Assembly (NCBI RefSeq): GCF_005960665.1
Contig: NZ_CP040676.1
Coordinates: 816,501 to 880,500, forward strand
DNA from: Exiguobacterium mexicanum
GTDB lineage: Bacteria; Bacillota; Bacilli; Exiguobacteriales; Exiguobacteriaceae
DNA length: 64,000 bases
Direction of reading: 5' to 3'
Position numbers and translations under genes: made by a program. Shown here piece by piece: positions 1 to 64,000 of this stretch. Each line of letters begins with the position of its first letter. Within the stretch, counting starts at the first letter, position 1. The notes under the pieces are model-generated. The model was not told where the DNA came from, made no database searches, and saw only the letters and a list, made by a program, of their open reading frames with translations.

Positions 1-1
1 G

Positions 2-802
2 CTTCGGTTGGCGGAGGCCGGTGACGATGTGACGATTGTGACGCGTGGACAACTGCAAGTACCTGAGGCGGAGGGCATCCGGTCGATCAAAGGGGACCGA
101 CAGTCGGTGGCGACGATGAAAGATTTGTCACGAGACCATTACGACCTCGTCTATGACAATATTTGCTTTAACCCGTACCAGGCAAAGATCGCCTCGGACG
201 CTTTCATGGACCAAGTCGGTAAATATGTGCTCACGTCGACGATGTCGGTTTATGCGCCAGGCGCCGAGTTGAAAGAAAGTGATTTCAATCCGCTCCATCA
301 TGACTATCATCTCGAATCCGAACATGATTATGGGCAAGGGAAGCGAGAGGCTGAATCTTATTTCTTCCATCGCGCCTCGTTCCCGGTCGCGACGGTCCGC
401 TTGCCAATCGTGCTCGGACCCGACGACTATACAGACCGTCTCAAGTTTTATATCGACGCCGTCCGACGGGAAGAGCCGATCGTACTGCATCACCCGGAAG
501 CGAAGATGGGGTTCATCTCAAGCTTTGAGGCGGCCGCCTTTCTAGAATGGGTCGGTCGGGCGAACGTGACCGGACCGTTCAACGCGGCGAGTGAAGGGGT
601 CATCTCGCTCGGGGCACTCATGGAACGGATCGGCCATCACTTAAATAAACCGATCCAGATCATCAAAGATGGCGAGTCGTCGCCGTACGATACGGACGTC
701 GACTATTATATGTCGATTGCCGAGGCGAAAAAGGCCGGGTTCGTCTTCACCCAACTCGACGACTGGCTCGACCGGGTCATTGTAAAAACAATCCGCAAAT
801 GA
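2..802 (+). CDS. NAD-dependent epimerase/dehydratase-type protein, 5' end missing
   Basis: The reading frame is open from the first bases of the window (L-R-L-A-E-A-G-D), so the true start and the N-terminal Gly-rich NAD-binding loop lie upstream. What remains is an extended short-chain dehydrogenase fold: TSTMSVYAP provides the Ser/Tyr region, followed by YGQGKREAE with the YxxxK-like Lys and a VRLPIVLGP strand typical of NAD-dependent epimerases. The substrate cannot be told from the sequence. It ends just before a terminator shared with the convergent reductase gene. Family assignment is good; the specific reaction is unknown. Confidence 0.75.
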   Translation, partial: LRLAEAGDDVTIVTRGQLQVPEAEGIRSIKGDRQSVATMKDLSRDHYDLVYDNICFNPYQAKIASDAFMDQVGKYVLTSTMSVYAPGAELKESDFNPLHHDYHLESEHDYGQGKREAESYFFHRASFPVATVRLPIVLGPDDYTDRLKFYIDAVRREEPIVLHHPEAKMGFISSFEAAAFLEWVGRANVTGPFNAASEGVISLGALMERIGHHLNKPIQIIKDGESSPYDTDVDYYMSIAEAKKAGFVFTQLDDWLDRVIVKTIRK

Positions 803-833
803 AAAATGGCCCTCATCATCGCGATGAGGGCCA
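802..833. terminator. Bidirectional intrinsic terminator
   Basis: An 11-bp perfect stem (807-817 with 823-833, loop 818-822) is flanked on the left by five A residues, which become the U-tract for the minus-strand reductase gene. It separates two convergent genes. Confidence 0.8.
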
Positions 834-838
834 CATCG

Positions 839-1816
839 TTATTTCCCGGCAAATACCGAAGTCGAATGTTGTGGGTGACGCGCTGTCGGGTCGACGAGCT
901 GCTTCACTTGGTTGATGGCGATCGGGGCTTCACCGAAGCCTGTCGCAATCAATTTCACTTTTCCTTCATAAGTCGCGATGTCACCACAGGCGAAGATGCC
1001 GGCGACCGTCGTCTCCATGCGTGAGTCGACGCGGATCGTGTTCTTCTCGAACTCCATGCCCCAGTTTTTGATTGGGCCGAGCGATGAGACGAAACCGTAG
1101 TTACAGATGAGGTCGTCGATTTCAACGAATTTCGATTCGCCGTCTTTGTCCGTCAATTCGACCGACTCGATGTGTGTCTCACCTGAAAGTGACTCAATGT
1201 TATATGGCGTCCACACGTTGATCGTCGAGGCCTTCATTTGCTCGACCGTATGCTCGTGGGCACGGAAACGGTCACGGCGGTGAACGATATGGACTTCCTT
1301 GGCGATGCCTTCAAGCATGAGCGCCCAGTCGACGGCAGAGTCGCCGCCGCCAGCGATCATGACGCGGCGGTCGCGGAACTTCTCCATGTTGTCGACGAAG
1401 TAATGAAGGTTGGCATAATCTTCGCAACCATCGATGCCGAGCGGTCGTGCGGCGAATGCCCCGTTCCCGGCCGTGATGATGATGGCTTTCGTATGGTACT
1501 CATCCTTGTTCGTCGTGATCTGGAACGTGCCGTCTTCAAGACGTTCGACCGTCTCGACCGTCTCCCCGAGGCGATAGTCCTGCTCGAACTGATCGGCTTG
1601 GGCTTTTAATTGGTCAATCAAATCTTGGGCTTTCACTTTCGGGAAGCCGGCGATGTCGTAAATATATTTTTCTGGATACAGTGTCGATAATTGTCCGCCG
1701 AGCTGCGGCAAACTTTCAATCAACGCCGTATCGAGTTGGCGCATACCTGCATAAAATGCGGTGAACAGTCCGACCGGGCCGCCACCGATGATGATCACAT
1801 CTTTCGTCGATTTCAT
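839..1816 (-). CDS. Ferredoxin/flavodoxin--NADP+ reductase, thioredoxin-reductase-like (YumC type)
   Basis: FAD- and NADPH-binding flavoprotein of 325 aa that passes electrons between NADPH and ferredoxin or flavodoxin in the cytosol. The FAD loop is GGGPVG at residues 11-16, the NAD(P) loop [10 protein letters not shown] lies mid-protein, and the C-terminal [17 protein letters not shown] motif binds FAD. There is no CxxC, which separates it from true thioredoxin reductase. The start is the ATG at 1816, preceded by GAGGAGGAA; an upstream in-frame codon lacks a ribosome site. It is divergent from ndh, as yumC lies beside yumB in B. subtilis. A natural partner in this window could be the flavodoxin at 18227-18733, but that is inference. 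Confidence 0.9.
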
Positions 1817-1970
1817 CGAATTCCTCCTCAAAACGTATACATCCATTATAGTGACAATCGTGAATTAAATCCATTCTGTACAAACATCCTATACATTCAA
1901 AAAAAATTCAAGAAGATAAGCTTTTCCATTGAGAAAACGAAATAAACAGCGTACAATGAACGAGAAGCAA

Positions 1971-2047
1971 TTGTGAACATTGGTTGAACAAGGTTTAGGC
2001 TTTATTGTGAACATTCATGTGAAAAAACACACAACGTGATTGTTCAA
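1971..2047. promoter_or_regulatory. Repeated TTGTGAACATT motifs in the ndh/yumC divergent control region
   Basis: TTGTGAACATT occurs at 1971-1981 and again at 2005-2015, 34 bp apart, with a degenerate inverted copy GTGATTGTTCA at 2037-2047. TTGTGAA is the half-site recognised by the NADH sensor Rex, which controls ndh in B. subtilis. The full 19-bp Rex palindrome is not present, so this is a candidate only. Confidence 0.35.
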
Positions 2048-2082
2048 GAAAACAAAACTATCAAAACAAGGTGGAAATGAAC

Positions 2083-3294
2083 ATGAAACGACCTAACATT
2101 GTTATTCTTGGCGCAGGTTTCGGTGGACTCATCACAGCGGTGAACCTCCAGAAGACGCTCTCAGCTGGCGACGCGAACATCACGCTCATCAACAAGCATG
2201 ATTACCATTACCAGACGACATGGCTCCATGAACCAGCGGCCGGAACGATGAAACCGGAGCAAGCTCGTATCTACATCAACGACGTTGTGAACCCGTCACG
2301 CGTGAAATTTGTCAAAGGGATCGTCGATCGCGTCGATACTACGGCTAAACAAGTACTACTCGCAGACGGCTCGACTGTTGAATATGATTATGTCGTGTTC
2401 GCACTCGGCGGCATTCCAGAAACATTCGGAATCCCAGGCCTCAAAGAGAACGCGATGACAATCAGTTCATTGAACAGCGTCCGTAAAATCAAAGAACATA
2501 TCGAATACTCATTCGCACAATACAAGACGAACGGGTCGGCTGACCGCTCGTACGTGACAATCGTCGTCGGCGGCGCAGGTTTCACAGGTATCGAGTTCCT
2601 CGGTGAGCTCGTCAACCGTGTCCCTGAGCTTTGCAAGCAGTATGACGTGCCACGTGAAGCCGTTCGCATCGTGAACATCGAGGCGGCTCCGACCGTCCTT
2701 CCTGGTTTCGACCCAGAACTTACGACGTATGCACAGAAATGGCTCGAGCGTAACGGTGTCGAGATGAAACTCGGCAACGGCATCAAAGGCGTTGAGCCTG
2801 GCGTCGTCACGTTCGGTCCGCTTCAAGGCGACACGACGGAGACGATCGCAGCGAACACGATCCTTTGGACAGGTGGCGTCAGCGGTAGCCCGATCATCGA
2901 GAAATCTGGTTTTGAAGCGGTCCGTAACCGTGTCATGGTCGAGGCGGACAACCGTGCCCCTGGTCACGACAACGTCTTCATCATCGGTGACTGCTCGGCT
3001 GTCATGGATCCGGTCTCAAACCGTCCATACCCGCCGACTGCTCAAATCGCGACGCAACAAGCGCACAACGTAGCGAAAAACATCGCGGCGCTCATCAACG
3101 GAAAATCGACTTCGAAATTCACGTATGAGAGCAAAGGGACAGTCGCTTCACTTGGCCATAACGACGGCATCGGCATCGTCATGGGCAAAAAGATCTTCGG
3201 TCGCAACGCTTCATTCATGAAGAAAGTGATCGACAACAAACACTTCCTCGAATTGAAGAAGTACGGTCTCGTCCTCAAAAAAGGTAAATTCTAA
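2083..3294 (+). CDS. ndh: Type II NADH dehydrogenase (non-proton-pumping)
   Basis: Peripheral membrane flavoprotein that oxidises NADH and reduces menaquinone. The N-terminal FAD loop GAGFGG is at residues 10-15, the NADH loop VVGGAGFTGIEF lies near the middle, and the third FAD motif NVFIIGDCSAV and the quinone-side AQIATQQAHNVAKN segment are intact. At 403 aa it has the usual length. The start is ATG 2083, eight bases after AAGGTGG; the ATG six bases earlier is too close. B. subtilis YumB is the syntenic counterpart. The divergent intergenic region carries repeated TTGTGAACATT motifs suggestive of redox control. Confidence 0.93.
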   Translation: MKRPNIVILGAGFGGLITAVNLQKTLSAGDANITLINKHDYHYQTTWLHEPAAGTMKPEQARIYINDVVNPSRVKFVKGIVDRVDTTAKQVLLADGSTVEYDYVVFALGGIPETFGIPGLKENAMTISSLNSVRKIKEHIEYSFAQYKTNGSADRSYVTIVVGGAGFTGIEFLGELVNRVPELCKQYDVPREAVRIVNIEAAPTVLPGFDPELTTYAQKWLERNGVEMKLGNGIKGVEPGVVTFGPLQGDTTETIAANTILWTGGVSGSPIIEKSGFEAVRNRVMVEADNRAPGHDNVFIIGDCSAVMDPVSNRPYPPTAQIATQQAHNVAKNIAALINGKSTSKFTYESKGTVASLGHNDGIGIVMGKKIFGRNASFMKKVIDNKHFLELKKYGLVLKKGKF

Positions 3295-3305
3295 GCATAT
3301 GACCA

Positions 3306-3339
3306 AGTAGCCCGCTCATCCGAACGGGCTACTTTTTTT
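3306..3339 (+). terminator. Intrinsic terminator after ndh
   Basis: A nine-bp stem (3306-3314 with 3325-3333) is followed directly by seven T. Confidence 0.9.
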
Positions 3340-3361
3340 GATGACGCCTCATGGTTCACCT

Positions 3362-3391
3362 TTGACCTAAGAGAGGGCGATTCGGTATAAT
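3362..3391 (+). promoter_or_regulatory. SigA-type promoter for yuiB
   Basis: TTGACC at 3362-3367, an 18-bp spacer and TATAAT at 3386-3391, 27 bp before the start codon. Confidence 0.7.
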
Positions 3392-3417
3392 AGACAACGG
3401 GAAAAGGGGGCAATCGC

Positions 3418-3735
3418 ATGCATATCATCCAGGCTGTCATTGGGGCGATTCTTTATTTGGTCATCTTCTTCAGCATCGGCTTTATTTTGAACATGCTACT
3501 TAAAAAAACATGGACGCTCGTGTTCATCTATCCGATTTTCGTCATTATGATGATTGATAACGTCAAGCTCTCGAGTTACATCACGGAGACATCGACCGCG
3601 CTCGCCAACGTTTACGAACGGGTGCTCGGACTTCAGTTTTTGGATGTGTTCATGCTTGGTTTCGGACTGCTTGGTGCAATTTTGGCCGGCGTCACGATTC
3701 GCTACTTGCGTAAGAGTGGTTACTCAATGTTTTAA
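3418..3735 (+). CDS. YuiB-like small integral membrane protein
   Basis: A 105-aa protein with three hydrophobic segments (about residues 5-27, 33-46 and 76-95) and a short charged loop between the second and third. It matches the YuiB family in size, helix layout and position next to the yumB/yumC pair of B. subtilis. AAAAGGGGG precedes the ATG. No enzymatic motif is visible and the function of the family is not established. Its own promoter and terminator make it a single-gene unit. Confidence 0.75.
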   Translation: MHIIQAVIGAILYLVIFFSIGFILNMLLKKTWTLVFIYPIFVIMMIDNVKLSSYITETSTALANVYERVLGLQFLDVFMLGFGLLGAILAGVTIRYLRKSGYSMF

Positions 3736-3763
3736 AGACGGCAGAAATGTTCGTCTTTTTTGT
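3734..3763 (+). terminator. Intrinsic terminator after yuiB
   Basis: AAAGACG (3734-3740) pairs with CGTCTTT (3752-3758), followed by T-rich sequence. The stem begins inside the yuiB stop codon. Confidence 0.65.
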
Positions 3764-3834
3764 TTTCTGCCTACTTTTTTAGAAGGCGAACCGATATACT
3801 AGATAAGATAACGATTTAATTAGTAAGGGATGCG

Positions 3835-4686
3835 ATGAGAATGACATTACCGATGTATACGATCAAGAAAGTGTTGAATAATAGCGTTGTCATTTGCCAA
3901 CATGATCCGGAACCGGAAGTCATTCTACTCGGGAAAGGGATTGGCTTCGGCAAGAAAGCGGGCGATCTCGTCGACCCGGCCAGTGTCCCGGAGAAAGTGT
4001 ATCAACTGACAGATAAAGAAGAACAATCACAATACCGTGAGCTCGTCAAACACGTCGATGAAGACTTTATTGCCTTCATGCAAGAAATCGTCGGGTTTAT
4101 CGAGAACAATACGGGCAAAAAAGTCGATCAACATATTCATATCGGTTTGACTGACCACTTGTTCTTCACGATGAAGCGAATCGAACAAGGGATGGAAGTG
4201 ACAAATCCGTTCTTGCTCGAGACCGAATCGCTCTATCCGAACGAGTACGCGCTCGCCGAACGTATCGTCGATATGATTCACGAGCGGCTTGACGTGCTGT
4301 TGCCGGACGCGGAGATCGGATTTATCGCGCTCCATATCCATTCGGCGACGACGTTCAAAAACGTCCTCGAGGTCAATCGACACAACCAAATCATCGGGCA
4401 AATCGTTCAGACGATTGAGAGTCGTTTGAACGTCAAAATGGACCGGAGTTCACTCGATTATAAGCGCTTACTTCGGCACTTAAGGTACGCCGTTGAGCGG
4501 GTTGCAACGGGTGAGATGGTGGAGGCCCCACAAAAAATTGAAAAGGTATTGCGCGAAGAATATCCGCTATGCTATAGTACTGCTTGGGAGCTGATGGGCA
4601 TCATGGAACGCGAATTAAAGCGTCCTGTCCCGCGAGGTGAAGCGACATATTTGACGATGCATCTCCAGCGCCTAACAAGTAGATAA
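3835..4686 (+). CDS. glcT: Transcriptional antiterminator GlcT of the BglG/SacY family
   Basis: RNA-binding antiterminator that lets transcription pass the terminator in front of ptsG when glucose is present. The N-terminal RNA-binding domain (about residues 1-60) has the signature KKVLNNSVV and GKGIGFGKK. Two PTS regulation domains follow; PRD1 contains HIHIGLTDH and PRD2 the C-terminal helices, and PTS-directed phosphorylation on their His residues sets activity in this family. Length (283 aa) is standard. The start may be 3835 or the ATG at 3841, which has better spacing to AAGGGA. Its RNA target lies just downstream at 4704-4733. Confidence 0.95.
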   Translation: MRMTLPMYTIKKVLNNSVVICQHDPEPEVILLGKGIGFGKKAGDLVDPASVPEKVYQLTDKEEQSQYRELVKHVDEDFIAFMQEIVGFIENNTGKKVDQHIHIGLTDHLFFTMKRIEQGMEVTNPFLLETESLYPNEYALAERIVDMIHERLDVLLPDAEIGFIALHIHSATTFKNVLEVNRHNQIIGQIVQTIESRLNVKMDRSSLDYKRLLRHLRYAVERVATGEMVEAPQKIEKVLREEYPLCYSTAWELMGIMERELKRPVPRGEATYLTMHLQRLTSR

Positions 4687-4703
4687 CTGATACCACGTAT
4701 CTT

Positions 4704-4733
4704 ACGTGTTACTGATTCGATCAGGCATGAGTA
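4704..4733 (+). promoter_or_regulatory. RAT: ribonucleic antiterminator target of GlcT
   Basis: The segment CGTGTTACTGATTCGATCAG and following bases closely resemble the ptsG RAT of B. subtilis. It overlaps the 5' arm of the terminator that starts at 4723, so folding of the RAT hairpin with bound GlcT would exclude the terminator. Confidence 0.85.
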
Positions 4734-4808
4734 AGGAGTGGAACGCAACGATTTCTCTATTAGGAGAGGTCTACGTTCTATACCTTATTCATGCCTGTTT
4801 CTGTTTTT
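4723..4808 (+). terminator. Conditional terminator in the ptsG leader
   Basis: A long stem pairs AGGCATGA (4723-4730) and the following bases with the arm ending TCATGCCT (4789-4796); the U-rich tail runs to 4808. It overlaps the RAT, which identifies it as the GlcT-controlled attenuator. Confidence 0.85.
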
Positions 4809-4822
4809 ATAAACGTTTATTA

Positions 4823-4836
4823 TGAAAACGTTTAGA
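4823..4836 (+). promoter_or_regulatory. cre-like CcpA site
   Basis: TGAAAACGTTTAGA fits the cre pattern TGWAANCGNTNWCA except at the second-last position. It lies between the attenuator and the ptsG start, where CcpA could act as a transcription block. Weak evidence. Confidence 0.3.
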
Positions 4837-4903
4837 TACGTCAGTTGTCTGACATCTACAGTCGTCTTTTCGCACGAAACAATCACAAAAAGGAGGATTT
4901 ATC

Positions 4904-6430
4904 ATGTTTAAGCAGATCTTTGGTGTTCTTCAAAAAGTCGGTAAAGCACTTATGCTTCCTGTTGCGATCTTGCCGGCAGCCGGTCTTCTTCTTGCATTCG
5001 GTAACGCGATGCAAAACCCGGCCCTCACATCACGCGCTGGTTGGTTAACGAACGAAGGCGTTGTGAAATTCGCTCAGCTCATGGAGCAAGCGGGTGGCAT
5101 TATCTTCTCGAACTTAGCACTCTTATTCGCAGTCGGTGTCGCGATCGGTTTAGCAGGGGACGGCGTTGCCGGACTCGCAGCCATCGTCGGATTCCTCATC
5201 ATGAACAAAGTTATGGGTGTTTGGCTCGAACTCACACCTGAAATCATCGCACAAGGTGATCCGGCTTACGCATCAGTACTCGGGATTCCAACGCTCCAAA
5301 CTGGGGTATTCGGGGGAATCATCGTCGGTCTGATTGCCGCATGGGCATACAATAAGTACTTCAACATCGAGTTGCCGCAATTCCTTGGCTTCTTCGCTGG
5401 TAAGCGTTTCGTCCCAATCGTTACTGCAGTATTGGCAGTTGTCGCTGGTTTCGTCATGCTTCTCATCTGGCCACCAGTTCAGCACGGCTTGAACACGTTC
5501 TCAAACTTCATGTTGACTGAAAACCGCACGTTCGCGGCATTCATCTTCGGTTTGATCGAACGTTCATTGATTCCATTCGGTCTTCACCACATCTTCTACT
5601 CACCATTCTGGTTCGAGTTCGGCTCGTACACGGATGCAGCGGGTAACATCGTTCGTGGTGACCAAGCGATCTTCTTCGCACAAATTCGTGATGGCGCTGA
5701 GCTCACAGCCGGTACGTTCATGACTGGTAAGTACCCGTTCATGATGTTCGGTCTTCCAGCAGCAGCACTCGCAATGTACCACGAAGCACGTCCTGAACGT
5801 AAAGCAGTCGTCGGTGGTCTCTTGGCTTCGGCAGCACTTACATCGTTCTTGACTGGTATCACTGAGCCGATCGAGTTCTCATTCTTGTTCGTTGCTCCAC
5901 TCTTGTTCGCAGTACACGCAGTCTTCGCTGGCCTTTCGTTCATGGTCATGCACATCTTGAACGTCAAAATCGGGATGACGTTCTCGGGCGGTTTGATCGA
6001 CTACCTTCTCTTCGGTGTACTTCCTAACCGTACAGACTGGTGGCTCGTCATTCCAGTCGGTCTCGTGTTCGCAGTCGTTTACTACTTCGGATTCCGCTTC
6101 GTTATCCGTAAGTTCAACCTTAAAACACCGGGCCGTGAAGATGAAGTCGTTGAGCAATCAACTGCTACAGGTTCGGAACTTGCACAAGATATCCTCGTTG
6201 GTTTCGGTGGTTCACAAAACATCAAACACCTTGACGCATGTATCACACGTCTCCGCGTCGAAGTAAAAGATAAGAGCCAAGTCAACAAAGAAGAGTTGAA
6301 ACGCCTCGGGGCAGCTGGTGTCCTTGAAGTCGGTAACAACGTTCAAGCCATCTTCGGACCACGTTCGGATGCATTGAAATCAGAAATGCAAGCGGTCATC
6401 GCTTCAGGTAACGAAAAGAAAGCAAACTGA
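4904..6430 (+). CDS. ptsG: Glucose-specific PTS permease EIICB (no fused IIA domain)
   Basis: Membrane permease that imports glucose and phosphorylates it at the membrane. The IIC domain occupies residues 1 to about 400 with many hydrophobic helices and the conserved substrate-side [10 protein letters not shown] motif. The IIB domain follows, with phospho-accepting Cys446 in [11 protein letters not shown]. The protein stops after IIB at 508 aa, so it needs a IIA domain from elsewhere; the neighbouring paralog at 6541 carries one. Expression should be controlled by GlcT through the upstream RAT. AAAGGAGG precedes the ATG. The adjacent gene is a tandem duplicate. Confidence 0.95.
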
Positions 6431-6440
6431 ATGAAGCTAT

Positions 6441-6470
6441 AAGCCAATCCATTATGGATTGGCTTTTTTT
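6441..6470 (+). terminator. Intrinsic terminator between the two ptsG paralogs
   Basis: An 11-bp perfect stem (6441-6451 with 6455-6465) with a three-base loop and a T-tract. It means the second permease is probably transcribed at a lower level or from its own promoter. Confidence 0.9.
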
Positions 6471-6540
6471 GTATGGGTGAACCGGTTTCAGCCTAATGGC
6501 AGATGGGGAAAAGTAAGTATTCTGACAAAAGGAGGGAACC

Positions 6541-8574
6541 ATGATGTGGAAGAAAGTGTTTGGTGTTTTGCAACGAATCGGGAAGGCACTTATGCTTCCG
6601 GTTGCGATTCTACCGGCAGCCGGTCTATTACTCGCATTTGGTACCGCGTTCCAAAACCCTGATCTCGTTTCGCTCTTGCCTTTCTTGGCAAACGATTCAC
6701 TCGTCCTCGTCTGGCAAGTTATGACAGATGCCGGGGATATCGTGTTTGCCAATCTAGGTCTATTGTTCGCCGTCGGTGTCGCCATCGGGCTAGCCAACGG
6801 GGACGGTGTTGCCGGGTTAGCAGCTATCGTTGGTTATTTGATTATGAACAAGGTTATCAGCACGTGGAACGGTATTACCGCGGAAATCGCCCAGGGAGAC
6901 CCGGCCTATGCCACGGTACTCGGGATCCCGACGCTCCAAATGGGGGTATTCGGGGGTATTATCGCAGGTCTCATTGCCGCATTCGCGTACAACAAGTACT
7001 TCAACATCAAGTTGCCGGATTTCTTAGGGTTCTTTGCAGGGAAACGGTTCGTGCCGATCGCGACCGCCGCATTCAGCTTATTGATCGGGATTGCGCTCGC
7101 CTACATTTGGCCGCCAATCGGTTCAGCGATCAACACGTTCTCGAGCACGATCATTGAAGCGAACGTCGCCGTTTCAGCCTTTGTCTTCGGTTTGGTCGAG
7201 CGTTCCTTGATCCCGTTCGGTCTGCACCACATTTGGTACTCTCCGTTTTGGTTCCAGTTCGGGGAATATACGAACCAGGCGGGAGACCTCGTCCAAGGGG
7301 ACCAACGGATCTTCTTCGCACAATTACGTGATGGAGTCGAGTTTACGGCCGGTACGTATATGACCGGGAAGTTCCCGTTCATGATGTTCGGATTGCCTGC
7401 CGCTTGTCTCGCCATGTTCCACACGGTCCCGAAAGAGCGTCGCAAAGACGTCGAAGGACTTTACTTCTCAGCAGCCCTCACCTCATTCTTGACGGGAATC
7501 ACCGAGCCGGTCGAATTCTCGTTCGTCTTCGTTGCACCTCTACTCTTTGGTATTCACGCCGTCTTTGCTGGACTATCCTTTATGACCATGCACTTGCTTA
7601 ACGTAAAAATCGGGATGACGTTCTCAGGCGGACTCATCGACTATCTATTGTTCGGAGTGTTGCCGAACCGGACAGCCTGGTGGCTCGTCATTCCAGTCGG
7701 CCTCGTCTTCGCGGTTATTTATTACTTCGGGTTCCGCTTCGCCATTACGAAGTTCGACTTGAAAGTGCCGGGACGTGAAACCGTCGCCGAAGGCAAAGGC
7801 GCCCGTGCCGTCGTCGGAGACGATTTACCGTACGAAGTGCTCGTGGGTCTCGGCGGACCTGAAAACGTCAAACACCTCGATGCTTGTATCACGCGTCTTC
7901 GCGTCACCGTGAACGATGTGAAACAAGTCGATAAAGACTTGCTCAAAGATTTGGGAGCGGCCGGAGTACTCGAAGTCGGAGATAATATTCAAGCCATCTT
8001 CGGACCGAAATCGGATACGCTCAAATCGCAAATCGCGGCCATCATCGAGGGCGGCGAATACAAGCCGAAAGAAAAAGCCGTCATCACACCGGAAGCGGCC
8101 GAACATGCCGATCATCGCTTCCTCGCCCCGATGTCGGGTGTCATCTTGTCGCTCGATGACGTTCCGGACCAAGTCTTCTCGGGCCGCATGATGGGCGAAG
8201 GATTTGCCATCGAACCGAGTTCGGGACAAGTCGTTGCACCGATCACGGGACAAATCACGACGTTCTTCCCGACGAAACATGCGATCGGTCTACTTGCGGA
8301 CGATGGACGCGAGATTCTTATCCATGTCGGACTCGATACGGTCAATCTGAAAGGCGAAGGATTCGTCGCCAAAGTGAAAGAAGGCGACCGCGTCGAAGCG
8401 GGGGATGTCTTGCTCGACGTTGACCTCAATTTGATTCGCGACAAAGTTCCATCGCTCATCACGCCGATCATTTCGACGAACGGAGACGGCAAAATCGTCG
8501 TCGTCCCATTCGGAGAGACGGTCGTCGCCGGTGAAGCGCTCGACTTCAGAACGGACGATAAAGGCGCCGAGTAA
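6541..8574 (+). CDS. ptsG: Glucose-family PTS permease EIICBA, paralog of the upstream gene
   Basis: A three-domain permease of 677 aa. IIC (about 1-400) is very similar to the preceding protein; IIB carries Cys449 in [14 protein letters not shown] (about 525-677) contains the two conserved His residues, H580 in PTKHAIG and the phosphorylated H595 in ILIHVGLDTV. It could phosphorylate itself from HPr and also supply IIA to the IICB paralog. Unlike the first copy it has no RAT in front; a terminator and only about 70 bp separate them. Whether it prefers glucose, N-acetylglucosamine or another hexose cannot be decided from sequence alone. Confidence 0.92.
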   Translation: MMWKKVFGVLQRIGKALMLPVAILPAAGLLLAFGTAFQNPDLVSLLPFLANDSLVLVWQVMTDAGDIVFANLGLLFAVGVAIGLANGDGVAGLAAIVGYLIMNKVISTWNGITAEIAQGDPAYATVLGIPTLQMGVFGGIIAGLIAAFAYNKYFNIKLPDFLGFFAGKRFVPIATAAFSLLIGIALAYIWPPIGSAINTFSSTIIEANVAVSAFVFGLVERSLIPFGLHHIWYSPFWFQFGEYTNQAGDLVQGDQRIFFAQLRDGVEFTAGTYMTGKFPFMMFGLPAACLAMFHTVPKERRKDVEGLYFSAALTSFLTGITEPVEFSFVFVAPLLFGIHAVFAGLSFMTMHLLNVKIGMTFSGGLIDYLLFGVLPNRTAWWLVIPVGLVFAVIYYFGFRFAITKFDLKVPGRETVAEGKGARAVVGDDLPYEVLVGLGGPENVKHLDACITRLRVTVNDVKQVDKDLLKDLGAAGVLEVGDNIQAIFGPKSDTLKSQIAAIIEGGEYKPKEKAVITPEAAEHADHRFLAPMSGVILSLDDVPDQVFSGRMMGEGFAIEPSSGQVVAPITGQITTFFPTKHAIGLLADDGREILIHVGLDTVNLKGEGFVAKVKEGDRVEAGDVLLDVDLNLIRDKVPSLITPIISTNGDGKIVVVPFGETVVAGEALDFRTDDKGAE

Positions 8575-8576
8575 AC

Positions 8577-8615
8577 AAAAAAGAAGCTCTCGCAACTGCG
8601 AGAACTTCTTTTTTT
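8577..8615. terminator. Bidirectional terminator between ptsG2 and ptsI
   Basis: An A-rich left flank, a stem with AGAAG..CTCGCA on one side and TGCGAG..CTTCT on the other, and a T-tract on the right. It serves both convergent genes. Confidence 0.85.
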
Positions 8616-8616
8616 G

Positions 8617-10335
8617 TTACTTCTTAATATCGAATTTTTCACTGAGGAAGTTCACGACTTCTTCAGCTGTATCCATGTTGAGGACATCGTTGACGATCGC
8701 TTCTGTTTCTGACTTCGTCAAACGCTTCACGAGGCTACGTGCGCGAAGGACGCTTGAAGCTGACATCGAGAACTCGTCAAGGCCAAGTCCGAGAAGGATT
8801 GGAATCGCGAGCTCTTCTCCAGCCATCTCGCCACACATGCCGACCCATTTGCCAGCTTTATGTGCTTCTGTGATGACGTTGTGGAGAAGGTTCAAGATGG
8901 CCGGGTTGAACGGTTGGTACAAGTACGAGACTTTCTCGTTCATGCGGTCCGCTGCCATCGTGTATTGAATCAAGTCGTTCGTGCCGACTGAGAAGAAGTC
9001 GACTTCTTTCGCGAATTGCTTCGCCATGACGGCAGTCGATGGAATCTCGACCATCATCCCTGTCTCGTAGTTACCGACAGCGATGCCTTCTGCTTTCAAC
9101 TTCGCTTCTTCTTCGAGAAGGAGCGCTTTCGCCGCGCGGAACTCTTCAAGTGTCGCGATCATTGGGAACATGATGGCGAGGTCACCGTGCGCTGAGGCAC
9201 GGAGAAGGGCGCGAAGTTGTGTGCGGAACAAGTCCGTCTCTTCGAGGCAAAGGCGAATCGCGCGATAGCCGAGGAACGGGTTCATTTCTTTTGGAAGGTC
9301 GAGGTAAGACAATTCTTTATCTCCACCGATATCGAGCGTACGGATGACGACTTGTTTGCCGTCCATACCTTCGAGTACTGCTTTATAGGCTGTATATTGC
9401 TCTTCTTCCGTCGGGAACGTTTCTGAGTCCATGTAGAGGAACTCGGTCCGGTAAAGGCCGATGGCGTCAGCGCCGTTTTTCAACACGCCTTCGAGGTCGT
9501 TCGGTGTACCGATGTTTGCCGCAAGTTTGACTTTATGGCCGTCGGCTGTGACTGACTCTTCGTTGACGAGTTGTTTCAACTCTTCTTTGTAAGCTTCGAA
9601 TGAAGCACGTTTTTCAACGTATTCATTGACGAGTTCTTCAGACGGGTTGACGAAGACGTCGCCTTCTGTCCCGTCGATGACGACGAGGTCGCCGTTCTTG
9701 ATTTCTTCGAGCGCTACTTTTGTTCCGACGACAGCAGGAATCTCGAGTGAGCGAGACATGATCGCTGAGTGAGACGTACGTCCACCAATGTTTGTCGCGA
9801 AACCTTTGACGTATTTACGGTTGAGTTGCGCCGTGTCAGACGGTGTCAAATCTTCAGCGATGATGATGACTTCTTCAGAAATCGACGCAGGCGTCATGAA
9901 TGTGACACCGAGGATATGCGCCATGACGCGTTTTGTGACGTCACGAACGTCGGCAGCGCGTTCACGCATGTACTCGTTATCCATCGATTCAAAGATCATG
10001 ACCATCATTTGAGCGACTTCATCGAGCGCTTTCGCAGCGTTCATGTGTTCGCTTTCAATTTTGTCGTTCACTTGTGAGACGATCTCTGGATCTTCGACGA
10101 TGAGCAAGTGTGCCGAGAAAATCTCTGCCTTGTCTTCGCCGAGTTCACGAAGTGTGATCTCGCGAATTTCTTCGAGTTCTGTCTTTGACTGAGCGATCGC
10201 CGCTTGGAAACGGGCTTTCTCAGCTGCTACGTCCTCGATTTTGTTTGTCGGGATGTCAAATGAAGGTGTCTCCATGACGAATGCTTTCGCAACTGCGATT
10301 CCTGCAGATGCGCCAATACCTTTAATGTGTGACAT
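8617..10335 (-). CDS. ptsI: Phosphoenolpyruvate--protein phosphotransferase (PTS enzyme I)
   Basis: Cytosolic enzyme that takes phosphate from phosphoenolpyruvate and passes it to HPr, the first step for all PTS sugars. The N-terminal HPr-binding domain is followed by the phosphorylated His189 in [12 protein letters not shown] and the PEP-binding barrel with [10 protein letters not shown] and the VEIPS and FSVGTNDL motifs. It is 572 aa from the ATG at 10335, which has AGAGGGA upstream; the longer frame starting upstream lacks a ribosome site. In most Firmicutes ptsH precedes ptsI; here the roughly 330 bp upstream do not encode an HPr, so ptsH must be elsewhere. Confidence 0.96.
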
Positions 10336-10664
10336 AAGCGTAGTCCCTCTCTTCAAAGAAATAGTGGTTTCCAACGTTATCTCGTTAGTTCTTACCCGAA
10401 ATGAAAAAGGAACTAACGAAAACCTGGAAGATTAAAGTAGCAACGGTCTACTACTAGGGGAAGCCTCGACCGAACAAAATGGCCTCGCCTCAACAGGGAG
10501 GGATGCCTGATTGCGTACTTTCTTATCCTATCATAAAATAAATCATCGTCACAACGAGGAGTTAACGCCTGAATTCGAAGATTTATTGACTCTTGCGCAT
10601 ACTGTTTCATTATTTGGCAGAAGTTCGTTATGCTAACCATATATAAAGAAGGGAAGTGGCAAAC
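10336..10664. other. Intergenic region with hairpins upstream of ptsI
   Basis: About 330 bp between the divergent ptsI and aminopeptidase genes, with no convincing gene. A nine-bp inverted repeat CGTTAGTTC/GAACTAACG (10383-10391 with 10410-10418) sits close to the ptsI start and would form a hairpin in its leader RNA. A GC-rich structured-looking stretch (10438-10510) lies upstream of it. I recognise no known riboswitch class. Confidence 0.5.
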
Positions 10665-12107
10665 ATGTATCAAGTGAAAGACTTAGATTGGAACGGTTCA
10701 TATGACACAATCGTCGTGGGGATCGGCGCTGCCGACACGATTGAGGAAGGACTCGATTCATTGTTTAATGGACGCGTCAAAGCATTGATTCAATCGGCAG
10801 ATATTTCAACGAAAACAGGTGAAGTCTCCATCGTCCCGACGTTTGAGGGAACGGTTAAACGGATCCTATTCGTCGGTCTCGGACAACGGAACGAAAATAC
10901 GGTTGAAAATGTGCGCAATTGGTTCGGGAAAGTCGCCAAACACATCAAAGCCCGTGCCTTCACGGACGTCGCGGTCGCCCTCGACACGTTCGGACCGAAT
11001 ACGGCGAAACTGTTTGCTGAAGCGTATGAGATGGCGACGTATGAGCATCCTACATACAAATCAGAGCCGAAACCGGCGAAACCCGACGTAACGATCACGT
11101 TGCTCGGAGCTGATGCAGAGGAAGAGGCGCTAGCAGGTGCAGCTTACGGACGTGGGGTGAATGTGGCGAGGTCGCTCACGATGATGCCAGCCAATATTTT
11201 GACGTCGGAAACGCTCGCGGACTATGCGGTCGAGTTGGCCAAACGTCACGGCTTTGAACATCGCATCATTGAAAAAGAAGAGATGGAAGGGCTCGGAATG
11301 GGCGCGCTTCTCGCCGTCAACCAAGGGTCGACGATCCCGCCGAAGTTGATCGTGCTCGAATATCGCGGAGCTGGAGACGAGGCGCCTGTCGCTGTCGTCG
11401 GAAAAGGAATCACGTTTGATACGGGCGGTTACTCGATCAAGCCGAAAGACGGCATCGTCGGTATGAAAGGGGATATGGGCGGCGCCGCGACGGTACTTGG
11501 TTTATTCGAGACGCTCGCGACGACGAAACCGAACGTGAACGTCATCGGTGTCATCCCATCGACGGACAACATGATCTCAGGGGACGCATTCAAGCCGGAC
11601 GATGTCATCACGGCGATGAACGGGAAGACGATTGAAGTGCTTAACACGGATGCGGAAGGTCGTCTCGTCCTCGCCGACGCCGTTACCTTTGCCAAGACGT
11701 ATGAACCGCAAGCCATCATCGATGTGGCCACGCTCACGGGCGGTGTGCTCGTCGCACTCGGTACGGAAGTGACTGGTTGCCTGACGAACGATGCGTCGCT
11801 CTACGGCGCCTTAGAAGCTGCGAGCCGTGACACGAACGAACTCGTCTGGCAGATGCCATACTTCGATGTCTTCATCAACCAAGTGCGTAAGTCGGAAGTC
11901 GCCGACTTGAACAACTCACCGGGCCGTTACGGTCATATGATTTTCGGCGGCGCTTTTGTCGGTGAGTTCGTCGGGGACACGCCTTGGCTCCATCTCGACA
12001 TCGCTGGGACGAGCGAACGTTCGTCGGCGAGCGACCTCGGACCAAAAGGACCGACTGGCGTCATGGTGCGCACACTCGCCTCGATGCTCGAAGGATGGAA
12101 ACGTTGA
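10665..12107 (+). CDS. pepA: Leucyl aminopeptidase, M17 family
   Basis: Hexameric two-metal cytosolic aminopeptidase that releases N-terminal residues from peptides. The C-terminal catalytic domain shows the M17 metal and active-site motifs: GKGITFDTGG with the Lys and Asp ligands, MKGDMGGAA, and the family signature NTDAEGRL. The N-terminal macro-like domain (about 1-160) is present. It is 480 aa from ATG 10665, spaced well from AAGAAGGG; the GTG nine bases earlier is too close. The last bases overlap the next short gene, giving a small operon with it and the DUF429 gene. Confidence 0.93.
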   Translation: MYQVKDLDWNGSYDTIVVGIGAADTIEEGLDSLFNGRVKALIQSADISTKTGEVSIVPTFEGTVKRILFVGLGQRNENTVENVRNWFGKVAKHIKARAFTDVAVALDTFGPNTAKLFAEAYEMATYEHPTYKSEPKPAKPDVTITLLGADAEEEALAGAAYGRGVNVARSLTMMPANILTSETLADYAVELAKRHGFEHRIIEKEEMEGLGMGALLAVNQGSTIPPKLIVLEYRGAGDEAPVAVVGKGITFDTGGYSIKPKDGIVGMKGDMGGAATVLGLFETLATTKPNVNVIGVIPSTDNMISGDAFKPDDVITAMNGKTIEVLNTDAEGRLVLADAVTFAKTYEPQAIIDVATLTGGVLVALGTEVTGCLTNDASLYGALEAASRDTNELVWQMPYFDVFINQVRKSEVADLNNSPGRYGHMIFGGAFVGEFVGDTPWLHLDIAGTSERSSASDLGPKGPTGVMVRTLASMLEGWKR

Positions 12108-12262
12108 AAATTGGATTTGTATTAATCGGTTTGGCCGTCGTCTCCGGTTTCGGATACACGGCTTGGCCAAGCCGTTGGTTGTTAGGAGTGACCGTCTTTT
12201 GCGCGGTGCTCGGAGTGTTGTTTTTGATGCAGGAGGGACGCCGTGGTCGGAGTAGGAATTGA
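12104..12262 (+). CDS. Small two-helix membrane protein
   Basis: A 52-aa frame starting at TTG 12104, overlapping the aminopeptidase stop (TTGA) and preceded by AAGGATGG. An alternative ATG at 12095 abuts the same ribosome site. The product has two hydrophobic segments separated by AWPSRW and a basic C-terminus RRGRSRN. It overlaps the start of the DUF429 gene by 20 bp, so the three genes look translationally coupled. No family recognised. Confidence 0.5.
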   Translation: MKIGFVLIGLAVVSGFGYTAWPSRWLLGVTVFCAVLGVLFLMQEGRRGRSRN

Positions 12263-12902
12263 TGGCGCGCGCGGGGGTTGGGTACGAATCACGTACGACA
12301 GCATCTCGCTCTGTTTGACCATCTCAGAGAAGTTAGAAGATTTATTGATCGAAGGGGCCGTGCATTTTGTCGATATGCCGAAAGACTTAGGGTCGATCGA
12401 CAAGCCGGACCGAACGTGTGACGCGTGGATGCGGTCACAACTAAAAGAGCGGAAGTCATCGATCTTCACACCACCGATTCAAGAAGTGGTAACAGAAGCA
12501 TCGTATGAGACGGCCAACGCGAGAAGTCGCGAACTAGTCGGAAAAGGAATCAGCAAACAAGCGTGGAACCTTGTGCCTCGGATTCGAGAGTTTCAAACGA
12601 TCGCTGAAACGGACGTCTATGAGTCACACCCGGAAGTGTGCTTCGCCGTCATGACCGGGAACGAGGCGCGTTTCAGCAAGAAGACCGAGGCGGGAGAACT
12701 CGAACGGATCGAGTTGTTGCGCCGCTATTCAAAAAGCTCGCCCTGGAAGTGGAAGATGTCGAACGTACAAGTCGATGATATTATCGACGCCTGTATTTTG
12801 GCCGTGGCCGCCTATGAGGCGGGAACGACTGGGATGGTGACGCATCCGGACCAAACTGAAGGAGAGCCGTTCGTAGCGGTACCGAAGACAAAAGAGCGAT
12901 GA
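12243..12902 (+). CDS. DUF429 family protein (predicted RNase H-fold nuclease)
   Basis: A 219-aa protein starting at GTG with AGGAGGG upstream. The N-terminus VGVGIDGARGGWVRI, the FVDMPKDLG strand with an acidic residue, the ESHPEVCFAVM segment and the C-terminal DDIIDACILAVAAYEA helix are the pattern of DUF429 proteins, which are thought from their fold to be RNase H-like. No biochemical role is established for the family. Its stop codon sits inside a palindromic terminator shared with the convergent membrane-protein gene. Confidence 0.7.
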   Translation: MVGVGIDGARGGWVRITYDSISLCLTISEKLEDLLIEGAVHFVDMPKDLGSIDKPDRTCDAWMRSQLKERKSSIFTPPIQEVVTEASYETANARSRELVGKGISKQAWNLVPRIREFQTIAETDVYESHPEVCFAVMTGNEARFSKKTEAGELERIELLRRYSKSSPWKWKMSNVQVDDIIDACILAVAAYEAGTTGMVTHPDQTEGEPFVAVPKTKER

Positions 12903-12919
12903 CGCGTCATCGCTCTTTT
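12890..12919. terminator. Bidirectional palindromic terminator overlapping both stop codons
   Basis: Fifteen bases at 12890-12904 are perfectly complementary to 12905-12919; A4 at one end and T4 at the other make it work in both directions. It contains the stop codons of both convergent genes. Confidence 0.85.
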
Positions 12920-14034
12920 GGTGTCGTCGGCCCGAGGACGAATCTCCACATATAGTGAAACACTTGGGCGTTATAGAGCGCCTTGAGCAGAACGGCCAAG
13001 ACCGGTCCTAAAATGAAGCCGAGCACCCCGAACAGTTGCAAACCGACAAAAATCGAGATGAGGGCGGCGAGCGGGTCAAGTCCAATGTGAGAACCAACGA
13101 TTTTCGGTTCAGCCAAGTTACGTTGGACGATGACGACGATATACAAGATGACGAGGCCGATGGCGAGGAACCAGTCGCCGCTCACGGCGGCATAGGCGGC
13201 CCATGGCAATAACAGCGTCCCGACGCCTAGGTACGGCAACAAGTCGAAGATGGCCGCTAAAAGAGCGAAAGAGAATGGATTGTCGACCCGCAGGATGAAC
13301 ATGCCGACAAGGACGATCCCGAACGTGATGGAGATAAGCGTCAATTGGGCCCGGACGTAACCGAACAGGGCCGAGCGCAAATTGGTCATGACCAATTCAA
13401 ATTCCTTAAAGCCTTTTCGCTCATTCAAGCGCGCGATGGACCGCATGTAGACGTTCCAGTCTTTCGTGATGAAGAACCAGGCGAGCACGATAACGATGAA
13501 CAAGAGCAAGACGAGCGGTAAGGCGCTGAGGATATTTTGCAACAAACCGGCGACCCCTCGTGACAAGACGCCGATCGCGGCTCCGAGCTGGACGCCGATT
13601 TCGGTGATCCCGCCTTCGAGCGAGTTCGTCTGTCCCGGATTGAGCCGCTGGACGCTGTCATACGCATCATTGACGAACGGGGCAATTTTTTCGTTGAACA
13701 TGCGCTGTATGTATTCGGTGAACGTTTCAATCTGATCGGGAAGTTTCTCGGCGGCGATCGTCAAGTAACGGATGAGTTGAGTCACCACGATGGCAATCAC
13801 ACCGCTGACGACACTCATGACGATAAACAAGGAGGCGAGCGCCCCAAGAGCCCGGGGCAATTTGGTCTCGCGCTCGAACCAATTGACGAGCGGGACGGTC
13901 AACAAGGATAACAAGAAGGCGAACACGAAAGGATACGTGTACGTAAAGAGGACGCTCAGTCCCCAAATGACGAAGACGAGCCCGATAATGACGAGCAGGA
14001 AACGAAGTAACTGCCAAAGCCTGGCTGGCGACAC
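12907..14034 (-). CDS. AI-2E family (PerM/YtvI-like) membrane protein
   Basis: A polytopic protein of 375 aa from GTG 14034, about nine bases after AGGAAAGGGG. The hydrophobic helices, an extracytoplasmic segment around residues 90-170, and the C-terminal DLLPYLGVGTLLLPWA and PKIVGSHIGLDPLAAL motifs are typical of the AI-2E transporter family. Members include B. subtilis YtvI and various exporters and Na+/H+ antiporters, so transport of some small molecule or ion is likely but the substrate is not evident. It ends in a palindromic terminator shared with the DUF429 gene. Confidence 0.8.
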   Translation of the reverse strand: MSPARLWQLLRFLLVIIGLVFVIWGLSVLFTYTYPFVFAFLLSLLTVPLVNWFERETKLPRALGALASLFIVMSVVSGVIAIVVTQLIRYLTIAAEKLPDQIETFTEYIQRMFNEKIAPFVNDAYDSVQRLNPGQTNSLEGGITEIGVQLGAAIGVLSRGVAGLLQNILSALPLVLLLFIVIVLAWFFITKDWNVYMRSIARLNERKGFKEFELVMTNLRSALFGYVRAQLTLISITFGIVLVGMFILRVDNPFSFALLAAIFDLLPYLGVGTLLLPWAAYAAVSGDWFLAIGLVILYIVVIVQRNLAEPKIVGSHIGLDPLAALISIFVGLQLFGVLGFILGPVLAVLLKALYNAQVFHYMWRFVLGPTTPKER

Positions 14035-14119
14035 GACACATGGCCCCTTTCCTAACGATTGGATTGAGCATAGTATACCACGCAACCGGTAAATATAGAG
14101 GATGGATAGGTGATTAAAC

Positions 14120-14908
14120 ATGAAGGAATTACAACGACGAATCGATCGGATGATTATTCATTTAGGCGGCTACTGGCGGCCGCTGTCGGGGTTGGCCCGG
14201 CTGTTAGAAGAAGTGGGCGAAGTTGGCGGCGCGCTCTATGCCGACGACCGAGTCGCCCTGCGTGAAGAGCTGATGGACGTCTTCGTTATTTCGACGTGTC
14301 TGGCGAATCAATATGCCATCACCCTCACGAATCAAACGACAGACCGTGACGAGACGAAAGAAGAACGTAGCTACTACCGCCTCGTGCGCGAGGCGGGGGA
14401 AGTTGGCCGCATATTAAATGCCTACGAAGGCGATAAAAAATTGAAGGCGTCCGCGACGCCGGGATCGTTGCAACGACACATCGAGGCCGTTCAACAGGCG
14501 GTCATGGAACTTGCCGACATGAATGGATTTGACCTATTCGCGGAGATCGCCTCGTTGATCGAAGACAAGTCGTCCCGAGACTTCGGACGCTTCGACCATA
14601 CCCCCGACCCGATTACGGAAGATTCGGTCCGCACGTATCGTTCTTATGTGGAAGGACGGTACTGGGGCGGGGTGAAGGCTAAACCTTTCGAAGAAGTGAG
14701 CCGATATAGAGAGCGGGAAGGGCACTTGGCGCGGTTTTTAAAGATCGCCGAAGTCGAGGGACTCGATGGGTTTGTCATTCGACAACCTGAGCCGCCTTTC
14801 CAAATCGATCGCTCCATCGAGACTGATTTGCAACTAGCGGCCCCTTTCGCCGTCGAGATCGAGCGACATGGCACTGATACGTTTTGGATTGTGCGAAAAC
14901 AAGGGTAA
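14120..14908 (+). CDS. Protein with two tandem MazG-like nucleotide pyrophosphohydrolase domains
   Basis: The first 150 residues contain two copies of the MazG metal-binding pattern: E30-E31-x-x-E34 with E50-x-x-D53, and E91-x-x-E94 with E130-x-x-D133. Such domains hydrolyse nucleoside triphosphates to monophosphates and pyrophosphate, normally as dimers or tetramers of single domains, so one polypeptide may form an internal dimer. The remaining part to 262 aa is not recognised. The gene diverges from the AI-2E protein, with about 85 bp between starts. The family call is fair; substrate unknown. Confidence 0.6.
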   Translation: MKELQRRIDRMIIHLGGYWRPLSGLARLLEEVGEVGGALYADDRVALREELMDVFVISTCLANQYAITLTNQTTDRDETKEERSYYRLVREAGEVGRILNAYEGDKKLKASATPGSLQRHIEAVQQAVMELADMNGFDLFAEIASLIEDKSSRDFGRFDHTPDPITEDSVRTYRSYVEGRYWGGVKAKPFEEVSRYREREGHLARFLKIAEVEGLDGFVIRQPEPPFQIDRSIETDLQLAAPFAVEIERHGTDTFWIVRKQG

Positions 14909-15035
14909 AAACATTCACCTTTTTTGGAAAAAGTATTCATCATTTTTTCAAATATTTACTTTTTCAATAAAAGCAATGTGCTACTATGAAGGTGTTGTCA
15001 GTCGCGATGTGCGTATGGAGAAAGGAATATTTTGG

Positions 15036-17177
15036 ATGAATATGAAGCTTTTTAAACTTGCCCTCATCATGACCGTTGTCTTGTTTTCAATCCAAATACC
15101 CGCGGTGGAAGCCGCTACTTTGGACGGAGAGACGACAGTCAACTTGAACGTTCGCTCTGCACCAAGTACGAGCGGAAAATTGATACAAACGCTAAAAAAG
15201 GGAACAAAAGTAAAATATGTAATTTATAACAAATCGTGGAGTAAGATATATTTAAACGATCGAACGTACTATGCTTCTGCCCAGTACATCAAGCGAATCC
15301 CGTCTCAATCCACGACGGTCACGAAGCAAGCTGCCACTTCGACGGGTGTGACGACCGTCAACTTGAACATCCGTGTGTCGGCGCATAGCAAGGCGACCGT
15401 GTACCGGACGCTTAAAAAAGGCACAACCGTTCAATATGCCGTGCATAACTCGTCTTGGGCGAAAGTGTACTTGAACGGGAAGACGTATTATGCGGCCAAG
15501 GCATATATTGCTCCGAAAGCCGTCGCATCGACACCAGCCCGTGAAACAGGCTATACGAACCGTGATTTGAAGTTGTTTGGCGAACGGAATCAGCGTTCGT
15601 CGGTGTTGAAGGTATTGCCGGCCAAGTCAGCGGTCGTCTCGAGCAAATATAACTCGAGCTGGTCGGTTGTCTACGTTGGCAGTAGCACATATTATACGCC
15701 GACGGCATGGATCACGCCGGGAACGTTGAAACCGAGCGCGGCAAAAGTAAACGGTCATGCCAACCGTGAGTTGAAGTTGTTTGGCGAGCGCAATCAGCGT
15801 TCGAAAGTGTTGAAAGTATTGCCGGTCACGACGGAAGTCGTCTCGAGCAAATATAACTCAAGCTGGTCGGTCGTCTATGTCGGAAGCGAAACGTATTATG
15901 CGCCGACGGCTTGGATTACGCCTGGGGCACCGACGATGCCTCCGCCGACGACGAAACCGCCAGTCGTAAAAGTCGATGGTCATGCCAACCGCGAGTTGAA
16001 ACTGTTCGGCGCGCGCAACCAACGTTCGACGGTGTTGAAAGTGTTGCCGGCCAAGTCGGCGGTCGTCTCGAGCAAATATAACTCGAGTTGGTCGATCGTC
16101 TACATCGGCAGCAAAACGTATTACACGCCGACGGCATGGATCACACCGGGAGCGCCGCCGGTAACGAAACCGCCGACGACGAAACCGCCGGTCATTCAAA
16201 AAGTAACAGGATATGCGAACCGAAATGCCAACCTGTTCAAGAAGACGCTTCAATCATCACCGGTCGCTCGTGTGTTGCCGAAGTATACGCCGGTGACGTA
16301 CAGCAAACATAACTCGAGCTGGTCGGTCGTCTATATCGGGTCGGACACGTTCTATACCCCGACAGCTTGGTTGTCGGCCGGGAAGGCCCCGGACGCCCCT
16401 GCGGCGACGCCTAAAGGGAAAGTGTACACGAACACACCAGGGGACGTCTTGAACGTCCGGGCGAGAGCCTCGGCGAGCTCGACGATTCTCGGCCGACTCG
16501 CTCATGGCACTCAAGTCGACCATTACGGCTCGACGAACGGCTTTTATAAAATCAAGTACAACGGTCGCGACGGCTACATCGCGACGGCTTACGCGATGAC
16601 GCTCAAGCCGAGCGCGACGAGCAACGCCGTCATCGTACTCGATGCGGGCCATGGAGGCGGTGACCCGGGAGCGGTGAATGGATCGCTCTATGAGAAGGCA
16701 ATCGTTCTCGATGTGACGAAACGAGTCGAGGCGTATCTTCGTTCGAAGTATGACTACCAAGTCCGGTTGACGCGCTCGACGGATGTCTACTTGACGCTTG
16801 ACCAACGCGTTCAGACGGCAAAAACGCTTCGCGGCAACTTGTTCGTCAGCTTGCACACGAATGCTGCGACGACTCAGTATGCTAAAGGTGTCGAGACGTT
16901 CTATTCGTCTTATTCAGCCCACAGTTCGAAGAGCCGTGTGCTGGCGACGAACATTCAATCCAATTTGATGGGCAAGATGTCCGGGATGACGAACCGCGGT
17001 GTGAAGACGGCGAACTATTATGTGATTCGTTATAATACGATGCCATCGGCCCTCGTCGAACTCGGTTTCATCTCTTCGCCGCAAGACGTCACCCACTTAC
17101 GGAGCAACGCCTCACGCCAACGGATGGCGGAAGGTGTCGCTGAAGGGATCGCTCAGTACGTACGCGCTTATCATTAA
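15036..17177 (+). CDS. Secreted N-acetylmuramoyl-L-alanine amidase with seven SH3-like modules
   Basis: A 713-aa exported cell-wall hydrolase. A signal peptide (KLFKLALIMTVVLFSI then AxA) is followed by two bacterial SH3 domains (about 28-88 and 105-162). Four homologous repeats begin at residues 172, 240, 315 and 392 (GxxNRxLKLFGxRNQRS...TAWITPG) with Pro/Thr linkers, then another SH3 domain (about 463-525). The catalytic Amidase_3 domain occupies about 532-713, with zinc ligands in DAGHGG, the Glu in YEKAIVLD, the His in SLHTNA and catalytic Glu in VELGF. It should cut the amide bond between MurNAc and L-Ala. GAAAGGA precedes ATG 15036. Confidence 0.92.
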   Translation: MNMKLFKLALIMTVVLFSIQIPAVEAATLDGETTVNLNVRSAPSTSGKLIQTLKKGTKVKYVIYNKSWSKIYLNDRTYYASAQYIKRIPSQSTTVTKQAATSTGVTTVNLNIRVSAHSKATVYRTLKKGTTVQYAVHNSSWAKVYLNGKTYYAAKAYIAPKAVASTPARETGYTNRDLKLFGERNQRSSVLKVLPAKSAVVSSKYNSSWSVVYVGSSTYYTPTAWITPGTLKPSAAKVNGHANRELKLFGERNQRSKVLKVLPVTTEVVSSKYNSSWSVVYVGSETYYAPTAWITPGAPTMPPPTTKPPVVKVDGHANRELKLFGARNQRSTVLKVLPAKSAVVSSKYNSSWSIVYIGSKTYYTPTAWITPGAPPVTKPPTTKPPVIQKVTGYANRNANLFKKTLQSSPVARVLPKYTPVTYSKHNSSWSVVYIGSDTFYTPTAWLSAGKAPDAPAATPKGKVYTNTPGDVLNVRARASASSTILGRLAHGTQVDHYGSTNGFYKIKYNGRDGYIATAYAMTLKPSATSNAVIVLDAGHGGGDPGAVNGSLYEKAIVLDVTKRVEAYLRSKYDYQVRLTRSTDVYLTLDQRVQTAKTLRGNLFVSLHTNAATTQYAKGVETFYSSYSAHSSKSRVLATNIQSNLMGKMSGMTNRGVKTANYYVIRYNTMPSALVELGFISSPQDVTHLRSNASRQRMAEGVAEGIAQYVRAYH
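15549..16383 (+). repeat. Four tandem SH3-like repeat units in the amidase gene
   Basis: Units start at 15549, 15753, 15978 and 16209 (204, 225 and 231 bp apart). The first three are nearly identical over long DNA stretches, such as the TCTCGAGCAAATATAAC block found in each; the fourth is diverged. Linkers rich in CCGACGACGAAACCG code for PPTTKPP. Confidence 0.85.
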
Positions 17178-17190
17178 ATTTCATCCATTA

Positions 17191-17225
17191 AAAACGCCCC
17201 GACTCACGATGAGTCGGGGCGTTTT
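17191..17225. terminator. Bidirectional terminator between amidase and nrdF
   Basis: A perfect 16-bp stem (17191-17206 with 17210-17225), starting with A4 and ending with T4, loop of three. Confidence 0.9.
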
Positions 17226-17229
17226 GTGC

Positions 17230-18270
17230 TTATAGGTCGTCGAAGCCGTTGGCGTCGGTGACTTTTGCGTACGAGCGTGACTTCTGTTCGAAGAAGTCGG
17301 ATTTCGTGGCATTCAATGAATCGTCTGAGTACGCACGAATCCACGGCATGACGTCTTCGTTGAACCCTTCATACAGATCGTTCAAGCCGATGACGCGGAG
17401 GCGCTTGTTGGCGAGGTATTTGACGTAATCGCGCATCTCGCTGACGTCGAGCCCGTCGAGGTCGCGAAGGACGTATTCGCACCATTCGACTTCGAGGTCG
17501 ACGGCTTCCGCCATCGTGTCATAGACGAACTGGCTGAAGCTGCCGTCGGCGTCGATCTCCGGGTTTTCCGTCAAGACGGCCCGGAGCAACTGGCTGACGA
17601 AATACGAGTGTTGCATCTCGTCACGCTGGATGTAGCTGATCATCGTCGACGTGCCGACCATCTTCTGGTGACGGGCCAAGTTGTAGAAGTAGGCAAAACC
17701 GGAATAGAAGTTGATGCCTTCGAGAATAATCGAGGCGACGAGCGACTTGGCGAACGTCTCGGCCGTCTGGTCGGCCCGGAAGTCCTCGTATAAGTCTAAG
17801 ATGAACTGATTCCGTTTCATGACCATCTCGTCGTCCTTGGCGATATCGAAGATGCGATTTTGCTCGCTGAGCGGGACGAGGCTCGAGAGGACGTAGCTAT
17901 ATGATTGGTTATGGACGACTTCTTGTTGAGCGATGACGGCGAGCACGGCGTGCACTGACGAGTCTGATGAGAACATCGATGACTCGAGGATATAGCGTGT
18001 CTGTACCGAGTCGAGGATCGACAACAACCCGATGATCCGTTTGAAGGCGTCTTGTTCACGCTCGCTCAACTGCGGCCATTGCTGCATGTCTTTCGACATC
18101 GAGATCTCATCCGGGATCCAGAAGTTTGAGAGCAGTTGTTTATAGATGGTGTAAAACTGCGGATAGGCGATGTCGTTCCAATTGACGATGGAACTCGTCT
18201 CGCCCCCGATAATGGCAGTCGCCCGGTTAGGATGTTTGGGCGACAGTAGTTTGATCTTTTGAATGGTCAT
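17230..18270 (-). CDS. nrdF: Ribonucleotide reductase class I small (radical) subunit
   Basis: Di-metal subunit that generates and stores the tyrosyl radical needed for making deoxyribonucleotides. Metal ligands are visible in order: Asp in LSILDSVQ, Glu and His in QQEVVHNQSY with the radical Tyr four residues after the His, Glu in ILEGINFY, and Glu/His in RDEMQHSYF. Of two possible ATG starts, 18270 is spaced nine bases from AAGGAG; the other is too close. At 346 aa it has normal length. The start lies inside the 3' end of the flavodoxin gene, consistent with coupled translation in an nrdE-flavodoxin-nrdF operon. Confidence 0.93.
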   Translation of the reverse strand: MTIQKIKLLSPKHPNRATAIIGGETSSIVNWNDIAYPQFYTIYKQLLSNFWIPDEISMSKDMQQWPQLSEREQDAFKRIIGLLSILDSVQTRYILESSMFSSDSSVHAVLAVIAQQEVVHNQSYSYVLSSLVPLSEQNRIFDIAKDDEMVMKRNQFILDLYEDFRADQTAETFAKSLVASIILEGINFYSGFAYFYNLARHQKMVGTSTMISYIQRDEMQHSYFVSQLLRAVLTENPEIDADGSFSQFVYDTMAEAVDLEVEWCEYVLRDLDGLDVSEMRDYVKYLANKRLRVIGLNDLYEGFNEDVMPWIRAYSDDSLNATKSDFFEQKSRSYAKVTDANGFDDL

Positions 18271-18733
18271 GGACATATACTCCTTCTTCGGTGTTTCTAG
18301 CCAACCGTTCGGCCCAGTGACGGACGTTGTACGGTTGATTGCGCGGTGACTGCTCGATTTTCAATGTCTCACCGGCGAGGGGAATTCCGTATTTCGAAAG
18401 GTGGTAGGCCATCTCGTCGACCGCTCGGCAGAAGTGGACGAACATCTTGTCACCTGTCCCAAACACGGCGGCTTGGCGAAGCGGCACATTAAGTTCTTTC
18501 AAGACGAGACGGAACGTATCTTTCATCTCGTCCGGCAAGACGCCGTCCGCCCACGTATACGACCCGAAGTAAACGAGGTCGTACGTGGCGAGTGATTGGG
18601 CTTCGCGATGGCCAATGCGGTCCGCTTCATATAGGGCGACACGGTCGCCCCGATGGACGTGGGTCGCCTGAATCAGCTCGGCGACCTCTTCTGTATTCCC
18701 GCTCATCGAACTATAGACGATTGCGACGTTCAT
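18227..18733 (-). CDS. Flavodoxin-like protein of the ribonucleotide reductase operon (NrdI position)
   Basis: A 168-aa flavodoxin with the FMN phosphate-binding loop SSMSGNTEEVA at residues 8-18, and the FGSYTWADGVLPDE and AVFGTGDKMF loops that would wrap the flavin. It lies between nrdE and nrdF where class Ib operons have NrdI, the activase that supplies superoxide for the Mn2 cofactor. It is clearly longer than the usual NrdI of about 120-140 aa and has normal flavodoxin motifs, so it may be a replacement for NrdI rather than NrdI itself. AAAGGTGGG precedes the ATG; the 3' end overlaps nrdF by 44 bp. Confidence 0.8.
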   Translation of the reverse strand: MNVAIVYSSMSGNTEEVAELIQATHVHRGDRVALYEADRIGHREAQSLATYDLVYFGSYTWADGVLPDEMKDTFRLVLKELNVPLRQAAVFGTGDKMFVHFCRAVDEMAYHLSKYGIPLAGETLKIEQSPRNQPYNVRHWAERLARNTEEGVYVHDHSKDQTTVAQTS

Positions 18734-18762
18734 GGTTGGTCCCACCTTTCTGTTACGTGACG

Positions 18763-21030
18763 TTACGAAGCACACGATTCACATTCGTCGACTTCAACAG
18801 TCGTCGAACGCGTGTAGTAAATTGATTTCATTCCGAGTGACCAGGCCTCGAGATGCATCGAGAGGAGCTCGGTCGCTTTCACGTCATTTTTGACGTAAAG
18901 GTTGAAGCTGATCGCTTGGTCGATGTGACGCTGGCGGGCCGCGTTTTGACGGATGCTCCAGAGTTGGTCGACTTCGAACGCTGATTTATAGAACCAGTTT
19001 GTCTCCGGGTTGAGGTCAGGGACCGTCACCGGGATCTTATAGTTTTTCTTCTCTTCCGAGTAGACCTTCTTATAGACCGGATCGATCGAAGCCGTGCTAC
19101 CCGCGATGATCGCTGTCGACGAGTTCGGTGCGACCGCCATCATGTAGGCGTTGCGGACACCGTTTTGATGAACCGCTTCCGCGAGGCCGTCCCAATCGAG
19201 TTCATCGTGTGAGCGGTAGTTACGGCGTTTGAAGTACTCACCCGTATGCCACTCCGATCCTTCGAAGACGCCGAATGCGCCTTTTTCTTTGGCTAATTCC
19301 ATTGACGCTTGAATCGTAAGGTAAGCAATCTTCTCATACAGCTTTTCCGCGTACTGGACGGCATCGACCGATTCCCAACGGATGCCTTCGAGGGCGAGCA
19401 GGTGATGCCAACCGAACGTTCCGAGTCCGACGGCGCGGTATTTCTGGTTCGTGATCATCGCTTGTGGCACTTCAATCGTGTTCAAGTCGATGACGTTGTC
19501 GAGCATCCGCATTTGAATCGGGATGAGTCGCTCGAGGACGTCCGATTTGACGGCTCGGGCGAGGGCGATTGAGCTCAAGTTACAGACGACGAAGTCACCA
19601 GGTGTCTTCGTGATGACGATTTTTCCGTCTTCCGTGTACTCTTCATCGATTGTCGTCGGCGACATGTTTTGCGCGATCTCTGAGCAGAGGTTCGAGCTGT
19701 AAATCATGCCCGCGTGTTTGTTCGGGTTGGCACGGTTCACGGCGTCGCGGAAAAACATGTAAGGCGTTCCTGTCTCGAGCTGTGAGCGCATGTACCGTTT
19801 GACGAGGTCGATGGCCGGTACCGTTACGCGCGAAAGCTCCGGCGTATTGACGCACGCTAAGTATTTCTCGGTGAACGAACCGCCATTTTCCGTCTCATCG
19901 TAGAAGTCTTCAAGGCTGAAGCCCATGACCGTACGAATTTCGTGTGGGTCGAACAAGTGCCAGTCGCCACGTGCTTCGACCGTACGCATGAACAAGTCGG
20001 GCAAGCAGACGCCTGTGAACAAGTCGTGAGTCCGAAGGCGCTCGTCCCCGTTGTTCAATTTCGCATCGAGGAACTCAAAAATGTCCTTATGCCAAATGTC
20101 GAGGTAGACGGCAATCGAGCCTTGGCGCATGCCGAGCTGGTCGACCGAGACGGCCGTGTTGTTCAGTTGCTTCATCCAAGGGAGCGCGCCGCTCGAGACG
20201 CCTTTGAAGCCTTTGATGTCGCTGCCGCGTGAGCGGATCTTGCCAAGATAGACGCCGATTCCGCCGCCGCCTTTCGAGAGCGTGGCCACATCTGTGTTCG
20301 AGTCGTAGATGCCGCGGAGCGAGTCGTCGACCGTGTCGATGAAACATGAGCTGAGCTGCCCGTACGATTTCCCGGCGTTCGAGAGCGTCGGTGTAGCAAC
20401 CGTCATATAGAGGTTCGATAATGCCCAATACGCTTCTTCGACGAGTTTCACACGTTGGTCAGCGTTCTCTTTTTGCATGAGCGTCATGGCGATGACCATG
20501 AACCGCTCTTGCGGCAACTCGTACAAGTTTTTGACGTGGTCGCGGCCGAGGTAACGGTCTGCTAACGTCCGGAGACCGATGTATGTGAACATGCGGTCAC
20601 GTGACGGGTCAATCAACGTCTCCAAGTGGGCGATGTCTTCTTTCGAGTACGTATCGAGTAGTGCTGAGGTGAAGATGCCTTTTGTCGTGAGCGTCTCAAT
20701 CATTGGATAGAGAGCGCCGTAACGCATCGAGGCGTCATAACCGCGGTTACGGGCCGCTTCTAAATAGAGGCGGTTTAAGTACATTTCTGTGGCGACGAAC
20801 GTCCAGTCCGGCTCTTCGGCCTTCAACATATCGAGGGCGTGCATCGTCAAGAGTTCATATACTACATCTTGTGTCAGTGTCTTTCCTTCGAGCGCCCGGA
20901 CGGCTCGTTCTTCGTATCGTTCGACACTAAGCTGTGGGTAGCGTTGTTTTAATGATTGGATCAATGTCGAGACGTCAGTAAGTGTTGGCGCAGCAGCCAA
21001 CATCGTCTCGTGATGGATAGGGGATGTCAA
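18763..21030 (-). CDS. nrdE: Ribonucleoside-diphosphate reductase large (catalytic) subunit
   Basis: Reduces ribonucleoside diphosphates to deoxy forms. Catalytic signatures include TPTLSNAG with the SSCF cysteine, YSSNLCSEI, VVCNLSSIAL and APNSSTAIIAGSTASIDP; the C-terminal redox pair is in CESCAS. From TTG 21030, eight bases after AAGGAG, it is 755 aa; the in-frame extension further upstream has no ribosome site and is left out. No ATP-cone is seen at the N-terminus, so dATP feedback through that domain is unlikely. First gene of the nrdE-flavodoxin-nrdF operon, behind a long leader with NrdR-like boxes. Confidence 0.93.
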   Translation of the reverse strand: MTSPIHHETMLAAAPTLTDVSTLIQSLKQRYPQLSVERYEERAVRALEGKTLTQDVVYELLTMHALDMLKAEEPDWTFVATEMYLNRLYLEAARNRGYDASMRYGALYPMIETLTTKGIFTSALLDTYSKEDIAHLETLIDPSRDRMFTYIGLRTLADRYLGRDHVKNLYELPQERFMVIAMTLMQKENADQRVKLVEEAYWALSNLYMTVATPTLSNAGKSYGQLSSCFIDTVDDSLRGIYDSNTDVATLSKGGGGIGVYLGKIRSRGSDIKGFKGVSSGALPWMKQLNNTAVSVDQLGMRQGSIAVYLDIWHKDIFEFLDAKLNNGDERLRTHDLFTGVCLPDLFMRTVEARGDWHLFDPHEIRTVMGFSLEDFYDETENGGSFTEKYLACVNTPELSRVTVPAIDLVKRYMRSQLETGTPYMFFRDAVNRANPNKHAGMIYSSNLCSEIAQNMSPTTIDEEYTEDGKIVITKTPGDFVVCNLSSIALARAVKSDVLERLIPIQMRMLDNVIDLNTIEVPQAMITNQKYRAVGLGTFGWHHLLALEGIRWESVDAVQYAEKLYEKIAYLTIQASMELAKEKGAFGVFEGSEWHTGEYFKRRNYRSHDELDWDGLAEAVHQNGVRNAYMMAVAPNSSTAIIAGSTASIDPVYKKVYSEEKKNYKIPVTVPDLNPETNWFYKSAFEVDQLWSIRQNAARQRHIDQAISFNLYVKNDVKATELLSMHLEAWSLGMKSIYYTRSTTVEVDECESCAS

Positions 21031-21125
21031 AACGATCACTCCTTCTTCGGATGTAGATATTATAAAGGTATAGCGGAACTTGTCCGATTCGACGTCAATG
21101 ATGGATGAACGTGATAAATATCCGT

Positions 21126-21141
21126 TAACTATATATTGACG
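21126..21141 (-). promoter_or_regulatory. NrdR-box-like site 1
   Basis: TAACTATATATTGACG keeps the NrdR core CWATATATWG perfectly, 96 bp from the nrdE start. Its centre is about 41 bp (four helical turns) from a weaker box at 21166-21181. Confidence 0.45.
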
Positions 21142-21157
21142 TTTTATTGTCTTTTTA

Positions 21158-21187
21158 ATCATAAATCACCTATATTTAGTTTTGCAA
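21158..21187 (-). promoter_or_regulatory. Possible internal nrdE promoter with a weak NrdR-like box in its spacer
   Basis: Read on the minus strand: TTGCAA (21182-21187), an 18-bp spacer that contains AACTAAATATAGGTGA, and TATGAT (21158-21163). Confidence 0.4.
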
Positions 21188-21409
21188 TCTTGACATTCGG
21201 CAAACTGTCGACGCCTAGATTACTTTTACTCAAAAACGGCGCTATCATCCGATTTGAGATGAGATATGAGATAGAAAAAAATTAAATTGACGTTTGCGTG
21301 AGAACCCGTGCAATTTTATGTAAGCGGTCAATCATGAACCGGATGTCCAAATAAACGATAAATTCATTGGATTTCGTCCTATCTTCTATTCAATTTACGA
21401 TTTGAGCGA

Positions 21410-21440
21410 TTACTATATATAGTGACGACTGCTTTTTCAA
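21410..21440 (-). promoter_or_regulatory. Candidate main nrd promoter overlapped by the strongest NrdR-like box
   Basis: On the minus strand TTGAAA (21435-21440), 17 bp, TATAGT (21412-21417). The palindromic TTACTATATATAGTGA (21410-21425) matches 13 of 16 positions of the NrdR consensus ACACWATATATWGTGT and covers the -10. The leader to nrdE would be about 370 nt. The remainder of 21031-21538 holds no gene I can support. Confidence 0.5.
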
Positions 21441-21538
21441 AACGAGGGAAATTCGAACGCTCACTAGCATCGAACTGAAAAGTGAGGTAGATTGAGGGAG
21501 TACGATTTGAAATCAAGGTAAAAAGAAGGGTTTAACAA

Positions 21539-21772
21539 ATGAGAGCAGAAGACTTATTATTAGCATGGGACCCACTCGGTTACGGGCTTGGGTCGTATGG
21601 ACCAGAGTTTGACGATATCGCCTTGGCGCTCATTCACGTCGATTCGATCGATCAATTGGATGACGTGATTCGACAGATCTTAACAGACGCTTTTGGCGAC
21701 TGTCCAAGTGAACCAGAAACACGGGCCATGGCGGCACGACTACTCGCGTCTTCAGAATCTTGTCAACTATAA
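21539..21772 (+). CDS. Small DUF1871-like protein (YugE type)
   Basis: A 77-aa acidic soluble protein. The N-terminal LLLAWDPLGYGLGSYGPEFDDIA pattern (WDPxGxG...Y..E..D) resembles the DUF1871 family that includes B. subtilis YugE, and the gene order here (then alaR, alaT, yugI) matches the yug region. The function of the family is unknown. AAGAAGGG precedes the ATG, and only 12 bp separate it from the next gene, so it probably starts a five-gene operon. Confidence 0.6.
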   Translation: MRAEDLLLAWDPLGYGLGSYGPEFDDIALALIHVDSIDQLDDVIRQILTDAFGDCPSEPETRAMAARLLASSESCQL

Positions 21773-21784
21773 GGGGGAACCACG

Positions 21785-22033
21785 ATGTTACGTATCGATC
21801 CAACACCGAATCCAAATGCAATGAAAATTACACTTCCTGAGAACGTCTTCGGCGCGAAAAGCCAAAGCGTGAAAGCCGGCGAAGAGACGGACCAACCGCT
21901 TCTCGCAAAACTCGTCGCCATCGAAGGCGTCGAGAGCGTATTCGCCTATGGCGATTTCGTCACGGTATCGAAAGAAAACGGCGTCAGCTGGGAAGCCATC
22001 TTGCCGCACGTCGAAACTGCTTACCGCGGATGA
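21785..22033 (+). CDS. Stand-alone NifU/Nfu N-terminal domain protein
   Basis: An 82-aa protein with the Nfu_N signature: TPNPNAMKITLP at residues 7-18, then a GVESVFAYGDFVTVSKE strand. The C-terminal CxxC iron-sulfur scaffold domain found in full Nfu proteins is missing, and there are no Cys residues at all, so it cannot hold a cluster itself; a role in partner binding is possible. It overlaps the next gene by ATGA, indicating translational coupling. Confidence 0.75.
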   Translation: MLRIDPTPNPNAMKITLPENVFGAKSQSVKAGEETDQPLLAKLVAIEGVESVFAYGDFVTVSKENGVSWEAILPHVETAYRG

Positions 22034-22830
22034 ACCCGCTCGTTTCCATCGTCATCCCGGTCCATTCGCGGGAGACGGAACTGACGGAACTGCTCGAATG
22101 TCTGGTCGTCCAGACGTTCGGGGAGTTTGAAGTACTTGTGATCAATAATGACGGGCCGCCAAAACAGCATCTTTTGGCGCCTTTTTTGAATCGATTATCG
22201 ATTCGATATATCGAGCTTGGCGAGAATCATCACGTCAAAGCCCGCAATCGCGGCGTACAGGAAGCGAGCGGCGACTATATCCTGTTGCTCGACGATGATG
22301 ATTTGCTCATGCCGACCCATATCGAACAAGCGCTCGAGGACATCCGTTCGGCCGACCTCGTCTTCACGGACGCGGAACTGTTCCGCTTTACGTGGGAAGA
22401 TGGGCGCCGTCGCGTCACCGACTGGGAGGCATTCGCCTATGCCCTCGATTTGGAGCGACTTCGCCAAGACTCGACGTTTATCCCGTCCGGTACGCTCTAT
22501 CGAAAACAGCTCCACGAGACGATTGGATCGTTCGATGAGGACGTTTATAACTACTGGGATTGGGATTTCATTCTACGTGTCAGTGAGGTCGGGACGATTC
22601 GTCATCCGGCCCGCGCGACGGTGCTCTATGCGTTCAATGGCACCGACAACTTGTCGGCCAAACAAGACGAGACGCGCCGTCGTTACTTTGATCGGTTCTG
22701 TCACAAGCACGGTTTGGTCAATATGGAAATGAAGAACTTCCATATCGTCCAAGCCGAACGACGGGACTATGTGAGACAGACAGAGAGAACGTTCACAGGG
22801 GCGTTCCCCGGTAGAACGGAAGGAGAATAA
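22030..22830 (+). CDS. Family 2 glycosyltransferase
   Basis: A 266-aa GT-A fold transferase. The N-terminal VSIVIPVHSRETELTELL strand, the DYILLLDDDDLLMPTHIE segment with the metal/nucleotide-binding DxD, and the later YWDWDFILRVSE acceptor-side motif are diagnostic of GT2 enzymes. There is no membrane segment. The donor sugar and acceptor are not evident; the neighbours are not polysaccharide genes, so its role in this operon is unclear. It begins inside the stop of the Nfu_N gene. Confidence 0.82.
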   Translation: MNPLVSIVIPVHSRETELTELLECLVVQTFGEFEVLVINNDGPPKQHLLAPFLNRLSIRYIELGENHHVKARNRGVQEASGDYILLLDDDDLLMPTHIEQALEDIRSADLVFTDAELFRFTWEDGRRRVTDWEAFAYALDLERLRQDSTFIPSGTLYRKQLHETIGSFDEDVYNYWDWDFILRVSEVGTIRHPARATVLYAFNGTDNLSAKQDETRRRYFDRFCHKHGLVNMEMKNFHIVQAERRDYVRQTERTFTGAFPGRTEGE

Positions 22831-22832
22831 CT

Positions 22833-23327
22833 ATGTATACATCGAAAGAACTAGAATTGCTCGAGCTGCTCGAAGAGAAAGGCTACCTCGAGACGAAACT
22901 GTTGGCGAACTTGCTCGCGACCGACGAGGCGACTGTCGAGGCGATGCTCGAGAAGTTCAAGGCGGACGGTATCTTGCTCGGCTTCCGGGCGATGGTCAAC
23001 TGGCAAAAAATCAATCGCCACGATGTCACGGCGTTCATCGACGTCAAAGTCACTCCGAAACGGGGTCGTGGTTTCGATGAGGTCGCGGAACGCATTTATC
23101 GCTTCCCGGAAGTGACGGCGCTCTATTTGATGTCAGGGGCTTACGACCTGCAAGTCGTCATTCGGGCGAACTCGCTTCAAGACGTCGCGTCGTTCGTTTC
23201 GGACAAATTGTCACCGCTTGACTCGGTCGTCTCGACGACGACGCACTTCAAATTGAAGACGTATAAGCATGATGGCATTTTATTCACCCCGCAAGTCGAA
23301 GACAAACGGTTGAATATTACGCCATGA
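22833..23327 (+). CDS. alaR: Lrp/AsnC family transcriptional regulator (AlaR-like)
   Basis: A 164-aa regulator with an N-terminal winged helix (about residues 1-55, LLELLEEKGYLETKLLANLL) and a C-terminal RAM/AsnC ligand-binding domain (about 65-145, with VTALYLMSGAYDLQVVI). It overlaps the aminotransferase gene by ATGA, the same pairing as yugG(alaR)-yugH(alaT) in B. subtilis, where AlaR activates alanine metabolism. The ligand is inferred from this synteny to be alanine or a related amino acid. AAGGAG precedes the ATG. Confidence 0.82.
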   Translation: MYTSKELELLELLEEKGYLETKLLANLLATDEATVEAMLEKFKADGILLGFRAMVNWQKINRHDVTAFIDVKVTPKRGRGFDEVAERIYRFPEVTALYLMSGAYDLQVVIRANSLQDVASFVSDKLSPLDSVVSTTTHFKLKTYKHDGILFTPQVEDKRLNITP

Positions 23328-24511
23328 AGTCACTATCCCAACAAGTCGTCTCAATGAAGCCGTCCGGCATTCGCCGATTCTTCGATTTGGCGCAAACGAT
23401 GGAAAACGTCGTCTCTCTCGGGGTGGGAGAGCCGGATTTCATCACGCCGTGGAACGTGCGCGAGGCGAGCTATGCGGCGCTCGAGCAAGGCTACACGGCC
23501 TATAGCGCGAATGCCGGTCTCCTCGAGTTACGTCAAGAAATCGCTGGTTACATGGCGGACCGGTTCGGGGCGACATATGACCCGGCCACGGAACTGATCG
23601 TCACGACGGGCGCGTCGCAGGCGCTCGATATCGCCTTCCGGGCTCTCCTCAACCCGGGTGACGAGGTCATCGTCGTTGAACCGGCTTTTGTCTCGTACGG
23701 GCCGCTCATCGAGCTCGCCGGCGGGACGGTCGTCCCGGTCGCCTGTCGTCCGGAGAACGGGTTCCGTCTGAACCGGGAAGACGTCGAAGCGGCGATCACG
23801 GAGCGCACGAAAGCGATGCTCCTCTGCTTCCCATCAAATCCGACCGGAGCGACGATGACGGGTGAAGAACTCACCGAAATCGCGGAACTCGCGACGAAAC
23901 ATGACCTTTGGGTCGTCAGTGATGAAATTTACGCCGAACTGTCATATGACGAGCCGTTCACAAGCTTTGCGACGCTTCATGATATGCGCGAGCGGACGAT
24001 CGTCGTCAACGGGTTCTCGAAGGCGTTCGCGATGACAGGCTGGCGACTCGGGTTCACATGTGCGCCGGAAGTCGTGACACGGGAGATGCTCAAAGTTCAT
24101 CAGTACGGCATGATGTGTGCCCCGACGCTCGTTCAGTTCGGCGGTCTCGAGGCACTGAAGAGCCGTGACCAGCATGTACCGAAGATGGTGAAGAGCTATC
24201 GGCAGCGCCGTAACTACTTCATCCAGGCCCTCAATGACGCCGGGTTACCGACGCACGTACCGGGTGGGGCGTTCTACGCCTTCCCATCGATTCGCCACAC
24301 CGGATTGACGAGCGAAGAGTTCGCCGAGCGTCTCTTGCTCGAGGAACGGGTCGCGGTCGTGCCGGGAAACGCCTTCGGCGCGAGCGGTGAAGGCTTCGTC
24401 CGGGCTAGTTACGCGACGTCGGTCGAACAATTACAAGAAGCGATTCGTCGCATCGATCGGTTCATGAAACAGTTCGAAGTGACGACGACAGTGACAGACT
24501 CTCAGCGATGA
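23324..24511 (+). CDS. alaT: Alanine/aspartate-type aminotransferase, PLP-dependent
   Basis: Fold-type I class I/II aminotransferase of 395 aa. PLP is expected on Lys233 in NGFSKAFAMTGWRLGF; GVGEPDF, YTAYSANAGLLELR, FPSNPTGA, VVSDEIYAEL and the C-terminal Arg region RASYATS are the standard family motifs. Synteny with B. subtilis alaR-alaT supports transamination between alanine and 2-oxoglutarate, but sequence alone does not exclude aspartate or aromatic substrates. Translation is coupled to alaR by a four-base overlap; a terminator overlaps the stop codon. Confidence 0.85.
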   Translation: MKSLSQQVVSMKPSGIRRFFDLAQTMENVVSLGVGEPDFITPWNVREASYAALEQGYTAYSANAGLLELRQEIAGYMADRFGATYDPATELIVTTGASQALDIAFRALLNPGDEVIVVEPAFVSYGPLIELAGGTVVPVACRPENGFRLNREDVEAAITERTKAMLLCFPSNPTGATMTGEELTEIAELATKHDLWVVSDEIYAELSYDEPFTSFATLHDMRERTIVVNGFSKAFAMTGWRLGFTCAPEVVTREMLKVHQYGMMCAPTLVQFGGLEALKSRDQHVPKMVKSYRQRRNYFIQALNDAGLPTHVPGGAFYAFPSIRHTGLTSEEFAERLLLEERVAVVPGNAFGASGEGFVRASYATSVEQLQEAIRRIDRFMKQFEVTTTVTDSQR

Positions 24512-24530
24512 GGGTCTGTTTTACGTTTTA
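24494..24530 (+). terminator. Intrinsic terminator overlapping the alaT stop
   Basis: The stem 24494-24504 pairs with 24509-24519 (one internal mismatch) and is followed by a T-rich tail. It closes the yugE-alaT operon. Confidence 0.7.
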
Positions 24531-24570
24531 GTGGTATAATAGATGGGAAAAGACGAGCGAGGTGAGGTCA

Positions 24571-25815
24571 TTGGAACGAGTGGATTTTGTAGCAATCGGA
24601 TGTGGCCCGTACAATCTCGGCTTGATGGCGCTCAGCGAATCGACCAAATTGACGGGTATATGTTTTGAAGAGCGGGCCGACTTCAATTGGCATGAAGGAA
24701 TGTTGCTCGAAGCGGCGACGATGCAGACGCATTATTTATATGACCTTGTGACGCTCGCCGACCCGACGAGCCGGCACAGCTATTTGAACTACTTGAAGCA
24801 GGTTGGCCGGCTGCAGACGTTCATCGTCCAGGAAAGTCCGACGATTCCCCGGACAGAGTTCAATCGCTATTTGCAGGCGATCGCTGCCTCGCTCGACACA
24901 ATCAAGTTCTCGCACCGGGTCGTCGACGTCCGTCCGGCACAGGACGGCTTCCTCGTCACGGTCGCGACGCCTAAAGGCGAAGAGACGCTATCGACGCGAC
25001 ACGTCGTCATCGGGACGGGAGCAGAACCGCTCATCCCAGAGGCGTTTCAAGACGTCGTCCATACGAGTTCGTATCGAATGGAGCGGGAACGATTACTTGA
25101 AAAGGCCCGCATCATCGTCATCGGCAGCGGGCAGAGCGCGGCGGAGGTGTATCTCGATTTATTGAGTCGATCCGATAAAACGCGGCAACAAATCGATTGG
25201 GTGACGCGCTCGGACGTGTTCGAGTCGCTCGAGAGCGGCAAACTCGGGGAAGAGATCTTCAGCTTGTCGTATGTCGAGTATTTCAATCGATTACCGTACG
25301 CGGAACGTGAGCAACTTGGGAAGTCGTTCGAACGATTCCGCAATGGCGTCAACCCAGAGACGCTCCGTGCCATCTATGGGGCGTTATATCATCGGACGGC
25401 GGACGGGACGGACCAAGCGACGAACTTGTGTACCCAAATCGAAATCGAGCGCGTATCGCACTCATCGAGCTATATGGTCGAAGGGACTCAGCAGCATAGC
25501 GGTGAATCGTTCACGAACGAATATGATGCGGTCGTGGCGGCGACCGGGTATCGACCGCGGATTCCGGAGTGGGTCGAACGATTTGACATCGAATGGGAGG
25601 CGGAACGACTATGGCGCGTCAACAACCGCTATCAAATCGCGACGGAGACTAGGTTGACCGGCAGTCTGTTCACCCATACGAATTTGGAACATTCGCACGG
25701 GCCGGCGGCAACGAATTTAGGGATGGCCGTATATCGGAACGCGATTATGTTGAATGAAATGGTAGGGGAGACGGTGTTTGAGGTGGCCGCACAGCGACCG
25801 TTTACAAGCTTTTGA
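24571..25815 (+). CDS. SidA/IucD/PvdA-type L-lysine/L-ornithine N-monooxygenase
   Basis: A 414-aa flavin-dependent N-hydroxylase, the first enzyme of hydroxamate siderophore synthesis. FAD-binding GCGPYNLGL is at residues 10-18, the substrate-side MQTHYLYDLVTLADPTS motif follows, the NADPH loop is IVIGSGQSAAEVYLDL, and VVAATGYRPRIP with the C-terminal HSHGPAATNLG motif complete the pattern. TTG 24571 after GAGGTGAGG is preferred; GTG 24562 is possible. No siderophore synthetase or transporter lies in the window, so it is an orphan, and it separates alaT from yugI, which are adjacent in B. subtilis. Confidence 0.85.
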   Translation: MERVDFVAIGCGPYNLGLMALSESTKLTGICFEERADFNWHEGMLLEAATMQTHYLYDLVTLADPTSRHSYLNYLKQVGRLQTFIVQESPTIPRTEFNRYLQAIAASLDTIKFSHRVVDVRPAQDGFLVTVATPKGEETLSTRHVVIGTGAEPLIPEAFQDVVHTSSYRMERERLLEKARIIVIGSGQSAAEVYLDLLSRSDKTRQQIDWVTRSDVFESLESGKLGEEIFSLSYVEYFNRLPYAEREQLGKSFERFRNGVNPETLRAIYGALYHRTADGTDQATNLCTQIEIERVSHSSSYMVEGTQQHSGESFTNEYDAVVAATGYRPRIPEWVERFDIEWEAERLWRVNNRYQIATETRLTGSLFTHTNLEHSHGPAATNLGMAVYRNAIMLNEMVGETVFEVAAQRPFTSF

Positions 25816-25823
25816 ACAAAAAA

Positions 25824-25850
25824 AGGGCTAGGCGTTAGCCTAGCGGAATC
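25824..25850 (-). terminator. Terminator-like hairpin, T-tract on the minus strand
   Basis: GCTAGGC/GCCTAGC hairpin preceded on the plus strand by seven A, so it resembles a terminator only when read on the minus strand, where no gene precedes it. On the plus strand the T-tract is missing. Confidence 0.4.
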
Positions 25851-26009
25851 AGGGGGGAATACTTGAAGTCTTGCTTGATTTGTATTTACCCGACCCGTCG
25901 ACTTTGAAACACGAAAATAATCCCAAATAATCTTTTTTACTAATTTGTACACTTTATCGAAAAAAGTATGTTATAGTAAGTTGATGAATTTAGCATAGGA
26001 GTGTTTGTA

Positions 26010-26402
26010 ATGGCAAAATACGAAAAAGATCAAGTTTTAAAAGGTAAAGTAACAGGAATCCAACCTTTCGGTGCGTTCGTCGCACTCGACGACGAGACTC
26101 AAGGTCTTGTCCACATCTCTGAAATCTCACACGACTACGTGAAAGACGTGAACGAGTACGTTCAAGTCGGTCAAGAAGTTGAAGTGAAAATTCTTGATGT
26201 TGATGAAGCATCTAAGAAAATCAAGCTTTCAATGAAAGCGACACAAGAAGCTCCAAAACGCGAGAAGTCGGCTAAGCCAGGTCGTCGTGGCGCACCACGC
26301 CGCAACGAAGCTTCAAACTTCAAGCAAGAAGAAGCTCCAGGATTCACTGTCCTCAAGGACAAGCTCGAAGACTGGATCAAAAACACGAACTTCAAGAAGT
26401 AA
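26010..26402 (+). CDS. yugI: S1-domain general stress protein (YugI/GSP13)
   Basis: A 130-aa RNA-binding protein. One S1 domain occupies about residues 6-75 (VLKGKVTGIQPFGAFVAL, LVHISEIS, VEVKILDVD), then a basic Arg/Lys-rich tail (PGRRGAPRRN) and a short C-terminal segment. Length and layout match B. subtilis YugI. The start is ATG 26010 spaced from AGGAG. S1 proteins of this type bind RNA or ribosomes under stress. A strong terminator follows. Confidence 0.9.
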   Translation: MAKYEKDQVLKGKVTGIQPFGAFVALDDETQGLVHISEISHDYVKDVNEYVQVGQEVEVKILDVDEASKKIKLSMKATQEAPKREKSAKPGRRGAPRRNEASNFKQEEAPGFTVLKDKLEDWIKNTNFKK

Positions 26403-26409
26403 GTGATTG

Positions 26410-26441
26410 AGACGACCTGCCATGTGCAGGTCGTCTTTTTT
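26410..26441 (+). terminator. Intrinsic terminator after yugI
   Basis: An 11-bp stem (26410-26420 with 26426-26436), loop CATGT, then a T-tract. Confidence 0.9.
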
Positions 26442-26495
26442 TGTACAGGAAATGTCCCGCTCGTTCACGAACAGTACAGAAAAGGAGTGAGGACC

Positions 26496-27494
26496 ATGAG
26501 GATCGGAATCATCGGTACGGGTGGAATTGCCAAGACTGCCCATATCCCGCAATACATCGCGGCAGGGGCTGACGTCGTCGCCGTCATGAATCGGACCCGT
26601 GAGCGCGGGGAAGCGGTGGCTGAACAGTTTGGAATCGAACGGGTGTACGAGACGGTCGAAGAGATGCTCGTCACAGAACAACTCGATGCGGTCAGTGTAT
26701 GTACGCCGAACGCGCTCCACAAAGCGCAAGTCATCGCCGCACTCGAGGCAGGATGCCACGTCCTCTGTGAGAAGCCGCCGGCCATCTCGGTCCGTGAGGC
26801 GAACGAGATGCTAGCAGCGGCCCGGAAGGCAGAGCGGACGCTGCATTACGGATTCCATTACCGGCACCGGTCGGACACACAACTATTGAAACGGATGATC
26901 GATGCCGGGGAACTCGGTCACGTCTATGCGGCGACGGCCCTTGCCCTGCGGCGTCGTGGCATCCCGGGATGGGGCGTGTTCACGGATAAGGAACTGCAAG
27001 GAGGCGGTGCACTGCTCGATATCGGGGTACATATGCTCGACCTCGCCTTGTATTTGATGGATTATCCGAAGCCGGTCGATGTCATCGGTCACGTCGGTCA
27101 ATACCTCGGCACACGGCCTGGTGTCGGGCTGATGGGTGATTGGGACGCAGAGGCGTTCTCGGTCGAAGACACGGCCCGGGCGATGGTCACGTTCGACAAC
27201 GGAGCATCTTTGTTTTTAGACGCGAGTTTCATGGCCAACGTCGAGGCGGCGGACACGATGCGGGTCGAACTACGGGGCACGATGGGCGGGGCGTCGCTCT
27301 TTCCACTCCAACTCCATACGGAAGAGCATGGTGCCTTATTCGATAAATCTCCGGCCCATCTGACGCTCCAAGATCCGTACGCCAGTCAGATTCGCACGTT
27401 TTTCGAGGCGTGCCGGCACGAGCCATCGTACGAGCAAGCGGAACAGGCGGTGACGCTCCATACGATTATCGACCGCATCTACGCTCAGACCTGA
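26496..27494 (+). CDS. Gfo/Idh/MocA family NAD(P)-dependent oxidoreductase
   Basis: A 332-aa two-domain dehydrogenase. The N-terminal Rossmann fold begins GIIGTGGIAKTAHIP, with the family motif CEKPPAIS near residue 95, and the C-terminal domain contains the catalytic-region sequence GGGALLDIGVHMLDLALYL. Substrates of this family are sugars, inositols and related polyols; nothing here says which. ATG 26496 after AAAGGAG is chosen; the longer frame runs back through the terminator of yugI. It appears to be transcribed alone. Confidence 0.82.
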   Translation: MRIGIIGTGGIAKTAHIPQYIAAGADVVAVMNRTRERGEAVAEQFGIERVYETVEEMLVTEQLDAVSVCTPNALHKAQVIAALEAGCHVLCEKPPAISVREANEMLAAARKAERTLHYGFHYRHRSDTQLLKRMIDAGELGHVYAATALALRRRGIPGWGVFTDKELQGGGALLDIGVHMLDLALYLMDYPKPVDVIGHVGQYLGTRPGVGLMGDWDAEAFSVEDTARAMVTFDNGASLFLDASFMANVEAADTMRVELRGTMGGASLFPLQLHTEEHGALFDKSPAHLTLQDPYASQIRTFFEACRHEPSYEQAEQAVTLHTIIDRIYAQT

Positions 27495-27562
27495 TTGCTT
27501 TTCAATCATAAAAAACAGGGTATATAGTGTAGGTGTTACATATTTTCGAAGGAGGATGAAAC

Positions 27563-28726
27563 ATGCACAACTTTGAATACAAGAACCCGACGAAACTTAT
27601 TTTCGGGACACATCAGATTGAAAAACTCGCGAGCGAGTTGAAGGCGCTTGACGCCAAGAAAGTGATGCTCGTCTATGGAGGCGGGAGCATCAAAAAGAAC
27701 GGCACGTACGATGAAGTCGTGGCGGAACTGAACAACGCCTCGATCGATTTCGTCGACTTCTCAGGCGTCGAACCGAACCCGCGCATCGAGACGGTACGTC
27801 GTGCCGTTAAACAAGCGCGTGAAGAAAACATCGACGCATTGCTCGCGGTCGGCGGCGGTTCGGTCATCGATTGCACGAAACTCATCTCGGCGGCCATCCC
27901 GTATGAAGGCGACGCTTGGGACATCGTGCTCCGTGACCACATCCCGACGGAAGCGATCCCGTTCGGTACGGTGCTCACGCTCGCGGCGACCGGTTCTGAG
28001 ATGAACTCAGGTTCGGTCATCACGAACTGGGAGACACAAGAGAAGTACGGCTGGGGTCACCCGCTCGTCTATCCGACGTTCTCGATCCTCGACCCACGTT
28101 ACACGGTATCAGTGCCAAAAGACCAAACGATTTACGGCATCGTCGACATGATGAGCCACTGTTTCGAGCAGTACTTCCACCCGAACCATGCGCCGGTTCA
28201 AGAGCGGATGACGGAAGGCGTGTTGAAAGCGGTCGTCGAATCGGCACCGAAACTCGTCGCCGATTTAGAAAATGTCGACTTGCGCGCCATCATCTTGTTC
28301 TCAGGTACGATCGCCTTGAACGGTGTGCTCCAAATGGGTGCCTCGGGCGACTGGGCATCGCACAACATCGAACATGCGGTCTCGGCTGTCCATGACATCC
28401 CGCATGCAGGCGGACTCGCGATCCTGTTCCCGCGCTGGATGGAACATGTACTCGATGAAGACAATGCAGCACGTTTCGCACGCTTAGGCACAGAAGTGTT
28501 CAACGTCGAACCGGCTGACACGGACTTGGAAACGGCGAAGCGTACGATTGCAGCCGTTCGTGCCTTCTTCGATGAGCTCGGCGCGCCAAACTCGCTCCGT
28601 GACTATGACATCGACGAGTCGACGTTCGACGCCATCTTGGATTCGGCGATGAAACGCGGGGCGTTCGGTCGCTTCCGCACACTCGAACGTGAAGACGTGG
28701 CAGCGATTCTTGAGTTGAGCAAATAA
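27563..28726 (+). CDS. Iron-containing alcohol dehydrogenase (YugJ/BdhA-like)
   Basis: A 387-aa group III metal-dependent alcohol dehydrogenase. The NAD(P) loop [12 protein letters not shown] is near residue 97, and the metal ligands are recognisable as Asp and His in the [13 protein letters not shown] helix and the His-containing segments [15 protein letters not shown]. It is related to butanol dehydrogenases and lies between yugI and pgi, as yugJ and yugK do in B. subtilis; here there is one copy. It likely reduces aldehydes with NAD(P)H. GAAGGAGG precedes the ATG. Confidence 0.85.
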
Positions 28727-28756
28727 GGCGATTTGATGCCTATTTTGCAATAATGA

Positions 28757-28786
28757 TTGAACGAATCCGACGTTTCCGTTTATGAT
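28757..28786 (+). promoter_or_regulatory. SigA-type promoter for pgi
   Basis: TTGAAC (28757-28762), an 18-bp spacer, TATGAT (28781-28786). Confidence 0.55.
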
Positions 28787-28832
28787 GGGTCATGTATGGC
28801 TCATCAAGGAGCGATTTAAAGGAGGAAATGAT

Positions 28833-30185
28833 ATGTCAACTGTACGTTTCGATTATTCAAACGCCCTGTCTTTCGTCGGGGAACATGAAGTCGATCAATT
28901 GCAAGAAACCGTGAAAGCAATGCATTCGGTCATCCATGACCGCAGCGGGGCAGGTAGCGATTTCCTTGGGTGGGTCGATCTCCCAACAAACTACGATACG
29001 GATGAGTTTGCCCGCATCAAAGCGGCCGCGGAACGAATCCGTGAGAACTCGGACGTCCTCGTCGTCGTCGGGATCGGTGGATCATACCTCGGCGCACGCG
29101 CGGCCATCGAGATGCTCCAACATTCATTCTTCAACGTATTGTCGAAAGAAGAGCGCAACGCGCCACAAGTCTTCTTCGCCGGTCACAACATCTCGTCAAC
29201 TTATTTGACGGAGTTGCTCCAGGTGCTCGAAGGCAAAGACGTCTCGGTCAACGTCATCTCGAAATCGGGAACGACGACAGAACCGGCGATCGCGTTCCGT
29301 GTCTTGAAACAGTTCATGGAAGACAAGTACGGTCAAGACGGTGCTCGTGAGCGCATTTATGCGACGACAGACCGTGCCCGTGGCGCCTTGAAGACGCTTG
29401 CGGATGCGGAAGGCTACGAAACGTTCGTCATCCCGGATGACGTCGGCGGCCGCTTCTCGGTCCTTACACCGGTCGGACTCCTTCCGATCGCTGCGGCAGG
29501 GATCGATATCGACGCCCTCATGGAAGGTGCACGCGACGCACAAAACGCCTATTCGTCACCAGAACTCTCTGAGAACGAGGCGTACCAATATGCGGTCGTC
29601 CGTAACGCCTTGTATGCGAAAGGCAAGTCGATCGAGTTGCTCGTCAACTACGAACCGGCCTTGCACTACGTGTCGGAGTGGTGGAAACAGCTTTACGGCG
29701 AATCAGAAGGAAAAGACAACAAAGGGATCTTCCCGGCGGCTGTCGACTTCTCAACCGACCTCCACTCGATGGGACAATACATCCAAGAAGGTCGTCGTGA
29801 CTTGTTCGAGACGGTCATCCGTGTCACGAACGTCCGTCACGCGATGAACGTGCCAGAAGACGCGCAAGACCTCGACGGCTTGAACTTCCTCGCTGGCGAA
29901 ACGATCCAATTCGTGAACGACAAAGCGGCTGAAGGAACACTCCTCGCCCACACGGACGGAGAGGTACCGAACCTCGTTGTCGAATTGCCAGAGATGACGC
30001 CGTACCACCTCGGTTACTTGTTCTACTTCTTCGAGAAGGCATGCGCGATGAGCGGATACATTCTCGGGGTGAACCCGTTCAACCAACCGGGCGTCGAAGC
30101 GTATAAAGCGAACATGTTCGCGTTGCTTGGAAAACCAGGTTACGAAGAACAAAAAGCTGAGCTTGAAAAGCGCTTGAACCAATAA
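28833..30185 (+). CDS. pgi: Glucose-6-phosphate isomerase
   Basis: Converts glucose 6-phosphate and fructose 6-phosphate. The protein is 450 aa from ATG 28833 after AAAGGAGG, the usual length for the Gram-positive form. It contains [27 protein letters not shown] (sugar-phosphate binding), the catalytic Glu region [18 protein letters not shown] and the C-terminal Lys region [12 protein letters not shown]. The product of the PTS permeases at 4.9-8.6 kb enters glycolysis here. B. subtilis pgi also follows the yugI-yugJ-yugK block. Confidence 0.96.
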
Positions 30186-30192
30186 TTTTGAG

Positions 30193-30221
30193 TAGGTCCG
30201 CTCCGGCGGGCCTATTTTTTT
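30193..30221 (+). terminator. Intrinsic terminator after pgi
   Basis: A nine-bp stem with one G-U pair (30193-30201 with 30206-30214), then T7. Confidence 0.85.
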
Positions 30222-30283
30222 GTTTGAAACTGGGGGAAGACAAGGTAAAGTGAGAGTAGACAGGGGAAAGAAAGGGATGGACT

Positions 30284-30757
30284 ATGTTGACATTCACGGA
30301 CTACTATCACAATAAAGTCGAGTTGAGCTTTGCGCACTATCCATTTTCAGATACGCCGCTCCACGTCTGGGTCGTCGCCCGCTACGAGAATCAATGGGTG
30401 CTGACGAAGCATAAGCAGCGCGGGCTCGAGTTCCCGGGTGGAAAAGTCGAACCTGGCGAACATGAGGACGATGCCGCGATTCGGGAAGTGTATGAAGAGA
30501 CGGGTGGTGTCGTGAAGACGCTGCACTATCTCGGACAATACCGCGTGCTTGGGCGCGGGGACACGGTCATCAAAAATATTTACTTCGCCGAGATCGAGCG
30601 CTTCGATGACCATCCGGCCGTCGATGAGACCGACGGCGCCGTGCTCATGAAGGAACTGCCAACGAATCTGCTCCGGAACAACCGGTACAGTTTCATGATG
30701 AAAGACCGGGTGCTCCCGGAAACGATGAAGGTGTTACATGAAAAACGAATGGTTTGA
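30284..30757 (+). CDS. ytkD: Nudix hydrolase YtkD, nucleoside triphosphate pyrophosphatase
   Basis: A 157-aa Nudix enzyme. The Nudix box is GGKVEPGEHEDDAAIREVYEETGG, spread over residues 52-75, with the catalytic REVYEE helix. Flanking segments (TDYYHNKVELSFAHYPFSD at the start, YLGQYRVLG, NLLRNNRYSFMMKDRVLP) are close to those of B. subtilis YtkD, which hydrolyses oxidised and normal purine dNTPs. It overlaps ytmA by 20 bp. TTGAAA-16-TAAAGT at 30224-30251 is a plausible promoter. Confidence 0.9.
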   Translation: MLTFTDYYHNKVELSFAHYPFSDTPLHVWVVARYENQWVLTKHKQRGLEFPGGKVEPGEHEDDAAIREVYEETGGVVKTLHYLGQYRVLGRGDTVIKNIYFAEIERFDDHPAVDETDGAVLMKELPTNLLRNNRYSFMMKDRVLPETMKVLHEKRMV

Positions 30758-31526
30758 CCGGATTGAGGTCCTCCCTCCATATGCCGGTTATGCGGTCCAC
30801 CGTGGCTGGTACGCGACACGCGATGGTGAGGATGTCGTCGCCTATACGATCACGCCGACGCGACCGAACGGGCACGTCCTGTTTTATTTGCGCGGCGGAA
30901 CAGGACGCATCGGGGACGTGCGCTTGCCCCGGTTGATGCAGTTCGCGGCCAAAGGCTTCCACGTCGTGGCGCCTGTTTACCGTGGTAACCATGGGGGGAG
31001 CGGGAAAGAGGACTTCGGCGGGGCCGATTTAGAGGATGTCTTGTCTCTCTACGATCGCGTCCATCGAACGGACACGCTCATTCATGCCCTTGGCTTCTCG
31101 CGCGGGGGCATGATGGCGTTGTCGCTCGCCGCGGAGCGGCCGCTCACGTCCGTGACGTCATGGGCGGGTGTCACCAATTTGGAATGGACGTACGAAGAGC
31201 AACGCTCGATGCGGAAAATGCTCCGCCGTATGACCGGGGGTGACCCGGAAGCGGCTCGTGAGGCGTACGTGGAGCGTTCACCCCTCTACAAGGACTGGGA
31301 GGCCCCGACGTTATTGATTCACGGGACAGACGACGAGCAAGTGCGGTTCCGCCATGCGACAGCCGTGGCCGAACGGATGGGGGAGCGGGCCGAACTTTGG
31401 ATCGTCCCGTTCGCTCATCAACTCCCGTTTTGGGAAAAGTGGAAGACGACCGCCTCACTCGCTTTCGTGAATCGTTTGAAGTTGTCTTGGAACTTACGGG
31501 CGAGCGCTGCCGCCTCGGTGTCGTAG
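30738..31526 (+). CDS. ytmA: Alpha/beta hydrolase of the prolyl-oligopeptidase type (YtmA)
   Basis: A 262-aa serine hydrolase. The nucleophile elbow is GFSRGG, the acid is expected in HGTDDEQV, and the His in PFAHQLPFW. It is linked to ytkD and pckA as in B. subtilis, where YtmA has no assigned substrate. The last 109 bp lie on the strand opposite the 3' end of pckA, so both C-termini are coded by the same DNA; the catalytic His is just before the overlap, and the tail beyond it ([15 protein letters not shown]) is probably not essential. Possible esterase or peptidase. Confidence 0.85.
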
Positions 31527-32992
31527 CGGGCCCCGTCTTTCCATGTGCCCCGTGGGTTGAGCACGTCGTCTGGCACCCCGTCGATGTGGCGTGGAATCTC
31601 GACGTTGAAGATGTCATGGCGCGTCGTCTCGACGTCACGGAGTTTCCCGTTGACGGCCGCGTTCACCATCGTCCGTGTATAGGCGAGCTTCATCCGCGAT
31701 CCTTCGCCGTAAACTCCGCCGGTCCAACCGGTATTGACGAGATAGACGTCGACGTCATGTTTCTCGATCAACGTGCCGAGCATGTCGGCGTAGCGTTCCG
31801 GTGCGAGCGGCAAGAACGGTGACCCGAAACATGTCGAGAAGGTCGCCTGCGGCTCCGTCACGCCGCGCTCCGTGCCGGCTAGCTTCGACGTATAGCCTGA
31901 CAAGAAGTGATACATCGCCTGCTCCTTCGTCAACTTGCTGATTGGAGGCAGGACGCCGTACGCGTCGGCCGTCAAGAAGACGATCGTGTTCGGATGCCCG
32001 GCTCGTGACGGAAGCATCGCGTTATCGATAAATTGAATCGGGTAGGCGGCCCGTGTGTTCTCAGTGAGTGAGATGTTCTTGTAGTCTGGTGCCCGTTCCT
32101 CGTCCAAGACGACGTTCTCAATCAACGAGCCAAATCGAATGGCATCGTAGATTTGAGGTTCGTTCTCACGCGACAAGTTGATCGTCTTCGCGTAGCAACC
32201 GCCTTCAATGTTGAAGACGCCGTCAGGAGACCAACCATGCTCGTCGTCCCCGATTAAATGACGTTCTGTGTCGGCCGATAGCGTCGTCTTTCCGGTACCC
32301 GATAGCCCGAAGAAGAGAGCCGTCTCGCCGGCGTCCGATACGTTCGCCGAGCAATGCATCGACAAGACGTGCTGTTCCGGTAACAGGAAGTTCATGACTG
32401 AAAAAATCGATTTTTTAATTTCGCCGCCGTATTCTGTTCCCCCGATCAGAATGGTCCGTTTGGCGAATGAGACGAGAATGAACGTTTCGGAGTTCGTCCC
32501 GTCGACTTCCGGATCGGCCTTATAGCTCGGTGCATAGATGACCGTGAACGGATCAAAGGCACCTTGTGTCGGCCATTCGCGCAAGAACAACTGTTTCGCG
32601 AACAAGTTGTGCCACGCGTATTCTGTGATGGCCCGCACTGGAAGCGTATAATGCTCGTCAGCCCCGGCAGACGCCTCGAGATAGTAGAGCTTGTCTTTCG
32701 TCTCGAGATGCGTGAGAACTTTATCGAGCAGTGCCGTGAACTTCTCTTCTGCGATCGGTTGGTTGACCGGACCCCAGTTTACTAAATGATTGCTGACTTC
32801 ATCTTGCACGACGAATTTGTCTTTCGGTGACCGTCCTGTGAATTTACCTGTACTGACCGATAAAGCCCCGTCTTTCGTCAGTACGCCTTCCCCGTTGCGA
32901 ATGGCTTCTTCCACCAATTCTGGAACCGTTAAGTTCCGCATCATGTCGGCACCTTTAATTAATTCTTCGATTTTCAGGAGCGTTGTCGCCAT
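31418..32992 (-). CDS. pckA: Phosphoenolpyruvate carboxykinase (ATP)
   Basis: Gluconeogenic enzyme turning oxaloacetate plus ATP into phosphoenolpyruvate and CO2. Motifs include TGRSPKDKF at the N-terminus, the Lys/metal region [17 protein letters not shown], the ATP-binding kinase loop [13 protein letters not shown], and [10 protein letters not shown]. It is 524 aa from ATG 32992, eight bases after AAAGGTGG. It overlaps ytmA tail to tail by 109 bp. The promoter carries CcpN-type boxes and a cre-like site, so repression by glycolytic conditions is expected. Confidence 0.95.
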
Positions 32993-33054
32993 CCTGAATC
33001 CCACCTTTCCCCTAAATAGATGTGGATGAAATCCGCATACTTCCGTGTTTTATT

Positions 33055-33097
33055 AGTATGACGTTTTTATTATATGTGACATACTAATCAAAAACAA
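33055..33097 (-). promoter_or_regulatory. pckA promoter with paired CcpN-like boxes
   Basis: On the minus strand: TTGTTT (33092-33097), 17 bp, TATAAT (33069-33074). The plus-strand TGTGACATACT (33075-33085, in the spacer) fits all 11 positions of the CcpN motif TRTGHYATAYW. A second, inverted copy at 33055-33065 fits 9 of 11 and would lie near +1. B. subtilis CcpN represses pckA, so the assignment is well supported by context. Confidence 0.6.
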
Positions 33098-33115
33098 GCT
33101 TTTTTTACCCTTTAA

Positions 33116-33129
33116 AGTAAGCGCTTTCT
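33116..33129 (-). promoter_or_regulatory. cre-like CcpA site upstream of the pckA promoter
   Basis: On the minus strand AGAAAGCGCTTACT agrees with TGWAANCGNTNWCA at 12 of 14 positions; only the two outer bases differ. It lies about 20 bp upstream of the -35. Confidence 0.4.
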
Positions 33130-33260
33130 TACACTGTCATTCTAACATATTCTGTACCAGGTCATAGTACAAAATCGAAAACCGACAAAAAAATGTTTGA
33201 TATTTCACAAACATAACTATTGCGAGTTCGTGAAAAGTTTTACGAATTCAGTCGATACGC

Positions 33261-33289
33261 TTGACAGAACGGGGTGTCATTTATATGAT
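33261..33289 (+). promoter_or_regulatory. SigA-type promoter for metK
   Basis: TTGACA (33261-33266), a 17-bp spacer, TATGAT (33284-33289). The predicted start is about 10 nt before the riboswitch. Confidence 0.75.
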
Positions 33290-33306
33290 GGTCTTCGTAA
33301 CGGATA

Positions 33307-33479
33307 CTCTTATTCTGAGCGGTGGAGGGAACAAGGCCCTACGAAGCCCAGCAACCGTCCGATTTGTCATTGTTATTCGGAAAAGGTGCTATCCTGAAGC
33401 GAAGCGCAAGCTTCGAACGATAAGAGGGTAAGGAAGAACGATTCAACCTTTCCCATTGAACATGGCGAAAGGTTTTTTT
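33307..33479 (+). promoter_or_regulatory. SAM-I riboswitch (S-box) with terminator, upstream of metK
   Basis: The aptamer spans 33307-33426: the P1 arms CTCTTAT and ATAAGAG close it, and the conserved AGCGGTGGAGGGAACAAGGC, GAAGCCCAGCAACC, AAAGGTGCTA and GAACGATAAGAG blocks are present. A terminator follows (AACCTTTC 33445-33452 with GAAAGGTT 33467-33474, then T). When S-adenosylmethionine binds, metK transcription should stop here. Confidence 0.95.
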
Positions 33480-33556
33480 CATTACCGTCCCAAAGCAACG
33501 CGTAAGGGGAACGAGTACCGTCCACACATCACCCTTATTATAGGAGGTTTTTCGAA

Positions 33557-34765
33557 ATGGCAAACTTGAACCGTCGACTTTTCACTTCGGAGTCCGTCAC
33601 GGAAGGACATCCGGATAAAATTTGTGACCAAATCTCAGATGCGATTTTGGATGCGATTTTAGCTGAAGATCCAAACGCCCGCGTTGCGGCTGAGACATCT
33701 GTCACGACAGGTCTCGTGCTCGTAGCAGGTGAGATCACAACATCAACTTACGTGGATATCCCGAAAGTTGTTCGTGAAACAGTTCGTGAGATCGGCTACA
33801 CACGTGCAAAATATGGTTTTGATGCAGAGACTTGTGCTGTCCTCACATCGATTGATGAGCAATCGGTAGACATCGCCCAAGGTGTCGACCAAGCGCTTGA
33901 AGCTCGTGAAGGACAAATGACTGAAGAAGAAATCGATGCGATCGGCGCTGGTGACCAAGGTCTCATGTTCGGTTACGCAACAAAAGAGACACCAGAACTC
34001 ATGCCGCTCCCGATTTCACTCGCGCACAAATTGTCACGTCGTTTGGCAGAAGTTCGTAAGAACGGCACGCTCGCTTACCTTCGTCCTGATGGTAAGACAC
34101 AAGTGACGGTCGAATACGACGAAGCGAACAACCCAGTTCGCATCGACACAATCGTCATCTCGACGCAACACGCCGAAGACATCACACTCGAACAAATCCA
34201 AGCTGATTTGAAAGAGCACGTCATCGACGCGGTCATCCCGTCTGAACTTATCGACGCGGATACAAAATACTTCATCAACCCGACTGGCCGTTTCGTCATC
34301 GGTGGACCACAAGGGGATGCAGGCCTTACAGGACGTAAAATCATCGTCGATACGTACGGTGGTTACGCTCGCCACGGCGGCGGCGCGTTCTCAGGTAAAG
34401 ACCCAACCAAAGTTGACCGTTCAGCGGCGTACGCGGCTCGTTACGTAGCGAAAAACCTCGTTGCAGCGGGACTTGCTGACAAAGCAGAAGTTCAACTTGC
34501 TTACGCGATTGGCGTTGCCCACCCGGTATCGATCGCAGTCGACACGTTCGGCACAGGCAAATTGAGCGAGACTGAGCTCGTCGAACTCGTTCGCGAGAAC
34601 TTCGACCTCCGTCCGGCCGGCATCATCAAGATGCTCGACCTTCGCCGTCCAATCTACAAGCAGACAGCAGCTTACGGCCACTTCGGTCGTACAGACGTTG
34701 AACTCCCATGGGAGCAAACGGATAAAGCGGCAGTGCTTGAAGAAGGCGCGAAACGCTTCGCATAA
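33557..34765 (+). CDS. metK: S-adenosylmethionine synthetase
   Basis: Makes S-adenosylmethionine from methionine and ATP in the cytosol. Signature motifs are all seen: [22 protein letters not shown] at the N-terminus, [12 protein letters not shown], and the P-loop-like [16 protein letters not shown]. It is 402 aa, standard length. AGGAGG precedes the ATG. The product is the effector of the riboswitch in its own leader and the cofactor of the MnmM, MnmL and TrmB enzymes coded in this window. pckA is divergent, as in B. subtilis. Confidence 0.97.
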
Positions 34766-34772
34766 GACAGTA

Positions 34773-34806
34773 AAAACGACCTTTCTCAGCGAAAGGTCGT
34801 TTTTTT
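34773..34806. terminator. Bidirectional terminator between metK and the YtxH-like gene
   Basis: A 13-bp stem (34773-34785 with 34791-34803), A-rich before and T-rich after. Confidence 0.9.
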
Positions 34807-34807
34807 A

Positions 34808-35335
34808 TTAGGCTTGTGTTTTGTTGTCATTCGATGATTCGTTATTGCTTGATGACGTGTCGGATGAAGTTTCTTGCCCGAGCGCCGTATCTTTCGCATC
34901 GACGACTTTCTCGCCGATCGATTGAAGATCTGACTTCGCTTCTTGCGCCGTCCCGACGACTTTGTTCACGTCTTCTTTGACCGTGTCGACTTCACCAGCG
35001 ACTTTCTCGTATACGTTTTGAACGTCAGTGGCAACTTCTTGGATGATTCCAGAAGCCGATTTCACTTGGTCAATGACTTGTGAGGCTTTTCCGGCTGGGT
35101 CTTGTTTGACTGTATCGACGAGACCGCCGACCGACGATTTCGCGCTCGAGAACGATTGTTTCGTGTTCTCACGGTTCGACGTGCTAAGTAAGGCGAGCAG
35201 ACCGCCGACGAGGGCGCCGAGGAGCATCCCGGTCACGACGGTGATTTTAGGGCCACCTGCATTTGCTTGGTCAAACTGACGATTTGGATTGTTGGCTTGC
35301 TCTAGTTTTGGATCATGTTGTAGTTTCGGTTCCAT
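34808..35335 (-). CDS. YtxH-like membrane-anchored coiled-coil protein
   Basis: A 175-aa protein with a polar N-terminus, one hydrophobic segment (about residues 31-50, VTGMLLGALVGGLLALL) and a long amphipathic helix-forming region rich in Lys, Asp, Val and Gln (about 60-155). It ends in a Ser/Asn/Asp-rich tail. The layout fits YtxH/gas-vesicle-like general stress proteins of Bacillales. No catalytic motif. A role in envelope or stress response is only suggested by the family. Confidence 0.7.
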   Translation of the reverse strand: MEPKLQHDPKLEQANNPNRQFDQANAGGPKITVVTGMLLGALVGGLLALLSTSNRENTKQSFSSAKSSVGGLVDTVKQDPAGKASQVIDQVKSASGIIQEVATDVQNVYEKVAGEVDTVKEDVNKVVGTAQEAKSDLQSIGEKVVDAKDTALGQETSSDTSSSNNESSNDNKTQA

Positions 35336-35499
35336 AGTAACACTCCTTTTTGTAAGTTGGCATTGATACTCTTATACCCGAGTCAAAATGGAAAATAACG
35401 TCTTCCTTCATTTCGACATCAAAAAGTAATGAGCGGGCAGGATATTTTTTTGCTGATGGGGAATGATACTACTAGATTGGCCAAAAGGGGGATGCCGTT

Positions 35500-35970
35500 A
35501 TGAAGATCAGGGAAGCCGTACCAGAAGATGCCGCCACCATCCGCGATATTGCGCTCGCAACGGTCAGTGAACAAGACGAGGTTCGTTCAAAAGTAATGGA
35601 ACGGGCTTATCAGCAAGAAGAGATCGTCCGCGCCATCAGTTCAAGCGAGGAAGCGAAAGAGCAGTTGTTCATTGTCGGTGAAGCCGAAGGCGACGTCATC
35701 GGGTTCTATCATGCGATCGACCGCGGGGATACGTGGGAAGTGCTCCGACTCTATCTTCATCCGACCCATCACCGACAAGGTCTCGGAACGGCCTTATTGT
35801 CTCATCTGCGCGAACGTAAAGTTCAACCGATCGAACTGTACGTCGAGAGTTCGAACGAGCAGGCGATTGCCTTTTTGAACCATGAGGCGTTCATCGAATT
35901 GAATCGGATTCAAGAGGAAGTGTACGACCAACCGATGGAACTGATTCATTTGCGCTATGACCCGAGCTAA
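35500..35970 (+). CDS. GNAT family N-acetyltransferase
   Basis: A 156-aa acetyltransferase. KIREAVPEDAATIRDIA opens the fold, the acetyl-CoA pyrophosphate loop is LYLHPTHHRQGLGTALLSHL (the RxGxG/A motif is RQGLGT), and ELYVESSNEQAIAFLNHEAF completes motif B. The acceptor is not predictable. AAAAGGGGG precedes the ATG, and a terminator follows, so it forms its own unit. Confidence 0.88.
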   Translation: MKIREAVPEDAATIRDIALATVSEQDEVRSKVMERAYQQEEIVRAISSSEEAKEQLFIVGEAEGDVIGFYHAIDRGDTWEVLRLYLHPTHHRQGLGTALLSHLRERKVQPIELYVESSNEQAIAFLNHEAFIELNRIQEEVYDQPMELIHLRYDPS

Positions 35971-35992
35971 GACCCTAGACGGATTTTCTGAC

Positions 35993-36019
35993 AAACATCA
36001 GTCTCGGCTGATGTTTTTT
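35993..36019 (+). terminator. Intrinsic terminator after the acetyltransferase gene
   Basis: AAACATCAG (35993-36001) pairs with CTGATGTTT (36008-36016), followed by T. Confidence 0.85.
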
Positions 36020-36060
36020 GTTAGTATAAAAACATGGACATAATAAAACGAGGTGACAGT

Positions 36061-36777
36061 ATGACATACGAAGAAGAATCACGAAAAGGGGTCATCGTGA
36101 TCGTCTATCCGCTCCAGTTCACGTCACGCTTGAGCGAGGCGTTTTTAGGACGGTTACGTGACGAATATGAAGTTCTCGTCGTGACCGGACAGACGGTCGG
36201 CTTGACCGCGGAAGACCATAAGCTGTTAATCAAGAACACGCTACGCGAGGCGAGCCAGTACAAACTGCCGATTCACGTCATCGCCTTCAGTCTCGGGGCA
36301 TTGTTAACGAACCGATTGCTCCAGGAATACGATGTGCCGCTCGGCAGTTTGACGTATATCTCACCCTTGTTCGATTGGCATCCGTCCCGCCAAATCGGCG
36401 GATTGAAACAAGTCGTCGCGAGTGCGGTCGACCGTTTCCGTCCGGATTTGCCGCTCGGCATGATGACATTCATGGGTGCAGGCGAAGAGTCGTCCCGCTT
36501 CGGTGAGATCACGTACGGGCAATACCGGGAAATCGAGGAAGAGATCGTCGAGCATCAAGAAGAGAAGAAACATTTGCCGCGCCTTCCACTCGCTTGCTTC
36601 TATGCGCCGGACGACCGCTTCGCCGATGTGAAACTGACGCTCAACGTCTGTCGAAAAATCGGCGGCGATCAAGTGTACATCCGCCGGCTCGAAGGCTTCC
36701 CGCATTTCGGCTATGAACGACTGAACACGAAGTTCGCGGAGACGCTCATCACGTTTTATGAATTGATTCGAGAATGA
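36061..36777 (+). CDS. Alpha/beta hydrolase-fold protein
   Basis: A 238-aa protein. IVYPLQFTSRLSEAF and the AFSLGALLTNRLL segment give the central strand and nucleophile elbow (Ser in F-S-L-G); the acid may be in APDDRF and the His in FPHFGYERLN near the C-terminus. The residues are arranged as in small serine esterases. No close family recognised and no substrate can be assigned. ATG 36061 after GAGGTGA is preferred over the longer frame. A bidirectional terminator follows. Confidence 0.6.
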   Translation: MTYEEESRKGVIVIVYPLQFTSRLSEAFLGRLRDEYEVLVVTGQTVGLTAEDHKLLIKNTLREASQYKLPIHVIAFSLGALLTNRLLQEYDVPLGSLTYISPLFDWHPSRQIGGLKQVVASAVDRFRPDLPLGMMTFMGAGEESSRFGEITYGQYREIEEEIVEHQEEKKHLPRLPLACFYAPDDRFADVKLTLNVCRKIGGDQVYIRRLEGFPHFGYERLNTKFAETLITFYELIRE

Positions 36778-36778
36778 C

Positions 36779-36810
36779 AAAACAGGCGACTCGCTCGAGT
36801 CGCCTGTTTT
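36779..36810. terminator. Bidirectional terminator between the hydrolase and mnmM genes
   Basis: A perfect 15-bp stem (36779-36793 with 36796-36810), A4 at the left end and T4 at the right. Confidence 0.9.
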
Positions 36811-37382
36811 CATGCACGTTTTTCAATCGCCACGATGAACGGGGGATGATTGATTTGATTGATGAAGCCGTAACGGAGGACGCCGGCCCGCTTTTGATCG
36901 AGTGCCTCGACGTAGGCGAGCACCTCGTCGCGCTCGATTTTGCCGCTATCATGGCCATGATAGATGACGACGACGATGACACCACCGACGGCCATGACGT
37001 CGAGCAGTTGCTCGAGGGCGTCGATGGTCGTATTGCCCGTCGTCGTGACCGACTTGTCGCTTCCCGGTAAATAACCGAGGTTGAACACGGCGGCTGTGAT
37101 CGGGCGTGTCTCGTCCGCTACAATTTCTCGGACGGTGTCGTGGCTGTCGTGGATGACAGTGACGCGGTCCGTCAATGCTGCTTCCTCGATGCGAATGCGT
37201 GTCGCCTCGACCGCCGCTGCTTGGACATCAAACGCGTAGACGTGTCCCGTCGCCTCGACGAGTTCGGCTAAAAACAATGTATCGTGCCCGTTGCCGGCCG
37301 TCATATCGATGGCGACGGCACCAGGTGTGACGTGTTCACGGAGTAGGTACTTCGCGAACGGTAAGACTCTCATTAATCCCAT
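36810..37382 (-). CDS. mnmM: tRNA wobble-uridine methyltransferase MnmM (YtqB)
   Basis: A 190-aa class I SAM methyltransferase. The SAM motif is AIDMTAGNGHDTLFLAEL near residue 28, followed by HVYAFDVQ and FNLGYLPGSDKSVTT, the last typical of YtqB proteins. B. subtilis YtqB (MnmM) methylates the aminomethyl group on U34 of certain tRNAs to give mnm5s2U, working after the radical-SAM enzyme YtqA (MnmL); both genes are paired here as there. ATG 37382 has good spacing to AAGAAGG and overlaps mnmL by 47 bp. Confidence 0.85.
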   Translation of the reverse strand: MGLMRVLPFAKYLLREHVTPGAVAIDMTAGNGHDTLFLAELVEATGHVYAFDVQAAAVEATRIRIEEAALTDRVTVIHDSHDTVREIVADETRPITAAVFNLGYLPGSDKSVTTTGNTTIDALEQLLDVMAVGGVIVVVIYHGHDSGKIERDEVLAYVEALDQKRAGVLRYGFINQINHPPFIVAIEKRA

Positions 37383-38313
37383 GGCTCTCATCCTTCTTTT
37401 TTCCTTGGAAGGAATCACGACGCACCAGTTCGGCATCGATGGCGTTCAAGACGGCCATCTTGTGCCGGCTCCACGTCGGACCGATCAACAGATCCGGTGG
37501 CCCGTCACCGGTCAACCGATGGATGACGATCTCGGGCGGTAACGTCTCAAGCTGGTCGCAGACGAGGGAGACGTAAGTCGTCTCGTCCATGAGCTCGAGC
37601 AATCCTTTTTCGTACTGACGGGCGAGCGGCGTGTGCTTCAAGACGTGGAGCAAATGGATCTTGATTCCTTGTATGTCCATTTTAGCAACTTCTCGCGCCG
37701 TGTCGAGCATCATCTCTGTCGTCTCGCCAGGGAGACCGTTAATGATATGGACAACCACGTTTATATTGCGTCGGCGGAGCTTGGCGAGACCTTCGAGGAA
37801 CGTCTTGTAGTCATGGCCACGATTGATTTTTTTCGCTGTCACATCGTGAATCGTCTGTAGGCCGAGTTCGATCGTGAGGGACGTCCGCTCATTCAACTCG
37901 GCGAGATAGTCGACGACGTCGTCCGGCAGACAGTCTGGTCGGGTCGCGATCGATAGACCGACGACACCTTCCTCTTTAAGGGCAGGCTCGAACAATTCCC
38001 GGAGCCGGGCGACGGGGGCATACGTGTTGCTGAACGCTTGGAAGTAAGCGATGTAGCGGGCTTCTTTCCACTTTCGATGCAACCGTGCCTTCACTTCGGC
38101 AAATTGGACCGGGATCGGATCGCAGGCGTTGCCGGCAAAATCACCGCTGCCGTCGTCCGAACAGAACGTACAGCCGCCCTTCGAGACGAGCCCGTCCCGG
38201 TTCGGACAAGTGAAACCGCCGTCGAGCGGTACCTTGAATACTTTCCCGCCGAACTCACGGCGATATGCTTCATTTAATTTGTGGTATCTGGCATCACCAA
38301 ATGGATGTTGCAT
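37336..38313 (-). CDS. mnmL: Radical SAM tRNA-modification enzyme MnmL (YtqA)
   Basis: A 325-aa radical SAM protein of the TIGR01212 type. The cluster-binding cysteines are C36, C48 and C51 (CPNRDG..GGCTFC), spaced Cx11Cx2C. Further blocks are SIATRPDCLPDDVVDYL, SLTIELGLQTIHD and KIHLLHVLKHTPLA. In B. subtilis the counterpart takes part in converting cmnm5s2U to nm5s2U in tRNA, after which MnmM methylates. AGGAGAGG precedes the start. The C-terminus extends past the mnmM start codon, so the two are cotranslated. Confidence 0.85.
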   Translation of the reverse strand: MQHPFGDARYHKLNEAYRREFGGKVFKVPLDGGFTCPNRDGLVSKGGCTFCSDDGSGDFAGNACDPIPVQFAEVKARLHRKWKEARYIAYFQAFSNTYAPVARLRELFEPALKEEGVVGLSIATRPDCLPDDVVDYLAELNERTSLTIELGLQTIHDVTAKKINRGHDYKTFLEGLAKLRRRNINVVVHIINGLPGETTEMMLDTAREVAKMDIQGIKIHLLHVLKHTPLARQYEKGLLELMDETTYVSLVCDQLETLPPEIVIHRLTGDGPPDLLIGPTWSRHKMAVLNAIDAELVRRDSFQGKKKDESHGINESLTVREVPTP

Positions 38314-38385
38314 GAATATCCTCTCCTTCTTTGCTCATGCTATCACAAGCTCTCCTCGTGTTTACTTCATAATAAGTAATTTTTC

Positions 38386-38458
38386 TTGACAGTTATGGGG
38401 CGTTCCGTTAGCTTGGAGAAGGACTTATTCTTGATTCGGCCGTCGTGCCGAATTTTTA
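38386..38458 (+). promoter_or_regulatory. Promoter followed by a short-leader terminator in front of the MFS gene
   Basis: TTGACA (38386-38391) with a weak TAGCTT 17 bp later, then an intrinsic terminator: ATTCGGC (38434-38440) with GCCGAAT (38447-38453) and T5. The terminator ends about 30 bp before the MFS start, an arrangement seen in attenuated resistance genes. Confidence 0.5.
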
Positions 38459-38489
38459 TCGTTAAACGGGAATGAAAGGAGTAACTGGT

Positions 38490-39680
38490 ATGAACAATAA
38501 AATGCCGATTTCGGTATGGATTTTGGTCATTGCGATGGCGCTCAATACAACGGCGGCGTCTTTTTTATGGCCATTTAACACACTCTATATAAATGGATAT
38601 TTAGGCGAATCGATGACGCTCGCAGGGATTGCCCTCCTCGTCAACTCGGCGCTCGCCATCGCTGGGAACTATATCGGGGGCACGCTGTTTGACCGGATCG
38701 GCGGGAAACGGACGCTCATCCTCTCGGTCGGGCTGTTGCTCGCGAGCTCGCTCGGCTTCTTGTTGTTTCATGCCACATTCCTCGGTTACTTGGGCTGGCT
38801 TGGATTGATTGGGTTTTCGGGTGGCCTCGTCTTCCCGACAGTATACGCTTTTGCTGGCTTGATTTGGCCGGAAGGGGGGCGACGATCGTTCAACGCGATT
38901 TATGTCGCCCAAAACGTCGGGGTCGCCCTCGGGACAGCGATGAGCGGGCAAATCGCGCGCATCGACATCGAGTGGATCTTTTACGCGAACTTCTTCTTAT
39001 CGGTCTTGTTCGTCGTCGTCCTCTTGTTCGGGCTCCGTTATTTGAAAGACCCGGCCCGTCCGGTCGTCCAATCGCAGCTTGAGGCTGCGGCGACGACGTT
39101 GTCCGGCGCGACGATGAAATCGATGTGGTTCGTCGCCATCGGTTACGCGGCCCTTTGGTTCGTTTACGTGCAGTGGCAAGGCACGATCGCTGTCCATTCG
39201 AAAGACCTCGGCGTGACAATCAGCCAGTATTCGCTCCTTTGGACGGTGAACGGCGCCTTGATCGTGTTCGCTCAACCGCTCCTCAACCGGGCCCTTCGTT
39301 ACTTTGAAGACGATTTGAAGAAGCAACTCATCGTTGGCGCCGTTATTTTCCTCGCCGCCTTCGCGGTCGTTCCGTTCGCGGGGGGCTTTACGATGTTCAT
39401 GGTCGCGATGGTCGTCATGACGATCGGGGAGATGTTCATTTGGCCGGCCGTTCCGACGATTGCCGCGAAACTCGCACCGCCGGGGAAAGCAGGACAGTTC
39501 CAAGGGCTCGTCAATATCGCGGCCTCGGTCGGTCGGATGATCGGCCCGACCTTATCGGGCCTCGTCTATGACGTATTCGGCATCGGTGCCGTCTTCACAA
39601 TGCTATTCTTGCTCACGGCCATCGCGCTCGCGTTCTTCATTTTCATGAAAGACATCCGAGTGCCTGAAAAATCAAGTTGA
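38490..39680 (+). CDS. MFS efflux-type transporter (YttB-like)
   Basis: A 396-aa major facilitator with 12 predicted hydrophobic segments. GGTLFDRIGGKRTLIL is the conserved loop between helices 2 and 3, and GLIWPEGGRRSFNAIYVAQNVGVALGTAMSG corresponds to the motif-C helix of antiporters. It lies between ytqA and leuS, where B. subtilis has yttB. Substrate unknown; drug export is a reasonable guess. AAAGGAG precedes ATG 38490. Its stop codon is part of the -35 of the leuS promoter. Confidence 0.85.
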   Translation: MNNKMPISVWILVIAMALNTTAASFLWPFNTLYINGYLGESMTLAGIALLVNSALAIAGNYIGGTLFDRIGGKRTLILSVGLLLASSLGFLLFHATFLGYLGWLGLIGFSGGLVFPTVYAFAGLIWPEGGRRSFNAIYVAQNVGVALGTAMSGQIARIDIEWIFYANFFLSVLFVVVLLFGLRYLKDPARPVVQSQLEAAATTLSGATMKSMWFVAIGYAALWFVYVQWQGTIAVHSKDLGVTISQYSLLWTVNGALIVFAQPLLNRALRYFEDDLKKQLIVGAVIFLAAFAVVPFAGGFTMFMVAMVVMTIGEMFIWPAVPTIAAKLAPPGKAGQFQGLVNIAASVGRMIGPTLSGLVYDVFGIGAVFTMLFLLTAIALAFFIFMKDIRVPEKSS

Positions 39681-39706
39681 CGCTCTAAAACAGATTGGGC
39701 TAAAAT
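39677..39706 (+). promoter_or_regulatory. Promoter of the leuS T-box transcript
   Basis: TTGACG (39677-39682), an 18-bp spacer and TAAAAT (39701-39706). Confidence 0.6.
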
Positions 39707-39711
39707 GAACG

Positions 39712-39967
39712 AGTGAGATCATACACATGCGTAGAAGAGGAATAGTATCGTGACGTCTGTATTTGTAGAGAGCCGGTGGGTGGTGTGAACCGGTATATGG
39801 ACTGCGAGAACTCGCCTTGGAGCAGTTCGCCTGAACGAACAGTAGGGTGAACCGGAGTTACGCCTCGTTACCGGCGTCTCAAGTGGCAGAAATGCAACAT
39901 GGGTGGTACCGCGGAAAGCTTTCAAGCCTTTCGTCCCATTACCGGGGCGGAAGGCTTTTTATTATGC
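39712..39967 (+). promoter_or_regulatory. T-box leader of leuS (tRNA-Leu sensing)
   Basis: Stem I carries AGAGAGCCGGTGGGTGGTGTG (39767 onward); a probable specifier codon CTC for leucine is at 39811-39813 in GAACTCGCC. The T-box sequence GGGTGGTACCGCGG begins at 39901, and the terminator (arm from 39924 with GGGGCGGAAGGCTT, then T) ends near 39967. Uncharged tRNA-Leu should favour the antiterminator and leuS expression. Confidence 0.92.
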
Positions 39968-39982
39968 AGAGGAGGATGAATT

Positions 39983-42385
39983 TTGGATTATTTTAAACAT
40001 CAAGACATCGAGCCGAAATGGCAAAAGCGTTGGGACGAGAAAGATGCGTTCCGGACGACAGAAGACCCGGACAAGGAGTGTTTCTACGTCCTTGACATGT
40101 TCCCATATCCATCAGGAGCCGGCCTTCACGTCGGTCACCCGGAAGGTTACACGGCGACGGACATCATCGCCCGCATGAAACGGATGCAAGGCTTCAACGT
40201 CCTCCATCCAATGGGGTGGGACGCGTTCGGTCTTCCGGCCGAGCAATATGCCCTCGACACAGGGAATGACCCGCGCGAGTTCACAGAGCGCAACATCGGC
40301 ACATTCCGACGCCAGTTGAAAGAGCTCGGTTTCTCATACGATTGGGATCGTGAAATCAGCACAACCGACCCGAAATACTACAAGTGGACGCAATGGATTT
40401 TCACACAGCTCCATGACCGCGGACTCGCCTACGTCGATGAAGTCGCCGTCAACTGGTGCCCGGCTCTCGGGACGGTACTCGCCAACGAAGAAGTCATCGA
40501 CGGCTTGTCAGAGCGCGGCAGCCATCCGGTTTACCGTGTCCCGATGAAGCAGTGGGTGCTCCGCATTACGGAATACGCAGAGCGGTTGCTCGATGATTTA
40601 GAAGGGCTTGACTGGCCAGACAGCGTCAAAGAGATGCAACGCAACTGGATCGGCAAGTCGGTCGGGGCAGAAGTCGATTTCAAAGTCGACGGTCACGAAA
40701 AAGTCGTCACGGTGTTCACGACACGTCCGGACACACTTTACGGCGCGACATACGTCACGCTCGCACCGGAGCACCCGTTCGTGAAAGCAATCGCGACACC
40801 GGAACAAACCGTCGCCATCGAGGCGTACGTCGAAGAAGTCTCGAAAAAGACAGATCTCGAACGGACCGATCTTGCTAAAGAGAAAACAGGCGTGTTTACT
40901 GGCGCTTACGCGATCAACCCGGTCAATGGTGAGAAGCTTCCAATCTGGATTGCTGACTACGTGTTGTCAACGTATGGTACAGGTGCGGTCATGGCCGTTC
41001 CTGGACATGATGAGCGCGACTATGAGTTCGCGAAGACGTTTGACCTTCCAATCCGTGAAGTCGTCACCGGCGGCAACTTGGATGAGGCGGCTTACGTCGA
41101 GGATGGCGTCCACATCAACTCAGGTAGCTTGGACGGTCTCAATAAAGCCGACGCGATCGCCAAGATCATCGAAGAGCTTGAACTTGCCGGCACTGGCCGT
41201 GCGAAGACGACGTATCGTCTCCGCGACTGGTTGTTCAGCCGTCAGCGCTATTGGGGCGAGCCGATTCCAATCGTTCATATGGAAGATGGCACGCTCAAGA
41301 CGGTCCCGGTCGAAGACCTCCCGCTCGAACTCCCGATCATCGATGAAATCAAACCGTCGGGTACGGGTGAATCGCCGCTTGCGAACGCAGACGAGTGGTT
41401 GACGTACACGGATCCAGTGACGGGTGAGAAGGGTCGTCGCGAGACGAACACGATGCCACAATGGGCCGGCAGCTGCTGGTACTACATTCGCTTCATCGAT
41501 CCGCACAATGAAGACATGATCGCGGACCCAGAGAAGTTGAAGCGTTGGCTTCCGGTCGATTTGTATATCGGTGGTACGGAGCACGCGGTCCTACACTTGC
41601 TCTACGCTCGTTTCTGGCACAAAGTGCTCTACGATATCGGCATCGTCCCGACGAAAGAGCCGTTCCAAAAACTCTATAACCAAGGGATGATCCTTGGTGA
41701 GAACAACGAGAAGATGTCGAAATCGAAAGGGAACGTCGTCAACCCGGATGACATCATCAAGTCGCACGGAGCCGACACGCTTCGTCTTTACGAGATGTTC
41801 ATGGGACCACTCGATGCGGCCATCGCTTGGTCGACGAACGGTCTCGACGGCGCTCGTCGCTTCCTTGACCGTGTCTGGCGTTTGTTCAATCAGACAGAGC
41901 TTCAAGACGTCGCACCGACTGCCGACTTCGAACGGACGTACCATCAGACGGTGAAGAAAGTGACAGAAGATTATGAGGCGCTCCGTTTCAACACGGCGAT
42001 TTCGCAACTCATGGTCTTCATCAACGAAGCGTATAAACAAGACACGCTTCCGAAACAAGAAATGATCAACTTCGTTAAGATGCTCGCCCCGGTCGCGCCA
42101 CACTTGGCCGAAGAGTTGTGGGAGCGTCTCGGCATGACGGAAGACTTGACGTATGCGGCATGGCCGAAGTTTGATGAGTCGAAACTCGTCAGCGACACGA
42201 TTGAAGTCGTCATCCAAGTGAACGGCAAGCTTCGTGCGAAGATGCACGTGGCCCGCGACGCTTCGAAAGAAGCGCTCGAGGCCGATGCGCTCGCGAACGA
42301 ACGCGTTCAAGAGTTCACGGAAGGGAAGACGGTCCGCAAAGTGATCGTCGTTCCAGGTAAGCTCGTCAATATCGTCGTTGGATAA
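39983..42385 (+). CDS. leuS: Leucyl-tRNA synthetase
   Basis: Class I aminoacyl-tRNA synthetase charging tRNA-Leu. The HIGH-type motif HVGH is at residues 49-52, KMSKS at 577-581, and the editing domain with [13 protein letters not shown] and its Thr-rich pocket lies between. The tRNA-binding domain and the C-terminal extension ([14 protein letters not shown]) complete the usual 800 aa. The start is TTG, eight bases after GGAGGATG. Transcription is under the T-box at 39712-39967. A terminator follows. Confidence 0.97.
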
Positions 42386-42387
42386 GC

Positions 42388-42426
42388 AAAGGAATGTGTG
42401 ACATTGTCACACGTTCCTTTCTTTTG
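42388..42426 (+). terminator. Intrinsic terminator after leuS
   Basis: AAAGGAATGTGTGACA pairs with TCACACGTTCCTTT across a short loop (42388-42420), then a T-rich tail. Confidence 0.8.
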
Positions 42427-42502
42427 TATGATGTCGTTTTCTTTTCGGGGCGGGTTTGTTACACTAAAGGGCGATACTGCATGTAAAGGGGACGAAACGT
42501 CC

Positions 42503-43540
42503 ATGAAACGTTCTTACGTACTATATACGACGCTGTTTGCCGTCGTCGTCGGCGTGATTTTGTGCTATGTGTTCGTCTTTTCGGACGAGGATATTCAAAG
42601 CCAAATCGCCTCGACGTTTGAAAAAATAGAGATTCAAACGAGTCACCAAGCGACATCTGTACCTCCCGTCGAAGCTTCGCCGGACGAGGAGGATATCGAT
42701 ACGACCGATGCCCTCGAACAGATTCAACAGCTCGACGAAGTGTACTATAGTGACACGATCGGGTCATATCTCGTCTTGACGAAAAATAAAGAGTTTTTCG
42801 AAGTGAGCGGGAACGCCAATCGCGTGAACGCGTCACTCATCCTCAGCAACGAAGGACAGCCCTACCGGTTCGGCGAGTTCATCGGTATGCGCATGATTTC
42901 CGAGGACAAGATTTATGCCGTCACGGCGAATGGGGTTCTCGTGACAATCGAGCGTGAAGAAGGCCGGTGGACGGAACAACGACGCAAATTGATTAAAGGA
43001 ATCGCCTCGACAGACCGATTGTTCGGCCTCGGTTATGACGAGGAGACGAAACGACTGATCATCATGAGCCGTTTGGCGGACACGCCGGATGTGGAACTGT
43101 TATACGTCCAAGAGCGCACGCTCGAGGAAGAGACGGCCAACGATAGTGGAGTGGAAACGGATGCGGCGACCGAGACCGATTCAGACGACGCGACATCGAT
43201 GACCGATGAAGCGGATGCTGAAGCAACGCTGGAACCGACAACGGAATGGGCGGTCGAGTCGAGGAAGCCGCTCACGACCGAAGGGATGAGCGCCTCGATT
43301 CAACAGAAGTTCGAGAACTTCCGCGGTGTCGGCCTCGTCGAACGCCAAGGGCGCATTTACGTCCTCGACTCGGAAGAGCTCGTCCTCTATACGGTCAATC
43401 CGGACGAAGGGACGATGAACGGGCAGATGGTGACACCCCGTGTGTATGGCTCGACCGGAATGTTCCTGCAAGACAATGAGATATTCGCCATCGTGCGACC
43501 AGATGTGTTCGACCTTGACGATTTCGTCTCGGTCGACTGA
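42503..43540 (+). CDS. Membrane-anchored extracytoplasmic protein of unknown function
   Basis: A 345-aa protein with a short basic N-terminus, one hydrophobic anchor (about residues 5-26, VLYTTLFAVVVGVILCYVFV) and an extracytoplasmic part. The part after a Pro/Glu/Asp-rich spacer has repeated short beta-strand patterns (YLVLTKNKEFFEVSG, KIYAVTANGVLVTIE, RIYVLDSEELVLYTV) like a beta-propeller. A strongly acidic Thr/Asp/Glu/Ala insert (about 214-245) interrupts it. No family recognised. AAAGGGG precedes ATG 42503. It is the last host-like gene before the AT-rich patch. Confidence 0.6.
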   Translation: MKRSYVLYTTLFAVVVGVILCYVFVFSDEDIQSQIASTFEKIEIQTSHQATSVPPVEASPDEEDIDTTDALEQIQQLDEVYYSDTIGSYLVLTKNKEFFEVSGNANRVNASLILSNEGQPYRFGEFIGMRMISEDKIYAVTANGVLVTIEREEGRWTEQRRKLIKGIASTDRLFGLGYDEETKRLIIMSRLADTPDVELLYVQERTLEEETANDSGVETDAATETDSDDATSMTDEADAEATLEPTTEWAVESRKPLTTEGMSASIQQKFENFRGVGLVERQGRIYVLDSEELVLYTVNPDEGTMNGQMVTPRVYGSTGMFLQDNEIFAIVRPDVFDLDDFVSVD

Positions 43541-44758
43541 ATAAAAAATAAAATTATACGTCATCTCTATCTATGGACAATTATGGTAGAAATGGCGTAT
43601 ATTTTATTGGTATGTAAGCGTTATATTTTATTAGGTGTAAATAACTCGGTCACTATACTGGAGGAATAAGATTGCTATTAAGTAACAATGACATTAAAAG
43701 GGAGATAGTTAAGGCTAAAAACATTAGTATATATCCATTGAAATTGGAAAATATAAAGGGTAGTTCTTTGAATCTATCTGCAAGTAAAATGGCGTGGCGA
43801 GTCTCTGATAGAAAGTCGGCGGTTGTTGCTGATACTACTATTATAATTCCTCCTAGGGATACAGTATGTATTTATACTAATGAAGCGATTTGGGTTTCAA
43901 GAAGAGTAGGAGGTACTTATCACCCAAGGGTATCATTAGTATCTAAAGGGTTAGGACATATTTCCACTACTTTAGATCCGGGGTGGGCTGGGGTATCGCT
44001 AGTTGCTGTAAATAATCCAAGTGATAAAGAAATTGTTATAAATGTGGGCGAAGCTTTTGTTTCTGTAATGTTTTATTACTTGAAAACACCTTCCTCTTTA
44101 AATGATCATGAAAACTTAGCGAGTAGACCTGACATTGGAAAAGTTTTTGACCTTTCACCTGAGGAACATTCATTTTTAGAAATGTCATGGCATAGAAATC
44201 AGTCAAATATTACAAAAAACATGATTAAGAGCCTAGAATATAATGATTTGAAAAGCCAAAAATTAAAATTTAGACGAACCTTAACAACGATTACTTCAAG
44301 TCCTTTGTTTTCTACTATCTTTGGAGGCATTATTACTGGGGCTATAATTTATTTTTTAGGATTTAATTAATAGTCTTATTTGCAAACTTGAAATACTTAC
44401 TCAAAAAATAAAGAAAACACAGGATTCAAGTGTATAATAGTCAGGAAAATAAAAATGGCTATTACTATAGGAGTGATAATTTTGAAGCGAGGATATTTTT
44501 ATGAAGAGGTTAAGCATTTCCATAAAACTTTCGGGCATCCAAATGCTACGTATCCGAAACCGTTGACTATTGATCGGGCAATCAAAAGGTCAGTATGGAC
44601 TGCTGAAGAAGCAGTAGTTGAATTTTTATTTCATTCTGCGCAAAATAAGGAAGAATTTATAACAGCTATCGATGAATTTAAGAAAGGTTTTGAAAAATCT
44701 GTTAGTATTACCTCTGAACTATCTTTGCCATCCAGTGAAGTTGATCGTATAGTGGGAC
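43541..44758. other. AT-rich horizontally acquired patch
   Basis: Composition changes sharply right after the preceding stop codon and changes back inside the gene at 44482-44994. By hand count, 44221-44280 has 16 G+C of 60 and 44641-44700 has 15 of 60, while 44761-44820 has 38 of 60. Codon use within the patch favours A/T endings, unlike every neighbour. No flanking repeats, tRNA or integrase was seen. Confidence 0.85.
43672..44370 (+). CDS. dCTP deaminase/dUTPase-fold protein with degenerate active site and C-terminal membrane helix
   Basis: A 232-aa protein starting at TTG after GGAGG. Residues 1-140 follow the dCTP deaminase layout: LLSNNDI at the start, GSSLNL, IPPRDTVCIYTNE, PRVSLVSKGL and TTLDPGWAG. 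Compared with E. coli Dcd, the GRSSLAR nucleotide loop reads PRVSLVS, so the first Ser and the second Arg are replaced (V87, S91), and the catalytic Glu of LEFYN is Ala112. Deaminase activity is therefore unlikely, though nucleotide binding may persist. A charged linker (about 160-205) leads to one hydrophobic helix at 213-230. AT-rich, clearly foreign codon use. Function unknown; a nucleotide-sensing membrane effector is a hypothesis. Confidence 0.75.
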   Translation: MLLSNNDIKREIVKAKNISIYPLKLENIKGSSLNLSASKMAWRVSDRKSAVVADTTIIIPPRDTVCIYTNEAIWVSRRVGGTYHPRVSLVSKGLGHISTTLDPGWAGVSLVAVNNPSDKEIVINVGEAFVSVMFYYLKTPSSLNDHENLASRPDIGKVFDLSPEEHSFLEMSWHRNQSNITKNMIKSLEYNDLKSQKLKFRRTLTTITSSPLFSTIFGGIITGAIIYFLGFN

Positions 44759-44994
44759 AAGCTGACGCGCTCACGGACGCCCTCTATTTCGTGATGGGCA
44801 GTTTCGTCGAGCTCGGGCTCGACCCGGTGCCGTTGTTCGAGATCGTGCAGCGCGCCAATATGGCGAAGCTCGGTCCGGATGGTAAGCCGATCCTGCGCGC
44901 GTCAGACAATAAGGTCATGAAGCCGGAAGGCTGGTTGCCACCCGAGCCAGAGCTCGAGGCGGAAGTGCGACGCCAACTTGAAGCGAAACAGTGA
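44482..44994 (+). CDS. MazG-like nucleotide pyrophosphohydrolase, compositionally chimeric
   Basis: A 170-aa all-helical pyrophosphohydrolase. The WTAEEAVVEFLFHS helix supplies the first acidic pair and GQADALTDALYFVMG the second, followed by IVQRANMAKLGPDGKP and KVMKPEGWLPPEPE, both typical of this NTP-pyrophosphatase subfamily. TTG 44482 lies after AGGAGTG. The first about 92 codons are AT-rich like the preceding gene; from about 44759 the DNA is host-like. The reading frame is intact across the joint. It is 111 bp from the dCTP-deaminase-like gene, likely cotranscribed. Substrate unknown. Confidence 0.72.
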   Translation: MKRGYFYEEVKHFHKTFGHPNATYPKPLTIDRAIKRSVWTAEEAVVEFLFHSAQNKEEFITAIDEFKKGFEKSVSITSELSLPSSEVDRIVGQADALTDALYFVMGSFVELGLDPVPLFEIVQRANMAKLGPDGKPILRASDNKVMKPEGWLPPEPELEAEVRRQLEAKQ

Positions 44995-45001
44995 CACCAA
45001 A

Positions 45002-45033
45002 AGAGAGCCTATCGCGCGCGATAGGCTCTCTTT
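45002..45033. terminator. Bidirectional palindromic terminator
   Basis: Fifteen bases 45002-45016 are complementary to 45017-45031 in full. It ends the MazG-like gene and the convergent flavoprotein gene. Confidence 0.85.
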
Positions 45034-45034
45034 C

Positions 45035-46309
45035 TTATACGGTTGTACGTACAGCAAATTCTGCGGCGTGCGACCCGGCACAATGCCCGGTCGTGAAGGC
45101 GGCCGTGATGTTATAACCACCTGTATAGCCGTGAATGTCGAGCACCTCGCCGGCGAAGAACAGGCCGTCCGCTTTCTTCGACATCATCGTCTGCGGGGCG
45201 ATCTCTTTGACAGAGACGCCGCCGCCGGTGACGAATGCTTTATCGAAATCGAGCGTCCCGGTCGCATGTAGCTCAAACGTCTTCAGTCGTGTCGCAAAAT
45301 CGATGACCGATTGCTTCTTCAACTGACTCGCGTCTTCTTCACCGAAAGCGAGGTCGGCCAACAACAGGTCGAGCATCCGTTCCGGGATAAACCCTTTCCA
45401 GACGTTCTTGACGGCCCGTTTCGGTTGTTCTTGGACTTGGTTCCAGAGCTCTTGATACAGCTCGTCACGTGCCATGTCCGGGAACAAGTCGAGCGAGAGG
45501 GCGACGACGCGCTCTTTGCTGCGTTTGCGCTCTTTAATCGTATATTGGCTGCACCGGAGGGCGATCGGGCCCGAGATGCCGAAGTGCGTGAATATCATAT
45601 CGCCACGGTGTGTCTTGATCGGTTTGCCTTTTTTGCCGTGGACGGTGAGGGCGACGTCCCGGAGCGACAGCCCTTGAAGCTGTTTTGTGCCGATAAAGGC
45701 ATCGTTCAACAAAATCGGCACCTCGGTCGGGAACAGTTCCGTGATCGTGTGCCCGGCTTTCTCGGCCCACGGATATCCGTCGCCGGTCGAGCCGGTGTGG
45801 GGGACAGATTGTCCGCCGACAGCGATGACACAGGCGCCTGCCTCGATGCGTTCGCCGTCCTCCAGTTCGACCGCTTCAAACTCGTTTGCTTCATTAAAAT
45901 GGAGCGTCTTCACTTTCGCGTTTTTGCGAATCTCGACACCGAGTGCGTCGATGGCGCCGAGGAGCGTGTTGACGACATCTTGCGCTTTGTCCGTCACTGG
46001 GAACATCCGGCCGTTGTCTTCTTCTTTTAATGGGATGCCGAACCCGGTGAACAAGTCGATAATCGACTGGTTGTCGAACTGGGCGAGGGCGCTATATAAG
46101 AAGCGTCCGTTCCCCGGAATGAACTGAATCAGTTCGTCGACGGGCTTGCGGTTCGTGACGTTACAGCGCCCGCCGCCAGAAATGGCGAGCTTGCGTCCGA
46201 GCTTCGAACCTTTATCAATCAGGAGCGTGTTCGCTCCGGCTTTGGCGGCGGCGTAGGTCGCCATCAGGCCGCTTGGGCCTCCTCCGATGACGATGACATC
46301 TTTCATCAT
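45035..46309 (-). CDS. BaiN/HI0933-type FAD-dependent oxidoreductase (YtfP-like)
   Basis: A 424-aa flavoprotein. The FAD loop VIGGGPSGLMAT starts at about residue 6; the family blocks SGGGRCNVTN, GNGRFLYSAL, FTHFGISGP and the C-terminal GGVSVKEI and FAGEVLDIHGYTGGYNITAAF are present. B. subtilis YtfP has the same neighbour (ytgP). The physiological substrate of the family is not settled; related BaiN proteins act on bile-acid rings. Either of two adjacent ATGs (46309 or 46306) follows GAGGGATA. Confidence 0.85.
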   Translation of the reverse strand: MMKDVIVIGGGPSGLMATYAAAKAGANTLLIDKGSKLGRKLAISGGGRCNVTNRKPVDELIQFIPGNGRFLYSALAQFDNQSIIDLFTGFGIPLKEEDNGRMFPVTDKAQDVVNTLLGAIDALGVEIRKNAKVKTLHFNEANEFEAVELEDGERIEAGACVIAVGGQSVPHTGSTGDGYPWAEKAGHTITELFPTEVPILLNDAFIGTKQLQGLSLRDVALTVHGKKGKPIKTHRGDMIFTHFGISGPIALRCSQYTIKERKRSKERVVALSLDLFPDMARDELYQELWNQVQEQPKRAVKNVWKGFIPERMLDLLLADLAFGEEDASQLKKQSVIDFATRLKTFELHATGTLDFDKAFVTGGGVSVKEIAPQTMMSKKADGLFFAGEVLDIHGYTGGYNITAAFTTGHCAGSHAAEFAVRTTV

Positions 46310-46447
46310 GGTATCCCTCGTTTCTCTTCTCAATCTAAACTTTAACGGTTCGTAACTTTATTATCTGCAACAGTAAGAGTATAATGAGAAACGGTTGTTT
46401 TGTAAAACTAGGTACATTAGTTGTGAAAGAATAGATGGAGGTATCTC

Positions 46448-48145
46448 ATGTCATCAAGCGTCAAACAAGATTCAGGACGGGAGTCCTTCGTCAAAGGCAC
46501 GCTGCTCTTATCAGCCGGAAATTTGATCTCGCGTGCGCTCGGACTGCTCTATACGTTTCCCTTCCAAGCGATGGTCGGGATTGCCGGCGTCACGCTCTAT
46601 CAGGCGGCCTACACCTATTATGCGCTCATGATCGCCATTTCGACGGCGGGGATTCCTGTCGCCGTCTCAAAATTTATCGCCAAGTATAACGCGCTCGGTG
46701 AATATGGCACGAGTCAGCGCTTGTTCCGTCAAGGGATGAAGCTGATGCTCGTGACCGGAGTCGTCGCTTTTTTATTACTGTTTTTCTCAGCACCGTGGTT
46801 ATCAGAACTCATGGTCCGCAACTCGGAGAACAATCAGCAATATATCGACTCGTTGACGCTCGTCACGCGTAGCGTCAGTTTCGCACTCCTGCTCATCCCA
46901 GCGATGAGCATGGTGCGCGGCTATTTCCAAGGACATCAGGACATGGCCCCGACGGCCATCTCGCAAGTCATCGAACAGATCGTCCGCATCATGTTCCTGC
47001 TCAGCGGAACGATGCTCGTCTTGTTCGTCTTCTCGGACTCGGCACTCATTCGTCCGCTCGCCGACTCGCTCGGTGGGACCGCTGCCGTGGCGACGACCGA
47101 GTTGAACGGGTTGAAAGTACTCGCCGTGACGATCGCGACGTTCAGCGCCTTTATCGGGGCGATCGGAAGTATCGTCGTGCTCGCCATGTATTGGCGCAAA
47201 CGGAAAGACATCCATCGTCAGACGGATAATCCGGCCGGTACGCCAGTCCGTTCGATGAAATCGCTCTTGCTCGAGTTGCTCAGTTACTCGATCCCGATCG
47301 TCATGGTCGGCTTGTCGACGCCGCTCTATCAGTTCGTCGACCAGTTGACGATGGTCAACACGTTGCTCAACTCGGGCAAGTCAGTCGCTGAAGCGACGTC
47401 CGCTTTTGGATTCTTGACCGGGAACGCCCATAAGATCGTCTTGATTCCGGTCTCGATCGCGGCAAGTGTGTCGATGGCGACGATTCCGCTCGTCACGAAA
47501 TCGTTCACGCACGGCGACATGAATAAAGTCCGTAATCAAGTGAACCACATCTTCCAAGTGTCGTTCTTTGTCACCATCCCGGCCGTCATCGGGTTGGTCG
47601 CCCTTTCCGAGCCGTTGTTCGGGACACTGTTCCCGGGTGACCGGGAAGGGTGGGTCTACTTGCTCCACTATGCGCCGAGTGCGTTCTTCCTGGCCTATTA
47701 CTCGGTGGCAGCGGCCATCCTGCAAGGGATCAATCGTCAGTACTTCACGATTTTCGCGACGGCGATGGGACTATTGACGAAAGCTGCACTCAACGTACCG
47801 TTCGTCTATGCGCTCGGCGGCATCGGCGCCGGTTACGCGACGATCGCCGGCTATATTGTCGCGATCATCCTCATGGTGTGGAAAATTCAACGGACGCTCC
47901 AGTTCCCGTATGAGCAATTGTTGCGTCGGACGATGCTCATGTTTGCCATGGGTGGGGCGATGTTTATCGCGGTATACGGCTCGTTGTTCGTCACGCTCCG
48001 AGATGAGCCGAGCTGGGGGAACGATATATTGGCTACGGTCGTCGGTTTCGGAATCGGCCTCGTCGTATACGGCTATCTCGGTTGGAGAAGTCACTTGGCC
48101 GGAAAACTACTAGGGAAACGATTCCAATATCGGAGGAAAGCATAA
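46448..48145 (+). CDS. murJ: Lipid II flippase, MurJ/YtgP family of the MOP superfamily
   Basis: A 565-aa membrane protein with about 14 hydrophobic helices. GTLLLSAGNLISRALGLLYTFPF opens the first helix, followed by AAYTYYALMIAISTAGIPVAVSKFIA and RGYFQGHQDMAPTAISQVIEQIVR, the family hallmark. B. subtilis YtgP, which flips the peptidoglycan precursor lipid II, has the same gene context beside ytfP. Other members are SpoVB-like, so the lipid II role is inferred from length and synteny. GGAGGT precedes the ATG; its stop overlaps the next start (TAATG). Confidence 0.82.
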   Translation: MSSSVKQDSGRESFVKGTLLLSAGNLISRALGLLYTFPFQAMVGIAGVTLYQAAYTYYALMIAISTAGIPVAVSKFIAKYNALGEYGTSQRLFRQGMKLMLVTGVVAFLLLFFSAPWLSELMVRNSENNQQYIDSLTLVTRSVSFALLLIPAMSMVRGYFQGHQDMAPTAISQVIEQIVRIMFLLSGTMLVLFVFSDSALIRPLADSLGGTAAVATTELNGLKVLAVTIATFSAFIGAIGSIVVLAMYWRKRKDIHRQTDNPAGTPVRSMKSLLLELLSYSIPIVMVGLSTPLYQFVDQLTMVNTLLNSGKSVAEATSAFGFLTGNAHKIVLIPVSIAASVSMATIPLVTKSFTHGDMNKVRNQVNHIFQVSFFVTIPAVIGLVALSEPLFGTLFPGDREGWVYLLHYAPSAFFLAYYSVAAAILQGINRQYFTIFATAMGLLTKAALNVPFVYALGGIGAGYATIAGYIVAIILMVWKIQRTLQFPYEQLLRRTMLMFAMGGAMFIAVYGSLFVTLRDEPSWGNDILATVVGFGIGLVVYGYLGWRSHLAGKLLGKRFQYRRKA

Positions 48146-48855
48146 TGCGAATTGATAAATTATTGGCGAACATGGGATATGGTTCGCGTAAAGACGTCAA
48201 GATTTTATTGAAACAAGGGGCCGTCCGGATCGATGACCAGCCCGTCAAAGATGCGAAACGACAAATCAACTTAGAGGCGGAACGTGTGACCGTGCACGGG
48301 GAAGTCGTCGAGTACAAACCGTTCGTCTATTTGATGATGAACAAGCCGGCTGGTGTCATCAGTGCGACCGAGGACAAAGTCGAGTCGACGGTCGTCGATT
48401 TAATCGACCCGGCCTATGCCCATTACGATTTGTTCCCGGTCGGACGCCTCGACAAAGATACGACCGGCCTGTTGCTATTGACGAACGATGGGGCGTTCAA
48501 TCACGCGCTCATGTCACCTCGTAAACACGTCGACAAAGTGTATATCGCCGAAGTCGATGGGGAGATGACGGCAGATGATGTCCGTCGCTTCGCCGAAGGC
48601 GTCGAACTCGAGGACGGCTACACGACGAAACCGGCACGACTTGAACTGCTCAGCAAGTCCGGGCGCCGCTCGACGATTCGCTTGACGCTCTCGGAAGGGA
48701 AGTATCATCAAGTGAAACGGATGGTCGCCGCGGTCGGAAAACATGTGGAACGGCTCGAGCGCGTCCAAATCGGTGGCCTCGAACTCGATCCGACGCTTGA
48801 ACCTGGTGCATACCGTGAGTTGACAGCACCGGAAGTCGACTTGTTCCTCATATGA
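48145..48855 (+). CDS. RsuA/RluB-type 16S/23S rRNA pseudouridine synthase
   Basis: A 236-aa enzyme that converts uridine to pseudouridine in rRNA. The N-terminal S4 RNA-binding domain (about 1-60) is followed by the catalytic domain with MNKPAGVISATEDK and the active Asp in FPVGRLDKDTTGLLLLTNDG, then SEGKYHQVKRMVAAVGKHV. It resembles B. subtilis YtzG, also next to ytgP. Target site cannot be assigned. Translation is coupled to murJ by one-base overlap; AGGAGGAAA is inside the murJ 3' end. Confidence 0.88.
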   Translation: MRIDKLLANMGYGSRKDVKILLKQGAVRIDDQPVKDAKRQINLEAERVTVHGEVVEYKPFVYLMMNKPAGVISATEDKVESTVVDLIDPAYAHYDLFPVGRLDKDTTGLLLLTNDGAFNHALMSPRKHVDKVYIAEVDGEMTADDVRRFAEGVELEDGYTTKPARLELLSKSGRRSTIRLTLSEGKYHQVKRMVAAVGKHVERLERVQIGGLELDPTLEPGAYRELTAPEVDLFLI

Positions 48856-48860
48856 TTCGG

Positions 48861-48890
48861 AAGTACGTGTCAATCGGCACGTACTTTTTT
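48861..48890 (+). terminator. Intrinsic terminator after the pseudouridine synthase gene
   Basis: AAGTACGTG (48861-48869) pairs with CACGTACTT (48878-48886), then T. Confidence 0.85.
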
Positions 48891-48894
48891 GTGC

Positions 48895-48924
48895 AAAAAA
48901 AGGGACCCGCGTGCGGAATCCCTT
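48895..48924 (-). terminator. Intrinsic terminator of the HTH gene, minus strand
   Basis: AAGGGACCCGC (48900-48910) pairs with GCGGAATCCCTT (48913-48924) with one mismatch; the A-tract at 48895-48901 is the U-tract on the minus strand. Confidence 0.75.
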
Positions 48925-48936
48925 GTAACTTGTTAT

Positions 48937-49158
48937 TCAATTTGCCGTCTTGAGTGAACGTTTTGATGACGTCCACGTGCCCCGACTCGGACTTTCAACC
49001 AGATTGTTGTATTCAAGAACGTTTAAATCACGTTGTACGGTGCGTGACGTGATCCCAAACTCCTCTACTAGTTCTGAAGTGGTGACGCATTCCCTTTCGT
49101 TAATGAACAAATAAATGGACTTGATGCGGGTTAGCATACGATCTGTTGAACCTTTCAT
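48937..49158 (-). CDS. Small DeoR-type helix-turn-helix protein (YtzE-like)
   Basis: A 73-aa protein that is almost only a DNA-binding domain: VTTSELVEEFGITSRTVQRDLNVLEYNNLVESPSRG is the DeoR winged helix, with TSRTVQRDL as recognition helix. The sugar-phosphate-sensing domain of full DeoR regulators is absent. B. subtilis YtzE is very similar in size and sits in the same cluster. GGGAGGT is spaced six bases from ATG 49158. Target genes unknown; autoregulation is possible. Confidence 0.8.
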   Translation of the reverse strand: MKGSTDRMLTRIKSIYLFINERECVTTSELVEEFGITSRTVQRDLNVLEYNNLVESPSRGTWTSSKRSLKTAN

Positions 49159-49367
49159 TGGATGACCTCCCAATGCGTAGAATGATGAAAGACAAAACCT
49201 ACGGACGACAAATGAGATATGAAATTGTTATTTTCTAAAATTACACCTTTAGTATACCGCTCTCAAATAGAATTGCAAGTGAAAAGAACGAACAATCAAA
49301 ATGTAAAGAACATGTTATGAACGTAAATATCGAATGAACATCGTGTAAATGGATAATAAAACTTCTA

Positions 49368-49429
49368 AAAGACGAACGAAAAAATATTTTCGAAATGAAT
49401 GTTCGTCTTTCTAACATTTGGATATACTA
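49368..49429 (+). promoter_or_regulatory. Inverted repeat over the pepV promoter
   Basis: AAAGACGAAC (49368-49377) and GTTCGTCTTT (49401-49410) form a perfect 10-bp inverted repeat around a nested CGAAAA/TTTTCG repeat. The right arm overlaps the expected -35 region of a TATACT (49424-49429) -10. The rest of 49159-49464 is AT-rich and shows no gene. Confidence 0.4.
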
Positions 49430-49464
49430 ATAAGGGAGAGAACATTCGCAAAGGGGAGATTGAG

Positions 49465-50850
49465 ATGAATTGGAGACAAGAAGTCGACGCACGAACAGAC
49501 GCGTTTTTAGAAGATTTAAAAGGGTTGTTACAAATCCCGAGCGTCCTCGATGAAGACAAGGCCGGACCGAACGAGCCGTTTGGTCCTGAAGTCCGCCGTG
49601 CCCTCGATTATATGTTTGCGTTAGGAGAGCGTGACGGATTCGTGACGAAAGATGTCGGCGGTTACGCTGGCCATTTGGAGTACGGGTCAGGCGAAGAAAT
49701 CGTTGGGATCCTCTGCCACTTAGACGTGGTGCCGGCCGGAGACGGATGGACGTATGGGGCGTTCAATCCGACGGTCGCGGACGGGAAACTGTACGCCCGC
49801 GGCAGCAATGACGATAAGGGTCCGACGATGGCTGCTTATTACGGGTTGCGCATCGTGAAAGAACTCGGGTTGCCGTTATCAAAACGTGTCCGACTCATCG
49901 CCGGTTGTGACGAGGAGAGCGAATGGCGCTGTGTCCGTGAATATTTTAAGCAGGAAGCGATGCCGACATACGGTTTCGCACCGGATGCTGATTTCCCGAT
50001 TATTAACGCGGAAAAAGGTTTGTATGACGGTGTCTTGAAGCAACTCCCAATTCAGCGCGTACCCGGCTCGAAACATCACTTGGTCTCGTTCGTGAGCGGA
50101 GAACGTCCGAACATGGTCCCAGATTTCGCGACCGCGGTACTCGAGACAGAAGATGTGCTCGAAGAAAAATTTGAGGCCTACCTTGCGAAATATGAGGCCG
50201 ACGGGACGTGCACATGGGACGCGGGGACGTATACGTTCACGATGAAAGGTGTCGCCGCCCATGCGATGGAGCCGGATAATGGTGTGAACGCGGCCTACGT
50301 ACTTGCCGGGTTCCTACTGACGCTTCCACTCGATATTCAAGGGGAGCGCTACATCGAGTTCATCCGCCACGTCTTTGCTGACTCACGCGGGATTTCGCTC
50401 GGCATCGAAGCGACCGACGAGACCGGTGACTTGACGATTAACGGTGGCGTGTTCCGCTATCAGGGCGAAGAGCGGACGGCGACGGTCAATATCCGTTATC
50501 CGTATACCGCGAAGTTTGAAGAACGATTGCAAAACTTGAAAGAGATCGCCTTGTCGTTCGGGTTCGAACTGTCGACGCGTCACCACATGCCGCCGCACCA
50601 CGTGGCCGAAGACCATCCGCTCGTGAAAACGTTGGCGGATGTGTATGAGCGTCAAACCGGCGAATCGGCACACTTGATGGCCATCGGCGGAGGAACGTAT
50701 GCCCGTTCGCTCGAGGCTGGTGTGGCCTTCGGCGCATTGTTCCCAGGAGCGAAAGATGTCGCGCACCAAGTCGATGAATACATGGAAATTGAAGATTTAC
50801 TTCGCGCCGCCGCCATCTATGCGGAAGCGATTTATGAGCTCGCTAAATAA
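49465..50850 (+). CDS. pepV: M20 family dipeptidase PepV
   Basis: A 461-aa two-zinc dipeptidase. ILCHLDVVPAGDGW carries the first His and Asp, SNDDKGPTMAAYYG the bridging Asp, AGCDEESEWRC the catalytic Glu pair, and GGGTYARSLE near the C-terminus the remaining His region is close by. It should cleave unspecific dipeptides in the cytosol. B. subtilis YtjP occupies the same place. ATG 49465 after AAGGGGAG is selected; the frame upstream runs through the promoter. Confidence 0.9.
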   Translation: MNWRQEVDARTDAFLEDLKGLLQIPSVLDEDKAGPNEPFGPEVRRALDYMFALGERDGFVTKDVGGYAGHLEYGSGEEIVGILCHLDVVPAGDGWTYGAFNPTVADGKLYARGSNDDKGPTMAAYYGLRIVKELGLPLSKRVRLIAGCDEESEWRCVREYFKQEAMPTYGFAPDADFPIINAEKGLYDGVLKQLPIQRVPGSKHHLVSFVSGERPNMVPDFATAVLETEDVLEEKFEAYLAKYEADGTCTWDAGTYTFTMKGVAAHAMEPDNGVNAAYVLAGFLLTLPLDIQGERYIEFIRHVFADSRGISLGIEATDETGDLTINGGVFRYQGEERTATVNIRYPYTAKFEERLQNLKEIALSFGFELSTRHHMPPHHVAEDHPLVKTLADVYERQTGESAHLMAIGGGTYARSLEAGVAFGALFPGAKDVAHQVDEYMEIEDLLRAAAIYAEAIYELAK

Positions 50851-50909
50851 TAATCCGTGAGAGCTGACTGACTCGGTCGGCTCTCTGTCTGTTAGGAAGG
50901 AAGTTTACA

Positions 50910-52061
50910 GTGAACCAACAAAAACTATCGTTTCAATCAATGTATGTCGCTATCTTTTTCGCACAAGGGGCCCTCATTCCTTACATGGCACTTTTCTTCT
51001 CGCAGGCACGCTTTGATTTGTCTCCGGGTCAGGTCGGGACGATTGTCGCCATCATGCCGATCCTCTCGATTGGTGTCCAGCCGTTATGGGGCATGCTTGC
51101 CGATCGGACGGGCCGTGTCCGGGCGTGGCTCGGTATCGCCATGATCGGGGCGGCCGCCCTTTCCATCACGTTCTTGTTCGCGACCGATTACGTTTGGATC
51201 GTGCTCTTGATGGTCGCCTGGTCGGTGTTCCAATGCGCGCATATCCCGCTTATCGATATGATGACGCTCGATTATACGGCCCGTGTCAAAATTGATTATG
51301 GAGCCATCCGTCTATTCGGATCGGCCGGTTTCGCTATCGCTGTTTTCATGATGGGACGAATCGCGGATACGACGTGGGGGCTTGCGAGCACATTTTTGCT
51401 CAGCGCCATCGTACTCGTGGCCGGTAGCATCGTGCTAAGGACGATTGCCGAACCGGTGGCAACGCGCGCGACGACGGTCGCCCCGTTCGCTTGGTCGGCC
51501 GTCTGGAACGCCCCGTTCATCGCCTTTTTGATTGGGGGCATGCTCGTCTTCGGTCCAATCTATGCAAACAACTATTACTTCGGGATATACGTGACGAGTA
51601 TCGGCGGCTCGACGACGCTCGTCGGGACGTTGTTTTTAGTGGCCGTGCTTTGTGAGATCCCGTTCATGAAAGTGGCGTATCAAATCGTTGAACGTCTTGG
51701 GACGGTCAACGTACTTGCGGGAGCGGCGTTAGTTTCAGCGCTCCGCAACGGTTGGCTCGCACTCGAACCAGAACTGTGGGTCGTCTGGCTGCTCGCCATC
51801 GTCCAAGGGCTCGTCGTCGGCCTGCTCATTCCGGTCGCGCTTCAGTTTGTGCGAAGCCTTGTCAGCCGAAACGTCACCTCGACGGCGATTGGCGTCTATA
51901 TGGCAGTTACTTCAGGTTTGGCGACGGCCGCGTTCAATCAGTTGAGCGGAATCATCATTGAAGTGAACAGCATTATCGGTGTATTTTGGATGTACACAGT
52001 CGTCAGTGTGATTGGCGCGATTTTATTCTTAGGGTTGAGACGGTTTCGTGAGAAAGGATGA
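50910..52061 (+). CDS. MFS transporter (MFS_1-like/PPP type)
   Basis: A 383-aa transporter with 12 hydrophobic helices, GTG start after AAGGAAG. The second-loop motif GMLADRTGRVRAWL is the major facilitator signature; IPLIDMMTLDYTARVKIDYGAIRLFGSAGFAIAVF resembles the nucleoside/sugar-porter-like MFS_1_like (PPP) group. Substrate not assigned. Its final bases overlap the thpR frame, so it may form an operon with thpR, ytlQ, amyX and the kinase gene. Confidence 0.82.
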   Translation: MNQQKLSFQSMYVAIFFAQGALIPYMALFFSQARFDLSPGQVGTIVAIMPILSIGVQPLWGMLADRTGRVRAWLGIAMIGAAALSITFLFATDYVWIVLLMVAWSVFQCAHIPLIDMMTLDYTARVKIDYGAIRLFGSAGFAIAVFMMGRIADTTWGLASTFLLSAIVLVAGSIVLRTIAEPVATRATTVAPFAWSAVWNAPFIAFLIGGMLVFGPIYANNYYFGIYVTSIGGSTTLVGTLFLVAVLCEIPFMKVAYQIVERLGTVNVLAGAALVSALRNGWLALEPELWVVWLLAIVQGLVVGLLIPVALQFVRSLVSRNVTSTAIGVYMAVTSGLATAAFNQLSGIIIEVNSIIGVFWMYTVVSVIGAILFLGLRRFREKG

Positions 52062-52066
52062 TTCCG

Positions 52067-52642
52067 ATGTCGACACATTACTTTATAGCGCTACCGATGG
52101 AGGCGGCGGAGTTCGAACGCGTTCAACGGGCCATCTTGCCGTTTTATTCGTATCGCCGGACGTATCGGCCGGAAGAATTCCATTTGACGCTTCAGTTTCT
52201 TGGCGCATTGGACGATGATGAAGTCGAGGTGGTCAAAGAGATCACGCGTGACGTGACGGAAGTGACGGCTCCGTTTTCACTGACGTTCCAACAAATCGAT
52301 CACTTCGGGAGACCAGATCGTCCTCGAGTGTTGACGATCGTCCCGGACTCGTCTGCAGAATTGACGGCGCTCACCGGGACGCTCCGGCGCAAGCTGTCTG
52401 AAGAGATTGCGTCACTCGACCGGAAACCGTTCGTCCCGCACGTCACGCTCGCCAAAAAGTGGGACACCGGGTCGATCAGTCCATATATCCCCCCGACGTT
52501 CACGATCGAAGAGTCGATTGAAGCCGTCATCCTTTATCGAATCAATCCGAACCACACCCCTGCCTATGAGGCAGTTGAAGTATTTCCGTTACAGCGGTCA
52601 GAGGAGGACACATGGCGATCCCGATTAAAATTTTTGACGTGA
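52067..52642 (+). CDS. thpR: RNA 2',3'-cyclic phosphodiesterase (2H family, YtlP)
   Basis: A 191-aa 2H phosphoesterase. The two HxTx motifs are HLTL (from residue 39) and HVTL in FVPHVTLAKK, each opposed in a pseudo-symmetric fold. The family opens 2',3'-cyclic phosphates of RNA ends. ATG 52067 is eight bases after AGAAAGGA; the ATG at 52058 overlaps that site. It overlaps the next gene by 31 bp. B. subtilis ytlP-ytlQ-amyX-ytmP is the matching order. Confidence 0.87.
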   Translation: MSTHYFIALPMEAAEFERVQRAILPFYSYRRTYRPEEFHLTLQFLGALDDDEVEVVKEITRDVTEVTAPFSLTFQQIDHFGRPDRPRVLTIVPDSSAELTALTGTLRRKLSEEIASLDRKPFVPHVTLAKKWDTGSISPYIPPTFTIEESIEAVILYRINPNHTPAYEAVEVFPLQRSEEDTWRSRLKFLT

Positions 52643-53451
52643 CATCTAAATATGAACGAAATATGCTCGATCAGTTCAATCGTTTCCAAGAATACGTCGA
52701 GTCCGATATCGCCCGTATGCGCCGCCTGCATGAGTCCAATCGGTTGAATCCACCCGAGATCATGGAGTTTGAGAACCCGTGGTGGAAATTTTGGCGTCGA
52801 ACGGAACGTATCGAGCTCGAACCGACCCCGCTCTCGGAGACGCAGTTCCAGGCGCTCCTCGCGAACCGTCGCCACATCCAGAAGTTGCAGTTCGCGTGTG
52901 AAGGGGCGACCGAAGCAGACATGCCGTTCTTGCCGTTCCTTCGTGAATACGGTTATCGCAAGATGGTGACCGAATGGAACGACCAACACTTCTTCATGTA
53001 TCGTCCAGTTGTCGAATGGAACGGGGCAACTGTCGAATTGAGCCATCTTATCATCGGACCATCACATCTGTATTTGGTCGAATGGCTTGACGGGGATCGG
53101 AGCATCTATCACATCTCAAAGCAGAAGACATGGATTCATCAACCGCTCAAAGGGAAAAATAAACGTGTAGTCAATCCGCTCATTGCATTGACGCGCACTG
53201 AAGAAATCATTCGACAGTTTCTTCCGTCCTATGACGGGGTCATCCAAAAAGTCACGGTGGCCCCAGAAGGCTATTTCGATCACGTGCCCGAGACACGGTC
53301 GACTCAGTTCATTTCACGCTCTGATTATGAGTCGTGGCTGAAACAAGTGAACACGAGGGCACCGATCGTCAAAGCCCAACAAATTCGAGATGTGGCGAAA
53401 CTACTAGATGCGACAGCCCAGATGCCGTTTCGACAATTTTTGGACCAGTAG
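52612..53451 (+). CDS. YtlQ-like protein, possible NERD-related fold
   Basis: A 279-aa soluble protein starting within the thpR 3' end, after GAGGAGG. The N-terminal 60 residues are charged and helical, the middle has the strand VEWNGATVELSHLIIGPSHLYLVEW, which resembles the beta-hairpin core of nuclease-related NERD domains, and the C-terminus is helical. The NERD idea comes partly from synteny with YtlQ and is unproven; catalytic residues are not clear. Function unknown. Confidence 0.55.
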   Translation: MAIPIKIFDVTSKYERNMLDQFNRFQEYVESDIARMRRLHESNRLNPPEIMEFENPWWKFWRRTERIELEPTPLSETQFQALLANRRHIQKLQFACEGATEADMPFLPFLREYGYRKMVTEWNDQHFFMYRPVVEWNGATVELSHLIIGPSHLYLVEWLDGDRSIYHISKQKTWIHQPLKGKNKRVVNPLIALTRTEEIIRQFLPSYDGVIQKVTVAPEGYFDHVPETRSTQFISRSDYESWLKQVNTRAPIVKAQQIRDVAKLLDATAQMPFRQFLDQ

Positions 53452-53472
53452 GTTGGAGAGGATGGAACGCGT

Positions 53473-55638
53473 ATGCATCACACACCAGAGCAGCAAACGA
53501 CGTCACATGTGACGATTGAACGGGCATCTTTGCTCTCGTTCGAGACGATTCGACTGGAAGTCATCGCCGAATATGAATCCGTTCCAGTACAGATTGAACA
53601 GAACGGTCGACCGGTCGACTATGTGGTGCTCAATGAATGGACGACAGAGGCCGGTACGATTGAGCGAGATATCCGATTGGCGCGACCGGTCACGCTTGAA
53701 GCGGTCTATACTGTATTTCACCCCGGACATAAAACGATTGTCGTCGTGCCACGTGAAATCGTGCATACGGACGAGTTCGAACGCCGTTATGCCTATGACG
53801 GACCGCTCGGCCTCACTTTTTCCGAACACTCGATCGAGGCATACGTTTGGTCTCCCGTCGCGTTCTCGATTTGGCTCGTCATCCACGACTCGACGACACA
53901 TCGTGAAATCGAGCGGTTTCGTATGTCTAAAGAGAGCCGTGGTGTCTGGCATGCCGACGTGCCTCGGTTTTATGAAGGTCACTATTATCGACTGTACGTC
54001 AAGACGCCAGTCGAAACGAACGAGGTCGTCGATCCTTACGCGAAAGCCGTCAGCCTGAATGGCGAATTTGGCGTATTGATCGATGTCGAGGCGCATGTCG
54101 CCGCCCATGTCACTCCGACGGAACGGCCGCCGCTTCGGAAAGCGACCGATGCGGTCATCTATGAACTGAACATCCGGGACTTCACGAGCCATCCGTCCTC
54201 GATGAGTCAGATGCAAGGTTTGTATGGCAGCATCGTCGAGACCGGAATGAGAACGAGAGGCGAGAACAGTGCCGGCTTCGATTATTTGAAAGAACTCGGG
54301 GTCACCCATCTGCAACTGTTGCCTGTCCATGACTTCGGCAGCGTCGATGAGGCGACCCGGATGCCATACAATTGGGGATACGACCCGATTCATTGGTTCG
54401 GGTTAGAGGGGAGTTACGCCTCAGACCCAGCCGAGCCGTTATCGAGAATTCTAGAATATGCTCATATGGTCGAGGAACTGCATCGTCACGGGATGCGGGT
54501 CGTCGTCGATGTCGTCATGAACCATGTCTTTATCCGTGAACAATCCTCGCTCGAAGCGCTCGTCCCTTACTACTATTTCCGTTATGAACATGACGGGACG
54601 GTCGCGAACGGGACTGGGGTTGGGAATGACACGGCCTCGGAACGATACATGATGCGGCGGATGATTGTCGATTGTGTGACTTTCTTTGCCGAGGCGTATC
54701 ACGTTGACGGCTTCCGGTTCGACTTGATGGGGATCCATGATGTCGAGACGATGAATCAAGTCCGGGCTTCGCTTGATAAGATTGATCGTTCAATCTTGAT
54801 TTACGGGGAAGGATGGGATTTGGCGACACCGCTCAGCCCATCGTTAAAAGCCTCGTCCCATAACGCCGCCTTTATGCCTCGAATCGGGCACTTCAATGAC
54901 ATGATGCGGGACGCGTTAAAGGGGTCGACGTTCAATGACCGCGAACGCGGTTTTGTCTCTGGTAACGAATGGCGGGAATGGGAGCTTCGAGAGTGCATCA
55001 CGGGAGCGGTTCAAATCCCAAACGTCACCGTCGGACGATTCCCGAGCCCGCAATATACAATCAATTACGTCGAGGCGCATGACAATTACACGACCTACGA
55101 TAAATTGCTCTTATCGTGTGAGGATATGGATGAGGCGGTGCGATTACGGATGCAACGATTCGCCACGGCCATCGTCATCACGTCGCAAGGCGTCCCGTTC
55201 CTCCATGCAGGCCAGGAGTTCGGTCGGACGAAACAAGGGGTCGAAAATAGTTACAACGCACCGGACCGAATCAATCACTTCGATTGGGATTTGCGGGACG
55301 AGCGTCAGAGTGAAGTCGAATTCGTGAAGACGCTGCTGAAATTGCGGCGCCGTCATACGTGTTTCCGTTACGATAGTCGGCAGAAAGTCGTGGAGCAATT
55401 CAAGTTCCTTCCGTCGCCTCCAGGCGTGATCGCCTACGAGTTGACGGCGAGCCATTCCTACGATGCGTGGCAACGCGTCCGTGTCTATTTGAACGGAACA
55501 TTCGGTGACGTGACGTTTCATGCCGACGGAGACTGGAACGTTTATGTGCAAGGGGAAACGGCGAGCCTCGTCCCGATTGCACGAAATCCGCGTGAGATTC
55601 AAGTCGAGTCGTTGTCAATGACGATTATCGCGTGTTAA
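53473..55638 (+). CDS. amyX: Type I pullulanase
   Basis: A 721-aa GH13 debranching enzyme that hydrolyses alpha-1,6 bonds in pullulan and glycogen. There is no signal peptide, so it acts in the cytosol. The type I pullulanase motif YNWGYDP is at residues 299-305. The catalytic residues are nucleophile D417 in GFRFDLMG, acid/base E446 in IYGEGWDL and D537 in EAHDNYT. An N-terminal carbohydrate-binding-like domain (about 1-110) precedes a CBM48-like region and the barrel. Length matches B. subtilis AmyX. GAGAGGATGG precedes the ATG. Confidence 0.95.
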   Translation: MHHTPEQQTTSHVTIERASLLSFETIRLEVIAEYESVPVQIEQNGRPVDYVVLNEWTTEAGTIERDIRLARPVTLEAVYTVFHPGHKTIVVVPREIVHTDEFERRYAYDGPLGLTFSEHSIEAYVWSPVAFSIWLVIHDSTTHREIERFRMSKESRGVWHADVPRFYEGHYYRLYVKTPVETNEVVDPYAKAVSLNGEFGVLIDVEAHVAAHVTPTERPPLRKATDAVIYELNIRDFTSHPSSMSQMQGLYGSIVETGMRTRGENSAGFDYLKELGVTHLQLLPVHDFGSVDEATRMPYNWGYDPIHWFGLEGSYASDPAEPLSRILEYAHMVEELHRHGMRVVVDVVMNHVFIREQSSLEALVPYYYFRYEHDGTVANGTGVGNDTASERYMMRRMIVDCVTFFAEAYHVDGFRFDLMGIHDVETMNQVRASLDKIDRSILIYGEGWDLATPLSPSLKASSHNAAFMPRIGHFNDMMRDALKGSTFNDRERGFVSGNEWREWELRECITGAVQIPNVTVGRFPSPQYTINYVEAHDNYTTYDKLLLSCEDMDEAVRLRMQRFATAIVITSQGVPFLHAGQEFGRTKQGVENSYNAPDRINHFDWDLRDERQSEVEFVKTLLKLRRRHTCFRYDSRQKVVEQFKFLPSPPGVIAYELTASHSYDAWQRVRVYLNGTFGDVTFHADGDWNVYVQGETASLVPIARNPREIQVESLSMTIIAC

Positions 55639-55682
55639 TATGGTGATTGTATCTTTGTAATTCTTAATGAGATTTGAGCGTG

Positions 55683-56483
55683 ATGAATATGTATTCAGAT
55701 ATAATCGGTGCGCTCGGTGAAGAGTGGACGGTGGCTTCCGCAGGCGGGATTACAGGCGAAGCGTACGTAGCGACGACGCGCCAACAAAAAATCTTTGTCA
55801 AACGGAACTCGTCCCCGTTTTTAGCCATTCTTTCCGCCGAAGGCATCGTCCCCAAATTGCTGTGGACGAAGCGGATGTTCAACGGCGACGTCCTCAGTGC
55901 CCAACAGTTCATCGAAGGTCGTGAGCTATCGCCAACCGATATGAAACGGTCTGATGTGGCGGCACAGCTTGGGAAGATTCATCATTCGAAAGAGCTATTA
56001 TTCATGCTGCAGCAATTGAATCATACACCGGTCACGTCGACGCTATTGCTTCGGCAATGTGCCGCCTATGAGCAAGACGAGGCGGATGTGACGATTGATG
56101 AAGCGGTCCGTTGGCTCACTATGCATCAACCGATTGATGACGAACGTGAACTTGTCGTCTGCCATTCGGACCTTAACCATAATAACTGGATCGAGGACGA
56201 GACGGGTCTATTGTATTTGACCGACTGGGATGACGCCATCATCGCCGACCGTGCCTTTGACTTGGCGATGGTCGTTTACAGTTATGTCGATGAGGCGGAG
56301 TGGGAGACGTGGTTTAGCCATTACGGCATCCGTTACACGTCAGAGCTCCATTACCGGATGCACTGGTATGCGATTGCCCAGACGGTTCTCACGTTGTATG
56401 GGGAACAGAACGGTATCGCCCGGGCAGAAGGATTGACCGTGCTCCGTGAACTGCTCGATGAGGCAGATGAACGGACACAATGA
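55683..56483 (+). CDS. Aminoglycoside/choline kinase-like phosphotransferase (YtmP type)
   Basis: A 266-aa small-molecule kinase. The catalytic loop VVCHSDLNHNNWI (Asp in H-S-D, Asn four later) and the metal-binding LTDWDDAIIADRAFDLA are diagnostic of the APH family; the N-lobe has KIFVKRNSSPFL with the ATP Lys. It lies after amyX as ytmP does in B. subtilis. The substrate is not known; a sugar or choline-like metabolite is possible. The start is uncertain: 55683 is chosen, but TTG 55674 or GTG 55680 also fit, and the ribosome site is weak. Confidence 0.8.
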   Translation: MNMYSDIIGALGEEWTVASAGGITGEAYVATTRQQKIFVKRNSSPFLAILSAEGIVPKLLWTKRMFNGDVLSAQQFIEGRELSPTDMKRSDVAAQLGKIHHSKELLFMLQQLNHTPVTSTLLLRQCAAYEQDEADVTIDEAVRWLTMHQPIDDERELVVCHSDLNHNNWIEDETGLLYLTDWDDAIIADRAFDLAMVVYSYVDEAEWETWFSHYGIRYTSELHYRMHWYAIAQTVLTLYGEQNGIARAEGLTVLRELLDEADERTQ

Positions 56484-56519
56484 AAAAAGGGATGGATCAC
56501 GAGTGTGAGCCATCCCTTT
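56482..56519 (-). terminator. Terminator of the 36-aa peptide gene, minus strand
   Basis: AAAGGGATGG (56486-56495) pairs with CCATCCCTTT (56510-56519), extended by TCAC/GTGA. The A-tract at 56483-56488 provides the U-tract on the minus strand; there is no T-tract on the plus side. Confidence 0.75.
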
Positions 56520-56528
56520 CCATATGCA

Positions 56529-56639
56529 TTAGACATCATCAGGTTTCATGAAATACGCCCAAACGAACGTGGCGATGACGGCGCCGAAAAACGTCAGCGG
56601 GGCCGCATAAAAGATTAAAAATTGATCCAACGTGCTCAT
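56529..56639 (-). CDS. 36-aa single-helix membrane peptide, CydS-like
   Basis: A short frame with a near-perfect AAGGAGGTTAT ribosome site before ATG 56639 and its own terminator at 56482-56519. The product is MSTLDQFLIFYAAPLTFFGA followed by a helix ending in WAYF and an acidic tail MKPDDV. One membrane span (about residues 6-30) is predicted. The FLIxYA start resembles the small CydS subunit of Bacillales cytochrome bd oxidase as I remember it; no cydAB genes are in the window. Coding is well supported, the CydS link is a guess. Confidence 0.65.
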   Translation of the reverse strand: MSTLDQFLIFYAAPLTFFGAVIATFVWAYFMKPDDV

Positions 56640-56774
56640 CGATATAACCTCCTTGTGAAGGATGATTCATGTTCATTAAACAATGATTTCGTGTATAATC
56701 GCAAGGGGACTGCTCGCACGAAGCGACTAGTCAGCATAAACTTGAACATTTCTTGAACGAAAGGTTGGAAAAAC

Positions 56775-57422
56775 ATGCGTTTACGTCACAAACCTTGGGC
56801 CAAAGAATATATGGAAGCTCAAGAACACGTCTTTATCACTCATCCCGAAACGTTAAAAGGGAACTGGAAAGCAGAATTTAAGAACGACAATCCGCTCTTC
56901 ATCGAGGTCGGTTCGGGGAAAGGGCAATTCATTTTAGGGATGGCCCAACAGTTCCCGGACGTCAACTTCATCGCCATCGAGTTATTCGAGAGCGTCGCCG
57001 TATCGATCGTGCAAAAGCTCGTCGAGACACCGATGCCAAACGTCCGCGTGTTGACTGTTGATGCCAAGCAACTCGTCGACTACTTCGAAGCCGGTGAAGT
57101 CGATCGCGTCTATTTGAATTTCTCCGATCCATGGCCGAAGACACGCCATGCGAAACGTCGTTTGACGTATAAAACGTTCCTCGCCACATACGAGGCTGTG
57201 TTGCCACGCGGAGGCGAGATTCATTTCAAGACGGATAACCGGGGGTTATTCGAATATTCGCTCGAAAGCATGAGCCAATACGGCATGTACTTCACAGATA
57301 TTTCACTTGATCTTCATGCGAACGAACCGGCGGATAACGTGCGCACCGAGTACGAAGAGCGCTTCAGCGCCATGGGACAACCGATTTATCGGATGGAGGC
57401 AGCTTTCCGTCCGAAAATTTGA
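56775..57422 (+). CDS. trmB: tRNA (guanine46-N7)-methyltransferase
   Basis: A 215-aa SAM methyltransferase making m7G46 in the tRNA variable loop. RLRHKPWAKEY at the N-terminus, IEVGSGKGQFILGMAQQFPDVNFIAIE (SAM site), LNFSDPWPKTRHAKRRLT (active site) and IHFKTDNRGLFEYSLESM are the TrmB signatures. B. subtilis YtmQ has the same position near ytmP. The gene has its own TATAAT-like element about 80 bp upstream. Confidence 0.95.
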   Translation: MRLRHKPWAKEYMEAQEHVFITHPETLKGNWKAEFKNDNPLFIEVGSGKGQFILGMAQQFPDVNFIAIELFESVAVSIVQKLVETPMPNVRVLTVDAKQLVDYFEAGEVDRVYLNFSDPWPKTRHAKRRLTYKTFLATYEAVLPRGGEIHFKTDNRGLFEYSLESMSQYGMYFTDISLDLHANEPADNVRTEYEERFSAMGQPIYRMEAAFRPKI

Positions 57423-57521
57423 CACGCTTTTTTCTTATTTTAATAGCATTTTCTTCACACTTTTTTCTTTCTTCTTGGTACAATAGGAATGACGCTAAAC
57501 TGGAATTAGAGAAGGGGGAAC

Positions 57522-58037
57522 ATGGGGATGTTGAAAAAAGCATGGGCAAGCCTGCTTGCACTAATCTTCATTCTAACAATCGCACCACTTAATACCTCGG
57601 CAAACGAGGCGTTCTTGGACGCCCTTGAAGAGGATCTGAAAGCCACGCATTATGACTACAAAGAAGGAACGGCTGAAATCGTAAAAGAAGAGACGCTCCG
57701 TCATTCGAATGGCAATGAAGTCATTGCGGCGGTCGTTGAAATTGATACGGTCCGTGACGGCATCTTCATCACACGTAAGACCGAGTTCCATTACTATGAT
57801 GCGACGGACAACAAAATCCTCGCAACAGCTGACCTCGCAGAAGTCGAAGGCGCGACTGAATTTGCGGATGCGAACATCGACATGCTCGGACAACAAATTG
57901 TCTATTGGTTGCCTGTGTTGATTTTGCTACTCTTAATCGCGATCCCGGTAGTCATCTTGTTCGTGGTTGTTCCACGTTTCTACTCGACGACTGAGTTCAT
58001 GAACCCGATTTATGAGAAAAACGATAACCCACGTTAA
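57522..58037 (+). CDS. Exported or membrane protein with N- and C-terminal hydrophobic segments
   Basis: A 171-aa protein. A signal-peptide-like N-terminus (KKAWASLLALIFILTIAPLNTSANEA, with a likely cut after TSA) is followed by an extracytoplasmic domain of about 95 residues with alternating strands (EVIAAVVEIDTV, FITRKTEFHYYD). One membrane helix follows (about 127-150) and a short cytoplasmic tail. No family recognised. ATG 57522 is used, but ATG 57528 has better spacing to GAAGGGGG. Confidence 0.6.
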   Translation: MGMLKKAWASLLALIFILTIAPLNTSANEAFLDALEEDLKATHYDYKEGTAEIVKEETLRHSNGNEVIAAVVEIDTVRDGIFITRKTEFHYYDATDNKILATADLAEVEGATEFADANIDMLGQQIVYWLPVLILLLLIAIPVVILFVVVPRFYSTTEFMNPIYEKNDNPR

Positions 58038-58063
58038 AAAAAGAGCCGCGAGGCTCTTTTTTT
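58036..58063. terminator. Bidirectional terminator between the exported protein and dhaM
   Basis: A10-type stem AAAAAGAGCC/GGCTCTTTTT (58038-58047 with 58052-58061) with a four-base loop. Confidence 0.85.
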
Positions 58064-58430
58064 ATGCCATTTTCAATTGTTCGACGATTTGAGCGACATC
58101 CATGCCGTTACCGGATGAGACGGAAGCGACGAAGGCACTCTCGACGATCGGACCGTCATAGAACTGAATCGTTTTATCGCCTTCATACATATCGACAGCG
58201 AGTTCTGCGTTCATCGTGGCCGAACCGATATCGGATAAGATGAGCGCTTCTTTGTCGACGGCCTCGATTGCCTCGAGGATACGGGTCACATCTGTCCCGA
58301 TGCTGCCGTCCTCAAGCCCGCTCGCTAAATGGATCGGAACGGCGGGGGCCATCTCTTTCATCAAGTCTTGAATCCCTTCAGCGATTTTAGCGCTATGGGA
58401 TACGATGATGAGCTCTACGATGTCACTCAA
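58062..58430 (-). CDS. dhaM: PTS-dependent dihydroxyacetone kinase, phosphotransferase subunit DhaM
   Basis: A 122-aa EIIA-mannose-like protein that carries phosphate from HPr to the ADP bound in DhaL. The phospho-accepting His12 is in IIVSHSAKIAEG; LILSDIGSATMNAELAVDM is typical of DhaM. It has only the IIA-like domain, without fused HPr and EI parts. The start is odd: the only standard start in frame is TTG 58430, which directly abuts AGGAGG; an ATC nine bases after that site is the alternative. It overlaps the dhaL stop. Requires the EI coded at 8.6-10.3 kb. Confidence 0.9.
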   Translation of the reverse strand: MSDIVELIIVSHSAKIAEGIQDLMKEMAPAVPIHLASGLEDGSIGTDVTRILEAIEAVDKEALILSDIGSATMNAELAVDMYEGDKTIQFYDGPIVESAFVASVSSGNGMDVAQIVEQLKMA

Positions 58431-59013
58431 CCTCCTTCATAATCGCTTTCAACACGATGGAACTCGAGAGTGCGCCAGGGTCGACCGTGCCGCGTGAGTT
58501 TTCACCGAAATAAGATGCCCGTCCTTTCGTGGCGATCATATCTTCGGTCTCGCCGACGAGGCGGTCGAGTTTGGCATCAAAATCGTCAGCCTCGCTCAAG
58601 TCAGACAAGAACGGTTCCCACACATCGACCATTGTCTTCTGGCCAACTTCTGACTTCCCGCGCGCCTTGATCGCTGTCGACGCCTCAAGAAGCGCTTCTT
58701 TAACGAGCGTGAAATCGGCCTCAGTCGCGTCACCAAACTTAGGTGCAGCCTTGACGAATGCCGACCCGTATAGTGGACCGGCTGCGCCGCCGACTTTCGA
58801 CATGAGCGTCATCCCGACTTTCTTGCTCAAGTCGCCAAGGCTGGCATAGTCGTCATCGAGTACGGCGACGACCGCTTCAAAGCCGCGCGACATATTGATA
58901 CCGTGGTCTCCGTCACCGATGGCGCGGTCGAGGTCGGTCAGTGTATCCTTGTTCGCCTCAATCTCGGATTGGGCGTGTCGTAATGCTTGCTTGAACCCAT
59001 CAATCGTCAACAT
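58423..59013 (-). CDS. dhaL: Dihydroxyacetone kinase ADP-binding subunit DhaL
   Basis: A 196-aa DAK2-domain protein. LTDLDRAIGDGDHGINMSRGF holds the Asp ligands for the two Mg ions, and GGAAGPLYGSAF and SRGTVDPGALSS form the ADP pocket. Together with DhaK it phosphorylates dihydroxyacetone, regenerating ATP from ADP by DhaM instead of exchanging nucleotide. Middle gene of the dhaK-dhaL-dhaM operon, 24 bp after dhaK; GAGGTG precedes the ATG. Confidence 0.94.
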   Translation of the reverse strand: MLTIDGFKQALRHAQSEIEANKDTLTDLDRAIGDGDHGINMSRGFEAVVAVLDDDYASLGDLSKKVGMTLMSKVGGAAGPLYGSAFVKAAPKFGDATEADFTLVKEALLEASTAIKARGKSEVGQKTMVDVWEPFLSDLSEADDFDAKLDRLVGETEDMIATKGRASYFGENSRGTVDPGALSSSIVLKAIMKEVE

Positions 59014-59037
59014 TGCATAAACACCTCATTCATTGGA

Positions 59038-60015
59038 TTAGAGTTTGAAACCGAGTGCCGCCGACGGTGCATCGAGATAACCCGTCATTTCTTCGTCGAG
59101 CGGCAAGAGCGTGATCGAGAACCCGTGCATCTCGAGGGATGTCATATAGTTGCCGACGTATTTCCGTTTCAACGTGTAGCCGGCATCTTCTAATTTTTTC
59201 GCGACAAAGTGATACGTCACGTACAATTCAGACAAGGGCGTACCGCCCATACCGTTGACCATAACGGCAACTTCGCCAGGACTCACTTCTTTTTTCAAGT
59301 GGTCGAGCAGGTCATCCACGATGGCATCGACGTTCGTCGTCGACTTCCGTTCGACGCCGCGCTCCCCGTGAATCCCGATGCCGATTTCCATCTCTTCTTC
59401 ATTCAAATCAAAACCTGGCTTGCCGCTCACCGGCATGTAACAAGGTTCGACAGCCATACCCATCGAGCGAACGTTTGCCGCGACCTTCTCCGCAAGCGCT
59501 TTCACTTCGGCGAGTGATTTCCCGCTCGCTGCGGCCGCACCGGCGATTTTATGCACAAACACGGTACCGGCAACACCGCGGCGGTCTTCCTTGTTCGAGA
59601 TGGCGACATCGTCTGCGACGACGACGTGGTCGACTTTAATTCCTTCGGCGTCCGCAAGTTCGGCGGCGAGCTCGAAGTTCATGACGTCACCGGCATAGTT
59701 TTTGACGACGAGTAATACCCCGTTTCCTCCATCGGCCGCCTTGATGCCTTCGAGCACCATGTCCGGGGTCGGGGACGTGAACACTTCACCGCATACAGCG
59801 GCATCGAGCATCCCGTCACCTACATAACCAGCGTGGGCCGGTTCATGACCGCTGCCTCCACCCGAGACGAGTCCGACTTTTCCGGACTTGGCCCCGTCAG
59901 CACGACAGATGACGTTGAAACCTTCCACACGACCGTACAGTTCAGGATGGGCATGGACCATTCCTTCGACCATTTGTGACACGAGCTCGGTTGCTTCACC
60001 GATCAGTTTCTTCAC
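59038..60015 (-). CDS. dhaK: Dihydroxyacetone kinase substrate-binding subunit DhaK
   Basis: A 325-aa subunit that binds dihydroxyacetone covalently through a His as a hemiaminal. That residue is H216 in IGIHGERG. SGGGSGHEPAHAGYVG and KNYAGDVMNFELA form the substrate pocket. GTG start after AAAGGAGTG. First gene of the operon. The product dihydroxyacetone phosphate enters glycolysis; the pathway may serve glycerol or overflow metabolism. No dhaS/dhaR regulator gene is nearby. Confidence 0.95.
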   Translation of the reverse strand: MKKLIGEATELVSQMVEGMVHAHPELYGRVEGFNVICRADGAKSGKVGLVSGGGSGHEPAHAGYVGDGMLDAAVCGEVFTSPTPDMVLEGIKAADGGNGVLLVVKNYAGDVMNFELAAELADAEGIKVDHVVVADDVAISNKEDRRGVAGTVFVHKIAGAAAASGKSLAEVKALAEKVAANVRSMGMAVEPCYMPVSGKPGFDLNEEEMEIGIGIHGERGVERKSTTNVDAIVDDLLDHLKKEVSPGEVAVMVNGMGGTPLSELYVTYHFVAKKLEDAGYTLKRKYVGNYMTSLEMHGFSITLLPLDEEMTGYLDAPSAALGFKL

Positions 60016-60082
60016 GTGGGATCACTCCTTTTTGAGTTTGAAAAGTACCATATTCAATTTTCCACTCTTTCGCCCAAATTAA

Positions 60083-60113
60083 ACAAAAAAAGTCGGCGAA
60101 TGTCATCGCCGAC
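60083..60113 (-). terminator. Terminator after ytzB, upstream of the dha operon
   Basis: GTCGGCGA (60092-60099) pairs with TCGCCGAC (60106-60113); the A-tract at 60083-60091 is the minus-strand U-tract. It separates ytzB from dhaKLM. Confidence 0.85.
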
Positions 60114-60119
60114 CCCACA

Positions 60120-60422
60120 TCATGCATATTCAAGTAAAGCGCCAGTCTCTGAATCGACTGTAAATTGGTACGTCTTCTCTTCGTCGTTCTCGAGAACCGA
60201 GATGCCGCCTTTAAAGACGTCATACTCACGTCCGTCATACGTGTAAATCTCAGGTGATGCCGAGATCCATGCGCCTTGAACGTGACCTTTGGCTGAGAAT
60301 GCCCGTTTCGTGTACTCGAGCGCGTCCTCGGCCGATAAGCTTCGTTCATCTAACACTTTTTTCGTCATAAGTGCGGCCGCGATGGCAACCCCGATCCCAA
60401 CTAACCAATACCTTTTCTTCAT
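60120..60422 (-). CDS. Small exported PepSY-like protein (YtzB type)
   Basis: A 100-aa protein with a hydrophobic N-terminal anchor (RYWLVGIGVAIAAALMT) and one PepSY-like domain. LSAEDALEYTKRAFSAKG starts the helix and YQFTVDSETGALLEYA ends the sheet. It matches B. subtilis YtzB in size and position opposite ytoP. PepSY proteins are thought to inhibit peptidases or sense the envelope; the specific role is unknown. ATG 60422 after GGGGAGG is used. Confidence 0.75.
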   Translation of the reverse strand: MKKRYWLVGIGVAIAAALMTKKVLDERSLSAEDALEYTKRAFSAKGHVQGAWISASPEIYTYDGREYDVFKGGISVLENDEEKTYQFTVDSETGALLEYA

Positions 60423-60558
60423 ATGACTACCTCCCCTTGAACTATGGCTATCATGTACATCGTACCAAAACCTGTACCCCATTGGAACGAAAACCATTCG
60501 CATCTGCCGAAAAGTTCTGTATATAATGAAACAAGAACGGTTGAAGGGATGGTTGGAA

Positions 60559-61632
60559 ATGGAACAAAAAACGAGAGACTTATTCAAGACGTTGACAGAA
60601 CTTCCGGGCGCACCTGGATTCGAATCAGAGGTTCGTCAGTTTGTTCGTGACCGAATCACACCGCATGTCGATGAAGTCATGACGGACGGTATCGGCTCAA
60701 TCTTTGGGAAACGGGTCGGGGACGAGGCGGGACCACGCATCATGGTCGCTGGACATATGGACGAAGTCGCGTTCATGGTCACCCGGATCACAGAAAACGG
60801 GATGCTATACATACAGCCGCTCGGTGGATGGTGGAGCCAAGTGCTCATGGCGCAACGGTTTGATATCGTGACGAACGATGGATTGATTCCGGGCGTCGTC
60901 GCATCGACACCTCCGCACCTGCTCGGACCGGACGCAATGAGTAAACCGATGGACATGAAACAGATGTTTATCGACATTGGCGCCGATACGAAAGAAGAAG
61001 CCGAGTCATGGGGTGTCCGTCCGGGTCTTCCGGCTGTGCCGACAAGCGACTTCACGCCGCTCAAACATCCGAAAAAGATTATGGCCAAAGCATGGGATAA
61101 CCGTTATGGGGTTGGTCTGGCGGTCGAGTTGCTCGAAGAGACGACAAAAGCCGATCATCCGAACATCTTGTTCTCGGGTGCGACTGTCCAAGAAGAAGTC
61201 GGACTCCGTGGAGCGCAAACGGCAGCCGAAATGATTCGTCCGGACGTCGCGCTCGTTCTCGATGCGTCACCGGCTAACGATGCGTCTGGCAATAAGACGG
61301 AGTTCGGCCAACTCGGGGAAGGGGCGCTCATCCGAATCCTTGACCGGGTCATGGTCATGTCTCCAGAGATGCGTGACTTCTTACTCGACACGGCGTCTGA
61401 TGAAAACATCAAAACGCAGTACTTCGTCTCGCCAGGTGGAACGGACGCAGGCCGCATCCATATGAGCGGGGAAGGGGTCCCGACGGCCGTGATCGGTGTC
61501 GCGGCGCGTTACATCCATACACACGCCTCGATTCTGCATACGGACGACTATGATGCGGCGAAAGCGCTACTCAAGGCGCTTGTCAAACGACTCGATCGTT
61601 CGACGATGGAGACGCTTCGAGCTTCACGCTAA
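60559..61632 (+). CDS. ytoP: M42 family glutamyl/deblocking aminopeptidase (YtoP)
   Basis: A 357-aa cobalt- or zinc-dependent aminopeptidase that assembles into large tetrahedral shells in this family. Metal and catalytic residues occur in VAGHMDEVAFMV, KAWDNRYGVGLAVELL (bridging Asp), TVQEEVGLRGAQTA (catalytic Glu pair), LDASPAND and TDAGRIHMSGEGVP. B. subtilis YtoP is the likely counterpart. GAAGGGATGG precedes ATG 60559. An IS element is inserted just 25 bp after the stop codon. Confidence 0.9.
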   Translation: MEQKTRDLFKTLTELPGAPGFESEVRQFVRDRITPHVDEVMTDGIGSIFGKRVGDEAGPRIMVAGHMDEVAFMVTRITENGMLYIQPLGGWWSQVLMAQRFDIVTNDGLIPGVVASTPPHLLGPDAMSKPMDMKQMFIDIGADTKEEAESWGVRPGLPAVPTSDFTPLKHPKKIMAKAWDNRYGVGLAVELLEETTKADHPNILFSGATVQEEVGLRGAQTAAEMIRPDVALVLDASPANDASGNKTEFGQLGEGALIRILDRVMVMSPEMRDFLLDTASDENIKTQYFVSPGGTDAGRIHMSGEGVPTAVIGVAARYIHTHASILHTDDYDAAKALLKALVKRLDRSTMETLRASR

Positions 61633-61690
61633 AGGTAGGGAGAACGTCACTCTAATCTGTACCCCTTGTAAAGGACATTAATAAAAAAAC

Positions 61691-62551
61691 TTATGCTGAT
61701 TCAAGGAGATGATTCCTGTACTGTACGGGAGTCATCTTTTTCATGTTCCATTGATAACGATGATGGTTGTAATAGTTAATGGTTTTTCGGATTTCACGCT
61801 GTAGTGAATCGAACGTGGTACAGGCCTTTAACTCGACGATATCCTTGAAATGTCCAAAGAATGATTCCTGGACAGCGTTATCCCAACAGTTGCCCCGTCG
61901 GGACATGGATTGACCTAGCTTCATACGCTTCACCTCTTTCTGATAGGTCGGGCTCGTGTAGTGCCCTCCTTGATCTGAATGGATGAATGCGTCCTTGTCC
62001 AAGCGAATCCTCCGGTTCTTCCGTAAACGCTTCAACGTATCCAATACAATGTCGAGATTGATGTTCTCAGAGAGTTGATGCGCCAGTACCTCATTGGTCG
62101 AACCGTCCACGATGGTCGAAAGATAGGCTCGCTTACCGTTCCCGTAAAATATGTAGGTGATATCGGTGAGAAGCACCTTGTAGGGAGTGCCCTGTTTGAA
62201 TTCGCGTTTGAGGCGATTCGGCACCACCCGGTGCTCGGCCGTCGCCTTAATGAGCCGTTTGTATGGCTTCGCCTTGCGGATTGGACACACGATGTTGTAT
62301 TTCCGCATGATACGTCGGATACACTTCAGGTTCATCGTCACACCGAAATGACCAGACAGCACCATCTTGATCTGCCTAGCACCCTTCTTGCGCTTCTTGA
62401 AGTGGAACGCCTTCAGAACGAGGTCACGAAGAGCCACGTCTTTCGATTCGCGCTCCTGTCTGGTCTGTCTCCTCCGTTCCGAGAAATAGGCGTGGTATCC
62501 CTGACGTGACACCCCGGCCACCTGGCAGAGATGGCTGACCATCCCCTTCAT
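61691..62551 (-). CDS. IS3-family transposase OrfB (DDE integrase core)
   Basis: A 286-aa visible part of the transposase that normally is made as an OrfAB fusion. The DDE triad is D130 in LLTDITY, D193 in HSDQG and E229 in NAVQES, with 35 residues between the last two. An HTH_21-like N-terminal region precedes it. The frame is open well upstream of 62551, overlapping orfA in the -1 phase, so the real product begins in orfA. No stop or frameshift breaks the core. Confidence 0.93.
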   Translation of the reverse strand: MKGMVSHLCQVAGVSRQGYHAYFSERRRQTRQERESKDVALRDLVLKAFHFKKRKKGARQIKMVLSGHFGVTMNLKCIRRIMRKYNIVCPIRKAKPYKRLIKATAEHRVVPNRLKREFKQGTPYKVLLTDITYIFYGNGKRAYLSTIVDGSTNEVLAHQLSENINLDIVLDTLKRLRKNRRIRLDKDAFIHSDQGGHYTSPTYQKEVKRMKLGQSMSRRGNCWDNAVQESFFGHFKDIVELKACTTFDSLQREIRKTINYYNHHRYQWNMKKMTPVQYRNHLLESA

Positions 62552-62577
62552 TTTGTGCTTGATGATGACACCTTGAA

Positions 62578-63018
62578 TCAGCTCATACTTTTGCGATGCG
62601 TTAAGTCCAGCTTTCCTCTCCCTTCCGCCAGGCGGATCTCCTTTAATAGTTCGACCTCTGCTTTCAACAGTTTGTTTTCGGCCTCGAGCTTCGCGTACCG
62701 TTCTTCTGTCGACAGCTCTTTATCTCTCCAACGTCCTGAATTACTTGATCGTGTATCGCGCAGCCCCATTACCCCATCTTTTCGGTAAGCTCGTGTCCAA
62801 CGATTTTTACAAGAACTCATACGCCGTTCACCGAGTACCTCCACATCGAATCCACATCCCCGGAAGATTTCCACAGGGAACTTTCCTTCCAACGTCTGTG
62901 CTATAAAAAGTTCCTTAAACTCATCGGTATACGTGATCCCTTTCGGGCTCACAGATTTAACGTAAGGATTTGCGGCTAGCGCATCTATTTCTTTTGACGT
63001 AAATATCTTCTTCGACAC
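62578..63018 (-). CDS. IS3-family transposase OrfA (helix-turn-helix and leucine-zipper part)
   Basis: A 146-aa protein with GTG start after GGGAGTG. It has a helix-turn-helix (FKELFIAQTLEGKFPVEIFRGCGFD) that binds the IS ends, and a C-terminal coiled coil (YAKLEAENKLLKAEVELLKEI) for dimerisation. Upstream of its stop the -1 frame continues as KGDPPGGRERKAGLNASQ into OrfB, so a -1 ribosomal slip near the TTAAAGG run around 62640 would give OrfAB. Intact. Confidence 0.9.
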   Translation of the reverse strand: MSKKIFTSKEIDALAANPYVKSVSPKGITYTDEFKELFIAQTLEGKFPVEIFRGCGFDVEVLGERRMSSCKNRWTRAYRKDGVMGLRDTRSSNSGRWRDKELSTEERYAKLEAENKLLKAEVELLKEIRLAEGRGKLDLTHRKSMS

Positions 63019-63056
63019 TCGAATTCACTCCCAATATGATTTAGTCCAGTGTACAC

Positions 63057-63103
63057 AAAAACCCTGAGCAGTAGACTTTTTTTTAGTGTCTACTACTCAG
63101 GGT
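63057..63103 (-). terminator. Hairpin terminator at the transposase-proximal IS end
   Basis: ACCCTGAG.AGTAGAC (63061-63076) pairs with GTCTACT.CTCAGGGT with one mismatch; on the minus strand it is followed by TTTTT. It would stop transcripts entering the IS from the right, upstream of orfA. Confidence 0.7.
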
Positions 63104-63219
63104 ACAGTTTACTCGTGTAGTGGCGTTTTTTATATTGAAATTTCCCGAGAAACGCTTATACTGATAAAAGTGTGAAGACAGAAACTTTACGACTGACAAG
63201 ACAGGAAAGAGGGGTTTCC

Positions 63220-64000
63220 ATGTTTAAGAAAAAAGGGATCACGCTCAGTCCGTCGCTTTATTTTGTGACGGCACTCAGTTATATGGCACTCGGCTTATTC
63301 AGTACGCTCATCATCGGCTTGATCATGAAGACGGCGGGTGGGCAATTGCTCGAAACGAGTCTGTCCGGTTTCGGGTCGACGCTCATCGAGATTGGTGATG
63401 TGGCCATCGGCTTGACCGGTCCGGCCATCGGGGTTGCAATCGCCTATGCGCTTCAAGCACCGCCGCTCATCTTGTTCTCGGCGCTCGTCGTCGGGGCGTT
63501 CGGTTACGAGTTCGGGCCAGCCGGCAGTTATGTGGCGACGTTGCTCGCTGTCGAGGTATCCAAACTCGTCTCGAAATCGACGAAACTTGATATTTTGGTC
63601 ACACCGTTCACGACCATTGGCGTCGGTTATTTGGCTGCAACGTATATCGGTAAGTATGTCGGCTTGTTCATGACACAGCTCGGGACGTGGATCGAGTGGG
63701 GCACGGAACAACAGCCTTTGTTCATGGGCGTCGTCGTCGCGACACTGATGGGACTCGCGCTCACGGCACCGATCTCGAGTGCGGCCATCGCGCTCATGCT
63801 CGGCTTGAGTGGCATCGCGGCAGGCGCGGCGACGGTTGGCTGCGCCGCCCAGATGGTTGGCTTTGCAATCACGAGTTATCGGGACAATGGCATCGGCGGT
63901 GCAATCGCCCAAGGGATTGGTACTTCGATGCTTCAAGTCGGCAATATCGTGAAGAATCCTTGGATCTTGTTGCCGCCGACGATAGCGGGGGCGGTGCTCG
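63220..64000 (+). CDS. PTS sugar transporter IIC component (PTS_EIIC_2 type), 3' end cut
   Basis: The frame opens at ATG 63220 after GAAAGAGGGG and runs off the window (260 codons seen). The protein is very hydrophobic: SLYFVTALSYMALGLFSTLIIGLIMKT, then GLTGPAIGVAIAYALQAPPLILFSALVVGAFGYEFGPAGSYVAT and DILVTPFTTIGVGYLAATYIG. This fits the stand-alone EIIC family PF13303 of Firmicutes, which lacks fused IIA and IIB domains. Sugar unknown. It sits directly after the IS, so its original upstream neighbour may have been altered. Confidence 0.85.
   Translation, partial: MFKKKGITLSPSLYFVTALSYMALGLFSTLIIGLIMKTAGGQLLETSLSGFGSTLIEIGDVAIGLTGPAIGVAIAYALQAPPLILFSALVVGAFGYEFGPAGSYVATLLAVEVSKLVSKSTKLDILVTPFTTIGVGYLAATYIGKYVGLFMTQLGTWIEWGTEQQPLFMGVVVATLMGLALTAPISSAAIALMLGLSGIAAGAATVGCAAQMVGFAITSYRDNGIGGAIAQGIGTSMLQVGNIVKNPWILLPPTIAGAVL

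Follow-up and report, generated by a model that had tools for sequence, protein, structure and literature searches.

A degenerate dCTP-deaminase-like protein with a C-terminal hydrophobic helix in Exiguobacterium mexicanum: a candidate membrane-tethered nucleotide sensor

What might a protein with the fold of a nucleotide-converting enzyme do at the membrane once the residues for the reaction are gone? The question is raised by a gene in the window (the whole stretch of 64,000 nucleotides that was analysed) from the 2.69-Mb genome of Exiguobacterium mexicanum. An earlier note, made from the sequence alone, had taken this gene as the first half of a two-gene system, in which a membrane-tethered and degenerate fold of the dCTP deaminase (DCD) type was paired with a MazG-like pyrophosphohydrolase. 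The features of the locus are the following:

43541 to 44755, no strand assigned: imported segment (DCD-like gene with its upstream region, plus some 91 codons at the 5' end of the MazG-like gene if its likely start is taken as the first)
43660 to 43665, plus strand: ribosome-binding site GGAGGA of the DCD-like gene, read from the sequence
43672 to 44370, plus strand: DCD-like protein with a C-terminal hydrophobic helix (232 residues, TTG start)
43672 to 44145, plus strand: DCD/dUTPase-fold domain (about residues 1-158, from alignment and structure comparison)
44302 to 44361, plus strand: one hydrophobic helix at the C-terminus (approximately residues 211-230, from hydropathy and a low-confidence model)
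44455 to 44994, plus strand: MazG-like core gene of the PRA-PH family, a chimera of an imported 5' part and a native 3' part, with TTG 44482 as its likely start

Sequence, fold and membrane helix of the DCD-like protein

The reading frame at 43672-44370 matched the Pfam DCD family PF22769 above its cut-off (E 5.5e-9, 36.7 bits against 27), while it reached only 43.5 of the 92.8 bits set for the dCTP deaminase equivalog model TIGR02274. The match to the trimeric dUTPase family PF00692 was borderline, with 21.8 and 22.8 bits in two scans and a cut-off of 22. Besides DCD and dUTPase, Pfam, NCBIfam and PHROGs returned for this protein unrelated weak matches below cut-off, and the group to which it belongs carries no name in these collections. 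A promoter and terminator scan stayed near chance (7 versus a mean of 4.0, and 2 versus 1.3).

Alignment with canonical dcd genes placed A112 at the position of the catalytic Glu, V87 at that of the Ser and S91 at that of the Arg of the phosphate loop, with R86, D102, W105, N115 and the DPGW turn retained, which is the pattern of losses and conservation that the earlier note had read from the letters. The alignment positions were assigned by way of the E. coli Dcd residues E138, S111 and R115. An AlphaFold2 monomer model, built from five sequences, had a mean pLDDT of 64; it was better across residues 31-140 (67-90 in blocks of ten) and poor at both ends, in residues 1-30 and in the C-terminal part. 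Foldseek matched this model to PDB 8y1w with E 1e-9, and the VIA comparison gave three Thermococcus-type dUTPases as the best and tied structural matches (Z 13.7, 13.5 and 13.2; rmsd 3.0 over 126 residues for the first), followed by dCTP deaminases, most of them at Z 10-12. The fold of the DCD/dUTPase superfamily was thereby confirmed, and the description of the first gene as a degenerate member, made before any search, stands on both the PF22769 match and the structural matches.

The protein nevertheless differs from each of its known relatives. It has the fold, the DPGW turn and the conserved Asn in common with dCTP deaminases (Dcd, TIGR02274/PF22769), but lacks their catalytic Glu, which lies in a TLE motif, as well as the Ser and the Arg, and it adds a hydrophobic helix at the C-terminus. 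The Thermococcus-type dUTPases (PDB 8y1w, 9ln0 and 9ln3) are the nearest solved structures by both sequence and fold, and two aligned sequences carry Met in place of the deaminase Glu; however, these enzymes have an RSSLAR loop, and their chains of about 155 residues are too short to include the C-terminal part seen here. As for the trimeric dUTPases, their phosphate-loop Ser and Arg are lost (V87 and S91), and where these enzymes have a C-terminal glycine-rich motif (motif V), none was seen in the DCD-like protein, which ends instead in the hydrophobic helix.

The single C-terminal helix, also called in the earlier note, was placed by hydropathy at about residues 212-230 and appeared in the model, with low confidence (pLDDT 42-56), at residues 211-231. 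Since the hydrophobic stretch, within the last 20 or so residues, is preceded by basic residues, it is likely, judging by the sequence, to be a tail anchor that leaves the DCD domain in the cytoplasm.

The imported segment and the MazG-like neighbour

Whether the two genes form a system depends on how they came to lie side by side. The GC content, in windows of 200 nucleotides, was 27-42% across the foreign DNA and 45-61% in both flanks. The DCD-like gene was present in one of the 38 genomes of the order. The MazG-like gene was matched in all 19 genomes of the genus (in G018 only by its C-terminal half, near a contig end), and among these the DCD-like gene was found only in the genome under study. 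The DNA identity of the MazG-like gene to that of its congeners was 36-76% at positions 44505-44754 and rose to 74-98% at 44755-44954, as measured in the 13 usable rows of 18, five reversed or cut rows having been dropped. At the other end, the match between congeners and the window ended precisely with the stop codon (43540) of the core gene upstream, which marks the left edge of the import; its right edge lies near 44755, inside the MazG-like gene. In the three congeners examined for this (of 18), only about 14-17 bp separated the upstream stop from the MazG-like start, a spacing that in one of them was computed from the alignment. Given the identity break, the end of the congener match and these near-empty sites, the sequence comparison indicates that about 1.2 kb (approximately 43541-44755) arrived as one import, which introduced the DCD-like gene and took the place of the native 5' part of its MazG-like neighbour. 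The N-terminal part of the MazG-like protein is only 54-57% identical to that of 17 congeners, so that the donor was probably an unsampled relative, in which the two genes may well have been neighbours already.

The start of the MazG-like gene is more likely to be TTG 44482 than ATG 44455, as the resulting MKRGYFYEEV aligns with the congener start MSKRYFYEEV. The recombination junction at 44755 leaves this core gene chimeric yet open. Shortly downstream, window positions 45000-45033 match congener locus L122 perfectly over 34 bp in inverted orientation, as would be expected of a palindromic terminator behind the MazG-like gene. The structure 3nl9, presumably from Exiguobacterium, is a near match to the MazG-like product.

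The proposal that the DCD-like protein and the MazG-like enzyme act as a two-gene system was therefore to be set against a history in which the second gene is an old resident. It is true that the DCD-like gene and part of the MazG-like gene arrived on one segment. In addition, the MazG-like product is weakly similar to DR2231 (E 3.5e-7 over 63 residues), and Deinococcus radiodurans MazG-like enzymes are said to cleave dUTP (PMC5122711), on which grounds the gene might stand in for a dut gene. Against this, the MazG-like gene is found throughout a genus in which the DCD-like gene occurs once, and tblastn found no homologue of it in the 53 other loci that carry relatives of the DCD-like gene, the two closest included, so that the search for co-occurrence at unrelated sites came out negative. 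The claim of foreign origin for the pair holds for the AT-rich DCD-like gene and the 5' part of its neighbour, and fails for the native 3' part of what is a core gene of the host. Considering its core status, its native 3' part, the near-empty sites of the congeners and the lack of co-occurrence, the MazG-like gene was rejected as the partner, which leaves the two-gene reading very improbable; the apparent pair is most readily understood as a by-product of the exchange.

A related membrane DCD does occur next to a MazG-type gene on two rhizobial plasmids, although the rhizobial MazG belongs to a different Pfam family and the rhizobial DCD to a different branch. The gene directly after the membrane DCD is there small and of MazG type (PF03819, below cut-off; the Sinorhizobium record annotates it as MazG), from which it follows that MazG-type partners exist in the DCD superfamily. 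In these runs (L223:5995-8085 and L225:5932-8022), the membrane DCD, the small MazG-type gene and an FMN oxidoreductase (PF00724 in Sinorhizobium) touch or overlap at their ends, and on the Rhizobium plasmid the three genes lie downstream of a Gabija GajA/GajB pair. On the Priestia plasmid pB1.1 (L224:5989-9173), a membrane DCD is followed first by an FMN oxidoreductase, a relative of that on the rhizobial plasmids, and then by a DUF4062-like protein; tblastn found no MazG homologue at this locus.

A group of membrane DCDs and its thymidylate-pathway neighbourhood

A single-protein search of genome contigs yielded relatives in Peribacillus deserti (57%) and Aquibacillus (55%), both aligned over nearly their whole length, and at two Nostoc loci. 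Plasmids contributed relatives in Priestia and Peribacillus frigoritolerans, as well as a further branch of membrane DCDs on rhizobial and Priestia plasmids; the remaining plasmid hits, mostly annotated as dCTP deaminase, and the near-duplicate plasmids H13 and H16 were kept outside the set. According to a profile search, the group is carried by 23 of the 195 genomes of the Nostoc order, a set that overlaps with the 22 of 386 cyanobacterial genomes giving strong matches (E 3e-48 or better). Any match at all was found in 144 cyanobacterial genomes, from which the 22 strong and seven weaker ones were fetched, the remaining tail resembling ordinary dut or dcd. Among 398 Bacilli genomes, the single-protein search matched four, namely the genome under study and three of one genus; of the 33 matched by a broad profile search, the strong ones (E 1e-54 or better) were likewise only the genome under study and three of one genus. 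Twenty of the Bacilli hits were fetched: fifteen were ordinary dcd genes with the Glu, three (L186, L197 and L205) had neither the Glu nor the helix, L189 was a membrane DCD, and in L196 the script found no DCD reading frame.

The alignment comprised 82 proteins (phmmer E 1e-4, at least 150 residues; initially 83, less one row that carried a large insertion), and a helix was called when a 19-residue Kyte-Doolittle window exceeded 1.5 after residue 150. The 50 proteins with a C-terminal hydrophobic helix retained the Glu in no case, the Ser in no case and the Arg in one, while the 32 without it retained them in 28, 30 and 30 cases, respectively, a split to be read with the fact that the 82 were gathered by similarity to two groups and are not a random sample of DCDs. 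The four helix-less proteins without Glu were L099, a truncated copy of the membrane type, and the three Bacilli sequences just mentioned. Within the helix-bearing group, the Asp of the DPGW turn was kept in 38 proteins and replaced in 12, the aromatic residue was kept in 49 and the Asn in all 50. The window protein, with its helix and without Glu or Ser, fits this group, and the combination of degenerate fold and hydrophobic C-terminus that had drawn attention to it proved to be a recurrent one. No description of a membrane-bound dead DCD was found in titles or the openings of abstracts among the literature matches listed; we do not claim that the group is unpublished.

In a tree made by a quick method and rooted at the midpoint, 49 helix-bearing rows and the truncated copy fell on one side (support 91), apart from canonical dcd, the fiftieth, L219, lying on the other side at the end of a very long branch. 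The window protein formed a clade with those of Peribacillus deserti and Aquibacillus (support 99), sister (84) to six cyanobacterial rows. L217, L117 and L189 made up a small separate branch of membrane DCDs, common to cyanobacteria and one Bacilli genome. At L207:4180-5925, a canonical dcd with a large, intein-looking insertion adjoins a membrane DCD/dut pair.

These loci resemble one another in their surroundings. A thymidylate-pathway gene was present within 1 kb in 40 of 54 loci, 39 from the scan of reading frames and one through the folA gene at L119 added by tblastn (the frames used were the longest non-overlapping ones, and folA at L119 and L121 was missed until then). The genes counted were those for thymidylate synthase with DUF4346, dCMP deaminase, a nucleoside deoxyribosyltransferase-like protein, ThyX, dcd, dut, thyA and folA, with Pfam names of neighbours assigned from representatives. 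Their share of all reading frames fell with distance: it was 65 of 139 within 500 bp, then 25 of 75 (0.5-1 kb), 8 of 144 (1-2 kb), 1 of 260 (2-4 kb) and finally 0 of 404 (4-8 kb), counts that are not independent events because the 54 loci are mutually related. A dut gene on the same strand lay within 1 kb in 14 loci (that of L105 being a 43-residue fragment), among them all six of the sister branch, at 0-404 bp. The eight dut products scanned, five of the six in the sister branch and three further neighbours, each matched almost the full length of the dUTPase profile.

The window gene and its two clade mates belong to the 14 of 54 loci with no thymidylate-pathway gene within 1 kb, and its link to the pathway is for this reason borrowed from its relatives. 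Through them, the tie to nucleotide metabolism supposed by the earlier note was supported. The genome itself (G000) had no PF00692 or PF22769 match besides the DCD-like gene; a congener, G013, has a canonical dcd (L188). The simple inference from these comparisons would be that the window gene descends from a DCD-like/dut pair in which dut was lost, or that the DCD-like gene was transferred separately.

Such an origin could also have left a passenger with no function: what remains, already on its way to decay, of a transferred pair whose dUTPase was lost. The orphan state is common to the window gene and its clade mates, and several cyanobacterial copies are interrupted: L099, L108, L118 and L216 carry stops or frameshifts in their assemblies, which, if they are not sequencing errors, suggests that the gene is dispensable there. 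But the window reading frame is intact and has a good ribosome-binding site, and in two other genera it has relatives that are 55-57% identical over nearly the whole length, so that decay is a very improbable explanation.

The position of the Thermococcus-type dUTPases as closest solved structures, with Met at the deaminase Glu, raised in turn the idea of an active membrane-tethered dUTPase, in which only deamination was lost and dUTP is hydrolysed at the membrane. This would agree with the Asp kept in most of the helix-bearing proteins and with a genome that has no other member of either family. However, the Thermococcus-type enzymes retain the phosphate loop, from which the membrane group has lost the Ser in 50 of 50 and the Arg in 49 of 50; that Asp is itself replaced in 12; and a separate dUTPase gene often adjoins the membrane DCD. 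We regard such an activity as improbable.

Antiphage defence and nucleotide sensing

A second proposal for the group is that of an antiphage effector, in which the dead DCD detects phage-altered deoxynucleotides and its helices depolarise or damage the membrane, while a partner dUTPase, MazG or other enzyme sets the threshold. Defence genes were found near six of the seven plasmid or mobile-looking copies (five plasmids and Peribacillus deserti, with Aquibacillus as the exception), a count to be read in the light of neighbours that were chosen by hand and have no matched background. In Peribacillus deserti, SduA (Shedu) lies 81 bp away on the opposite strand, and there is a phage-type integrase upstream. 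The Peribacillus plasmid has a SIR2 gene (PDC-S25) 30 bp upstream, one Priestia plasmid has BnzB and PDC-M09A some 2-4 kb upstream, and the other has PDC-S60 (a partial match) and PDC-M37B; on the Rhizobium plasmid the Gabija genes GajA and GajB end 486 bp upstream, and on that of Sinorhizobium CARF6 lies just beyond the operon. The patchy distribution of the group in the Nostoc order and in that of the window (23 of 195 and one of 38 genomes) would also suit a defence gene. Defence domains predicted in the DefensePredictor paper, there untested, include dUTPase and MazG (PMC13092281); the likeness is at the level of domain names.

Other observations point away from defence. PADLOC-DB 2.0.0 contained no model matching the DCD-like or the MazG-like gene at E 0.1, so the defence-database search of the first protein was negative; one plasmid relative gave a marginal match (E 0.007) and the Rhizobium one gave none. 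Most members found adjoin thymidylate genes. In the cyanobacterial flanks there was no clear excess of defence genes, with 36 near and 93 far PADLOC families at E 1e-10, and the most widely shared family had four members near and three far (140 of 141 near reading frames, one DCD-like fragment dropped, compared with 140 of 161 far ones, shuffled). At the Aquibacillus locus, where a transposase core domain lies downstream, the one neighbour scanned had no defence match. In four scans of viral contigs no relative could be confirmed, which was counted against an effector, and searches of phage records gave either weak hits only (E 1e-7 to 3e-3), mostly annotated as dCTP deaminase or trimeric dUTPase, or no hit. 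Of the two kinds of co-occurrence named in the earlier note, then, that with the second gene was seen in 0 of 53 loci, and that with defence genes near six of the seven mobile-looking copies. Because of this difference between mobile and cyanobacterial copies, defence is a live rival for the former and a weak one for the cyanobacterial majority; for the group as a whole we hold it to be possible, at well under an even chance.

The reading that we favour, and to which we give about an even chance, is that the gene, here an orphan copy, encodes a DCD pseudoenzyme which is tethered to the membrane and senses a pyrimidine deoxynucleotide. The occurrence of most relatives found among thymidylate-making genes points to a sensing or regulatory role more than to an enzymatic one, and, where a DCD dead for its reaction sits at the membrane next to enzymes producing or removing dUTP, dUMP and dTMP, a sensor or scaffold is the simplest interpretation. 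In canonical DCD trimers, dTTP is bound in the active sites and all three switch together, in an all-or-none fashion (PMC4827122). The model would run as follows. The DCD-like protein would assemble into the trimer of the superfamily, anchored in the membrane so that the DCD domains face the cytoplasm; the trimer would bind a pyrimidine deoxynucleotide of the dUTP/dUMP/dTMP pathway; and the occupancy of its sites would be converted into an output, either at the membrane or on a partner enzyme, for example a dUTPase. In the genome studied here, the protein would be an orphan, imported on the segment of about 1.2 kb.

The residues bear on the nature of the ligand. The lost Ser and Arg are phosphate contacts in DCD structures, while the Asp, the aromatic residue and the Asn mostly remain, so that the ligand may have fewer phosphates or a different mode of binding; the same loss could, against a sensor, mean a dead nucleotide site.

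A broader version, which we put forward tentatively as rather doubtful, would unite sensing and defence: a membrane receptor derived from the dTTP-sensing trimer, with occupancy gating the output and dUTPase, MazG or thymidylate partners setting the ligand, such that chromosomal copies tune dTMP and plasmid or island copies serve as an infection alarm.

The analysis corrects the partner gene named in the first reading of this locus. If the protein is indeed a sensor, bacteria that carry it would possess a membrane readout of pyrimidine deoxynucleotide pools made from a dead enzyme and connected, through the arrangement of the genes, with dUTPase and thymidylate synthesis, and the many natural gene pairs of the group would allow the idea that a dead nucleotide enzyme becomes a nucleotide sensor to be put to the test.
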